A DNA stretch of 41,869 bases. Origin: a virus. The stretch covers positions 1-41,869 of IMG/VR virus record IMGVR_UViG_3300021961_000207. One strand, 5' to 3'. The stretch's first letter is position 1. Each line of letters starts with the position of its first letter. Both the position numbers and the translations under genes were made by a program. Under the pieces are notes generated by a model. That model saw only the letters and a program-made list of their open reading frames with translations. It made no database searches and was not told where the DNA came from. Below are positions 1 to 41,869 of the stretch, piece by piece.

Positions 1-2
1 CG

Positions 3-98
3 TCTGCGCAAGTTAATATTGCAGACTCGGGTTCGGGTAGTGATGATGAGGGTAGTTATAATTTTTCTAATTTTTTCAAATCGTTGCCTACAAGCTGA
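3..98 (+). CDS. C-terminal end of an unidentified protein (cut by left edge)
   Basis: An open frame enters from the left edge and stops at TGA 96-98, leaving 31 visible residues. The tail is rich in Gly, Ser and Asp, followed by an aromatic stretch ending YNFSNFFKSLPTS. No domain can be recognised from this fragment. The next gene begins 26 bases downstream in the same direction behind a G-rich ribosome binding site, so the two are probably co-transcribed. Confidence 0.55.
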   Translation, partial: SAQVNIADSGSGSDDEGSYNFSNFFKSLPTS

Positions 99-124
99 AT
101 CTGAGCGGCAACACAGGGGGGTCT

Positions 125-778
125 ATGTACCTTGCTAGCCTAATAGATGAAATTTTAGAATCCAAAAAAGATAAGTTACAAGGTAGAATAACCTTTAAAG
201 ATGTCTGCACGACGTTAAATAGATCTTTTTGCAAAAAAGCACCTTTTAAATTTTCCTATAATAAGCAAAAAAATATAAAAAAAGATGAGTATTGCATCTC
301 AGGTCTTTATGATATTGATCAGGATATTAAATACGTTATATTTTCTTTTTCATCCAGATCAAAATACATAGATATACGAAAATGGAACGAATTTAAATTT
401 AATGTCTCTCAAGTATGTCAGCATGAGACAGTACACCAATGCCAGTGGCAAAATAGAGATCCTGATTCATATAAAAGTTTAGAGGTAGATTTTAGAGATC
501 TAGGCAACAATAAAAAGCAAGATCAGAGATACCTCTCCGATCCAGATGAAATAGATGCTTATGGCCATGATCTAGCTATGGAAATAAAACATTACTATTC
601 TAACAAAGCCCCAGAAAAAATTATTAAGAACATACATCGCTTAAAGAAACTTGGAACTTATTATTACTATAAGCGTACGTTTTGTAACGATAGGGAAAAA
701 TGGAAAACGATTCGAACCAAGCTTTTAAAAAAAGTAATGAAATGGCTACCACACGTAACGGTATATAATGATAGATAA
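125..778 (+). CDS. HExxH metalloprotease-like protein
   Basis: 217 residues. The sequence shows HETVH at residues 100-104, the classic zinc-binding HExxH pattern, followed about 40 residues later by DEIDAYGHD (141-149), which could supply a third ligand. The C-terminal third is basic and Tyr/Lys rich. There is no signal peptide or membrane segment, so a soluble cytoplasmic or virion protein is expected. AGGGGGG lies just before the ATG and sets the start. The last 11 bases overlap the next small gene. Similar HExxH plus DEIDAxxH proteins occur in marine T4-like phages, as far as I recall without a known substrate. Peptidase activity is inferred from the motif alone. Confidence 0.6.
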   Translation: MYLASLIDEILESKKDKLQGRITFKDVCTTLNRSFCKKAPFKFSYNKQKNIKKDEYCISGLYDIDQDIKYVIFSFSSRSKYIDIRKWNEFKFNVSQVCQHETVHQCQWQNRDPDSYKSLEVDFRDLGNNKKQDQRYLSDPDEIDAYGHDLAMEIKHYYSNKAPEKIIKNIHRLKKLGTYYYYKRTFCNDREKWKTIRTKLLKKVMKWLPHVTVYNDR

Positions 779-938
779 TCTTTGGCTTTATACTGCTCTA
801 TTTGCTATTAACATTCTTTTTTCGACTCTGTCTTACCTTTACGGTTTCTCTAAAGGGGCAAACTCTCTAATGACTGCACTCATAGAGTCTGGGATAGTAA
901 AAGAGGAAGATTTGGTAGATACTGAAAATGATAGTTGA
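768..938 (+). CDS. small single-pass membrane protein
   Basis: 56 residues. It begins MIDNLWLYTALFAINILFST, giving one hydrophobic segment at about residues 5-27, then a short acidic tail (KEEDLVDTENDS). The start overlaps the previous gene by 11 bases, as is common for translationally coupled phage genes. The stop codon lies inside the -35 box of the next promoter, so this gene ends the upstream unit. Function unknown; an inner-membrane location is inferred from the hydrophobic stretch. It could be holin-like, but the lysis genes lie elsewhere. Confidence 0.55.
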   Translation: MIDNLWLYTALFAINILFSTLSYLYGFSKGANSLMTALIESGIVKEEDLVDTENDS

Positions 939-963
939 TTAGTAACGAGTAACCATTTATAAT
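935..963 (+). promoter_or_regulatory. sigma70-type promoter P1
   Basis: TTGATT (935-940), 17 bases, then TATAAT (958-963). The octamer TAGTTGAT around the -35 also occurs at the promoters near 1010 and 12534. A GTAA five bases before the -10 is shared with the promoters at 18862 and 21711. Expected start near 970, leaving a leader of about 90 bases with two short potential hairpins. Confidence 0.65.
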
Positions 964-1009
964 ATGCTGGCTAGGGTAGGAAATAGAGCCCTAAGATGTA
1001 CCGAAGTAG

Positions 1010-1038
1010 TTGATCTTAACCCAGTAATAACTTAATAT
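1010..1038 (+). promoter_or_regulatory. sigma70-type promoter P2 (tandem to P1)
   Basis: TTGATC (1010-1015), 17 bases, then TAATAT (1033-1038), again inside the TAGTTGAT octamer. The predicted start is near 1045, which would leave a 15-base leader containing GAGGAAA before the ATG at 1060. This argues against the upstream in-frame ATG at 1045 being the start. Confidence 0.5.
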
Positions 1039-1059
1039 TATATCATGAGGAAATTGAGT

Positions 1060-1377
1060 ATGACCACGTTTACAGTAGCAGGTGTTTCGATTCATAAAGA
1101 CAGCGTCAAAGTACGCTTCTGTTCTGATCTGATTCTACGTATCAAGAACTTGCAGAAGCAAGGCGACACTGATATCCAGCTTATCGATCTTCCTAGTCCA
1201 ATGACTAAGCTCGAAGCTTGTCAGTATCTTCTGAACGACCCTAACTTCAGTAAGTACGCTGCGGATATCAGCGAGATTATGAAGAAGAAAGAAACGGTTG
1301 CAGCTAAACCTAAGCTGGTTATTGAGCAACCTAAAACTGATCCAGAAATCGAAAAACTCGCAGCGATCGCAGGCTAA
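1060..1377 (+). CDS. small early protein of unknown function
   Basis: 105 residues, beginning MTTFTVAGVSIHKDS. I do not recognise a family. The N-terminal half could form a small alpha/beta domain; the C-terminal third is Lys, Pro and Glu rich (about residues 78-100) and looks disordered. The ATG at 1060 is chosen because TGAGGAAA lies 6-8 bases before it, the same arrangement as in the next gene; the in-frame ATG at 1045 overlaps that ribosome binding site. Both arginines use CGN codons, unlike the AGA-rich late genes, suggesting strong expression. Tandem promoters precede it and a 12-bp hairpin follows. Confidence 0.65.
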   Translation: MTTFTVAGVSIHKDSVKVRFCSDLILRIKNLQKQGDTDIQLIDLPSPMTKLEACQYLLNDPNFSKYAADISEIMKKKETVAAKPKLVIEQPKTDPEIEKLAAIAG

Positions 1378-1383
1378 TCCAAC

Positions 1384-1418
1384 AGCTATGCTGAGAAAGA
1401 CCGCCGCTCAGCATAGCT
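1384..1418 (+). repeat. perfect 12-bp inverted repeat between two early genes
   Basis: AGCTATGCTGAG (1384-1395) and CTCAGCATAGCT (1407-1418) are perfect complements around an 11-base loop. No T run follows, so it is more likely an RNA processing or stability hairpin between two cistrons than a full terminator. Confidence 0.75.
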
Positions 1419-1459
1419 CTTAATATGGCGGGGAAACCTTAACTATGAGGAAAATGAAA

Positions 1460-1708
1460 ATGTCTATTCAGACTAAAGTACTTAACGTTCTTAAATCCGG
1501 TCGTCAGTATACCGCAGCTCAGATTGCTGGGCTCTTTGGGACTACTGAAGACACTGTTGTAGCTCGCGTAAGCGATCTTCGAGCAGGAGGTCACGCTATC
1601 TACACCAACATCACTAAGAATGGTAAAACTGCCTATCGCATGGGTCGTCCTTCCCGTGCAATGGTTGCAGCTGCCTTCGCAGTAGCTGGAAGCGCGCTGT
1701 TTAATTAA
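1460..1708 (+). CDS. winged helix-turn-helix protein (HTH_39-like)
   Basis: 82 residues, beginning MSIQTKVLNVLKSG. Residues 1-55 read as a winged HTH: helix 1 (TKVLNVLKSG), a recognition region (TAAQIAGLFGTTEDTVVARVSDLR), then a beta-wing (AIYTNITKNGKTAYRMG). This pattern is common in marine phage genomes and is usually placed with the HTH_39 domain. A short Ala-rich tail follows. The start at 1460 is chosen because GAGGAAA precedes it at good spacing; ATGs at 1445 and 1454 lie within or next to that site. All six arginines use CGN codons. It is co-transcribed with the gene at 1060 and followed by a strong terminator. DNA binding is inferred; the target is unknown. Confidence 0.7.
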   Translation: MSIQTKVLNVLKSGRQYTAAQIAGLFGTTEDTVVARVSDLRAGGHAIYTNITKNGKTAYRMGRPSRAMVAAAFAVAGSALFN

Positions 1709-1734
1709 CAGCTAGACTGGTAAAGAAACCAGCA

Positions 1735-1763
1735 GAAACCCCCCTCGAGGGGGTTTCTTTTTT
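1735..1763 (+). terminator. intrinsic terminator
   Basis: GAAACCCCC (1735-1743) pairs perfectly with GGGGGTTTC (1749-1757) around a 5-base loop and is followed by six T residues (1758-1763). It closes the early unit and insulates it from the late promoter that begins two bases later. Confidence 0.9.
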
Positions 1764-1764
1764 G

Positions 1765-1772
1765 GATAAATA
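1765..1772 (+). promoter_or_regulatory. T4-type late promoter box
   Basis: GATAAATA, one base from the T4 late consensus TATAAATA, lies directly after the terminator and 30 bases before the ATG at 1802. The leader contains AGGGG as a ribosome binding site. It probably starts the late module that follows. Confidence 0.6.
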
Positions 1773-1801
1773 TATGGAACAATATATAGGGGTTATCTAA
1801 A

Positions 1802-2545
1802 ATGGCTGCGCAACAAGGCTTCCAATACGAAAAAAATGCAGCAGAAGCCCTCATCCCCTTGGGTTTTGTACCGGTAGGTTTCACCCCTGCAGGCGCAGGA
1901 TCAAGTGTACCTGATTTAATGATTATGAGGGGTGAAAGTAAACCCGTTGGGTGTGAATTGAAGATAACTGATGCCTCTGCAGGATCATTAGTTTTAAAAT
2001 ATAACCCTAAAACGAAAAAATGGGCGTTCGACCCTAAAAGCAAAGATGATCCTGAAAAAGCATTTATAATGGGTGTGGCGGAATCGGTAGGGCTGTTTAA
2101 AGAGATAAATGCCAAATGGAACAAAACCCCATATAGACTTGATAAGGAATTTCAAACACCTCAATGGAAAAAAATGGTTGAAGGTATCCCAAATCAAGCT
2201 CGATATGAAAGAGATCTTACAACCTTTCCAGAATTAAAAGGTGATATATCTCCTTCTAAGGTAGAACAATATTATAATAAGAAAGATACATATTACGTTA
2301 ATATTGGGACACATGGTTTTTATCTCTTCGGGGGATTAAATCCTTTAAAGTTTACTGGTGTACCTAAGTTTTCATCTTCTTCCACAGCCGGTTGGAGAGC
2401 TAGAGTGCAATATAAAGGTAGTGGAAACTATCAGTTTACTTTTGAAATGAATTTTAGAATGAGAGCAAAATCTCCGTTTAATATTGCCCCAATTACAAAA
2501 ACATCAGTTGAAATTTTAAACAACAATATTAAGCTACCATTATGA
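1802..2545 (+). CDS. PD-(D/E)XK nuclease-like protein
   Basis: 247 residues. The N-terminal 70 residues carry the restriction-endonuclease-fold signature: E10 in a helix, VPD (D38), then CELK (E52, K54), matching PD-x13-ExK, followed by a strand (SLVLKYN). The remaining 170 residues are Lys and aromatic rich with no recognisable motif. Family knowledge supports Mg-dependent DNA cleavage by this fold, but substrate and specificity are unknown. It is the first gene after a late box and overlaps the ligase-like gene by 4 bases, so the two are probably translated together. A role in DNA-end processing or packaging is inference. No signal peptide. Confidence 0.6.
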   Translation: MAAQQGFQYEKNAAEALIPLGFVPVGFTPAGAGSSVPDLMIMRGESKPVGCELKITDASAGSLVLKYNPKTKKWAFDPKSKDDPEKAFIMGVAESVGLFKEINAKWNKTPYRLDKEFQTPQWKKMVEGIPNQARYERDLTTFPELKGDISPSKVEQYYNKKDTYYVNIGTHGFYLFGGLNPLKFTGVPKFSSSSTAGWRARVQYKGSGNYQFTFEMNFRMRAKSPFNIAPITKTSVEILNNNIKLPL

Positions 2546-3717
2546 AAACCCTATTAAGTTATTTAACAGAAGCTTTTTCAGAAGATAAAGAAGAAAAACT
2601 AACCCACCTTGAGCATGCAGAGGACCATGTAATCAACGATGGTAGTAAAGGCTTTAAACACGCCTTTGATACTCTTCATGGTGTACATCAGAAGCTAACC
2701 GGTAAAGATTCTAAAGTATCTATCTCAACTAAATATGATGGAAAACCGTCTGTTGTTTTTGGTCATCATCCAGAAACAGGTAGATTTTTTGTTGCTTCTA
2801 AATCCGTATTTAATGTAAATCCTAAGATCAACTATACAGTAGCTGATATCGAAAAGAACCACGGGCATGCGCCCGGTCTGGTATCGAAACTAAAAGCTGC
2901 TCTTGAACATATGCCTAAAGTTACCCCTAACAGAGGTATATACCAGGGTGACTTCATGTATCATAAAGGTGATAACGATGTTCATTCTCAAGGAGATAGT
3001 TATCATTTTACCCCTAATACCATTACCTATTCTACAAAAAAGAACTCAGAAGAAGGTAAAAAGATAAAAAATTCCGATATAGGCTTTGTAGTTCATACTG
3101 CATATCATGGTACTAACATGGAGAACCAGAAGGCAGAATATAACCCAGACCTTTCTCACTTCGGAAAACACCCTAGCGTACATATGATCTCTGCAAAGTA
3201 TGATCATAATAAAGTTCACTATACCCCTGATGCTCAGAAAAAATTTAAAGAGCATATGCAAAACGCTATTGATGCTCACAATCAAATTGATGATTACGGT
3301 CATCTCGAAGGCCATGAAACACATTTAAAAACCTATATTAACTCAACAGTTAAAGAAGGTACAAAGCCGTCTATTAAAGGTTACAAAAATCATATTATTG
3401 GTCATTACCTTAAAAAAGCTGCCGCCTTGAAATCAGAGGCCGGTAAAGCTAATCAGAAAGCTATAAGCGATCGACATCTTAAAGAGATAGGCAGCAGCGA
3501 GCATTCATTTAACAAAACGCTTGAAGTTCATCACCACCTTCAGGCCGCTAAAAATATTTTATCAAATGCCCTTGCATCTCATCAAGATTTCCATCATACT
3601 GTCAGCGGTACTACTGTAAAGCCGGAAGGCCATGTTGCAGTAATTAATAACAGACCTACCAAGATAGTTGATAGAGCTGAATTTAGTAGACTGAATTTTT
3701 TGAAGAATAAAAAGTGA
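2542..3717 (+). CDS. polynucleotide-ligase-like nucleotidyltransferase (DUF6267-like)
   Basis: 391 residues. STKYDGKPSVVF at 62-73 contains K-x-D-G (K64), the nucleotidylation motif I of DNA and RNA ligases. YQGDFMY (134-140) and GFVVHTAYHG (181-190) sit where ligase motifs III and IIIa would be. The C-terminal half is basic and His/Lys rich. The family appears in marine T4-like phages, to my recollection as DUF6267. The first ten residues, MKTLLSYLTE, followed by AF, resemble a T4 capsid-targeting peptide with a gp21-type cleavage site (LxE then A), so it may be packaged in the head. It overlaps the nuclease-like gene by 4 bases and the next gene by 4. Ligase activity is unproven and later motifs are unclear. 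Confidence 0.6.
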   Translation: MKTLLSYLTEAFSEDKEEKLTHLEHAEDHVINDGSKGFKHAFDTLHGVHQKLTGKDSKVSISTKYDGKPSVVFGHHPETGRFFVASKSVFNVNPKINYTVADIEKNHGHAPGLVSKLKAALEHMPKVTPNRGIYQGDFMYHKGDNDVHSQGDSYHFTPNTITYSTKKNSEEGKKIKNSDIGFVVHTAYHGTNMENQKAEYNPDLSHFGKHPSVHMISAKYDHNKVHYTPDAQKKFKEHMQNAIDAHNQIDDYGHLEGHETHLKTYINSTVKEGTKPSIKGYKNHIIGHYLKKAAALKSEAGKANQKAISDRHLKEIGSSEHSFNKTLEVHHHLQAAKNILSNALASHQDFHHTVSGTTVKPEGHVAVINNRPTKIVDRAEFSRLNFLKNKK

Positions 3718-5348
3718 AATCGATAAAAGAAAAACAACTTCTAGTTAAATGGGCCAAGGCAATGGGGGATGATGTCGACCCCCTGCTACAAGAAGAGGTC
3801 AATCGTTACAATAAACTTCAGCAGGAAATTCTTGAATCTGTTCGTAGTAACACGATTAAAGATCTGCAAGAAGCCACGGTAGTAGCAGAGAAGGTTGTTG
3901 AGAAACTTACAAATGAATACCCCAAGCCCCCTACCCTTAATGAACTATTAGAAGTATTAAAGGAGGAGCAGAATGAATTGGCTCAAACCCAGACTAATGA
4001 AGAAGCCTCTAAGAATGAAACACCTAAATCTTTGGCTGAAAGAGCAGCCGAACATATTACTAAAGAAGTCAAGCTAGAAGAAAAAGCTGATTCTTTCCAA
4101 CAACCAGACCCTACATTAGTTGAAAAAAATTTAGAAGCAGTACAGAAAAAATTAAAATTTCTGGAACAGGCTATTAGCAAGATAGCTGCAACCGGTCCTG
4201 GTTCTGGTGAAACAAGATTTCTTAGACTGGATGATGTTAACTATCAATCTTGGCAAGGTAGAGACCGCCACAAAATATTAAAGTATGAGCCTAATAACAA
4301 CCCCGCATTCGATGGAGTCACGTTTGGTTTTCTAACCGGTGACCAGGGTGAGATATATTCTCTAAAGTATGATACTGTAGGTTATACTGGCAACGCAAAT
4401 GTGGCTGCCGGGCTTACAGCCTGGAATGCAAATAAAGATTGTCTGGATATCCATCAAGCAGATGGTACCATATTGCAAGTAGGTCTAGAAAACTACATAA
4501 GAGTATCCAATGAAACGGGTAATATATTATTAGACGGCGAGTTTGTTGTTTTCGCCGGTATAAATGGTACCCCCGGTGACCCTTTACCTAAAGTAGATAA
4601 ATTTTTAGCTGATGCAAACGCTGTCCCTCTTTATAGCGTAGGTGTACTTACGTCTGACGTTCAAAATAATAGTACCGGTAGAGCCACTGTTTTAGGTGAG
4701 GTTAGAAAATTAAACACTACCGGTAATGTTGTGGGTGAAACCTGGTATGCTGGTAACTTGCTTTGGGCGCACCCTAGTATTCCAGGTAAATTAACAATAA
4801 CCCAACCCACAGCCCCTAACGTAGCAGTTTCCGTCGCCGCAGTTTTAAAAGCAGACCCCACAGATGGGGTGTTGCTTGTAAGACCAACTATTTTTCCTAG
4901 ACTGTACTACGGGGAATTTTCCAGCAGCCAAAATCAAGTAGCCCCTAATACTGACTTTGGCCATAGTGTAATCTTCAACAATCAGGGTGTTACAAGCGGG
5001 TTTACAAAAAATAATAGTAATACTGAAATCACTGCATTAAATACAGGTTTGTACAATGTAAGAGCAAAGCTTCAATTTATATCCTCCAATGCTTCTCAGC
5101 AACAAATATACGTATGGGGTCGTAAAAACGGTATCGATATACCGGATAGTACTATTAGGGTGTCCTCTGCTGGCAACGGTTTCTCTAATGCACCTATATG
5201 GTCTAGAAACGTCACCTTAAATGCAGGGGATAGAATATCGGTTGTATGGGCTGTTTCTTCAACCGATATATCCTTATCTTCTACAACTACAGCTTTTTCC
5301 CCTAATACATCCTCAGCGGTGTTTGTTATACATCAGATCAATTTATGA
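3714..5348 (+). CDS. virion structural protein with C1q-like C-terminal domain
   Basis: 544 residues, starting at GTG overlapping the previous TGA (GTGA). Residues 1-165 are charged and helical with coiled-coil character. The middle is beta-rich with many Gly/Thr/Asn. The last ~130 residues (about 415-544), with alternating strands such as TGLYNVRAKLQFIS, RISVVWAV and AVFVIHQI, look like a C1q/TNF-like jelly roll often found on phage fibres and decoration proteins. An exposed trimeric fibre or decoration protein is a reasonable inference. The weak GTG start without a clear ribosome binding site suggests translational coupling. It overlaps the next gene by 4 bases. Confidence 0.6.
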   Translation: MKSIKEKQLLVKWAKAMGDDVDPLLQEEVNRYNKLQQEILESVRSNTIKDLQEATVVAEKVVEKLTNEYPKPPTLNELLEVLKEEQNELAQTQTNEEASKNETPKSLAERAAEHITKEVKLEEKADSFQQPDPTLVEKNLEAVQKKLKFLEQAISKIAATGPGSGETRFLRLDDVNYQSWQGRDRHKILKYEPNNNPAFDGVTFGFLTGDQGEIYSLKYDTVGYTGNANVAAGLTAWNANKDCLDIHQADGTILQVGLENYIRVSNETGNILLDGEFVVFAGINGTPGDPLPKVDKFLADANAVPLYSVGVLTSDVQNNSTGRATVLGEVRKLNTTGNVVGETWYAGNLLWAHPSIPGKLTITQPTAPNVAVSVAAVLKADPTDGVLLVRPTIFPRLYYGEFSSSQNQVAPNTDFGHSVIFNNQGVTSGFTKNNSNTEITALNTGLYNVRAKLQFISSNASQQQIYVWGRKNGIDIPDSTIRVSSAGNGFSNAPIWSRNVTLNAGDRISVVWAVSSTDISLSSTTTAFSPNTSSAVFVIHQINL

Positions 5349-5548
5349 AAACATTTAAAGAACTTAGAGAAAACTTTCAAGATGGTCGTAATCCTCAAGA
5401 TAAAGGGGATATGGCTAGGCATGGTTTAAAAGGTAAATCTATATCTCAACTTAAAAAAATTAGATCATCTAAGAGCGCATCTCCACGTAAAAAACAGCTT
5501 GCACACTGGTTTATTAATATGCACAGCGGTAGAAAGAAAGATAAATAA
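5345..5548 (+). CDS. small basic protein, possible internal head protein
   Basis: 67 residues with strong positive charge (RHGLKGKSISQLKKIRSSKS, then KKQLAHWFINMHSGRKKDK). Small proteins of this style, with a Ser/Lys-rich middle and a QLAHWxxNM ending, recur in marine T4-like phages with no known function. The start MKTFKELRE resembles the capsid-targeting peptides of T4 internal proteins (MKTYQEFIAE), although the residue after Glu is Asn rather than Ala, Gly or Ser. It overlaps the structural gene upstream by 4 bases. DNA binding inside the head is inferred from charge only. Confidence 0.6.
   Translation: MKTFKELRENFQDGRNPQDKGDMARHGLKGKSISQLKKIRSSKSASPRKKQLAHWFINMHSGRKKDK
5540..5547 (+). 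promoter_or_regulatory. T4-type late promoter box
   Basis: GATAAATA ends 28 bases before the ATG at 5575 and overlaps the stop of the previous gene. It has the same one-base variant of TATAAATA and nearly the same distance to the ATG as the boxes at 1765 and 31465. Confidence 0.5.
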
Positions 5549-5574
5549 ATGGTCAATACCTTGAAAAATTAGAC

Positions 5575-6471
5575 ATGGCTCAGGAAAAAACAGCTGTATT
5601 TACATATGGTAGGAACAACCCTCCAACTATTGGACATGAAAAACTGTTCGATAAAACTATGTCTGTCGCTAAAGAACATGATACTACAGCTCATATTTTT
5701 ACATCTCATTCTCAAGATTCAAAGAAAAACCCGTTATCCGGCGAACATAAAGTTAAATTAATAAAACATGCGTATCCAGATGCGCATGTAGCAGCTTCCA
5801 GTAAAGAAACGCCTTCTATGCTTCACATTGCAAAGAAGCTTCATGATGAAGGTCATAAGCATCTAGTAATGGTAGCTGGTTCAGACAGGGTAAAAGAATA
5901 TGAAGATAAGCTCAAGCACTATAACGGTACACACGATAAAGCGCTATACAACTTTAAAACAATCAAAGTCGTGTCCGCCGGTCACCGAGACCCAGACGCC
6001 GAAGGCGCCGAAGGAATGTCCGGAACTAAATTACGTTCGCACGCAATTGCAGGTAATAAGGAAAAATTCAAATCCGGTTTAATGTCAAAGCTTTCAGATA
6101 AACATAAAGAAGAAGTATATAATCACGTTAAAAAGTCTCTAACAACCAATGAGATTTATGACCCACATCTTAAAGTTTCTAAGTATCAGTGGGGAGAGAA
6201 GGAAGGGGTTAATAAAATGAAGAAAATAACCCCGGGTGAAAAAAATAATTTAAAAGAGAACGATTCTATGCAGCTTGAATTCGATGGTATTCAAACCAGA
6301 AACCTGGATGCATGCCCAAGCGCTTATAAGCTTTTTAAGCAGCATATAGAAGATATTAGATCTGGAAAACCATTAGGGGAAGTACTTCCGCAGCCTGATC
6401 CGAAAGCGATGAATATGTCACCTATAAGTCTTCTCAAGAGAATGAGATTCAAGCAGTACACGGATCAATAA
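5575..6471 (+). CDS. HxGH-superfamily nucleotidyltransferase (NMN adenylyltransferase-like)
   Basis: 298 residues. GRNNPPTIGHEKL at 12-24 is the (T/H)xGH nucleotide-binding motif of cytidylyl/adenylyltransferases, VAGSDRV (100-106) is a conserved core strand, and GMSGTKLR (147-154) matches the ISSTxxR motif of NMN and phosphopantetheine adenylyltransferases. Residues ~1-185 make up the catalytic domain. A Lys-rich linker and a C-terminal segment (EIYDPHLKVSKYQWG) follow, the latter typical of marine T4-like phage versions. Adenylyl transfer is well supported by fold; NMN as substrate is inference. It has its own late box 28 bases upstream and sits among structural genes. Confidence 0.7.
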   Translation: MAQEKTAVFTYGRNNPPTIGHEKLFDKTMSVAKEHDTTAHIFTSHSQDSKKNPLSGEHKVKLIKHAYPDAHVAASSKETPSMLHIAKKLHDEGHKHLVMVAGSDRVKEYEDKLKHYNGTHDKALYNFKTIKVVSAGHRDPDAEGAEGMSGTKLRSHAIAGNKEKFKSGLMSKLSDKHKEEVYNHVKKSLTTNEIYDPHLKVSKYQWGEKEGVNKMKKITPGEKNNLKENDSMQLEFDGIQTRNLDACPSAYKLFKQHIEDIRSGKPLGEVLPQPDPKAMNMSPISLLKRMRFKQYTDQ

Positions 6472-6474
6472 ATT

Positions 6475-6906
6475 ATGCTAGCTGATATTCTTAAAAATCT
6501 TTTATCTGATACCTTTGTTATATATTTTAAGGCTCATTCATATCATTGGAATGTCGAAGGCCCAGATTTTCAACAGTATCATGAATTCTTAGGTAACTTT
6601 TATAAAAGCGTCTGGAACAATACTGATATTATTGCCGAATTAATTAGAACTTTAGATGTATATGCTCCTGTTTCGCTAGGTAGAGTAATGGAGCTCAAGA
6701 CCATGGAAGAATCAACAGATGTTATTCCTAATAGCTCGACTATGATAAAAAATCTCTATAACGACAATTCAACCTATCTGGCCGCTCTCTATAATGCGTA
6801 TGATTCTGCTGAGAAGTCGTCTGAATTCGGAATATCAAACAAGTTACAAGATATAATTAGCGAACACGAAAAGCATGCGTGGATGCTGAGGTCCTTTACT
6901 AAATGA
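6475..6906 (+). CDS. dps: Dps-like ferritin
   Basis: 143 residues. The Dps signature is clear: HSYHWNVEG at 21-29, then H36, D51 and E55 in TDIIAELIR. The spacing H24-12-H36-15-D51-4-E55 equals that of E. coli Dps ferroxidase residues H51, H63, D78 and E82, so all four ligands are kept. Dps proteins form 12-subunit shells that oxidise and store iron and protect DNA. The length is slightly short, without a Lys-rich N-terminal DNA-binding tail. It starts 3 bases after the adenylyltransferase-like gene and overlaps the next by 4. Whether it acts in the infected cell or as a virion passenger cannot be told. Confidence 0.85.
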   Translation: MLADILKNLLSDTFVIYFKAHSYHWNVEGPDFQQYHEFLGNFYKSVWNNTDIIAELIRTLDVYAPVSLGRVMELKTMEESTDVIPNSSTMIKNLYNDNSTYLAALYNAYDSAEKSSEFGISNKLQDIISEHEKHAWMLRSFTK

Positions 6907-7682
6907 ATACAGAAATTTTACAGCAGCACGAACTTCTTAAGACAGCTTTAGAAGCTACTGATAACTATCTTTCAGTAAAAAAAGCTGCAATGGAAAAAGG
7001 CATGGCTACAAATACTATGCTTCATGATTTTAGTTATCATATGAGCAGAGCTCATGATGCTTTACAGACACTCGGTGTGTTAGATAAACATCAGCCATAT
7101 ATGCAAGTTCATACAGAAGATCTTCTCAAACTCCATGGGCATAAAGATTCAACCATTGCAGACTTACCTTACGCTCATGTACCTAAGGCTGATATGGGTG
7201 AGGTAGAAGAATCTAAGCTAGTAAGCTTTTCCAATTTTGTTTTAGATGAACAAGAAGATATTAATATTGATGAAATAGTAGAAAGTATCGAGTGGGAAGA
7301 TATTGTAGATCTTTACGACGACGAAGAGATTGTTGAGGAAGAATATTTAGAAGAAAGATTAACTGCACAGTCTCGTTTAAGAAAACGTCAATCGTTTAAA
7401 AGACAGAAACCTAAGCGAACAGTAGCTCGAAATATTAAATTACGTCGGGCATCTTCAACACAAGTATTAAAAAAGCGAGCTATTGTAGCAGCTAGAAATG
7501 CCGTATACAGAAGACTGCTTCGCGGGAGAGATAAAGCATCTTTATCTGCTGCAGAAAAAGATCGTATTGAACAGCAAGTTCAAAGAATGAAATATATGCA
7601 GAATACTATTGTAAATCGTATGCTGCCTAAGTTAAGATCGATCGAGCAAAAAAGACTGGCGGGATATAGATCTAAAAAATAA
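6903..7682 (+). CDS. acidic-to-basic structural or head-core protein, unknown
   Basis: 259 residues in three parts: a helical N-terminal domain (about 1-85), a strongly acidic middle (about 100-152, EEDINIDEIVESIEWEDIVD style), and a very basic C-terminal half from about 153 (LRKRQSFKRQKPKRTVARN, then helical Arg/Lys segments). This polarity is reminiscent of T4-like prohead core or internal proteins, and C-terminal regions of this style recur in marine T4-like phages. It overlaps the Dps gene by 4 bases and is followed by a lipoprotein gene. Function unknown; DNA contact is inferred from charge. Confidence 0.5.
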   Translation: MNTEILQQHELLKTALEATDNYLSVKKAAMEKGMATNTMLHDFSYHMSRAHDALQTLGVLDKHQPYMQVHTEDLLKLHGHKDSTIADLPYAHVPKADMGEVEESKLVSFSNFVLDEQEDINIDEIVESIEWEDIVDLYDDEEIVEEEYLEERLTAQSRLRKRQSFKRQKPKRTVARNIKLRRASSTQVLKKRAIVAARNAVYRRLLRGRDKASLSAAEKDRIEQQVQRMKYMQNTIVNRMLPKLRSIEQKRLAGYRSKK

Positions 7683-7683
7683 A

Positions 7684-8061
7684 ATGAAACGCTTTGTTCT
7701 TGGTTCATTGATAATACTAATGATTGGCTGTGCTTCGGTAAAAGCACCGCTAGATAAAGTAAAGTCTATGATTCCTAGAAAACATGATCCGGCAATGGTA
7801 GCTGGTTTTATAGATTTAGATGTTTCATTAGAAAAGATAGATTGTATAGATAAATCTAATTTTGAAGAAGCGGTAATGGACGCCCAATGGCTACACAGAT
7901 ACGCGTTATTTAAAAAAGATCCGCAGATAGAAAATACAGAAGCTATAATGGTAAACTTAGAAAAAGCTGAAACGGCATCAGAAGGTGCATGTAATCGCTG
8001 GCTGAATCTAAGTAAGACAAGAATGGATGTGCTTAGACAAGCCTGGAGTACAAGATGGTAG
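7684..8061 (+). CDS. small lipoprotein
   Basis: 125 residues. MKRFVLGSLIILMIGCAS is a lipoprotein signal peptide with lipobox IGCA, predicting cleavage before C16 and lipid attachment. The mature part is helical and charged with two further Cys. Outer- or inner-membrane anchoring in a Gram-negative host is expected. It could be an immunity or superinfection-exclusion lipoprotein or part of an envelope complex; it is not next to a spanin partner, and a better spanin pair lies at 14325-15042. The last 7 bases overlap the next gene. Confidence 0.6.
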   Translation: MKRFVLGSLIILMIGCASVKAPLDKVKSMIPRKHDPAMVAGFIDLDVSLEKIDCIDKSNFEEAVMDAQWLHRYALFKKDPQIENTEAIMVNLEKAETASEGACNRWLNLSKTRMDVLRQAWSTRW

Positions 8062-8285
8062 ATGAACTAACACCTTATTTGCAAGAAAAATCCATAAGAG
8101 GAGACCTTGCACGCGAGCTTCAAGGTATTCTTGACGACTATAAAGATGGCACTATAACTGTAAAAGAAAAAGAAGAGCTTGTAGAAGAAGTTTTTGCTAC
8201 TCTAGAAGCTAGTAAAAAAGCTAAAGACGAAGCAACTCGTAACTGGGCAGCGAAGGTAGTTAAATTAGCAATTAAAGTAGTATGA
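8055..8285 (+). CDS. small helical protein, unknown
   Basis: 76 residues, charged and predicted helical throughout (Glu/Lys-rich heptad-like stretch at about 33-60), with no Cys and no membrane segment. It overlaps the lipoprotein gene by 7 bases and the next gene by 4, so it is embedded in a tightly coupled run. The function cannot be inferred beyond co-expression with late genes. Confidence 0.5.
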   Translation: MVDELTPYLQEKSIRGDLARELQGILDDYKDGTITVKEKEELVEEVFATLEASKKAKDEATRNWAAKVVKLAIKVV

Positions 8286-8821
8286 AAAATTTAAAAACCC
8301 TAAGACAAGATTTACTAGAAGCAGTATGGGATCAGCCTAACCCTAAAAAAACCAAAGGGTCAATGTCGCCTGGACAAAAAGCAGAAGCAAAGCGCCGGGC
8401 TAAAGCTGCTGGAAGACCCTATCCCAACCTTGTGGATAATATGGCGGCAATGAAGGAAGAAGCGTGCTGTGAAGATTGTGAAGATGCCGAATATGGTTCA
8501 GTAGAAGATGTATTCGAGGTTACCGGGAATGAACAGTATGAAGATTGGGGCGAACCTGTAGAAGAAGCTTATTTGTTAGAAGGGGAAGAGAAAAGAAGAG
8601 TTAGTCTCGGTAAACCTTTCCTTACCCCAGGTGGTCCTAAAAAGCGAGCTGTTTATGTAAAGAACGAAAAAGGTAATGTTGTAAAAGTTAACTTCGGTGA
8701 TCCTAACATGACAATTAAAAAGAATATTCCTGCTAGAAGACGATCTTTTAGAGCTAGACATAATTGCGATAACCCTGGTCCAAGAACTAAAGCGAGATAC
8801 TGGTCTTGTCGTCAATGGTAA
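8282..8821 (+). CDS. possible internal head protein with acidic propeptide-like middle
   Basis: 179 residues. It starts MKNLKTLRQDLLEAVWDQ, where LLE followed by A fits both a T4 capsid-targeting peptide and a gp21 cleavage site. A basic segment follows (about 20-50), then an acidic Cys-containing middle (58-103), then LLE followed by G (about 98-101), a second match to the LxE/G rule, and a strongly basic C-terminus ending HNCDNPGPRTKARYWSCRQW. The C-terminal motif with paired Cys recurs in marine T4-like phage proteins. Proteolytic maturation is inference from motifs; no prohead protease gene is in this window. Confidence 0.5.
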   Translation: MKNLKTLRQDLLEAVWDQPNPKKTKGSMSPGQKAEAKRRAKAAGRPYPNLVDNMAAMKEEACCEDCEDAEYGSVEDVFEVTGNEQYEDWGEPVEEAYLLEGEEKRRVSLGKPFLTPGGPKKRAVYVKNEKGNVVKVNFGDPNMTIKKNIPARRRSFRARHNCDNPGPRTKARYWSCRQW

Positions 8822-8852
8822 TTTTAATTTAACTAAAATAAGGTATAACAAA

Positions 8853-9752
8853 ATGGATATGAAATCAATTTCCAAATCACTACAAAATGCAGCTCGCGAA
8901 GTTTTAGAAGGTAAGATTAAACACCCTAATCAGCAGAAGCTAGATGTTCACGAACCAGAAAAGGATGAACTCACATCAAAAGATTTTGAGATGCTTCGTA
9001 CCGGTAAAAAAGCTAAGATGAAAGAAGAAGTTGATATGGTAGAAGCCGTGTCAGCGGAGCTCAAAGCTAAGCGTCTACCTATGATTAAAGCAGCTGCTGA
9101 AAAGATTGCTAAGAAAAATAAAGAGCAAGAAAGACTAGCTAAGTCTGCAGCTAAGAAGCATATGTCTCAATCAGGTGCTACAAAAGGAATGGCATCTACA
9201 AAGAAAGATGATATCGAAGAAGCAGCTTCGGCAGAGTTGAAAGCTAAGCGTCTTCCTATGATTAAAGCTGCCGCAGAAAAGATCGCCAAGAAAAATAAAG
9301 AACAAGAAAGACTAGCTAAATCTGCAGCTAAGAAACACATGTCTCAGTCAGGGGCCACTAAAGGAATGGCTTCTACTAAAAAAGACGATATGGAAGAATC
9401 AGTACAATATAGCGAAAGCGTATTAGTAGTGAATAACTTCGAACCAAAAGATCGTTACTCCTTTTCCGAACATCTTCTTGCTGCAAAGCGGTTAGTAGGA
9501 GAGGAAGAAGCAATTAACATTGCTAATGAGTCTTATAATGTTCAGAACAATGCTTTTATTGAATTAGCTGCTTTAGAAGACGCTGTTGATCAGAAGATCG
9601 ACACCCTTGTAAACGAAGGTCACGAAGTTTCAGAGCCTAAATATAATACCGAAAGCGGTGATATCTACGTGGAGTATATCGTAAAAGATAAAGACTCCGG
9701 AAATCACTATAGATATATTCACTCCAGCAGCACGGTTTCTGCTGGGGAATAA
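8853..9752 (+). CDS. Lys/Ala-rich repeat protein, possible head-packaged polyprotein
   Basis: 299 residues. The N-terminus (MKSISKSLQNAAREVLE then G) resembles a capsid-targeting peptide. Residues 64-122 and 123-181 are two copies of a 59-residue basic helical unit that differ at only two residues. The rest (182-299) is a more acidic alpha/beta region. Each repeat carries a net charge of about +7. Junctions read xVE/A, IEE/A and MEE/S, close to the gp21 rule (I/L)xE before A, G or S. AAGG lies upstream of the ATG; a second ATG at 8859 is also possible. It is followed by a structural gene with a strong ribosome binding site. The function is unknown; packaging with DNA is inferred. Confidence 0.55.
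   Translation: MDMKSISKSLQNAAREVLEGKIKHPNQQKLDVHEPEKDELTSKDFEMLRTGKKAKMKEEVDMVEAVSAELKAKRLPMIKAAAEKIAKKNKEQERLAKSAAKKHMSQSGATKGMASTKKDDIEEAASAELKAKRLPMIKAAAEKIAKKNKEQERLAKSAAKKHMSQSGATKGMASTKKDDMEESVQYSESVLVVNNFEPKDRYSFSEHLLAAKRLVGEEEAINIANESYNVQNNAFIELAALEDAVDQKIDTLVNEGHEVSEPKYNTESGDIYVEYIVKDKDSGNHYRYIHSSSTVSAGE
9042..9395 (+). repeat. two tandem 177-bp coding repeats
   Basis: Copies at 9042-9218 and 9219-9395 abut exactly. By eye they differ at about 26 of 177 bases, but only two codons change the amino acid (V to A, I to M). The duplication is therefore old, or under strong protein-level constraint. Confidence 0.9.
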
Positions 9753-9767
9753 TTAAGGAGAAACTAA

Positions 9768-10562
9768 ATGTCTTCATGGGGTTATACAGATAATGTTGCT
9801 ATAGCCGGTACAGTGACACTGTATACAGCTAATGCTAATGTAGTAGGTTCCTCAACCTATTTTACTTCAAATGTAAAAGACGGAGACTACCTGCTTATTT
9901 CCGGTCGCAAATATCAAGTAAGCAATGTTGTATCTAATACAAACTTGTTCTTAACGAGAGCAGGGTTTTCAGCTGTCTCTGGAGCTACAGCATACCTTCA
10001 GCAAGGCCCTAAGTATGTTGGTGGTAACGTTACTGTTTACTCCGGTCGTGCTGGTAGAGAAAGCAATGTTTATAACATTGAAAACATCTACGGTGTAGAT
10101 TCTTCAGAAATGAAGACTTCTAGAGTATCTGCGCTTACAGCTAACGTTGCAGGTAACTACACAACTGCTGCAAAAGCCAATACTACAGCGACTATTTCAA
10201 CATCCGGTGCTTCACAGCCAACTGTAAATGCTACCGCTACTATTAATTATACTGGTGCCAACGTAACAAGCTTTACTATCACTAACGCCGGTGCAGGATA
10301 CACAGCTGAGGTTCAAGCTAACACCACAGTGACGATTGCTACAACTGGTGCCGCTGTTCCTACACAAAACGCTACAGCTGATATTTCGTTTACCTCCGGT
10401 ACAGGTGTATCAAATGCCTCTCATACAGGTTGGACACACTTTACAACCTATATAGATGCTAATGGTTCAGTTCGTAAGAAGTCAGAAGTACTAGTTGCAA
10501 TGTCTAAGAACTTTACAGCTGGTACTGCAGGTGACTTTGAAGATACTGTTTTCCCTGACTAA
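9768..10562 (+). CDS. virion structural protein (beta-rich, Thr/Ala/Asn)
   Basis: 264 residues, almost no Cys, dominated by Thr, Ala, Asn, Ser and Gly in alternating strands, typical of tail, whisker or decoration proteins. The N-terminal 95 residues (SSWGYTDNVAIAGTVTLYTA) resemble structural proteins of marine T4-like phages. Between about 135 and 215 there are two related segments, each with TTATI or TTVTI followed by a Gly-Ala turn and NATA, suggesting an internal duplication. AAGGAG eight bases before the ATG is the strongest ribosome binding site in this region, consistent with an abundant virion protein. Exact location in the particle is unknown. Confidence 0.6.
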   Translation: MSSWGYTDNVAIAGTVTLYTANANVVGSSTYFTSNVKDGDYLLISGRKYQVSNVVSNTNLFLTRAGFSAVSGATAYLQQGPKYVGGNVTVYSGRAGRESNVYNIENIYGVDSSEMKTSRVSALTANVAGNYTTAAKANTTATISTSGASQPTVNATATINYTGANVTSFTITNAGAGYTAEVQANTTVTIATTGAAVPTQNATADISFTSGTGVSNASHTGWTHFTTYIDANGSVRKKSEVLVAMSKNFTAGTAGDFEDTVFPD

Positions 10563-10575
10563 TACGGTATTATAG

Positions 10576-11013
10576 ATGAGTAAGTTAAGTGAACTAACCG
10601 CTGCGTCCAACGTTGGACGCAGCGATTTACTGTATGTTGTACAGGCTAATTCTTCGAAGAAAGCGAATGCGTCTGTATTGTTTGAAAACCTGTTTGATCC
10701 TGTTTTGAAAGGTAATGTTTCTCTTGACTCTACAGTTCAGCTTCTTGCCTCTCCTGGTATTATAGATCTTACTAAACCAGTTACACATCTTACTGTTTCA
10801 GCAGCTAATGGTACGATAACTATTCCAAATGCTACTAAGACAAATCAAATTAAAATCATTACTATGATCTCTGCAGCTGGTGGAACCTACACCATCTCAT
10901 CTAATATTGCAGCTGGTGCTAACGTATCTTTTAACGCAGTAGGTGATACTGCCACGCTATTATATACTAATAGTAAATGGTTCGTTATAGGGGGAACCGC
11001 AAGTATTACTTAA
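10576..11013 (+). CDS. small virion decoration-type protein
   Basis: 145 residues. After a short helical start (MSKLSELTAASNVGRSDLLY) the sequence is strand-rich with Gly/Thr/Asn, ending with a beta-sandwich-like pattern (ATLLYTNSKWFVIGGTASIT). This layout is common in phage fibre-tip or capsid decoration proteins. It follows the previous structural gene by 13 bases. A 26-bp perfect palindrome covers codons 9-16. No specific T4 counterpart recognised. Confidence 0.55.
   Translation: MSKLSELTAASNVGRSDLLYVVQANSSKKANASVLFENLFDPVLKGNVSLDSTVQLLASPGIIDLTKPVTHLTVSAANGTITIPNATKTNQIKIITMISAAGGTYTISSNIAAGANVSFNAVGDTATLLYTNSKWFVIGGTASIT
10599..10624. repeat. 26-bp perfect palindrome inside a structural gene
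   Basis: CGCTGCGTCCAAC at 10599-10611 is followed directly by its exact reverse complement to 10624, with no spacer. It is locally GC-rich in an AT-rich genome. It can form a cruciform in DNA or a long hairpin early in the mRNA of the gene starting at 10576. Confidence 0.9.
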
Positions 11014-11015
11014 TT

Positions 11016-11396
11016 ATGAATCGTGAACTCACTGAAGAAAATTTTGTTCTATATGCAATGAAGTATTATGATAATCCTACATGCAAAGGTACATCCGAAT
11101 TTATAGACGATTTAAAGCGATTTAGATATTTAAAGCGCTTATTTAGAAAGTATGATGCAGGTGATGAGCTTAAAGAAAGATTAATTATAAATCATATTGT
11201 TGTTCTTTATAATTTGTTCGGTGTTGATGCAGCTACTAGAATGTTATTCTTTAAGATAGAAAAAAAATTCTGGACTCAGCTTAAAACCTTTTTAGTATTT
11301 TTAAATTATATGCCAATAGGTTTAGTAATATATGATACCCCTGGGTATGACATACCTATAGATCAAAATATTCTGGAAAAACTTTCTAAACTATAA
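11016..11396 (+). CDS. conserved T4-like phage protein, unknown
   Basis: 126 residues, beginning MNRELTEENFVLYAMKYYDN. Helical and basic, with ATRMLFFKIEKKFW and TFLVFLNYMP as likely conserved blocks. Proteins of this type occur in marine T4-like phages beside structural genes, without a function I can name. The ATG at 11016 is chosen over an in-frame ATG at 10977 that lies inside the previous gene, because this N-terminus matches the family as I recall it. The stop overlaps the next ATG by 1 base (TAATG). Confidence 0.65.
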   Translation: MNRELTEENFVLYAMKYYDNPTCKGTSEFIDDLKRFRYLKRLFRKYDAGDELKERLIINHIVVLYNLFGVDAATRMLFFKIEKKFWTQLKTFLVFLNYMPIGLVIYDTPGYDIPIDQNILEKLSKL

Positions 11397-11923
11397 TGGC
11401 TACTAAATTCATAGACTCTCTTATTGCTTACCGCATTCTTCGAATGCTAGTTACGCCATTTGAAGAAACTGATGCTTATCGTTTAGGGATTATAGATAAA
11501 AAAGGTCATGAACTCAAAAAGATGAGTTCACTTAATACAATTCAAGAAAGAGAATCATATACCCTTCTTCATAGAATGGTATATCGTCTGAAAAAAATAA
11601 TAGAAAAAGTACCTCTAGAAAATAAAAAGCTTCTATCTTTTGCTGCTGCTTTATCTCTAATAAAAGAACACCTAGAAGATAAGACTGAAGTTATTGATTT
11701 AGAGGCCAGATTTTTTGATAGACAAAACCAAAATTTATCTGAAGAATTAAATTTCGTAACAGAAACTATAAATAATAAACGATTTCTGACATTTAAATAC
11801 TTTATAGAAGAAGTACCAGCTAACAATGCATCTGCAACACCAGGTATTGCAGGTTTTACTCCTGAGACATTAGGAGTTAAAAAGAAGAAAATTAAAATAG
11901 TGAAGCGGAGAGGACAATCATGA
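11396..11923 (+). CDS. conserved T4-like phage protein, unknown
   Basis: 175 residues. FIDSLIAYRILRMLVTPFEE then TDAYRLGIIDKKGHELKK near the N-terminus, and TLLHRMVYRLKKIIEKVP, are the recognisable conserved blocks in marine T4-like phages. A helical middle precedes a linker (about 141-160) and a very basic tail (KKKKIKIVKRRGQS). The function is not known to me. A neck, head or assembly role is possible from the neighbourhood only. It is coupled to both neighbours by 1-4 base overlaps. Confidence 0.6.
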   Translation: MATKFIDSLIAYRILRMLVTPFEETDAYRLGIIDKKGHELKKMSSLNTIQERESYTLLHRMVYRLKKIIEKVPLENKKLLSFAAALSLIKEHLEDKTEVIDLEARFFDRQNQNLSEELNFVTETINNKRFLTFKYFIEEVPANNASATPGIAGFTPETLGVKKKKIKIVKRRGQS

Positions 11924-12153
11924 TTGGTATGTTATTAAAATTCTTAATAGGGAGTAAACCGGAACCACCAGCAAAATGTTCAGCTGAAGAATCTCCTTTA
12001 CCAATTATCCCAGAAGTGCCAGAACCTATAACTACTACTCACGAATCTACATTTCGTTTAGATGATACACCTCTTATTAGAATAAACGAACCCGTATTAC
12101 AGCCCATCGATATTAAGAAACCCCGTAAGCCAAGAAAGAACAAGAAAAAATAG
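11920..12153 (+). CDS. small Pro-rich protein with hydrophobic start, unknown
   Basis: 77 residues: a short hydrophobic start (MIGMLLKFLIGS), a Pro/Glu-rich middle, and a highly basic C-terminus (KKPRKPRKNKKK). Likely unstructured. It overlaps the preceding gene by 4 bases. The hydrophobic start is too short for a confident membrane segment. Confidence 0.45.
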   Translation: MIGMLLKFLIGSKPEPPAKCSAEESPLPIIPEVPEPITTTHESTFRLDDTPLIRINEPVLQPIDIKKPRKPRKNKKK

Positions 12154-12164
12154 TGGAAGCGTCG

Positions 12165-12530
12165 ATGTCAACAAGAAATGCTAAAGAGTCTACTCTGTCG
12201 AGAGTCTCAGTTTTAGAATCTCAAGTAGATAATATAACTTCCAATGTAACTAAATTAGAGCAAAAAGTAGACTCTAGTTACGCAGTTCTACATCACCGTA
12301 TTAGTGAGCTACGAGATGATTTCAGGTTGGAATTAGATAATAAGCACGAGAAGTTAATACAAAAATTAGATGAGCAGACTGCTTCAAGTACGGCTCAGCA
12401 CAAAGTTATTCACGATCAGATCGAAGAGCTAAATCGGTGGAAATGGATGCTGGTCGGGGGAGCTACCGTAACAGCAGCTGTTTTAGGTTATGTATTTGCT
12501 CTGGTAGATTTTTCCGTTTTATTACAATAG
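12165..12530 (+). CDS. coiled-coil protein with C-terminal membrane anchor (XhlA-like layout)
   Basis: 121 residues from ATG 12165. A heptad pattern runs over about residues 12-85 (SRVSVLESQVDNITSNVTKL onward), followed by RWKWMLVGGATVTAAVLGYV and a second hydrophobic stretch at the C-terminus. This coiled coil plus tail anchor is the layout of XhlA/haemolysin-type lysis accessory proteins, but no specific motif proves it. GGAAG before ATG 12165 favours this start; an upstream GTG at 12153 that overlaps the previous stop would add four residues. It is the last gene before the primase promoter. Confidence 0.5.
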   Translation: MSTRNAKESTLSRVSVLESQVDNITSNVTKLEQKVDSSYAVLHHRISELRDDFRLELDNKHEKLIQKLDEQTASSTAQHKVIHDQIEELNRWKWMLVGGATVTAAVLGYVFALVDFSVLLQ

Positions 12531-12533
12531 TAG

Positions 12534-12562
12534 TTGATTATTAGCATACAGTAGCATACAAT
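12534..12562 (+). promoter_or_regulatory. sigma70-type promoter with 10-bp direct repeats (primase)
   Basis: TTGATT (12534-12539), 17 bases, TACAAT (12557-12562). The decamers TAGCATACAG (12542-12551) and TAGCATACAA (12552-12561) are direct repeats spaced one helical turn, filling the spacer and -10 region. The 30 bases at 12533-12562 match 23 of 30 bases upstream of gp32 (26882-26911) without gaps. Confidence 0.65.
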
Positions 12563-12581
12563 ACACTTATAGGAGTGTATG

Positions 12582-13613
12582 ATGTCATTGTATCTTGATC
12601 AGAAGTATCTTTCTCTAATAAGTAACCGACTTCCTCTATTCAAGAAGAAGTCTGATAATCTTTATAATTGTAGATGTGTTATATGCGGGGATTCTCTTAA
12701 GAATGTACGCAAAGCACGCGGTTACTTCTTTAATAAGAAAAACGATCTCAGATATAAATGTCATAATTGCGATTGCAGTATGGCGTTTAGTACCTTCTTA
12801 AAACAACTTGACTCTCAGCTTTATTCTCAATACGTTGTAGAGAAATATTCGGAAGGTAAAACCGTTAATACTCAAGCTAATAATATAAGTGCTGTTTTTG
12901 CTCAACCTGTATTTACTCAACCTAAACCAGATTCACTTCTTGACTCATTATTAGAACGATTAGATAGACTACCCGATGATCACGAAGCGATTCAGTACTG
13001 TAAAGAAAGAAAAATACCTGAGGGTCGTTATCAAGACATCTACTTCATACCTAATATAAAAGATATTGTACAGCTTAATAGTAAATATAAAGAAAGTATT
13101 GTAGGGGAAGAGCCTCGGTTAGTATTTCCGTTTTATAATGAGCAATTACAACTCTCAGGAGTAACCTGCAGAGCTATTAGAGGTGAAGCTTTACGTTACA
13201 TAACAATTAAAATTAAAGAAGATGACCCGTTAATATTTAACTTAAATAAAGTAAATAAGAATAAGACCGTATATTGCGTTGAAGGCCCTATTGATAGCTT
13301 GTTTTTGGATAATGCAATTGCAGCTAACGGAACTTCTTTTGATAAAGTAGGCAGCTTAGGTATAAGTAAAGATAAACTAGTGCTTGTGTTCGATAATCAG
13401 CCTAGAAATAAAGAAGTATGTGCTATCATTAAAAAAAATATAGATAAAGGTTTTAGTGTTGTAATCTGGCCGCAAACATTAGAACAAAAAGATATAAATC
13501 AGATGATACAAGCAGATAAAAATATTTTTAATATTATTAAAAACAATACATTTAGTGGTCTTACTGCACAAGCGAGGTTTATAGCATGGAAACGTTGCAT
13601 GAATACAATGTAG
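12582..13613 (+). CDS. 61: DNA primase, gp61-like
   Basis: 343 residues, close to T4 gp61 (342). An N-terminal zinc-binding domain has CxCxxC (residues 30-35) and CHNC (60-63). The TOPRIM core shows VYCVEGPIDSLFL (acidic EGxxD) and LVLVFDNQP (DxD-like). Gp61 makes short RNA primers for lagging-strand synthesis with the gp41 helicase. The second of two consecutive ATGs is chosen since AGGAG is 6 bases before it but only 3 from the first. It has its own sigma70-type promoter and overlaps thyX by 28 bases. Confidence 0.9.
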   Translation: MSLYLDQKYLSLISNRLPLFKKKSDNLYNCRCVICGDSLKNVRKARGYFFNKKNDLRYKCHNCDCSMAFSTFLKQLDSQLYSQYVVEKYSEGKTVNTQANNISAVFAQPVFTQPKPDSLLDSLLERLDRLPDDHEAIQYCKERKIPEGRYQDIYFIPNIKDIVQLNSKYKESIVGEEPRLVFPFYNEQLQLSGVTCRAIRGEALRYITIKIKEDDPLIFNLNKVNKNKTVYCVEGPIDSLFLDNAIAANGTSFDKVGSLGISKDKLVLVFDNQPRNKEVCAIIKKNIDKGFSVVIWPQTLEQKDINQMIQADKNIFNIIKNNTFSGLTAQARFIAWKRCMNTM

Positions 13614-14314
13614 GAGGTCTTAAGCTAAGCGAAGAGATTCAGAAAGTTAGACTTATTTCGCATTCTACCCCAGTACGAGATATAGCGGAAATAAAGGATT
13701 TAGAGTTACTAGTTGCATTCTGCGCAAGAGTTTCTAACCCTCAAAACCAGTATAATGTACAAACATCAGATAAATTAATTAAATATCTTATCGAACATCA
13801 ACACTGGTCTCCACTTGAGATGGTATCTGCGTGTATGGAAATTACCACCACAAGAGATATTGCAAGACAGATTCTTCGTCATAGATCGTTTTCGTTTCAA
13901 GAGTTTAGTCAGCGCTATGCTAACCCAGTAGACAATTTAAATTTTGTTATTAGAAAAGCTAGATTACAGGATAATAAGAATAGACAAAATAGTCTTCAGC
14001 TGGGTGATAGTCAGGAAGAAAAAAATTTAGAAGCTCAATGGTATGCAAAGCAGCAGTTAGTTATTCATGAAGCTAAGATGGCATATAACTGGGCTATTAG
14101 CAATGGTATAGCTAAAGAGCAAGCTCGAGCAGTTCTACCTGAAGGTAATACGGTATCTAAACTCTATATGAACGGTACCTTGAGATCTTGGATACACTAT
14201 ATACAATTACGAGCTGCTCATGGCACTCAGCTGGAGCATATTATGATTGCTAGAGAATGTGCATATGCTATTCATAGAATTTTCCCAATGATAGATACCC
14301 TAGTAGATCTATAA
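13586..14314 (+). CDS. thyX: flavin-dependent thymidylate synthase ThyX
   Basis: 242 residues. The ThyX signature RHRxxSxQExSxR is complete as RHRSFSFQEFSQR (98-110). The C-terminal helical region contains RAVLPEGNTVSKLYMNGTLRS, typical of the family. It methylates dUMP to dTMP using methylene-tetrahydrofolate, FAD and NADPH. T4 itself uses ThyA; ThyX is usual in marine T4-like phages. The start lies within the primase gene behind a GAGG at good spacing. It works with dCMP deaminase and ribonucleotide reductase downstream to raise dTTP for an AT-rich genome. Confidence 0.93.
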   Translation: METLHEYNVGGLKLSEEIQKVRLISHSTPVRDIAEIKDLELLVAFCARVSNPQNQYNVQTSDKLIKYLIEHQHWSPLEMVSACMEITTTRDIARQILRHRSFSFQEFSQRYANPVDNLNFVIRKARLQDNKNRQNSLQLGDSQEEKNLEAQWYAKQQLVIHEAKMAYNWAISNGIAKEQARAVLPEGNTVSKLYMNGTLRSWIHYIQLRAAHGTQLEHIMIARECAYAIHRIFPMIDTLVDL

Positions 14315-14317
14315 ATA
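14310..14317 (+). promoter_or_regulatory. T4-type late promoter box (consensus)
   Basis: TATAAATA, an exact match to the T4 late consensus, at the end of thyX. It ends 8 bases before the ATG at 14325, so the transcript would start almost at that codon. It would place the spanin-like pair under late control within an otherwise early/middle region. Confidence 0.6.
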
Positions 14318-14324
14318 CCTCAGT

Positions 14325-14771
14325 ATGTGGATTCTAAATTTCTTACCCGATATAGCATTTCATATTATAACCTTCGCTGGTGTTGTCGGGTTATTTACTT
14401 CCTATTTTCTAGGTATTTTTCCGTTATTAAATCAATATAAATTACCAATACAAATAGCATCTATATGCTTATTAGTAGCTGGTATTTACTTTGAAGGTAT
14501 GATTGCTAATGAAGCTGGTTGGCAAACAAAAGTAAAGCAGATGGAAGCTAAGGCTTTGATTGCTGAAGCTAAAGCAAAGAACGCAAATACGCAAATTGAA
14601 ATACAATATGTAGACCGTGTCCAAACGGTGACTGATGTTCAGTATGTTGTTCAAGAGCGAATTCGAGAAGTTGAAAAACTTATCGATAAAGAGTGTAAGA
14701 TTACTCCAGAAGCTCTTGATATTCTAAACACAGCAGCCGATAATAGGATACAAGAGGATGGTAGTCAATAA
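14325..14771 (+). CDS. inner-membrane spanin-like protein
   Basis: 148 residues. Two hydrophobic segments (about 8-30 and 41-60) are followed by a long charged helix (68-125, MEAKALIAEAKAKNANTQIE style) with coiled-coil character. This resembles Rz-type i-spanins, though two membrane segments instead of one is unusual. The next gene is a small lipoprotein starting inside this one, the classic overlapping spanin layout. With the o-spanin it would fuse the inner and outer membranes at lysis of a Gram-negative host. There is no ribosome binding site; a late box lies 8 bases upstream. Confidence 0.6.
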   Translation: MWILNFLPDIAFHIITFAGVVGLFTSYFLGIFPLLNQYKLPIQIASICLLVAGIYFEGMIANEAGWQTKVKQMEAKALIAEAKAKNANTQIEIQYVDRVQTVTDVQYVVQERIREVEKLIDKECKITPEALDILNTAADNRIQEDGSQ

Positions 14772-15042
14772 AGTATGGTTACTTTTTATTATGCTACTTG
14801 TGGGGTGTGGTACGACAACTGTTCCGGTGAAGCCAACCTTTCCAGAGGCTATTCAGTCTCTTATGGAAGAGTGCCCGGAGCTGCAACAAGTACCCCCCGG
14901 TACTATAACCTTAAGCGAGACACTTGCAATAGTTACTGCTAATTATGGTAAGTATCATGAATGCAGTGTTAAAGTACAAGCTTGGATTCAATGGTATAAC
15001 GATCAGTCTACAATATATAATGAAATAGATTTTGAAGAATAA
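14758..15042 (+). CDS. outer-membrane spanin-like lipoprotein
   Basis: 94 residues. MVVNKVWLLFIMLLVGCGTT is a lipoprotein signal with lipobox LVGC. The mature part is Pro-rich at first, then has spaced Cys residues and an Ala/Tyr/Trp helix ending AWIQWYNDQSTIYNE. Its start lies 14 bases inside the upstream membrane protein, behind a GAGG-like site. Size, lipobox, Pro-rich start and overlap fit an Rz1-type o-spanin. Outer-membrane attachment is inferred. Together the pair implies a Gram-negative host. Confidence 0.65.
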   Translation: MVVNKVWLLFIMLLVGCGTTTVPVKPTFPEAIQSLMEECPELQQVPPGTITLSETLAIVTANYGKYHECSVKVQAWIQWYNDQSTIYNEIDFEE

Positions 15043-15070
15043 CAAGTAGCAATTATTTTAAGAAGGGTGT

Positions 15071-16867
15071 ATGACGACTACTGTTCACGGTATTAAGGTA
15101 GATTTATCTCGAGATTCTTTATTTGATGAGTTGGGGGTAAGAAGACTAAAAGAGTCTTATATGAGAGAAGACGAAGCTTCTCCCCAGGAGAGGTTCGCTT
15201 ATGTTTCAAAAGCTTTTTCATCGAACGATGAACACGCTCAAAGACTTTATGAATATAGTAGCCAGCATTGGTTATCTTATAGTACCCCTATTCTTAGTTT
15301 TGGTCGCAGTAGCCGCGGTCTGCCTATATCTTGTTTTCTCCCTTACCTGGATGACTCTGCAGAGGGTCTGGTCGACACTCTGTCGGAAGTAAACTGGTTA
15401 TCAATGCTTGGCGGCGGTGTTGGTATTGGTATCGGTATTCGCAGTGCCGATGATAAATCCGTTGGTGTAATGCCTCACCTTCGTACATATGACGCCTCTT
15501 CCCTGGCTTATCGCCAAGGGCGAACCCGTAGAGGCTCGTATGCAGCCTATCTTGATATTAGTCATCCCGATATTCTTCTATTCTTAGATATTCGTAAGCC
15601 AACTGGCGACCCGAATATGAGAGCATTAAATCTTCACCACGGTATTAATATTACTGATGATTTTATGCAACTGATTGAAAAATGCATGGTCGATAATACT
15701 ACAGATGATACCTGGAATCTCAAGGATCCTCATTCCGGCGAAGTAAAAGATACTATATCAGCAAAAGAGCTGTGGCAGAGAATACTAGAGATTAGAATGC
15801 AGACCGGTGAACCATATCTGCACTTTATTGATACCTCGAATAATAGTATGCCAGAGTTTCAAAAGAAAATTGGTCTAAGTATACGGCAGTCTAATCTTTG
15901 CAGCGAGATCATCCTACCTACAGATAAAAAGAGAACAGCAGTATGCTGTCTCTCTTCCGTTAATCTAGAGTATTATGATAAGTGGAAAAATAATACTTTA
16001 TTTTTACGTGATGTTGCAGAGATGTTAGATAACGTATTGCAATATTTTATCGACAATTCTCCTTCTGCAGTTAAGAAAGCAAAGTTTTCTGCCACCCGAG
16101 AAAGATCTATCGGTATAGGGGCTTTAGGTTTTCACGCTTATCTACAAAAGAACAACTTACCTTGGGAAAGTGTTGGCGCGAAAAGCGCTAATATAAGAAT
16201 GTTTAAGCATATTAAAACTAAACTAGAAGAAGCAAATCTAGATCTAGGTAAAGAAAGAGGCGAGGCGCCAGATGCTCAAGGCACTGGTCGTAGGTTTAGT
16301 CATATGATGGCTATTGCACCTAACGCCAGCAGCTCCATTATAATGGGTAATACTAGCCCGTCGATTGAACCTTATCGTGCTAATGCGTATAGACAAGATA
16401 CCCTTTCCGGTTCGTTTTTAAATAAAAATCGCTATCTTGATAAGATAATACAAACTAAGTGTAAAGAGAACGAACAAATAGACTATAATGAAATCTGGTC
16501 TAGCATTATTGCGAACGATGGTTCGGTACAGCACTTAGATATCCTAGATGACTGGCAAAAAGATACATACAAGACTAGCATGGAAATCGATCAGCGCTGG
16601 ATTATTGAGCATGCTGCAGATAGGCAAGAATACATCGACCAAGCTCAATCTCTTAACTTATTCTTTAGACCGGATGTTGATGTTAGATACTTACATGCCA
16701 TCCACTACCTAGCCTGGAAGCTTAAATTAAAAACTCTCTACTATTGTCGTTCAGAAAAAATAGGTAAAGCAGATAAGGTAGCTAAGAAGATCGAACGAGA
16801 AGTGATTAAAGAACTTGATATGAAAGCTTTAACAGAAGGCGATACTTGCCTGGCTTGCGAAGGATAA
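15071..16867 (+). CDS. nrdA: class I ribonucleotide reductase, alpha subunit
   Basis: 598 residues. Catalytic residues are present: C88 (LPISCFLP), N275-C277-E279 in SNLCSEI, C292 in VCCLSSVNL, paired Tyr in LKTLYYCRS for radical transfer, and the C-terminal redox pair in TCLACEG (C593, C596). The enzyme reduces ribonucleoside diphosphates to dNDPs. It lacks the ~90-residue N-terminal ATP-cone of E. coli NrdA (761 residues), so it is predicted to escape dATP feedback inhibition. Preceded by GAAGGGTG as ribosome binding site and followed one base later by nrdB. Confidence 0.95.
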   Translation: MTTTVHGIKVDLSRDSLFDELGVRRLKESYMREDEASPQERFAYVSKAFSSNDEHAQRLYEYSSQHWLSYSTPILSFGRSSRGLPISCFLPYLDDSAEGLVDTLSEVNWLSMLGGGVGIGIGIRSADDKSVGVMPHLRTYDASSLAYRQGRTRRGSYAAYLDISHPDILLFLDIRKPTGDPNMRALNLHHGINITDDFMQLIEKCMVDNTTDDTWNLKDPHSGEVKDTISAKELWQRILEIRMQTGEPYLHFIDTSNNSMPEFQKKIGLSIRQSNLCSEIILPTDKKRTAVCCLSSVNLEYYDKWKNNTLFLRDVAEMLDNVLQYFIDNSPSAVKKAKFSATRERSIGIGALGFHAYLQKNNLPWESVGAKSANIRMFKHIKTKLEEANLDLGKERGEAPDAQGTGRRFSHMMAIAPNASSSIIMGNTSPSIEPYRANAYRQDTLSGSFLNKNRYLDKIIQTKCKENEQIDYNEIWSSIIANDGSVQHLDILDDWQKDTYKTSMEIDQRWIIEHAADRQEYIDQAQSLNLFFRPDVDVRYLHAIHYLAWKLKLKTLYYCRSEKIGKADKVAKKIEREVIKELDMKALTEGDTCLACEG

Positions 16868-16868
16868 T

Positions 16869-17852
16869 ATGAAAAAATCTGATTACAGTTTAATGGATGA
16901 AAGATCTTCGTTCAAACCATTTACATACGCATGGGCGTACGATGCCTGGCTAAAGCACGAGCAAAGCCATTGGTTACATACCGAAGTACCTATGCTTGAA
17001 GATATAAAAGACTGGAAGAAGAAACTTACTATTGATGAAAAGAACTTTCTTACTCATATCTTTAGATTCTTTACACAAGGGGATATCGACGTTGCTGGGG
17101 GATATGTAAAGAACTACCTACCCTTCTTCAAGCTGCCTGAGATACGAATGATGTTACTTGGGTTCGCTGCCCGTGAAGCTCTCCATGTAGCCGCTTATTC
17201 TCACCTTATAGAATCTCTAGGACTACCTGATTCAACGTACAATCAATTCCTAGAATACCAAGCGATGAAAGACAAGCATGACTACATTCTTAACCGCTCT
17301 AATGCAGTAACATATCCTGCCACTATTGCAGAGAACATAGCATTGTTTTCTGCGTTTACAGAAGGTATGCAGTTATTTTCATCATTCATTATGCTACTAA
17401 ACTTTCCTCGTAATGGTAAGATGAAAGGAATGGGTCAGATCATCACCTGGTCCATCATCGATGAGACTCAGCACGCTGAGTCAATGATTAAACTATTCCG
17501 AGCATACGTAGAAGAAAATAAAGGTATATGGAACGATGAGTTAAAGAGTAACATATACACCATTGCAGAAAGAATGGTAGAGTTAGAAGACAAGTTTATT
17601 GATCTAGCATTTGAGACAGGAGGTATACAAAACCTATCTGCTGCCGATGTAAAGGAATATATTAGATACATAGCTGATCGTAGACTTATCTCTTTAGGTA
17701 TGAAAGGTATTTTCAAGCGTAAGAAAAACCCTCTACCTTGGGTTGAAGAGATGATTAATGCTCCTACACACACTAACTTTTTTGAAAATCGTGCAACCGA
17801 TTACGCGAAAGGCGCCCTGTCTGGTTCCTGGGATTCGGTCTGGGCATCATGA
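16869..17852 (+). CDS. nrdB: class I ribonucleotide reductase, beta subunit
   Basis: 327 residues. Diiron ligands and the radical tyrosine are visible: an Asp in QGDIDVAGG (72 or 74), E103-H106 in REALHVAAY with Y110 at the E. coli Y122 spacing, Glu in FTEGMQLF, and E/H in IIDETQHAES. It makes and holds the tyrosyl radical used by NrdA. The sequence style (DIDVAGGYVKNYLP) is that of marine T4-like phages. It begins one base after nrdA and overlaps the deaminase gene by 4 bases, giving a dNTP-synthesis operon. Confidence 0.95.
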   Translation: MKKSDYSLMDERSSFKPFTYAWAYDAWLKHEQSHWLHTEVPMLEDIKDWKKKLTIDEKNFLTHIFRFFTQGDIDVAGGYVKNYLPFFKLPEIRMMLLGFAAREALHVAAYSHLIESLGLPDSTYNQFLEYQAMKDKHDYILNRSNAVTYPATIAENIALFSAFTEGMQLFSSFIMLLNFPRNGKMKGMGQIITWSIIDETQHAESMIKLFRAYVEENKGIWNDELKSNIYTIAERMVELEDKFIDLAFETGGIQNLSAADVKEYIRYIADRRLISLGMKGIFKRKKNPLPWVEEMINAPTHTNFFENRATDYAKGALSGSWDSVWAS

Positions 17853-18316
17853 AAGATAAAATGATACAAGCTCATATGGATGTGGCTACAAGATACGGGG
17901 AACTATCAACAGCACAAAAACTTAAAGTAGGCGCTATTATAGTAAAGGACGATCGTATTATTTCTATTGGGTATAACGGAACACCAGCTGGGTGGGATAA
18001 TACTTGTGAATATATGGAAGTAAATTTTTCAGATGCAATATACGGTGAGAGCCAAATTATAGAAAGCAAAGATCTTAAAACTAAACCTGAAGTTATTCAT
18101 GCAGAAGCTAATGCCATCGCTAAGTTAGCTAGAAGTAATGAATCAGGTAAAGATAGTATTATGTTTATAACCCACGCACCGTGTATGGAGTGTGCTAAGC
18201 TAATTTACGGTGCAGGTATACAGAAAGTTTATTATAGACATTATTACAGAGACGCATCGGGTCGGGAATTTTTACGTCGATGTGGTATAGATTCTATTAA
18301 GTTATTAGAGGAGTAG
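17849..18316 (+). CDS. cd: deoxycytidylate deaminase
   Basis: 155 residues. The zinc-dependent deaminase motif is complete: HAEANAI (H84, E86) and PCMECAK (C112, C115). Length and the GYNGTPAGWDNTCE segment match dCMP deaminases of T4-like phages. It converts dCMP to dUMP, feeding ThyX. It overlaps nrdB by 4 bases, consistent with one operon for dNTP supply. Confidence 0.93.
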   Translation: MKDKMIQAHMDVATRYGELSTAQKLKVGAIIVKDDRIISIGYNGTPAGWDNTCEYMEVNFSDAIYGESQIIESKDLKTKPEVIHAEANAIAKLARSNESGKDSIMFITHAPCMECAKLIYGAGIQKVYYRHYYRDASGREFLRRCGIDSIKLLEE

Positions 18317-18319
18317 TAC

Positions 18320-18472
18320 ATGGAATCGTATAACTGCAGTCAGTGTGATGCTGACTTTAAAATTAAACATTCTCAAAATCAAGATTATTTCGTGGTAAGC
18401 TTTTGTCCTTTCTGTGGAGGTGATATCGAGCCAGAGGATGACGAAGATGAACTAGAAGATTATAATGAGTGA
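18320..18472 (+). CDS. small zinc-ribbon protein
   Basis: 50 residues. Two CxxC pairs (CSQC at 6-9 and CPFC at about 29-32) form a likely zinc ribbon; the rest is an acidic tail (EPEDDEDELEDYNE). GAGGAG lies 7-13 bases before the ATG, a strong ribosome binding site. The last 8 bases overlap the GIY-YIG-like gene. The role is unknown; zinc binding is inferred from the Cys spacing. Confidence 0.65.
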   Translation: MESYNCSQCDADFKIKHSQNQDYFVVSFCPFCGGDIEPEDDEDELEDYNE

Positions 18473-18860
18473 GTGGTATTACAAAGGTCAACAGTTTACT
18501 GAACCAGGCGACTATTATGGTTTTGTTTACGTTATAACTAATCTTACTAACAGTCGGAAGTATATTGGTAAAAAGTTTTTCTGGTCAAAAAAGCGAAAGC
18601 AAGTTAATAAGAAAAGAAAATCTTACATTATAGAATCCGACTGGCGAAGTTACTGGTCTTCAAGCGAAGAACTGAAAGCTGATGTTTTACTGCTAGGTGA
18701 AACAAACTTCAGCAGAGAAATACTTCATCTTTGCCCCTCCAAAGGGACTACTAATTATTATGAAGCTAAAGAGCAGTTTCTTAGAGAAGTGCTAGAGGAC
18801 TCTAGTAACTGGTATAACTCTTGGATTCAAGTCAAAGTACACAAATCTCATGTAAAGTAG
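18465..18860 (+). CDS. GIY-YIG-like endonuclease
   Basis: 131 residues. GFVYVITN (19-26) and RKYIGKK (31-37) are the two halves of a GIY-YIG motif with Phe-Val-Tyr in place of Gly-Ile-Tyr. A basic linker and conserved-looking SDWRSYWSSSEEL and EAKEQFLREVL follow, the latter supplying the usual Glu. This stand-alone form is common in marine T4-like phages, annotated as a putative endonuclease. It could act on host DNA or recombination intermediates. It is not inserted into another gene, so a homing role is less likely. Confidence 0.65.
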   Translation: MSEWYYKGQQFTEPGDYYGFVYVITNLTNSRKYIGKKFFWSKKRKQVNKKRKSYIIESDWRSYWSSSEELKADVLLLGETNFSREILHLCPSKGTTNYYEAKEQFLREVLEDSSNWYNSWIQVKVHKSHVK

Positions 18861-18861
18861 C

Positions 18862-18890
18862 TGGATTTTTCGGACGTAACTAGCTATAAT
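18862..18890 (+). promoter_or_regulatory. sigma70-type promoter
   Basis: TGGATT (18862-18867), 17 bases, TATAAT (18885-18890), with GACGTAA five bases before the -10. The same GACGTAA-N5-TATAAT occurs at 21722-21739. It lies in the 54-base gap before the gene at 18915, whose ribosome binding site is GGAG. Confidence 0.65.
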
Positions 18891-18914
18891 GTATATGTTG
18901 AATGGAGATTTGTT

Positions 18915-19163
18915 ATGTTTGAACGCGAGTTACTCGATAGTAAGTTACGTAGCGGTATAGTAACCGTAACGTTTACTAAGAAAGATGGGTCAGAAAGAAT
19001 CATGCGCTGTACATTGAGCCCTGATCTTACTGCTGCCTATGAAAAGAAAACCGAACGTACAAAGACACCTAACGAGGGTGTCTGCGCAGTATTTGACGTT
19101 GACGTAAAAGAATGGCGGTCGTTTCGTTATGACTCTATTAAAGAGGTAAAATATGAAGACTAA
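18915..19163 (+). CDS. SH3-barrel-like small protein (DUF2693-like)
   Basis: 82 residues. The block GIVTVTFTKKDGSERIMRCT followed by LSPDL matches the DUF2693 family, predicted as an SH3-type beta barrel and found in T4-like phages. Function unknown. Six of seven arginines use CGN codons, like gp32. It has its own promoter and overlaps the following gene by 11 bases. Confidence 0.7.
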   Translation: MFERELLDSKLRSGIVTVTFTKKDGSERIMRCTLSPDLTAAYEKKTERTKTPNEGVCAVFDVDVKEWRSFRYDSIKEVKYED

Positions 19164-20241
19164 GACATTCGAACCTAACGGTAGTGAACCTAAACCTTGT
19201 GTGTATGGACAGAAGACTTACGATACTGATATCGGTAAGTCGTTCAACTGGTATAATCAAGAACGCGAGCGCAAAGATGCTCGCGACTTTATCAAAGCTT
19301 ACGTCAAGGCAAACTATTCTAAAGACTTACTAAGCTACTTTAACACGCTGCCTGATTCCCGTGTCAATATGACTTACGGTTGGGCTGCTCGTATTCTTAC
19401 GCTTGGAGGTTCCCTTTCTCCTAAGCACCTCGGTGCCTTTCAGACATACATGAAAGAGCTACTCACCCCTGCTGCTGGTGTAGTAATTGAAGACATCGAA
19501 GAAGAAGCAGTAAGTAAAAAAGGTGTACGCGAGAATACCGAAGGTAAAGCTCGGGAATATATCGGTGAACTAGAGGGTCGACTTGATGATTATCTTTCAT
19601 CAGGAAAAGAATTTGACCTCGGCGTAGATCTTAAAAGTAAAACTGTACCTATGCCGTACTGTTCGTATATCAAGAGTTGGCTAGACCTCACCTTGTCTCA
19701 GTATATATTTGTTTACGAGACTGACGACCCTGACTATAAAGAAGGTTATTCGAACATCGGTAAACGTAAACTTACTGGTATGATCTCTCTTCTAGGTCAG
19801 TGGATTGAAGATCTTAACAAGTATGCTCAGTTTAAGAAAGCAAATCGTAAACCTCGAATCAAGAAAGTTAAACCCCCTTCGGTTCAAGCTGCGAAAGTAA
19901 AATATAAGAAAGAAGATACTGAGCTTGGTGTTAAGTCGATTCATCCTTCTGAAATAGTTGGTGCCGAGCAGGTGTGGATATATAATACGAAGTATAAACG
20001 TCTGGCAGCTTACCGCTGCGACTCTAGTCAAGGTATCCAGATCAAAGGTACTACTTTGCAGAACTATGACCCGGATATGTCGGATCATAAGTCGCTTCGT
20101 AAACCTAAAGATGTTCTTAAGTCGGTGCTGAGTGCAGGTAAGATTCAGTTGCGACGTATCTTTGAAGACCTTACTACAAAAGATATGCCTCTTAACGGGC
20201 GTATAAACGAAGAATGTATCATTGTGAGAGTTATTAAATGA
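19153..20241 (+). CDS. conserved phage protein, probably abundant early protein
   Basis: 362 residues, basic, no membrane segment. I recognise it only as a conserved protein of marine phages: the C-terminal block WIYNTKYKRLAAYRC, then IKGTTLQNYDP and KSLRKPKDVLKSVL, has the look of a family motif. By eye 18 of 19 arginines use CGN codons, a bias shared with gp32 and not with late genes, suggesting high expression. It follows a sigma70-type promoter via the DUF2693-like gene and overlaps RNase H by 4 bases, so a link to replication or nucleoid handling is possible. Function unknown. Confidence 0.65.
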   Translation: MKTKTFEPNGSEPKPCVYGQKTYDTDIGKSFNWYNQERERKDARDFIKAYVKANYSKDLLSYFNTLPDSRVNMTYGWAARILTLGGSLSPKHLGAFQTYMKELLTPAAGVVIEDIEEEAVSKKGVRENTEGKAREYIGELEGRLDDYLSSGKEFDLGVDLKSKTVPMPYCSYIKSWLDLTLSQYIFVYETDDPDYKEGYSNIGKRKLTGMISLLGQWIEDLNKYAQFKKANRKPRIKKVKPPSVQAAKVKYKKEDTELGVKSIHPSEIVGAEQVWIYNTKYKRLAAYRCDSSQGIQIKGTTLQNYDPDMSDHKSLRKPKDVLKSVLSAGKIQLRRIFEDLTTKDMPLNGRINEECIIVRVIK

Positions 20242-21131
20242 TAGTTGTTGATTACAGTCAGGCCATAATCTCAAGCATTATGGCTGAGATTGGAAATAGA
20301 AAAGATGTAACTCTTGATGTTGACCTTGTGCGCCATATGGTAGTCAATACTATAAGAAGTCATAAGGTTCGATTTAGTAAAGAGTTTGGTGAGCTGGTTA
20401 TTGCCTGCGACAGTAGAAAGTATTGGCGTAAGCAAGTATTCCCGTACTACAAAGCTAATCGTAAAAAAGCTAGACAAGAGTCTGGTTACGATTGGACTAT
20501 GATCTTCGATGCTATCAACCTGATAAAGGAAGAGTTAAGTACATACTTTCCTTATCGCGTTGTTGAAGTCGAGGGTGCTGAAGCTGATGATATTATCGCA
20601 ACCCTTGCTAAGTGGGCATACACTAACGATTACAAGGAAGGATCTCTCATCCCGGAACCAAGCCCGTTTTTGATTGTCTCAGGCGATCATGACTTTATTC
20701 AGCTGCAGAAATATAGTAATGTAAGGCAATATTCTCCTATACAAAAGAAGTTTGTAAAGGCTACTATGCCATCTTCTCACTATGTTCTTGAGCATATTTT
20801 TAAAGGGGATAAAGGTGATGGTGTACCTAATGTACTTACTTCTGATAATGCAATTGTTGAAGGTGAGAGACAGAAGCCGGTATCAAGTGAAAAAATGAAA
20901 GCGTGGATAGAAGATCCTTCTTCTATGCCTACTGATGAAAGATTTAAAAGGAACTTTGATCGTAATAAGATGCTAGTAGATCTCGATTCGATTCCTTCAG
21001 ATATTAGTGAAAATATTATAAATACTTTCAGTAACCCTCAGCTAACCGTTACTAGAGATCGAAACGTATTGCTGAATTACTTTATTGCTAAGAAAATGAA
21101 GCTCATGATTGAGCATTTGGAGGAATTTTAA
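20238..21131 (+). CDS. rnh: RNase H / FEN1-family 5'-nuclease
   Basis: 297 residues (T4 RNase H is 305). MIVVDYSQ at the N-terminus, IACDSRKYWRKQVFPYYKAN, VEGAEADDIIA and LIVSGDHDFIQL provide the acidic metal-binding residues of the FEN/5'-3' exonuclease family, followed by GDKGDGVPNV (helix-hairpin-helix region). In T4 it removes RNA primers from lagging-strand fragments. It overlaps the upstream gene by 4 bases and abuts the next. Confidence 0.9.
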   Translation: MIVVDYSQAIISSIMAEIGNRKDVTLDVDLVRHMVVNTIRSHKVRFSKEFGELVIACDSRKYWRKQVFPYYKANRKKARQESGYDWTMIFDAINLIKEELSTYFPYRVVEVEGAEADDIIATLAKWAYTNDYKEGSLIPEPSPFLIVSGDHDFIQLQKYSNVRQYSPIQKKFVKATMPSSHYVLEHIFKGDKGDGVPNVLTSDNAIVEGERQKPVSSEKMKAWIEDPSSMPTDERFKRNFDRNKMLVDLDSIPSDISENIINTFSNPQLTVTRDRNVLLNYFIAKKMKLMIEHLEEF

Positions 21132-21596
21132 ATGCACGTTCTTTATTCTGAACTATTTGAACAGATTGATAAAGCAAAGACCAAGGAAGAAAAAATTACC
21201 CTGCTGAAACGTAACGAGAGACCTGCTTTAAGAGGTCTACTTAAAATTAATTTTGATCCAAGTGTAGACATGAAGCTACCGGAGGGGGAGCCTCCTTTCC
21301 GCAAAGAAACAAACAAGCCTGCAGGATATCAAGAGACAAATCTTCTTACTGAGTATAGACGTTTTTATATCTGGCTTGATCCAAAAACTAATCTACCTAG
21401 GTCGAAGAAAGAAAATCTCTTCATCGAAATGCTCGAAGGTCTTCATTCTTCTGAAGCAGAACTTATCTGTCTTATTAAGGATAAGAAACTTACCAAGAAG
21501 TATAAGTCTCTTAAGGAAGAAATTGTACGGGAAGCATTCCCTGGTCTTCTTCCTCCTAAGGTAAAGGAAGCCAAGGGCCCTTTAGAAGTATCCTAA
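21132..21596 (+). CDS. conserved T4-like protein (DUF6433-like), zero frame of a possible -1 frameshift pair
   Basis: 154 residues, helical and charged. The N-terminal KAKTKEEKITLLKRN and GLLKINFDPSV style matches the DUF6433-like family of marine T4-like phages; function unknown. It begins one base after RNase H. Eleven bases before its TAA lies GGGCCCTTTA, which contains two overlapping X-XXY-YYZ slippery heptamers in the correct phase (G GGC CCT and C CCT TTA). The -1 frame continues open for 41 more codons with no start codon of its own, so a longer frameshift product is plausible. Confidence 0.7.
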   Translation: MHVLYSELFEQIDKAKTKEEKITLLKRNERPALRGLLKINFDPSVDMKLPEGEPPFRKETNKPAGYQETNLLTEYRRFYIWLDPKTNLPRSKKENLFIEMLEGLHSSEAELICLIKDKKLTKKYKSLKEEIVREAFPGLLPPKVKEAKGPLEVS

Positions 21597-21721
21597 ATTG
21601 GTTTCGTAAAAAAGAAACCTGGAAGCAAAGAGTAATCAGTAACTGGATTACTGACAGTAACGCTTTACCTGAAGAAAAGTTCTTTGATACACGTCTTATT
21701 AAACGTAAGATTGAAAAGTAA
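21572..21721 (+). CDS. -1 frame extension with no start codon
   Basis: The -1 frame relative to the upstream gene is open from 21560 to TAA 21719-21721 and contains no ATG, GTG or TTG anywhere. Its peptide after the slip site (ILNWFRKKETWKQRVIS, then NALPEEKFFDTRLIKRKIEK) has ordinary phage composition. The fusion protein would be about 200 residues. A rare ATC start at 21590 or an assembly error are alternatives. The sigma70-type -35 at 21711 overlaps its end. Confidence 0.45.
   Translation, partial: QGPFRSILNWFRKKETWKQRVISNWITDSNALPEEKFFDTRLIKRKIEK
21575..21584 (+). promoter_or_regulatory. candidate -1 ribosomal frameshift site
   Basis: GGGCCCTTTA, in zero-frame phase G GGC CCT TTA. Sixteen bases after it, GGTTTC (21600-21605) can pair with GAAACC (21614-21619), and TCAGTAA with TTACTGA (21636-21654) forms a second stem. 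Stems near slippery sites are usual stimulators. Confidence 0.45.
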
Positions 21722-21739
21722 GACGTAATACTTTATAAT
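21711..21739 (+). promoter_or_regulatory. sigma70-type promoter
   Basis: TTGAAA (21711-21716), 17 bases, TATAAT (21734-21739), with GACGTAA five bases before the -10 as at 18873. It drives the gene at 21764 and probably the run of small genes to the terminator at 23697. Confidence 0.75.
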
Positions 21740-21763
21740 ACCTCTACCTTGGAGGGTGAATAT

Positions 21764-22126
21764 ATGATGATATACTGTAAGAATACCTATAAGCGTAAGC
21801 CTAAGAGTAAGACTAAGGCTCAGCGACTAGCGTACGAGAGTCTCTGTAAAGAGTTAGGTGTTAGTCCGTATAATGGTCGAAGAGCGACTAAACCGAAAAC
21901 TTATAACGTAAAGACTTACGTTCCTTCGTCTTCTGTTCCGAAAAGATCGGAAGAAAAATATTCAAGTCTTAATTCTGTTGTACTTGGTGCTGTAACTACC
22001 GGTCGGCAGAAGCAAGTATATACTGGTGATAAACTTCTTGGCATTGCTTCAATGCATAAGTCTAATTATGTGCCGGTATTCAGTGGCGATGAAGCTGTTT
22101 CACTCGCTAAAATGCGTCGTAACTAA
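21764..22126 (+). CDS. conserved small phage protein, unknown
   Basis: 120 residues. The N-terminal part is very basic (CKNTYKRKPKSKTKAQR). The C-terminal block GDKLLGIASMHKSNYVPVFS then DEAVSLAKMRR is a pattern I associate with many phage proteins, without a known function. GGAGG lies eight bases before ATG 21764; an upstream TTG at 21749 overlaps that site and is rejected. First gene after a strong sigma70-type promoter, so probably early. Confidence 0.65.
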   Translation: MMIYCKNTYKRKPKSKTKAQRLAYESLCKELGVSPYNGRRATKPKTYNVKTYVPSSSVPKRSEEKYSSLNSVVLGAVTTGRQKQVYTGDKLLGIASMHKSNYVPVFSGDEAVSLAKMRRN

Positions 22127-22138
22127 AGTGAGGATATT

Positions 22139-22399
22139 ATGAGCCTTCCACAAGACCCTAAAGTAAGATCGGAAATTAAAAAGCAACTAGATGAAATCTC
22201 TAATGCTATGACTCGTATTGATGCAGAGCGAGACTATATTAGAGAAGCAATTAAAGAGACATGCGAACAACACCAGCTGTCAAAAAAGACTTTCCGGCGA
22301 ATGGCTAAAACTCATCATAAGCGTAACTTTTCTATTGAGGTTGCCGATCATGAAGAGTTTGAGTCGATGTATCAAGAACTGGTGGGTGTTATATCGTGA
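22139..22399 (+). CDS. dsbA: DsbA-like dsDNA-binding protein
   Basis: 86 residues, helical. The stretch ISNAMTRIDAERDYIREAIK, then SKKTFRRMAKTHHKRNFSIE and EFESMYQELV resembles the T4 DsbA family (89 residues; late-promoter-associated double-strand DNA-binding protein), including the YHK/HHK-like basic turn followed by an acidic helix. GAGG precedes the ATG. The call rests on motif resemblance, not alignment. It overlaps the next gene by 4 bases. Confidence 0.55.
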   Translation: MSLPQDPKVRSEIKKQLDEISNAMTRIDAERDYIREAIKETCEQHQLSKKTFRRMAKTHHKRNFSIEVADHEEFESMYQELVGVIS

Positions 22400-22587
22400 T
22401 ATTTAATTTAGAGATTAATCTTCTAGATAAAGCAGGTCGTGTTCGGACCTCAATGAATGGTGGTCTGCACCGAACAGAAGAAGGGTTAGAACAAGCAAAG
22501 AACACAGCCCTTTCATTATATAATAATGTTTCTTTTAATGTTTTTACGATTAAGGACCCTTTAGCAGGAATGTTTATTAAACGGTAG
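22396..22587 (+). CDS. small protein, unknown (GTG start)
   Basis: 63 residues starting at GTG, overlapping the DsbA-like stop (GTGA). The sequence alternates strands and one helix (RTEEGLEQAKNTALSLYNNV). It could be a small alpha/beta fold. No family recognised. Translation is probably coupled to the upstream gene. Confidence 0.5.
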   Translation: MIFNLEINLLDKAGRVRTSMNGGLHRTEEGLEQAKNTALSLYNNVSFNVFTIKDPLAGMFIKR

Positions 22588-22609
22588 CTATATATTGGGA
22601 GGGACCCCA

Positions 22610-22885
22610 ATGACAGCTAAGATTTACTCTTTTCCTAATATAAAGAAACCGTACTCACCTTACGTTATTAGTATACCTTTGTATACTGACGCCGAAGTGG
22701 ATGCAGTAATTATTTGCGTAAACCTTTATATTGTAGATGATACACGTTATAATAGCTATACTGTTGAATCGCTAGATCCCGACACAATTTTGTTATGCTT
22801 AAAAACCGCTGTAGATGACAATATACTTTCAACTAAAGTTAAGCGAATAATTAAAAAGATTATTAAGAACGTAATATACTCATGA
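22610..22885 (+). CDS. small protein, unknown
   Basis: 91 residues beginning MTAKIYSFPNIKKPYSPYVI. GGGAGGGA precedes the ATG at 22610 at good spacing; an in-frame TTG at 22595 overlaps this region and is rejected. Mixed alpha/beta with an Ile/Lys-rich C-terminus (KVKRIIKKIIKNVIYS). No family recognised. It overlaps the next gene by 4 bases. Confidence 0.5.
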   Translation: MTAKIYSFPNIKKPYSPYVISIPLYTDAEVDAVIICVNLYIVDDTRYNSYTVESLDPDTILLCLKTAVDDNILSTKVKRIIKKIIKNVIYS

Positions 22886-23415
22886 ATATATTTTTTCTCA
22901 GCAATGACCCCGCTGAGTGTGCAAAGCAACATGTTGATAAACATGTTGTAAAGATGATACTTGAGTACGGTCAGTTAATGTCTACTGCTCACCGAGTGCT
23001 TGACGGGGTATTCTACGAAGGTAAGACTGCCAAAGGCCGTAGAATAGCTAGATGGCTACTTCCTGACGAAAGAGAAAACACGATGTGGAAAGCTTCACAT
23101 ATTAAGCACCCGTCCGGGCTCTGGGTTCGTTCTTCGAAGCAGCATTATCAGTGGCTGTATAATCTCTGGTTAGAATTACTAGAAGAATATACTTTTCGAT
23201 ACGGTAAAATACATAAAGTGTCGGAAAAGAAAAACATATTTCTTTTCACACCTTTAAATATACCTGATAAAGGTTGGCTAAGTGATCCTACTCCTGCAAT
23301 GCCGGATATTTATAAAAATAGTAACTCGATTATTAGTTATCGCAACTACTATATAGGTGATAAAAAACGCTTTGCGCGATGGAAGAACAGATCCACCCCA
23401 ACCTGGTTTGTATAA
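22882..23415 (+). CDS. conserved phage protein, unknown
   Basis: 177 residues. MNIFFLSNDPAECAKQHVDK then HVVKMILEYGQLMSTAHRVL is a distinctive start seen in many phage genomes. A central SGLWVRSSKQHYQWLYNLWL and a C-terminal DPTPAMPDIYK, NYYIGDKKRFARW, PTWF are further likely conserved blocks. The ending resembles that of small pyrimidine-dimer glycosylases, but catalytic residues cannot be assigned, so I leave function open. The stop codon overlaps a late promoter box. Confidence 0.6.
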   Translation: MNIFFLSNDPAECAKQHVDKHVVKMILEYGQLMSTAHRVLDGVFYEGKTAKGRRIARWLLPDERENTMWKASHIKHPSGLWVRSSKQHYQWLYNLWLELLEEYTFRYGKIHKVSEKKNIFLFTPLNIPDKGWLSDPTPAMPDIYKNSNSIISYRNYYIGDKKRFARWKNRSTPTWFV

Positions 23416-23418
23416 ATA
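23411..23418 (+). promoter_or_regulatory. T4-type late promoter box (consensus)
   Basis: TATAAATA, exact T4 late consensus, ending 6 bases before the ATG at 23424. T4 late transcripts start about 6 bases after the box, so the mRNA would begin at the ATG. It overlaps the end of the previous gene. Confidence 0.5.
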
Positions 23419-23423
23419 ATATT

Positions 23424-23672
23424 ATGCCAACATACACGTTTCGCAATACTAAGACTGAAGAAGTTTTTGAAAAGTTTATGTCTATCAGTGATAAAGAAAC
23501 TTTTTTAGAGAGCAATCCTGATCTAGTTAGTATTATAGGTAACGCTCCTGCAATAGGAGACTCTGTTCGTTTGGGTATCCGTAAACCCGACGCAGGATTT
23601 AATGAAGTTCTATCTCGTATTCATTCTGCAAACTATAAAAGTAATCTAGCTGATAAACTATCTAGAAGATGA
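23424..23672 (+). CDS. FmdB-like small protein without zinc cysteines
   Basis: 82 residues. MPTYTFRNTKTEEVFEKFMS mirrors the start of FmdB-type zinc-ribbon regulators (MPTYEYxC) but has no Cys. A form lacking Cys is widespread in T4-like phages. The C-terminal GIRKPDAGFNEVLSRIHSAN is also typical of those. Function unknown. There is no ribosome binding site; a consensus late box lies 6 bases upstream. A rho-independent terminator follows 24 bases after the stop. Confidence 0.65.
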   Translation: MPTYTFRNTKTEEVFEKFMSISDKETFLESNPDLVSIIGNAPAIGDSVRLGIRKPDAGFNEVLSRIHSANYKSNLADKLSRR

Positions 23673-23696
23673 AATTAATCTTTTATTCACACAACT

Positions 23697-23735
23697 AAAG
23701 GGACCTGGCTTTGCCAGCGTCCCTTTTTCTTTTTA
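23697..23735 (+). terminator. intrinsic terminator
   Basis: AAAGGGAC (23697-23704) pairs with GTCCCTTT (23719-23726), with an inner TGGC/GCCA stem, followed by a T-rich run (23724-23735). It separates the small-gene run from phoH. Confidence 0.9.
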
Positions 23736-23744
23736 GAGGGTACC

Positions 23745-24497
23745 ATGGCTCGTAACAAACCTCAACTAACTTCCACTGAAGGTCCATTAAAGGTAGTAAA
23801 CAACACACTAAAAATAAGAATAGACGATTTAAAGACGGTACAGCCTCTAACAGAAAATCAAAAAAAGTTTTTTGACTTCTACCGCAATCAAGCCCCTCTT
23901 CTGCTGCTTCATGGTGTGGCAGGAACCGGTAAGACCTATATCGCCCTATACAAAGCTCTAGAAGAAGTACTAGATAGAGGCAATCCTTATAATCAAGTTG
24001 TAATAGTTCGATCTGCAGTCCCCTCCCGAGAAATCGGTCACCTCCCTGGTGACGAGAAAGAAAAGACAGAAGTATACCAGCAACCGTATATTGAAATCTG
24101 TCGCGATTTATTCAATAGAAAAGATGCTTATCAACGTCTTACTGAACAAGGACATGTACAGTTTATAATTACCTCTTTTGTAAGAGGTATTACTCTCGAC
24201 AACTCTATCATTTTGGTAGATGAGTGTCAAAATATGACCGATATGGAGCTAAATAGCATTATTACTCGTGTCGGTGAAAACTCTAAGATACTGTTTTGCG
24301 GTGACTTCAGACAGACTGATCTCTATAGAAAGAATGATATGTCTGGCTTAAAGAAGTTTATGATGATTGCAGATAACATGCCATCATTTAAGACAGTAGA
24401 GTTTGAAGTAGAAGATATTGTACGTTCAAGTCTAGTACGCGAGTATATCTTAGCAAGAATGAACTATGAGCAGGTTTATAACGATAGGATACAATAA
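23745..24497 (+). CDS. phoH: PhoH-like P-loop ATPase
   Basis: 250 residues. Walker A GVAGTGKT (57-64), Walker B IILVDECQNM (about 154-163), and a sensor-like FCGDFRQTD are all in place, with the PhoH-specific VIVRSAVPSREIGHLPGD. PhoH-like ATPases are frequent in marine phages; a phosphate-starvation or RNA-related role is proposed in bacteria but the phage role is unsettled. AGAGGG precedes the start. It overlaps the endolysin gene by 1 base. Confidence 0.9.
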   Translation: MARNKPQLTSTEGPLKVVNNTLKIRIDDLKTVQPLTENQKKFFDFYRNQAPLLLLHGVAGTGKTYIALYKALEEVLDRGNPYNQVVIVRSAVPSREIGHLPGDEKEKTEVYQQPYIEICRDLFNRKDAYQRLTEQGHVQFIITSFVRGITLDNSIILVDECQNMTDMELNSIITRVGENSKILFCGDFRQTDLYRKNDMSGLKKFMMIADNMPSFKTVEFEVEDIVRSSLVREYILARMNYEQVYNDRIQ

Positions 24498-25111
24498 TGT
24501 CTTTAAAAAGTCTACAAGAAAGAATTGGTATTAAGCCAGACGGAAGTTTTGGACCGGGTACTATTAAAGCAGCAGTAACGGCTTTGAAGCTTACTAATAT
24601 TCGTGCGGCTCATTTCTTTGCACAGACGGCTCATGAGTCGGGTAACTTTAAATCTTTTACTGAGAATTTAAATTACGGTGCTTCTGGTCTTCGTAGTATA
24701 TTTGGCAAGTACTTTACAACCGAAGAGATGGCTAAACAATATGAACGTCAACCCGAGAAGATAGCTAATAAAGTATATGCTAATAGAATGGGTAATGGGG
24801 ATGAAGCGTCGGGTGACGGGTGGAAGTATCGAGGGAGAGGAGCGCTTCAACTAACCGGTAAAGATAATTACAAAGCCTTCGCTGACTTTGTAAAAGACCC
24901 AGAAGTAATTAATGATCCTGATCTAGTATCTACTAAGTATTCTTTTGATAGCGCTCTTTATTTCTTTGAAAAGAATAAACTGTGGGCAATATGCGATAAA
25001 GGTATTACTGATGCAGCTATTACAGAATTAACTAGAAAGATAAATGGTGGTACACACGGCTTACCAGATAGGATAGAAAAAACCAAAAAGTTTGCCGAAA
25101 TGCTAAAATGA
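24497..25111 (+). CDS. GH19-type endolysin
   Basis: 204 residues. A short N-terminal peptidoglycan-binding-like segment (LQERIGIKPDGSFGPGTIKA, 6-25) precedes a GH19 lysozyme/chitinase-like domain. AQTAHESGNF (E47) and FTENLNY (E56) carry candidate catalytic acids, and GWKYRGRGALQLTGKDNY is the GH19 core motif. It would cut peptidoglycan glycan strands at lysis. No signal peptide, so it needs a holin, which is not certain in this window. It lies far from the spanin-like pair at 14325. Confidence 0.85.
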   Translation: MSLKSLQERIGIKPDGSFGPGTIKAAVTALKLTNIRAAHFFAQTAHESGNFKSFTENLNYGASGLRSIFGKYFTTEEMAKQYERQPEKIANKVYANRMGNGDEASGDGWKYRGRGALQLTGKDNYKAFADFVKDPEVINDPDLVSTKYSFDSALYFFEKNKLWAICDKGITDAAITELTRKINGGTHGLPDRIEKTKKFAEMLK

Positions 25112-25120
25112 TAATATAAT
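25092..25120 (+). promoter_or_regulatory. weak sigma70-type promoter
   Basis: TTGCCG, 17 bases, TATAAT (25115-25120). The -10 ends 6 bases before ATG 25126, so a transcript would start at about the first codon. It is supported by the lack of any ribosome binding site there. Confidence 0.4.
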
Positions 25121-25125
25121 ACGTT

Positions 25126-25803
25126 ATGTTTAATCATGTATCAATTGATCAAGAGCTACCTAAGCTCCAGCAAGTAAATGTAGACGGTACCAGGTATTAC
25201 GTAACACCAGAGGGGGCTAAGTACCCCTCTGTTACCACAGTCCTATCTCAATACAATATCAAACACATCATGGAGTGGCGTCAGCGAGTAGGAGAGGCTG
25301 AGGCAAACAAAATTTCTCGCACCGCGTCAAATAGAGGGACTCGTATTCACAAGCTATGTGAAGAGTATCTCAACAACACCGAACCTAATTATAAAGATCT
25401 GATCGATAAAAACACATTTAATGTATTCAAACCAGTACTAAACCGCATTAACAATATCTACTGTCAAGAGCTTAGGATGTATTCTGACCATTTACGAGTA
25501 GCTGGTACTGTTGACTGTATCGGTGAGTTCGATGGTAAATTGTCTGTAATCGATTTTAAAACCTCGCGCAAGCTTAAAGATAAAGACCAAATAGATAACT
25601 ACTTCATGCAAGCCTCAGCTTACGCTATTATGTTTGAAGAACGCTTCGGTATTCCGGTTTCTAAAACTGCAGTCTTAATTTCGGTAGACGATTCAGAGCC
25701 TCAAGTATTTACCGAGAAGAGAGACAAATACGTTGACCAACTTCTGTACTTTCGGGATCTTTACGAAAAAAACAATGGCACTAGACACAAAAAATCTTTA
25801 TAA
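25126..25803 (+). CDS. MGME1/RecB-like PD-(D/E)XK exonuclease
   Basis: 225 residues. SNRGTRIHKLCEEYL (H75), AGTVDCIGEF (D130), LSVIDFKTSRK (D143, K145) and YFMQASAYAIMF (Gln) are the successive motifs of the RecB/MGME1-type exonuclease fold. It is a standard member of the replication set in marine T4-like phages, probably a single-strand-dependent exonuclease in replication or recombination. There is no ribosome binding site before ATG 25126, and a -10-like TATAAT ends 6 bases before it. Confidence 0.85.
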   Translation: MFNHVSIDQELPKLQQVNVDGTRYYVTPEGAKYPSVTTVLSQYNIKHIMEWRQRVGEAEANKISRTASNRGTRIHKLCEEYLNNTEPNYKDLIDKNTFNVFKPVLNRINNIYCQELRMYSDHLRVAGTVDCIGEFDGKLSVIDFKTSRKLKDKDQIDNYFMQASAYAIMFEERFGIPVSKTAVLISVDDSEPQVFTEKRDKYVDQLLYFRDLYEKNNGTRHKKSL

Positions 25804-25804
25804 T
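25776..25804 (+). promoter_or_regulatory. possible sigma70-type promoter
   Basis: TGGCAC, 17 bases, TATAAT (25799-25804), overlapping the end of the exonuclease gene and 27 bases before ATG 25831, whose ribosome binding site is GAGG. The -35 is poor, so confidence is limited. Confidence 0.4.
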
Positions 25805-25830
25805 GTCTTGTCGACATTGAAGAGGTCCTA

Positions 25831-26100
25831 ATGACAGAAGAACAAAGTAACACTAAACTAACCGATACGCTAGTAATTACAAAACGTTTTAGATCCCCTA
25901 ACGAATTTGCAATCTATATTGATGAGATGGTTAACCGCTTACGAATAAGTTATATGGAAGCGATTGTAAAGTACTGCACAGATGTAGATATAGATATTGA
26001 ATCAGTAAGCCCGTTGATTAATAGTAAGTTAAGAGATAAAATAAGACTTGAAGCAGAAGAATATAAACTCATTAAACCTATCGGGCGACTCCCAGTATGA
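25831..26100 (+). CDS. 33: late-transcription accessory protein, gp33-like
   Basis: 89 residues, acidic. TLVITKRFRSPNEFAIYIDE then RISYMEAIVKYCTDVDIDIE and a C-terminal LIKPIGRLPV match my recollection of gp33 in marine T4-like phages. In T4, gp33 binds the RNA polymerase beta flap and links it to the gp45 clamp for late transcription. The many ATAAATA boxes in this window agree with such a system. It overlaps gp59 by 4 bases. The identification rests on pattern, not alignment. Confidence 0.6.
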   Translation: MTEEQSNTKLTDTLVITKRFRSPNEFAIYIDEMVNRLRISYMEAIVKYCTDVDIDIESVSPLINSKLRDKIRLEAEEYKLIKPIGRLPV

Positions 26101-26720
26101 TTATGGACGCATACGAAGTTTATAGATATTATCTCGCTCTAAGACTGCATTTTACTACAGATACTTACGATGCAGTTAAACAGCGAGGTAAGGTGAAAGC
26201 GTCTAAGCAAGCATTCTTGAAGCGTAAAGATCTTATTGCTATCAGGCGTGTGGCTGAGACGTATTCTGACAAAGAGGTAGTAAACTTTCTTGTCAGTAAT
26301 TTTGTGAGTGGTGATAGATGGGGCGGGGTATTCGATACCGAAGCAAAAGATAGATACACCGAATGGAAAAAGCGTATCGAAGCTCTCACCTATACGTTTG
26401 AAAAAGAAGTTAGTAAGATACTTAACTTTTGCAGTAACAAAGGCATACAATTTAGAAAGATGTTTGAGAGTGTAAACAATCAACACCCCTTCATTGTAAA
26501 GCTTTATTTACGGAAAGATGTATCGATTGAAACCTTGGTAATTCTCGAATGTATTCTTAACTACAGTGAGTCATTGAATTTAAGCTTAGCTAATGACTTG
26601 ATGTGGCCAGATATATCGAGACTGATTACAAAATATAAACCGTTCTTATCAGTAAACGTTAACAAGTACAGTACTATACTGTCTAAGCATATTAATCAAC
26701 AAGGAAATGAAAACAGTTAA
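26097..26720 (+). CDS. 59: helicase loader, gp59-like
   Basis: 207 residues (T4 gp59 is 217), basic and helical. DAYEVYRYYLALRLHF near the start, FLKRKDLIAIRRVAETYSDK, and NFLVSNFVSGDRWGGVFD match the gp59 family. Gp59 loads gp41 helicase on gp32-coated forks. Its place next to gp33 and gp32 is as in other T4-like phages. ATG 26097 gives a 4-base overlap; ATG 26103 is a possible alternative. Confidence 0.85.
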   Translation: MIMDAYEVYRYYLALRLHFTTDTYDAVKQRGKVKASKQAFLKRKDLIAIRRVAETYSDKEVVNFLVSNFVSGDRWGGVFDTEAKDRYTEWKKRIEALTYTFEKEVSKILNFCSNKGIQFRKMFESVNNQHPFIVKLYLRKDVSIETLVILECILNYSESLNLSLANDLMWPDISRLITKYKPFLSVNVNKYSTILSKHINQQGNENS

Positions 26721-26886
26721 AGATAGTTGGGATAACAAGGACAAGAAAATTCACAGGGTAGTGAAGGGAAGTAAAACTGGCAAATATAAAAAAAGCCTAT
26801 ATAATATGTTATCGGATTATGAGCGATATCGCAAATCATCCGATGACGAAAGTGACGTAGTAGCTCGTAATGAAATACAACGTTAA
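26707..26886 (+). CDS. small basic protein between gp59 and gp32
   Basis: 59 residues, beginning MKTVKDSWDNKDKKIHRVVK. Lys/Arg-rich with an acidic patch (SSDDESDVV). AAGGAA before the ATG and a 14-base overlap with gp59 support it as real. No family recognised. Its stop lies inside the candidate gp32 promoter. Confidence 0.55.
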   Translation: MKTVKDSWDNKDKKIHRVVKGSKTGKYKKSLYNMLSDYERYRKSSDDESDVVARNEIQR

Positions 26887-26911
26887 TACTTCGCATACAC
26901 TAACATACAAC
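26882..26911 (+). promoter_or_regulatory. candidate gp32 promoter/operator, related to the primase promoter
   Basis: From 26882 to 26911 the sequence matches the primase promoter region 12533-12562 at 23 of 30 positions without gaps. It keeps the pair GCATACA (26893-26899) and CATACAA (26904-26910), whose CATACA cores are spaced 10 bp. The -35 (TTAATA) and -10 (TACAAC) are weak, so an activator may be needed. CGGAG lies before the ATG at 26932. Confidence 0.5.
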
Positions 26912-26931
26912 GCAAATACGGAGCAATAAAA

Positions 26932-27834
26932 ATGGCTATTGATTTTTCCTCTCTTAAAAAAGGTCGTGGTTCCCTCGACTCCATTCTCAAAGAAGTAGAA
27001 AAGATTGCGCAACCTGCTGAAGCAGCAAAGAGCGATGATCGTTTCTGGTCTCTTGAAGTAGATAAAGCTGGTAACGGATACGCTGTTATTCGATTCCTTC
27101 CTCCTCCTAAAGGTGAAGATCTTCCCTGGGTACGAATCTGGAATCATGGCTTTCAAGGTCCTACTGGTAAGTGGTATATCGAAAACTCGCTTACTACTCT
27201 TAATAAGCCTGACCCGGTATCTGAGCTTAATACGCAGCTCTGGAACACGGGTAATGAAGCAGATAAAGAGATCGCGCGTAAGCAGAAACGCCGTCTGACT
27301 TATATCTCTAATATCTATGTTGTTAAAGATCCAGCGCATCCTGAGAATGAAGGTAAAGTATTTCTCTTTAAGTTCGGTAAGAAGATCTTTGATAAGATTA
27401 AAGATCTTATGCAGCCGCAGTTTGAAGATGAGACCCCTGTTAACCCGTTTGACTTCTGGGCTGGGGCAAACTTTAAACTGAAAGCACGTAACGTTGAGGG
27501 GTATCGTAACTACGATAAGTCGGAGTTCGAAACTTCATCAGCGCTAGCAGAAGATAATAAGATGGAAAGCATCTGGAACAACCAGCATTCGTTGAGTGAG
27601 TTTTTGGATCCTAAAAACTTCAAGACCTATGATGAGCTTAAGAAGAAGCTTGAACAGGTTCTTACTGCGACTAGTCAGCCGGCTAAGTCCGCTGTTGATG
27701 TTTCACTGGATGATAATGATACAATCCCGTTTGATAAACCTACTGTTAAAGTATCTAAACCTAAGGCAAATATTGACATTGATGACGATGATTCGTCATT
27801 AAGTTATTTTGCTAAATTAGCAAACGATGATTGA
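26932..27834 (+). CDS. 32: single-stranded DNA-binding protein, gp32-like
   Basis: 300 residues (T4 gp32 is 301). The OB-fold core is recognisable (YAVIRFLPPPKG, WNHGFQGPTGKWYIEN, ISNIYVVKDPAHPENEGKVF) and the C-terminus is acidic (DIDDDDSSLSYFAKLANDD), as needed for partner binding. The T4 zinc ligands C77, C87 and C90 are replaced by Ser86, Asp94 and Ser97, while the His is kept, so it probably lacks zinc, as in some other marine T4-like phages. All nine arginines use CGN codons, a sign of strong expression. It coats single-stranded DNA in replication and recombination. A strong terminator follows. Confidence 0.93.
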   Translation: MAIDFSSLKKGRGSLDSILKEVEKIAQPAEAAKSDDRFWSLEVDKAGNGYAVIRFLPPPKGEDLPWVRIWNHGFQGPTGKWYIENSLTTLNKPDPVSELNTQLWNTGNEADKEIARKQKRRLTYISNIYVVKDPAHPENEGKVFLFKFGKKIFDKIKDLMQPQFEDETPVNPFDFWAGANFKLKARNVEGYRNYDKSEFETSSALAEDNKMESIWNNQHSLSEFLDPKNFKTYDELKKKLEQVLTATSQPAKSAVDVSLDDNDTIPFDKPTVKVSKPKANIDIDDDDSSLSYFAKLANDD

Positions 27835-27838
27835 TAAG

Positions 27839-27863
27839 AACGGGGCCTAGAGCCCCGTTTTTT
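27839..27863 (+). terminator. intrinsic terminator after gp32
   Basis: AACGGGGC (27839-27846) pairs with GCCCCGTT (27852-27859) around a 5-base loop, followed by T residues to 27863. It ends gp32 transcription; the convergent tape-measure gene stops at the same place, and read from the minus strand the T run is weak. Confidence 0.9.
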
Positions 27864-29343
27864 ATAGGATACCGACAAGAGGTGAGATATTGTTTCTAGG
27901 GGTCGAGGATGACCCACCGCTATAAGAACTGTTATTTACATTAGTGTTATTATTAATCACTGGCATATTAATCTGATTAATACTAGACGTCTTATTCGCG
28001 AGATTGTAATTATTATTTTGATCCATCTGTTCTAGTAGCTGATTGGAGGTAGTTTCAGGAGCAGCTCGAATTACCTGCCCTGAATAAACCCTTTGACCTG
28101 GTACACCATATACCACGCCCGGCTCTGCACTGTTCTCTATACCCGATGTCGGTGGAGTACTCGGGAGAGGGGTCATAGCTGAACTATCTGAAGGACCCCC
28201 AATTTTAAAATCAAGCCAGGAGGGTAGTCCTATTTTTTCTTTGGGTGTATACGTACTTAAATCTGTATTTAAGAATTCTTGCGGTATGCCTTGAAGAGAG
28301 GTTTCGATAAATTTATCAAACTCCTCTTGCTGTACAGGGTCCTGCATTTCAGGTCTTTTCTTATATTCTTGAGCTTCATATCTAATTTGATTAACACGAT
28401 TCTGAATCTCAGCCCGGTCATCAGGCAATAAATTATTAAGATTATTCGGAATATCACCCTTTATATCCTGTATTGCATTATTAAAATAACCGTAACTTTG
28501 AATGCGAGCTTGATCTACAGCAGCTTGATCTCGGGCTTCTGCGCCTCCTCTAAAAAAATCTGCAATACCACCAAATACTTCTCTAAAAAAATCTAAAACA
28601 TCTGTAGCCCATCCTTTAATAACATCATATGCCTTTCCTAACTTCTCGAATGCTGATTTTACTAATTCAGAATCTAGAAAACTTCCTAAAATCCCACCCA
28701 GTACACCAAATAAACTTGAATCAGTATTTTCTTTCTTTTTACTTTGTTTTTTATCTTCATCTTCTCTACTAATATCTGCTTCGGTATTATCTAAAGAACC
28801 ATTCAGTATACCGGTAAGAAGCTGATTACTTGTTTCAATTAATCCTACTAACTTAGTAATACCTTCTGCTTGCTCTTCATCAGCAGAAACTACATTATCT
28901 GCTTCCGGGTTAGCAGCAGCATTAGGGTTTGCAGTGAGTATTGCGTTTCTACTATCAAAAAGCTCTTTAATATTATTAAATATATCTAAAGTGGATCTAT
29001 ACCAGTCCTCAATAACGTTAAGTGCGTCTACTGCCCATTCTTGTACAACATCATATACATTTCCTAACTTCTCGAATGCTGTTCTTATTAGTTCAGAATC
29101 AAGAAAACTAGTAAGTAAATTAGATATATTTTGTTCATCTAAATTTTCTTTTTCCAATATACCGTCAGTAATAGATTGTACGTTTAAAGAAATATTTTCT
29201 AAACTAGCGTTCTGTGATATAAAAGAATCCGCTATCTCTCTGAGAATAACAGTGCTATCGAAGCCATCTCCCAGCGAATGATCGGAGGGGTCTTCAGAAT
29301 TCTGTTGTTTGAAGTCGTCGATAATATCTTGTAAAGTTTCCAT
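27862..29343 (-). CDS. 29: tail tape measure / hub protein, gp29-like
   Basis: 493 residues (T4 gp29 is 590), largely helical. A duplicated segment SFLDSEL..AFEKLG..YDV...WA.D occurs at 79-114 and 221-256. The C-terminus is Asn/Ser-rich (INQINMPVINNNTNVNNSSY) as in tape measures of marine T4-like phages. It would set tail length and ride in the tube. It lies directly downstream of the chaperone-like pair, the usual position for a tape measure. The start overlaps the upstream stop by 1 base (TAATG). Identification is by position and composition more than by motif. Confidence 0.7.
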   Translation of the reverse strand: METLQDIIDDFKQQNSEDPSDHSLGDGFDSTVILREIADSFISQNASLENISLNVQSITDGILEKENLDEQNISNLLTSFLDSELIRTAFEKLGNVYDVVQEWAVDALNVIEDWYRSTLDIFNNIKELFDSRNAILTANPNAAANPEADNVVSADEEQAEGITKLVGLIETSNQLLTGILNGSLDNTEADISREDEDKKQSKKKENTDSSLFGVLGGILGSFLDSELVKSAFEKLGKAYDVIKGWATDVLDFFREVFGGIADFFRGGAEARDQAAVDQARIQSYGYFNNAIQDIKGDIPNNLNNLLPDDRAEIQNRVNQIRYEAQEYKKRPEMQDPVQQEEFDKFIETSLQGIPQEFLNTDLSTYTPKEKIGLPSWLDFKIGGPSDSSAMTPLPSTPPTSGIENSAEPGVVYGVPGQRVYSGQVIRAAPETTSNQLLEQMDQNNNYNLANKTSSINQINMPVINNNTNVNNSSYSGGSSSTPRNNISPLVGIL

Positions 29344-29516
29344 TAGCTATTCTTTAGGTTTTGATTTAGGGCCTTAATCTTTTCGTTTTCTTTTTTTATA
29401 AAGTCGGTTAGCATAGCTACGTAAATTTCCCTTTCCCACGGTATCATATCTTCTAGTTCTGTTAATGAATATTTGTGATGCTGCATTAACGAAAAATTCA
29501 ACACGTAATAATTCAT
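29343..29516 (-). CDS. tail-assembly chaperone downstream ORF (gp51 / T-like)
   Basis: 57 residues from ATG: MNYYVLNFSLMQHHKYSLTE then LEDMIPWEREIYVAMLTDF. The aromatic start and MIPWERE helix are typical of the small ORF before the tape measure in marine T4-like phages and resemble the T part of G/GT chaperones. It lies in the -1 frame of the gp26-like gene, open from its last codons, so it may be made as a gp26 fusion by frameshifting, by its own ATG, or both. No ribosome binding site is seen before the ATG. Confidence 0.65.
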   Translation of the reverse strand: MNYYVLNFSLMQHHKYSLTELEDMIPWEREIYVAMLTDFIKKENEKIKALNQNLKNS

Positions 29517-29536
29517 TAAATTACTATGAGAAAGGC

Positions 29537-30247
29537 TTAGACGAAAAAATTTCCAATACCTTCTATTTTTTTATTAATTGGCTTATTACAAACTCCGCAT
29601 TGTACATGTATTTCTTGCACTACCCTAGGTGATGATTTAAAAAATAATTCGAGTTTTTTAAATTGATTTTGATTTAAAGAAAGAACAAATTCTTCTTTTT
29701 CTTTCTTAGTAATATCTTCTCCACCCCAGTACGAGGATCCATCTTTCTTGTATATGCCTTTTATATTGTTACAAATAAGATTTATAATACCATCTACAAC
29801 CTTAGTTTTTTTATTACCATATACGTTAAAAACATCTTCAATTTTTGGGTACATCATTTCTATACCGTAATCATTATTAAGATCTATCATATTCGTATGT
29901 TCTGGGTCTTTTACAATCTTAACATCATCGATGTTGTATTTTGTTGGTATCTTATTACCACAATCGCAAGTTACCTGTACCTCTACTATCTCACCGATTG
30001 ATCTTGATCTAAGCATTAGAAAAATATACTCTATATCAAAATGAGTTAGATCTTTTGTATTCAGTTTATTAAAAGTACATGTAGAAATAACTTCTTTAAT
30101 AATTCTCGAAATCTCGTCGTTGCTAGCTTCAATCATTGTTAAAAGAACTTTATATTCTTTAACAAGAAAAGGTCTGTATTTAATTGTTTCGTTTGTGGAT
30201 GGTATATTCAACTCATAGACGGGAGTCTGAAGTACTGGTAATGACAT
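29537..30247 (-). CDS. 26: baseplate hub assembly protein, gp26-like
   Basis: 236 residues. The start (LPVLQTPVYELNIPSTNETI then YRPFLVKEYKVLL) matches the T4 gp26/gp51 baseplate family. Two Cys pairs, CDCG (about 112-115) and CGVC (near 220), form a likely zinc site. In T4 the protein takes part in hub assembly. It sits between gp48 and the tape measure; by position it also equals the G-type tail chaperone of other phages. Two codons before its stop is a slippery heptamer with an open -1 frame into the next ORF. Confidence 0.8.
   Translation of the reverse strand: MSLPVLQTPVYELNIPSTNETIKYRPFLVKEYKVLLTMIEASNDEISRIIKEVISTCTFNKLNTKDLTHFDIEYIFLMLRSRSIGEIVEVQVTCDCGNKIPTKYNIDDVKIVKDPEHTNMIDLNNDYGIEMMYPKIEDVFNVYGNKKTKVVDGIINLICNNIKGIYKKDGSSYWGGEDITKKEKEEFVLSLNQNQFKKLELFFKSSPRVVQEIHVQCGVCNKPINKKIEGIGNFFV
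29546..29552 (-). promoter_or_regulatory. candidate -1 ribosomal frameshift site
   Basis: On the minus strand, A AAT TTT (then TTC GTC TAA) is an X-XXY-YYZ heptamer in the reading phase of the gp26-like gene, two codons before its stop. After a -1 slip, translation reads FRLSLSHSNL and continues into MNYYV without a stop. Confidence 0.55.
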
Positions 30248-30266
30248 ATGTTATTTTCTCAATATA

Positions 30267-31463
30267 TTATGGTAATGGTCTTCTGACAAGAGGCGGTCCA
30301 AAATCTGCTGGATATGATCTCGCACCGGTATCTGCTGCTTCTTCAAGGAATCTGCCTCCAATGTCAATTTGTGGGGATTTCTTAGTGAGGATATCAACTT
30401 CCTGGAAGCTGAGCGACACGTTTACTTCGGTGGGCGAGCCATCGTTGAAAGAAGAAAATTGATCCCCACCATATGTAACATCCATCGATGTTAATACGCA
30501 ACGTGCAAATTTGTGTATGTATTCGTTTTCACGACCTCTAAAATAGTATTTAATATCAAACTCTGAAGGGTAAATAAAGAAAAGCTTGTCATTAGTTATA
30601 TTTGGATGCATGTGATATTTAAACAAATTAATAATATCACGAACCATGTTCGTTTCAGTTTTACTCTTAGGTAAGAATTTATACTTAAAAGTGAAGGATC
30701 TAGGATCCATTGATTCAAAAATAACTTCTCTAAAAGGGTTTAAAGTACGACCGGTACCAGCGCTTAATGCAGCCCCTATATCCCCGATACCTAAAAAAGA
30801 AGGTATACTTACAAGTTTTGAAAGTACAGCGGTACCGACTGCTGCTCCAGCTCCGGTTACAGCCGATTTAAAATTATCCATATTTCTACTACTAATAGCA
30901 TCTACTATTGCACTACCTGGACCGACTAGACCCGCTAACATTCCGATATCTTTATTAGAATAATTAACATTGTATTTAACTGAAGGAGGTCCATCAACAT
31001 GTAACGTTATTACATCTGTAAGTATGTATTTGGTGTCAGGTTCAATTAAACTAAAATCTTCGATTAAAAAATCTACGGCTACCGCACCCACGACGCCAGC
31101 GACAAACTGACCGCCTGCACCGGTGCTTGAGACTAACCGGCTTAGACCGATACCCCCTGCTACTGCTGCTGTTGTTGTAGCTACGTTAGCTAACTCTTCT
31201 TCAGTAGGATTATCAACAGCTCCTTGGCTTGGAGCATCTCCTTCTTTTATCTTAGATCTATTTGGAGACGCTCTAATAGACTTACCCCGCTCAACAATAG
31301 TAAATTCGACATAGTGTAGTGAGTCCTGACTTGTAAGATCAGCCGGGTAAGTGTACAAACCAATATTAAAGATCTTACGTATTGCAGAACCAATAGTATC
31401 TTCAACAACATTACTTAAAGTTTCTTTAAAGCGTCTTTTAAGTTGATCTTTTAGGTAAGACAT
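30267..31463 (-). CDS. 48: baseplate tail-tube cap protein, gp48-like
   Basis: 398 residues. The C-terminal half carries the family blocks NPFREVIFESMDPRSFTFKY, FKYHMHPN, LFFIYPSEFDIKYYF and TSMDVTYGGDQFSSF. A Gly/Ala-rich region (about 100-240) looks membrane-like in composition but is probably structural. In T4, gp48 caps the baseplate and starts the tube with gp54. The start is taken at MSYLKDQLKRRF (31463), because a late box ends 29 bases upstream; an in-frame ATG at 31508 lies outside the predicted transcript and overlaps the divergent gp4-like gene. Confidence 0.8.
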   Translation of the reverse strand: MSYLKDQLKRRFKETLSNVVEDTIGSAIRKIFNIGLYTYPADLTSQDSLHYVEFTIVERGKSIRASPNRSKIKEGDAPSQGAVDNPTEEELANVATTTAAVAGGIGLSRLVSSTGAGGQFVAGVVGAVAVDFLIEDFSLIEPDTKYILTDVITLHVDGPPSVKYNVNYSNKDIGMLAGLVGPGSAIVDAISSRNMDNFKSAVTGAGAAVGTAVLSKLVSIPSFLGIGDIGAALSAGTGRTLNPFREVIFESMDPRSFTFKYKFLPKSKTETNMVRDIINLFKYHMHPNITNDKLFFIYPSEFDIKYYFRGRENEYIHKFARCVLTSMDVTYGGDQFSSFNDGSPTEVNVSLSFQEVDILTKKSPQIDIGGRFLEEAADTGARSYPADFGPPLVRRPLP

Positions 31464-31464
31464 A

Positions 31465-31500
31465 GGATAAATACTGTTAAAGGTTATGTAATATTTATCC
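31465..31500. promoter_or_regulatory. inverted pair of late promoter boxes
   Basis: GGATAAATA (31465-31473, plus strand) and its exact reverse complement TATTTATCC (31492-31500) face each other across 18 bases. The plus box serves the gp4-like gene (ATG 31501) and the minus box the gp48-like gene (ATG 31463). Each gene starts just beyond the other's box, so the two transcripts are predicted to overlap by a few bases. Confidence 0.6.
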
Positions 31501-31950
31501 ATGTACAACAGTGTTTATAAAGGTCGGTATAAAGTTAAAAATACTACCAAGTATAAAGGTGATTCTGGAGATGTAGTTTATAGATCATCCTGGGAACTTC
31601 AGTTTATGAAATGGTGCGATCAAAACGAATCCGTTTTAGAATGGGGCTCAGAGATTGCTGTAATACCTTATAAATCACCAGTTGACAACAAAGTACATCG
31701 TTATTTTGTAGACTTCTATGTAAAGATTAAAGATAAGAACGGAAGTGTTCAGAAGTATCTTATAGAAATTAAGCCTGAGAAGTTTACAAAGCCGCCAGAG
31801 ATACCTAAACGTAAGACGCGTAAGTTTATAGAAGAAGTGTTTCAATATGGTACAAATCAGGCTAAATGGAAAGCAGCTGATAGCTACTGTAATAAGAATA
31901 ATCTGAAGTTTTTAGTACTAACCGAAAAAGATCTGGGTGTACCCCTGTAA
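31501..31950 (+). CDS. 4: head completion protein, gp4-like
   Basis: 149 residues (T4 gp4 is 150). KYKGDSGDVVYRSSWELQFM, LEWGSEIAVIPYKSPVD and HRYFVDFYVK are family blocks. A nuclease-like set E32, D71, E89 and K91 (ExK in LIEIKPEK) fits the PD-(D/E)XK fold proposed for gp4. In T4, gp4 is needed for heads to accept tails. It is transcribed from the plus box of the inverted late-promoter pair. Confidence 0.85.
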   Translation: MYNSVYKGRYKVKNTTKYKGDSGDVVYRSSWELQFMKWCDQNESVLEWGSEIAVIPYKSPVDNKVHRYFVDFYVKIKDKNGSVQKYLIEIKPEKFTKPPEIPKRKTRKFIEEVFQYGTNQAKWKAADSYCNKNNLKFLVLTEKDLGVPL

Positions 31951-31956
31951 TAAATA
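31949..31956 (+). promoter_or_regulatory. T4-type late promoter box
   Basis: AATAAATA ends 6 bases before the ATG at 31962, the same distance as the box at 23411. It overlaps the stop of the gp4-like gene. Confidence 0.45.
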
Positions 31957-31961
31957 TTCCT

Positions 31962-32525
31962 ATGGCAGAAAATCTATTTCAAAATATAAGAGTCAAAGCC
32001 GGGGATACTGAGAAATCATTTAACTGGTACAGACAACAAGTTAGTAATCTACGTGCATTAAGTTCCACTCAGTTAATGAGAAACACACCAGATTTAACTA
32101 CAGTTATATTACCTGGTATGATGTATATGTTTCTTTATGATCCTAAACATAAAGAAACTCTACCTGTATACGATAGATTTCCGCTAGTCTTACCATTTAG
32201 AAAAGTATCGGACGGCTTCTATGGTATTAATTTACACTATTTACCATATTTGCTTAGATTTAAATTACTCGGTGCATTACAAGAATATACTACATCTGAA
32301 AAGATTAGTGAGAAAACAAGATTGAAACTAAGCTGGAATCTACTGCAAAACATGACTAGAGTAGCCCCAGTGCAGAAAACGGTAAAACATTATCTTTATA
32401 GTCAGCTTGAAACAAAATTTTTAAATATAAAGTACCCGGATTGGACAACTGCTGCAATGCTCCCAGTTGAAAAATTTATCGGTAAAACAAAACAGGATGT
32501 CTGGAAGCAGACTAATAAGAGATAA
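31962..32525 (+). CDS. conserved T4-like virion assembly protein, possibly DNA end protector gp2-like
   Basis: 187 residues, basic. The block LPGMMYMFLYDPKHKETLPV then YDRFPLVLPF and YGINLHYLPYLLR is conserved in marine T4-like phages. I recall relatives being labelled DNA end protector (gp2), and gp2 lies beside gp4 in T4, but I see no diagnostic motif, so the name is tentative. A structural or DNA-terminus role is inferred from position between gp4 and the tube/wedge genes. There is no ribosome binding site; a late box ends 6 bases before the ATG. Confidence 0.55.
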   Translation: MAENLFQNIRVKAGDTEKSFNWYRQQVSNLRALSSTQLMRNTPDLTTVILPGMMYMFLYDPKHKETLPVYDRFPLVLPFRKVSDGFYGINLHYLPYLLRFKLLGALQEYTTSEKISEKTRLKLSWNLLQNMTRVAPVQKTVKHYLYSQLETKFLNIKYPDWTTAAMLPVEKFIGKTKQDVWKQTNKR

Positions 32526-32527
32526 GA

Positions 32528-33157
32528 ATGGCTAAATCTAATTTTTCTTTAAGTGATTTCGTATCTGCTGTACGGAATGACAGCTTAGCTAGAACTAATC
32601 GCTTTGAGGTAATATTACCATCTAAGCCTGGTAGCAAGGCTAAGCCTAATTTTGTAAGTTTAATGTGTGAGCAAGCACAGTTTCCTGCTTTATCTGTACC
32701 TACTCGTACACAAAAAATTTTCGGTCCTCCTAGAATAAGGCCGATCACATCTGAATATAGCAGTGCAGTACAATTCGTATTTCATGTTGATAGAGATATG
32801 AAGGTTAAAGAGTATTTTGACAACTGGGTACATACAGTTATTTCCCCTACTAATTTTACCGTTAATTATCAGAGAGATTATGCGTCTAGTATTTTTTTAC
32901 GACAGCTTGACGAAAAAGATAATGTAACGTATGAAATTGAATTCATAGAAGCGTTTCCAGTTTTAGTTGGTCAGATGGATGTTAGTAACTTATCGAGTAA
33001 CCAGACACACAGACTTAATGTTAATTTTAGCTTTAAATATTGGGTAGATACCAGTAAAGGATATAATTCTTCTACAGCCAAAGCTATAACAGCTATTTCT
33101 AGAATCCTTACCACACCAGGTATACCGATTATTGATACCTTGTTTAGAGGAAAATAA
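32528..33157 (+). CDS. 54: tail-tube-fold protein, probable baseplate tube initiator gp54-like
   Basis: 209 residues. The order of strands (LARTNRFEVILPS, CEQAQFPALSVPT, YSSAVQFVFHVDRDM, ISPTNFTVNYQRDY, YEIEFIEAFPV, HRLNVNFSFKYW) is that of the phage tube fold shared by gp19 and gp54. Its place within the baseplate genes favours the tube initiator gp54 over the major tube protein, which would normally lie with the sheath gene. It starts 2 bases after the previous stop. Confidence 0.65.
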   Translation: MAKSNFSLSDFVSAVRNDSLARTNRFEVILPSKPGSKAKPNFVSLMCEQAQFPALSVPTRTQKIFGPPRIRPITSEYSSAVQFVFHVDRDMKVKEYFDNWVHTVISPTNFTVNYQRDYASSIFLRQLDEKDNVTYEIEFIEAFPVLVGQMDVSNLSSNQTHRLNVNFSFKYWVDTSKGYNSSTAKAITAISRILTTPGIPIIDTLFRGK

Positions 33158-33159
33158 AA

Positions 33160-33648
33160 ATGTATTTTTCTCAATTTCCTGTTACTTTATACACACTTGA
33201 TGATAAAGCGTCAGCTCAGTATGTTCGCAATATTTTTCTAAGAATATCTTTTTCGGAAGATATAAAAAATAAACTAGCAATCTACGATGAGTATGATATT
33301 AAGGAAGGTGAAACCCCAGAAATAGTTTCCTTTAATCTCTACGGAACTACAGAGTATCATTGGTTAATACTTCACACTAATGATATTTTAGATCCAAGAT
33401 TTGAATGGGTGCTTTCTAATAAACAGCTTAGCGACTATGTAAGTTCTAAATACAATAACCCAGCTGGCACACATCACTACGTAGATACAGACGGCTATAT
33501 TGTAAATTCATCTGCCTCGGGCGCAACGCCAGTCTCAAACTACCAGTACGAAGAAGATCTTAATGAAACTAAAAGAAGAATTAAAGTTATTAAGCCGTTA
33601 TTCGTAGCAGCTATAGTTAACGAGTTTAATAGAAAGATTAAACTATAA
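33160..33648 (+). CDS. 53: baseplate wedge protein, gp53-like
   Basis: 162 residues. YFSQFPVTLYTLDD, EGETPEIVSFNLYGTTEYHW, LILHTNDILDPRFEWVLS and HHYVDTDG match the gp53 family. The N-terminal part resembles LysM-like folds seen in T4 gp53. It joins wedges around the hub. It overlaps the next gene by 1 base. Confidence 0.85.
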   Translation: MYFSQFPVTLYTLDDKASAQYVRNIFLRISFSEDIKNKLAIYDEYDIKEGETPEIVSFNLYGTTEYHWLILHTNDILDPRFEWVLSNKQLSDYVSSKYNNPAGTHHYVDTDGYIVNSSASGATPVSNYQYEEDLNETKRRIKVIKPLFVAAIVNEFNRKIKL

Positions 33649-34988
33649 TGTCTAACGAATTTATCACACACGCTGGTGCGGTGCTAATTGAAGATATTGC
33701 TGTTATAAGCAGTAGTGGTGGTTTAATAAGTCTAAAAGACTTTCTTGTTGAATTAAATTTATATGAGGATATTTTTTCTAATTTCATCACGGGTAATATA
33801 GCCCTTACAGATAGTAGGAATCTTGTAGAACTTCTTAATCTAAAAGGTGAAGAGATATTACTCGTTAAATTTAAGACCCCTTCTTTTCCAACCAGTATAT
33901 CTAAAGCATTTAGAGTATACCGAATAAGCGATCGATCTATAGCTTTAGATACTAGTACTCAAATTTTTGTAATGCATTTTACATCTCTGGAATTTATATA
34001 CGACATTACCCTACCTCTTTTTCTTCCTTTTGAGGGGGATATTAAAAATATAGTAACTAATATTTTTAATAATTTTATTTCAACAGAAAGAGAATATACT
34101 GCGGAAGAAGGTTCTTACTTAACAGGAACAAATAAATCAACTATATCATTTATTGGGGAGACCTCTAATAAAGTAAAATTTGTTTCTCCTGGGTGGCTTC
34201 CTTCGAAATGCATAAACTGGCTTGCTACAAAAGCTATACCTAAAGATTATGTTGCTAAGAGTTTTTTATTTTTCGAAACCAGCCAAAGATTTTGTTTTGC
34301 CTGTGTAGAAGCTTTGCTTAAAAATATAAAACAACTTTCCATAGGTAAGTATACTGTTGGTGCATCTAATATAGCGGTAGATTCGTCTAATCCTGATGCC
34401 TCTAGTATTAACCGAGAATATTTTCTTGCCAAAAATTTTAAAATAATAGAAAACGTAGATAATGTTAAGAACATAAGTAATGGGTATCTAGCAAATAGAC
34501 TTATAACCCTTGATTTTCATAATAAAAAATATACTGTAACAGACTATGATTACGTTTCAGAATATAAAAAACAGTTCCATACTACAGGGGAGAACAATAA
34601 GAGTATACCGGTGTTCTCTTCAAATATAATGAGAAACCCTGCTGCTAAAACATCTTTTTACCCAGTTAATCCTCGCCTATACGATAATACAACAGAAAAT
34701 TTTAGTGATGTTATTACCGCTATTCATGGTAATAGAAGATCTAGTTTATTAGATATAGATAATATAAAAGCAAATTTGGTAGTACCGGGTCGAACTGACG
34801 TTGAGGTAGGTACATCGTTGTATCTTTCTTACCCGGTTCTCGGTGGAGGCGATAGAACTAATAACGGGGTTACAGAGGATGTAATTTATTCTGGATACTA
34901 TCTTATTACTGCTATACACCATACCGTCACTTTAAAATCTCATTATATGACAATGGAAATTGTTAAAGATTCCTTAGGTGTATTATGA
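33648..34988 (+). CDS. 27: baseplate hub protein, gp27-like
   Basis: 446 residues (T4 gp27 is 391). LNLYEDIFSNFITGNIALTD then SRNLVELLNLKGEEILLVKF and FRVYRISDRS show the start of the gp27 hub fold (tube-like domains). The C-terminal NLVVPGRTDVEVGTSLYLSY and YLITAIHHTV are typical of hub proteins. A trimer would join the hexameric tube to the trimeric spike. It overlaps the spike gene by 4 bases. Confidence 0.8.
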   Translation: MSNEFITHAGAVLIEDIAVISSSGGLISLKDFLVELNLYEDIFSNFITGNIALTDSRNLVELLNLKGEEILLVKFKTPSFPTSISKAFRVYRISDRSIALDTSTQIFVMHFTSLEFIYDITLPLFLPFEGDIKNIVTNIFNNFISTEREYTAEEGSYLTGTNKSTISFIGETSNKVKFVSPGWLPSKCINWLATKAIPKDYVAKSFLFFETSQRFCFACVEALLKNIKQLSIGKYTVGASNIAVDSSNPDASSINREYFLAKNFKIIENVDNVKNISNGYLANRLITLDFHNKKYTVTDYDYVSEYKKQFHTTGENNKSIPVFSSNIMRNPAAKTSFYPVNPRLYDNTTENFSDVITAIHGNRRSSLLDIDNIKANLVVPGRTDVEVGTSLYLSYPVLGGGDRTNNGVTEDVIYSGYYLITAIHHTVTLKSHYMTMEIVKDSLGVL

Positions 34989-36094
34989 TACAAAATATTT
35001 TTAATAAAGACGGTTTTGTGTGGTGGGTTGGGGTCGTAGAGGACAGATACGACCCGGAAAAATTAGGTCGCTGTAAGGTAAGAATATTCGGTTACCATAC
35101 CGAGAATAAGACCTTACTACCTACATACGACCTCCCCTGGTGTATACCTATCCAACCAATAACGTCTGCTGCTATTTCAGGTATAGGTATTTCTCCTCTT
35201 GGTCCTGTAGAAGGTACCTGGGTTGTCGGCTTCTTTCTCGACGGTGCCGATGGTCAGCAACCAGCAATGTTTGGTACAATTGCTTCTAAGATACCTGGTA
35301 CAGCGGTCGCATTCCCAGCCCCAGCATCACGTCAGCAGGTCAGTAATGCTGATACAGGGGTACTTATCGATGAGAACACCAATGAAGCAGTAACGGATGA
35401 AGATGATGTACCTGTGCCTGCAGCTACTACACCGGTAGACGGATGGGTACTTGGTCAAACTTCTAAGCAATATGAGTCGGGTAATAGAGGTCCTTCTGCT
35501 ATTAATGATTATAGAGGAGGTGCAGGAAATGACCCAGGCGGTGCATCATATGGTACATATCAGCTGGTTTCGTATCAACCCGCTATAATGAAAAGCGGAA
35601 AATCAAGAAGAACAGCTCACTTCCCGCCTGTTGTTCAATTTCTTAATTGGAGTTCATTTAAAGATAAATTTAAATCTCTTGCCCCTGGTACCCCGGCATT
35701 CGATGCTAAGTGGAGAGAAATTGCAGCTGAATATGGTACACAGTTTGAAACTGAACAGTATAACTTTATAAAAGAAACTTACTATTCAGTTCTGCTTTCT
35801 AATTTACAAAGACAGGGTTGTGATCTTTCTAGGCGTGGTCCCGGCGTACAAGATCTGATCTGGTCGACTGCAGTTCAGTATGGTCCCGGTTCTAGCGCTG
35901 TAAGTATTTTTTTAAATCCGCTTAAAAATAAAACAAATCTTTCAGATTCAGATATAATTAGATTGGTAAGTGCATATAAAGTGTCGTCAGTATCTACGCA
36001 CTTTGCGTCTAGTTCCGCTGATTTAAGAAATAGTGTTAAAAATCGATTTAGTTCTGAAGAAAGCAGTCTATTAAACTTGGTAACAACAGCGTAA
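34985..36094 (+). CDS. 5: baseplate hub OB-fold protein with lysozyme-like domain (N-terminal gp5 equivalent)
   Basis: 369 residues. Residues 1-105 form the gp5 N-terminal OB-fold (WWVGVVEDRYDPEKLGRCKV, then GTWVVGFFLDGADGQQPAMF). A linker (110-155) leads to a second domain with YESGNRGPSA (E164), GGASYGTYQL and QDLIWSTAVQYGP, resembling lytic transglycosylase/lysozyme-like domains of baseplates. There is no beta-helix here; it is encoded by the next gene. The enzyme would cut peptidoglycan during tail penetration. Catalytic assignment of E164 is inference. Confidence 0.75.
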   Translation: MIQNIFNKDGFVWWVGVVEDRYDPEKLGRCKVRIFGYHTENKTLLPTYDLPWCIPIQPITSAAISGIGISPLGPVEGTWVVGFFLDGADGQQPAMFGTIASKIPGTAVAFPAPASRQQVSNADTGVLIDENTNEAVTDEDDVPVPAATTPVDGWVLGQTSKQYESGNRGPSAINDYRGGAGNDPGGASYGTYQLVSYQPAIMKSGKSRRTAHFPPVVQFLNWSSFKDKFKSLAPGTPAFDAKWREIAAEYGTQFETEQYNFIKETYYSVLLSNLQRQGCDLSRRGPGVQDLIWSTAVQYGPGSSAVSIFLNPLKNKTNLSDSDIIRLVSAYKVSSVSTHFASSSADLRNSVKNRFSSEESSLLNLVTTA

Positions 36095-36095
36095 C

Positions 36096-38330
36096 ATGAC
36101 GACTAATATACAATCACAAGTAAACGAAGAGCTTAAGACATCTGCATCACAAGCGATTATAGATGCAACAGGTCTTGATAATACAAATGCTAATAATATC
36201 GCGGGCAAAGTTTCGCAAGAAATTTCTAATGAACTTGTACAGAGTGTTAATAGGTCTACTAACCAGACAATTAATGATGTAAAAAATAATCTAATAGGAA
36301 CTTCGAATCCAGTAGACATTGTAGCTGGTAACTTTTCATCCAGTGAATTAACTAATACCCTTAAAACCGAGATACAAAATCAACTAGTTGATGATATCAC
36401 ATCTAAATTTGCAAATAAGCTGCAAGGTGAGTTGATTAACGCGTTACCTACAGATAAAGCTTCAATACTTAATATTGAAGCTCTTGCTGGTAGTTTAAGT
36501 AGCTCAGTTAAGTCTTCTATAGTCTCTTCGCTATTCTCGGCTATATCCGGATTATTTAAACCAAAAAAAGTTAAAGACGCGGTCGAGACATCCGCAGCAG
36601 AAGCAGCAGAGCAAGATCGTGATAATCTTGTAGAGACAGCTACACAAAATTATTCTGATCAAACCGTAAATAATGAACTTTCTAAATCTGAGACGTATAA
36701 TACTGACAACGTAGAAAATACAAACATTGTCTCAACCACCTCTTTAGGCTTTGTGGACCCTACAGGTACCTATCCTACTAAAGAATACCAAGGCTTAACT
36801 GATGTTAATAAGCTAGCTGTTGGTGATATTAGAGGTACTATAGTTCAAAAGAAAAATTTAAATAGAATGCAAGGTGCTAAACTACCTGGTGAAGAATCTT
36901 GGAGTCAACCTCTTTCTCCATTCGTGGGTGAGTATCCTTTCAATAAAGTAATACAGACTGAAAGGGGTCATATTATTGAAATGGATGATACTCCTGGTTC
37001 TGAACGACTTCATATCTACCATAGATCAGGTACCTTTGTCGAAATTGATGCAAGTGGCTCAGTAACTAAGCGCACTACAGGTTCTTCTTATGAAATTATT
37101 GATCGCAACGGTAAGATTGCTATCTCTGGTAAAGCTGATATTTCAGTTAACGGAGGATGTAATATCTACGTAGGTACCGATGCTAATATTGAAGTAGAAG
37201 GTAATACAAGCATTACTTGTCATAATGATATATCAGCAGCTGCAGGGGGTAAGTTTAATCTTTCAGCAGCAGAAGAGTTTAATATTTCTAGCAGCAATGT
37301 TAATATAGAAGCTAATGTTGCGTTGAATTTATATTCAAATAAAGACTTGAATATGCTCGCAGATGAGAATTTAAACATTAAGTCCTTTTATATGTACACA
37401 TATAGTGTGTACAACTACATTCGTACTGTACTTGATTTACATGAGCAAATTGGTAACGACAGGTATGGTAATACAGCTGGTAATTTTTATTTTACAGCAG
37501 CTCAAACATTTAATATTGATTCACCATTAATAAACGAAAACGTAGGTACCTCGATAAAACCTCAGGGCCCTATCGCAGCTACCGCTGGAAGATCAAAGTT
37601 TGGTGTACTTGATGGTAGAAAAGATATTGATCCGGTAGAAATTGATGATCCCGTTGTTCCCACAATAGCAGATCCTTACGCTTTAAGATTAGAGGAAGAT
37701 TTAGCCGCAGAAGGTGAATATGATAATCATAAGAGTCTTATTGTACTCTCAGGACTATCCTCGATAGTTGACTTTGAAAGGCAGCCTAAAGTTATTGAGA
37801 CTGCCTCAATACAAAGCCAGCAGAGTAAATTGATTACTGCATCTGAATCCCTGCTCTCAAAAAATCCCCTACCAGGTAACTTCTTCTTGTCATCTAGCTT
37901 TACAGTTGATATGTTATCTGCTAAAGCGTCCCTTGTTAGAAGCAGAATACCTCAATCAGAAAATTCTGGTCAGATTTATTATAATCTGCAACAGGTAGCA
38001 CTTAATATCTTGGAACCAGCGGCTAGTTTATTCCCTAGTCTTATTATAGCTTCTGGTTATCGGTCTAAAGACATAAGTTCTATCAACTCAGAACACCCAT
38101 TCGGTTCATGTGTAGATATTCAATTCTTAGGTTATAAACCATCTGATTATTTTAATATAGCTAAACGCCTAGCACGAGTATTAAACTACGATCAGTTAAT
38201 ATTGGAATATACCAGCTATTCGAATACCCCTTGGATTCATATCTCCTATAAAGGGGAAAACAATCGAAAGCAAGTTATGACGTTCTGGAACAATAGAAAA
38301 CACAGTGATGGTCTATCCAAACTGGCATAA
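36096..38330 (+). CDS. spike protein with beta-helix and M15-type peptidase domain (C-terminal gp5 equivalent)
   Basis: 744 residues. A helical N-terminal region (1-200) is followed by a VgrG/gp5-like spike (about 280-430) with short repeating strands (GHIIEMDDTPGSERLHIYHR, then ADISVNGGCNIYVGTDANIE). The C-terminal domain shows SGYRS, H667-x6-D674 in HPFGSCVD and H715 in WIHIS, the zinc ligands of M15 D,D-/L,D-type peptidases. It would act at the tail tip as cell-puncturing spike and peptidase. It starts one base after the lysozyme-like hub gene, so gp5 functions are split over two genes. Confidence 0.75.
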   Translation: MTTNIQSQVNEELKTSASQAIIDATGLDNTNANNIAGKVSQEISNELVQSVNRSTNQTINDVKNNLIGTSNPVDIVAGNFSSSELTNTLKTEIQNQLVDDITSKFANKLQGELINALPTDKASILNIEALAGSLSSSVKSSIVSSLFSAISGLFKPKKVKDAVETSAAEAAEQDRDNLVETATQNYSDQTVNNELSKSETYNTDNVENTNIVSTTSLGFVDPTGTYPTKEYQGLTDVNKLAVGDIRGTIVQKKNLNRMQGAKLPGEESWSQPLSPFVGEYPFNKVIQTERGHIIEMDDTPGSERLHIYHRSGTFVEIDASGSVTKRTTGSSYEIIDRNGKIAISGKADISVNGGCNIYVGTDANIEVEGNTSITCHNDISAAAGGKFNLSAAEEFNISSSNVNIEANVALNLYSNKDLNMLADENLNIKSFYMYTYSVYNYIRTVLDLHEQIGNDRYGNTAGNFYFTAAQTFNIDSPLINENVGTSIKPQGPIAATAGRSKFGVLDGRKDIDPVEIDDPVVPTIADPYALRLEEDLAAEGEYDNHKSLIVLSGLSSIVDFERQPKVIETASIQSQQSKLITASESLLSKNPLPGNFFLSSSFTVDMLSAKASLVRSRIPQSENSGQIYYNLQQVALNILEPAASLFPSLIIASGYRSKDISSINSEHPFGSCVDIQFLGYKPSDYFNIAKRLARVLNYDQLILEYTSYSNTPWIHISYKGENNRKQVMTFWNNRKHSDGLSKLA

Positions 38331-38333
38331 ATA
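38326..38333 (+). promoter_or_regulatory. T4-type late promoter box
   Basis: CATAAATA ends 15 bases before ATG 38348 at the stop of the spike gene. It would start a transcript for gp25 and the wedge genes. Confidence 0.45.
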
Positions 38334-38347
38334 CTATAGAAAAGCAT

Positions 38348-38740
38348 ATGGCAAGATCATCCAGACAATTTTCTGATTTAGGATTAAGCTTTACACAACA
38401 TCCTTCGACAGGAGATGTTGTTTTAAAGTATGATGAAGAAGCTATAAAACAGTCGGTACGAAACTTGATATCGACTCAGCATTATGAAAGACCGTTTCAT
38501 CCAGAGATAGGTTGTCAAATATATTCTCTTCTCTTTGAAAACTTCTCACCGATTACTGTTTCTGTTATGAGAAGAACTATATTCGATGTGCTTGCAAAAT
38601 TCGAACCTAGAGTTATAGTTCTAGAAGTTAATATAGATGAGCAGGTAGATGAAAATGGTATAGAGGTAGAGGTAGTATTTCGAACAGTAAATAATGAAAG
38701 ACCGATAACCGTAAAGACTGCATTAACGAGAATCCGATAA
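38348..38740 (+). CDS. 25: baseplate wedge protein, gp25-like
   Basis: 130 residues (T4 gp25 is 132). FSDLGLSFTQHPSTGDVVLK, then STQHYERPFHPEIGCQIYSL and LFENFSP are diagnostic of the gp25/W/TssE family. It joins wedges and sheath at the baseplate. The start follows a late box and AAAG-type ribosome binding site. The next gene begins at the base after its stop. Confidence 0.92.
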   Translation: MARSSRQFSDLGLSFTQHPSTGDVVLKYDEEAIKQSVRNLISTQHYERPFHPEIGCQIYSLLFENFSPITVSVMRRTIFDVLAKFEPRVIVLEVNIDEQVDENGIEVEVVFRTVNNERPITVKTALTRIR

Positions 38741-40585
38741 ATGGCTAATCTGAGAATTACAGAGTTAGATTTTGATACAATCAAAACTAATTTAAAGACA
38801 TTTCTGAATGCTCAAAATGAATTTACAGATTACGATTTTGAAGGGTCTGGTCTATCGGTTCTTATCGATCTGCTTGCTTATAATACTCATTATAACGCAT
38901 ACTTAGCTAATATGTTAGTTAATGAGATGTTTTTAGATTCAGCTGTTAAAAGATCATCTGCTGTTTCAATAGCTAAGCATCTCGGGTATACACCTAGATC
39001 AATCGTAGGCTCAACTGCCGTTCTAGACGTCACAGTTAATAATCCAGTTAACCTACCTACATCTTTAACATTACCTATCTACTCACCGTTTACTACGACG
39101 ATTAATAGCTCGCAATATACATTCTTAACAACTCAAGCGTATACAATAACCCCATCAAACGGGGTTTATTTGTTTGATAATATTACTGTTAAGCAGGGAA
39201 CGTTACTTCAGTATTCCTTTACGGTCGTTGCGCCGGGTCCAGACGAGAAGTATGAAATACCTAACGTTGACGTCGATACAACTACAATGTTAGTTACCGT
39301 ACAGACTTCTACTTCAGATACTACAACTACCACGTATACTAATTCAAATACAATCGTAGATGTAGATAGCGCTTCAACGGTATATTTCCTAGAAGAAAAC
39401 CCATTAGGTAAGTATCAGATTTATTTTGGTGATGGAATAATAGGTAAGAAACTAACTGCGGGTAATATTATAACAATTAAATATCTAGTTTCAGTTGGTG
39501 CAGAAACTAATGTATCAGGTAATATTGCCCAGACGTTTCAGTCAGGTGGTGCGATAGGGGGATCAAACGATATCGCTATTACAACTGTAAGCAATTCTAC
39601 TAACGGATCTGCTAAAGAGAGCATTACCTCGATTAAGTTTAATGCACCAAGAGCCTATCTGTCTATGGATAGAGCTGTAACTAAAAATGACTATTCTTCG
39701 ATAATTAAAGCCTCTTATCCGCAGGTAGAAGCTGTATCGGTCTGGGGCGGTGAAGATAACGACCCTCCTATTTACGGCAAAGTTTTTATATCTCTTAAAC
39801 CGTACGAAGGGTATGTAATTAATGAAGCTACTAAGCAGTCTATTAAAAATACCTTATTAAAAGAAAGACAAGTTCTTACAGTATTTCCAGAATTTGTAGA
39901 TCCAGATTACACGTACGTTGGTTTGACCGTCGATGTTTCTTATAACAAGAATAGAACAACATCAACAGCTGCTCAGATAAGTAGCTTAGTAAATACAGCT
40001 GTAATAAATTATTTTACAAATACACTTCAAGAGTTTGAAACACCGTTCTACTATTCTCAGCTTATTAATAAAGTTTTGGCTGTTAATACATCAATAATTA
40101 GTGCAGTTGCTCAAATAGAGTTACAAAAAAGAATACAACCAGTTCTCAACGTTTCCAACTCCTACCTAAGTGATTCTAAACTTAAATTCAGTAACAAACT
40201 ACAACCTGGTACGCTCACGTCAACTCTATTCTACGTATCTTATCTGGGCGAAAGTGTTGGGGTAATTATAAGAGACCTGCCAGACTCAATGCCGCCAGAT
40301 CTTAATGGCACCGGTACTCTTCGATTATATAACTTCCTTACAGATGTAGATCTTGGTGCTGTAGGTACAATCAATTATAGACTGGGTGAAATTGTTATAA
40401 ATGATATTATACCTATAGGTTATCCAGCCGGTCAATTTGATGTAAGATTTAACGTAGATCTTCAGAAAGATAGTTATAATATTATCGCTACTCGTAATCA
40501 AATCGTAACTTATGATAATAGTACAAAGAGTATCCCAGCTAATAGAACTGCCGGTCTAACTATTAACATTACTGCTATTTCATGA
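38741..40585 (+). CDS. 6: baseplate wedge protein, gp6-like
   Basis: 614 residues (T4 gp6 is 660). LNAQNEFTDYDFEGSGLSVL, DLLAYNTHYNAYLANMLVNE and SAVSIAKHLGYTPRS are strong gp6/J-type blocks; the C-terminal half has PRAYLSMDRAVTKNDYSSII and VWGGEDNDPP. It forms the wedge ring around the hub. It abuts gp25 and overlaps the next wedge gene by 4 bases. Confidence 0.92.
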   Translation: MANLRITELDFDTIKTNLKTFLNAQNEFTDYDFEGSGLSVLIDLLAYNTHYNAYLANMLVNEMFLDSAVKRSSAVSIAKHLGYTPRSIVGSTAVLDVTVNNPVNLPTSLTLPIYSPFTTTINSSQYTFLTTQAYTITPSNGVYLFDNITVKQGTLLQYSFTVVAPGPDEKYEIPNVDVDTTTMLVTVQTSTSDTTTTTYTNSNTIVDVDSASTVYFLEENPLGKYQIYFGDGIIGKKLTAGNIITIKYLVSVGAETNVSGNIAQTFQSGGAIGGSNDIAITTVSNSTNGSAKESITSIKFNAPRAYLSMDRAVTKNDYSSIIKASYPQVEAVSVWGGEDNDPPIYGKVFISLKPYEGYVINEATKQSIKNTLLKERQVLTVFPEFVDPDYTYVGLTVDVSYNKNRTTSTAAQISSLVNTAVINYFTNTLQEFETPFYYSQLINKVLAVNTSIISAVAQIELQKRIQPVLNVSNSYLSDSKLKFSNKLQPGTLTSTLFYVSYLGESVGVIIRDLPDSMPPDLNGTGTLRLYNFLTDVDLGAVGTINYRLGEIVINDIIPIGYPAGQFDVRFNVDLQKDSYNIIATRNQIVTYDNSTKSIPANRTAGLTINITAIS

Positions 40586-41869
40586 CCACGACTAGAATAA
40601 CAGAAAAACTATCAGCGATAGTTAGCAATCAAGTACCTGAGTTTGTACAGAGCGACTTTCCTACATTTGTTGCTTTCGTAGAAGCATACTATAAGTTTTT
40701 AGAGCAAGATAGCGGTGCACAAGAAGTTTTACAAAACGCTCTTTCATATAATGATGTTGATAGAACTATAACTAGCTTTATAGAGAATTTTCAAAGACAG
40801 TACTGCGACGATATACCTAGAATTGCCTCCTTAGATAAGAAAGTTTTAGTTAAAAAAATAAAAGATCTGTATACAAGTAAAGGTACCGAAAAAGGTTTTC
40901 ATTTACTTTTTAGATTATTATTTGATAAAGAGGTAGAAGTTTATTACCCGTCTAATCAAATACTTAGAGCATCTGACGGCAAATGGATTCAAAGAAGTTC
41001 AATTTTTCTCCAAACTGTATACGGTAATCCTGATACAATCTTAGATAAAAACGTACTAATTACATCGGATACATCTCAGTATACTTTATTTGTTCAAGAA
41101 AAAGATATATGCTCTTCTCTTGCCGGTATAAGTGAAGATATATTTGAATTTTTTATTGATAATAGACAGAACGTTCCAATTAATGTAGGGGATAGAGTTG
41201 AAGCCCCTAATTATAAAGGGATTGTAATCGCTGTACCTAATAAGTTTACAATTTCAAACCCCGGGACAGGCTTCAGAGTGGGCGATGTTTTTACTTTAGA
41301 AGCCGGTGCAGGTAATACCACAAGAATTAAAGTAACTAAAATATCTACTGGTGGGGGTATTGTAAACGTACAGCTAGTAAGTTCTGGTATAGGATACACT
41401 AGTGATTTTTATAATTTCTTTACCTCTTCTACGCGTGCGCCCGCATCTACAACCTTTACCTTCATTGGTGGTGCAGCTACTATTACAGATAGCACTAGAG
41501 GTTTTGTAGATCGTGGTACAGTATCACTAGAAGGTAATTATGCTCTAAGTTATTTCGCTGAAGATTTTACTGGTACTTTATTAAGAGACTTTGTAACTTC
41601 TACAGCCATATCAGATCTAGGATCAACATCTCTTGGCTCATTATCTGACGCTTCCATATTCGTAGAGCTTGGCTCAGTAATTAATTATCCAGGTCATTAT
41701 GATACTACAGATGGCTTCTTAAGTGATGTTATGTATCTTGAGGACGATGCCTATTATCAACCGTATTCTTATGTTCTCCGTATAGACGAACGGTTAGAAA
41801 AATACAAAAAAGCAGTGATGGATATTATTCATCCTGCAGGTACACGAATGTTTGGTGAGTTAGTCCTTG
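40582..41869 (+). CDS. baseplate wedge protein (gp7/gp8 position), cut by right edge
   Basis: 429 residues are visible from ATG 40582 and the frame is open at the edge. The start (QVPEFVQSDFPTFVAFVEAY then YKFLEQDSGAQ), KDLYTSKGTEKGFHLLFRLL and SDGKWIQRSS are characteristic of a large wedge protein found after gp6 in marine T4-like phages. The exact T4 counterpart (gp7 or gp8) cannot be fixed. It overlaps gp6 by 4 bases. Confidence 0.8.
   Translation, partial: MTTTRITEKLSAIVSNQVPEFVQSDFPTFVAFVEAYYKFLEQDSGAQEVLQNALSYNDVDRTITSFIENFQRQYCDDIPRIASLDKKVLVKKIKDLYTSKGTEKGFHLLFRLLFDKEVEVYYPSNQILRASDGKWIQRSSIFLQTVYGNPDTILDKNVLITSDTSQYTLFVQEKDICSSLAGISEDIFEFFIDNRQNVPINVGDRVEAPNYKGIVIAVPNKFTISNPGTGFRVGDVFTLEAGAGNTTRIKVTKISTGGGIVNVQLVSSGIGYTSDFYNFFTSSTRAPASTTFTFIGGAATITDSTRGFVDRGTVSLEGNYALSYFAEDFTGTLLRDFVTSTAISDLGSTSLGSLSDASIFVELGSVINYPGHYDTTDGFLSDVMYLEDDAYYQPYSYVLRIDERLEKYKKAVMDIIHPAGTRMFGELVL

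Follow-up and report, generated by a model that had tools for sequence, protein, structure and literature searches.

The gp26-like locus of an uncultured T4-like virus in all likelihood encodes a tail assembly chaperone (TAC) in two forms, the longer of which would arise by a programmed −1 frameshift. Comparison with related loci indicates that the frameshift is real and very probably functional, and that it is widely conserved in T4-like phages outside the group of T4 itself. The locus lies in the window analysed here, which is a stretch of 41,869 nucleotides (IMG/VR record IMGVR_UViG_3300021961_000207). According to the proposed mechanism, most ribosomes would end at the gp26 stop codon and release a short form of 236 amino acids. 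A minority would step back one base at U UUU UUC, where both tRNA-Phe, paired with UUU and UUC, would re-pair with UUU and UUU and continue in the −1 frame to give a long form of 301 amino acids. The long form would carry a C-terminal extension, homologous to the end of T4 gp51, and, by analogy with lambda G and GT, the short and long forms together would hold the tape measure during assembly of the tail tube. A useful frameshift rate, the production of both forms and the identity of their binding partners are inferred.

The gp26-like gene matches PF12322 (T4_baseplate) in Pfam (E = 1.1e-54, 185.9 bits, cut-off 24.5) and phrog_150 (baseplate hub) in PHROG (E = 1.4e-58). Its 3′ end reads GGA AAT TTT TTC GTC TAA on the minus strand (29554–29537) with A AAT TTT in phase, exactly as a preliminary description of this DNA had it, and a slip at either A AAT TTT or T TTT TTC gives the same product, N F F R L S L S H S N L M N Y Y... 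(Table 1). The same description had the −1 frame open through a 57-residue open reading frame (ORF) as far as the first base of the next ORF, and had predicted a fusion of about 301 residues. Both statements are confirmed: the −1 frame ends at TAA 29345–29343, which overlaps the start codon of the ORF that follows (ATG, 29343) by one base, and the 235 residues through FF and the 66 that follow make 301. Read from the heptamer, the −1 peptide has a match to phrog_634 (baseplate hub assembly catalyst; E = 6e-27) and another to the last part of phrog_150 (E = 1.2e-5), and the matches to these two families span the frameshift junction. Because the phrog_634 alignment runs from residue 2, the homology begins ahead of the ATG of the 57-residue ORF, which is codon 10 of the −1 extension and residue 12 of the query peptide. 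In a single genome, about ten open codons and an agreement of frame would carry little weight; across relatives, the pattern lies far beyond chance.

Table 1. Positions of the features of the gp26-like locus within the window.
Feature	Position	Strand	Basis or remark
gp26-like gene, 236 aa, predicted short form (TAC-N)	30247–29537	minus	PF12322, phrog_150, AlphaFold2 model
Shine-Dalgarno-like GAAGGT, possible stimulator	29558–29563	minus	GG to heptamer 9 nt; weak bias in the window's group
Overlapping heptamer A AAT TTT, in phase, not conserved	29552–29546	minus	14/134 dereplicated loci
Slippery heptamer T TTT TTC (U UUU UUC), in phase, conserved slip site	29549–29543	minus	relatives
−1 frame extension (TAC-C), 66 codons after heptamer and stop	29543–29343	minus	phrog_634, conserved residues
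57-aa ORF with ATG, inside the −1 extension	29516–29343	minus	ORF finders
Predicted long form (TAC-NC), 301 aa, via −1 frameshift at 29549–29543	30247–29343	minus	translation
493-aa ORF in tape-measure position	29343–27862	minus	position only

Relatives were collected from IMG/VR loci and named phages with single-protein queries, and the best 80 matches were kept per query; T4 gp51 and KVP40 gp26 gave few loci when used as queries (10 and 2, respectively). The heptamer count covers 257 loci in which gp26 was matched, near-identical copies among them, and excludes the T4-type loci (L084 and L096–L105). An in-phase TTTTTTN stands shortly ahead of the gp26 stop in 256 of the 257. In the single locus that lacks it, L062, the gp26 frame is cut short by an early stop near a contig end; this locus was excluded from later counts, and the demand for a heptamer in the choice of loci cost this one locus only. 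Dereplication by shared 8-mers left 134 loci, among which relatedness remains, and the counts are not of independent events because the sequences counted share ancestry. The heptamer is TTTTTTC in 115 of these loci, TTTTTTT in 18 and TTTTTTG in 1, and every one of the 134 has T as the base ahead of the Phe pair, although the codon that this base ends varies (AAT, AGT, GAT, TCT or GCT). As an internal control, TTTTTTN occurs at 9 of 134 Phe-Phe pairs elsewhere in these genes, a total that equals the number of loci by coincidence and a control that shares ancestry with the slip sites. Measured from where the first Phe codon begins, the gp26 stop lies 6, 9, 12 or 30 nt downstream (14, 107, 1 and 12 loci, respectively), and the heptamer stays fixed while the position of the stop shifts. 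These comparisons show that the slip site is under selection across the relatives. In the Mosig-like locus L002 and 15 other Mosig-like loci (16 of 256), the distance from the first base of the first Phe codon to the gp26 stop is 30 nt and not 9 as in most loci, which makes the predicted short form 7 residues longer than usual.

The conserved slip site is T TTT TTC and not A AAT TTT. An in-phase heptamer had been correctly noted in the preliminary description; the one it chose was A AAT TTT, and T TTT TTC went unnamed. Slippage through A AAT TTT, which would be a refinement of the same mechanism and not an exclusive rival to it, would yield the same product in the window, where this heptamer is in phase, but it is in phase in 14 of the 134 dereplicated loci as against 134 of 134 for TTTTTTN, and we regard it as improbable.

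Elements that could stimulate a slip at T TTT TTC differ among lineages. RNA stability was assessed with a synonymous-shuffle test on the 47 nt after the heptamer in 132 of the 134 loci, two being too short. The stability of this segment is above expectation (mean z = −1.72, n = 132; 56 loci at p ≤ 0.05), with mean z values of −0.28 to −0.62 in the control windows, and a sliding scan of 60 sampled loci places the peak of stability in the windows 0–50 and 10–60 nt past the slip. P-SSM2-like relatives have a stem-loop that begins to pair about 5 nt past the heptamer (33 of 42 at p ≤ 0.05, mean z = −3.16) and Mosig-like relatives give a moderate structure signal (15 of 40, mean z = −1.51). The signal is absent from the group to which the window belongs (mean z = −0.47, p ≤ 0.05 in 4 of 35; z = −0.91 for the window itself), and two Rhizobium/Agrobacterium-type loci, nearest to Atu_ph04, deviate in the opposite direction (mean z = +1.09). 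RNAalifold found a consensus structure neither in the P-SSM2-like alignment (A2, 39 sequences) nor in that of the window's group (A3, 34 sequences), because individual stems lie in different registers. Upstream, a Shine-Dalgarno-like GAAGG or GAGGG occurs about 10 nt ahead of the heptamer in loci of the window's group and in P-SSM2-like loci. The bias in Shine-Dalgarno duplex energy is weak in the former (mean z = −0.38, control −0.02) and stronger in the latter (mean z = −1.47, control 0.08). In P-SSM2-like loci, the Glu codon at this site is GAG in 37, GAA in 6 and replaced by CAA in 1, compared with 351 GAG and 714 GAA gene-wide.

These elements also bear on whether the change of frame could take place in the mRNA, with RNA polymerase slipping on the T run to produce a mixed pool of transcripts. 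A run of at least six T, extended to TTTTTTT in 18 of the 134 loci, would suit such slippage, but it does not account for the retention of TTTTTTC in X XXY YYZ phase in 115 of 134, nor for the stem-loop about 5 nt downstream and the Shine-Dalgarno-like bias upstream that some relatives have, as at ribosomal frameshift sites. We consider polymerase slippage slightly less probable still than a slip through A AAT TTT.

Beyond the heptamer, the −1 ORF continues for 57–69 codons in all 245 of the 256 loci in which its end is visible; in the remaining 11 it runs off the contig. The +1 frame is open for at least 45 codons in 1 of the 134 dereplicated loci. The comparison of relatives, named in the preliminary description as one of the checks on its proposal, comes out in its favour for both an in-phase heptamer and the open −1 frame. 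Residues that precede the ATG of the window, or any ATG, are conserved (L9 in 129 of 134, N16 in 129 of 132 and F17 in 129 of 131). The third −1 codon position holds 47% of the differences in codons 1–10, as compared with 53% in codons 18–30 and 42% over the final 15 codons of gp26. A tblastn search with the −1 peptide matched 577 GenBank phage records, and the 60 matches listed all begin at query residues 1–5. Conservation of the protein crosses the junction, and from the slip site onward the −1 frame is open and subject to selection at the protein level. The least probable of the alternatives is that the gp51-like ORF is a separate gene, read from an ATG of its own (29516) or through reinitiation once gp26 has terminated, and never fused: an in-frame ATG is present in the window and within the first 17 codons in 45 of 131 dereplicated loci (three with fewer than 17 visible codons were excluded), and gp51 is annotated apart in 9 of the 14 frameshift-type records viewed, but separate initiation does not explain the locus, since conservation starts at the heptamer and not at the ATG, these codons are without ATG in 86 of the 131 loci and without ATG, GTG or TTG in 70, and the tblastn matches listed start at residues 1–5, and it would leave the heptamer without a reason to be kept.

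T4 genes 26 and 51 reportedly encode the short and the long chaperone separately, and frameshifting is said by Vladimirov and colleagues (2022) to have been kept in several T4-like groups. In our searches, T4 gp26 (208 aa) and gp51 (249 aa) each match PF12322, and gp51 matches phrog_150 nearly end to end and phrog_634 at its C terminus. On the basis of these matches, T4 gp51 is the counterpart of the long frameshifted form and T4 gp26 that of the short form. The gp26-like gene of the window belongs with T4-like gp26/gp51, with PF12322 above its cut-off together with the phrog_150 and phrog_634 matches. The two systems share PF12322, and T4 gp51 combines a gp26-like domain with the same kind of C-terminal extension; they differ in that T4 gp26 and gp51 are separate, divergently transcribed genes and the end of T4 gp26 is without a slip site. 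Whole records sort accordingly: PF12322 is found in one gene in 17 of 17 frameshift-type records and in two genes in 7 of 7 T4-type records, and none of the seven T4-type gp26 genes has a slippery heptamer at its end. In one T4-type genome (G008, contig 2974754850, locus L104, 3001–3741), gene 51 is split over two frames with PF12322 in two pieces, through either decay or sequencing error. Leiman et al. 2010 (PMC3004832) class T4 gp26 and gp51 as chaperones of hub assembly, and the word ‘frameshift’ does not occur in the available text of that paper.

AlphaFold2 was run on the window protein and on 48 of 119 eligible locus proteins. The model of the window's gp26 (mean pLDDT 92.5) has as its nearest fold 3fgx, an uncharacterised protein (Z = 7.8, 85 aligned, 3.9 Å, residues 5–93), followed by the HK97 TAC 2ob9 (Z = 7.3, 83 aligned, 4.0 Å, residues 1–84); the next neighbour has a Z of 4.7. 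Foldseek gave no significant E-values for this model, with 2ob9 at E = 5.3, and no TAC is among the structural neighbours listed for a T4-type gp51 model (best Z = 4.7). No solved structure is related by sequence at E ≤ 0.001, the better of two matches (0.044) being unrelated by name. The window's model fits a chaperone fold, at Z-scores that are below the safe level.

The ORF that follows had been called the tape measure. Its position agrees with that assignment, and its sequence of 493 amino acids has no match in Pfam and none to a tape-measure PHROG. It directly follows the −1 extension in the window; some relatives have a smaller ORF at that place. None of the other loci collected matched the 493-residue ORF at E ≤ 1e-3, copies from the same virus being set apart. 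The ORF is whole in the window and in L005; L004 3905–5382 aligns to it in two frames (residues 1–47 and 48–493), pointing to a probable small length difference in this region. By eye, an imperfect internal repeat can be seen in the protein (FLDSELIRTAFEKLGNVYDVVQEWAVDAL / FLDSELVKSAFEKLGKAYDVIKGWATDVL). Elsewhere in the window, genes for the large and small subunits of ribonucleotide reductase adjoin each other (15071–17852), and a gp5-like spike gene (34985–36094) combines a Gp5 OB domain with a C-terminal T6SS VgrG3-like domain (PF21277, E = 8.2e-50).

A tentative reading of the lineage differences, which we put forward as possible and do not favour over its negation, is that the slip is old and frozen in T4-like phages while its boosters turn over, so that the ratio of short to long form would be set by lineage, and that duplication replaced the slip on the T4 branch. 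On the same reading, P-SSM2-like phages would rely on a stem-loop of shifting register and a strong Shine-Dalgarno-like site, and the window's group on U UUU UUC with little besides a weak Shine-Dalgarno-like site.

In lambda, ribosomes change to the −1 frame at the 3′ end of a gene that precedes the tape measure, which yields gpG as the short form and gpGT as the long one; the slip site there is G GGA AAG. The gpG/gpGT system is reportedly the subject of work by Levin and colleagues in 1993 and Xu and colleagues in 2004. The locus in the window has the same predicted layout of a short and a long form and differs from lambda in its slip site, T TTT TTC. The proposal of a lambda-like pair made from gp26 by frameshifting, put forward in the preliminary description, is strongly supported by the comparison of relatives; its belief that nothing of the kind had been described for T4-like gp26/gp51 was mistaken. 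Tail assembly chaperones of T4-like phages are the subject of Vladimirov, Gautam and Davidson 2022 (Virology 566:9–15), as represented in papers that cite it: the TAC-N genes of T4-like phages are known to contain poly-T −1 signals (PMC12846349), and some T4-like phages instead have a short gene together with a long, fused one (PRFect, PMC10885494). Given these statements, the mechanism belongs to a known kind, and the earlier claim of novelty falls. The chaperones treated there likewise comprise a short and a long form, and the window differs in being a further, uncultured virus. In the Vandenendeviridae/Andersonviridae, the available text on phage Adele (PMC12846349) proposes a conserved −1 frameshift at the 3′ end of TAC-N, with a −1 frame that is open in every genome examined there and a downstream piece that is routinely annotated as a separate gene; these are other phage families, and the motif is GTTTTT. 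None of the 14 frameshift-type records that we viewed has a joined gene, and the C-terminal part is unannotated in 5, so the long chaperone is likely to be missing from many annotated T4-like genomes. What is added here, possibly with overlap with Vladimirov et al., is an uncultured virus as a member, the identity of the T TTT TTC site and its fixity in 134 dereplicated loci against an internal control, the moving stop and the lineage-dependent stem-loops. Slip and duplication are two routes to one protein pair, cleanly sorted among 24 records, and they offer a testable case of one route replacing the other.
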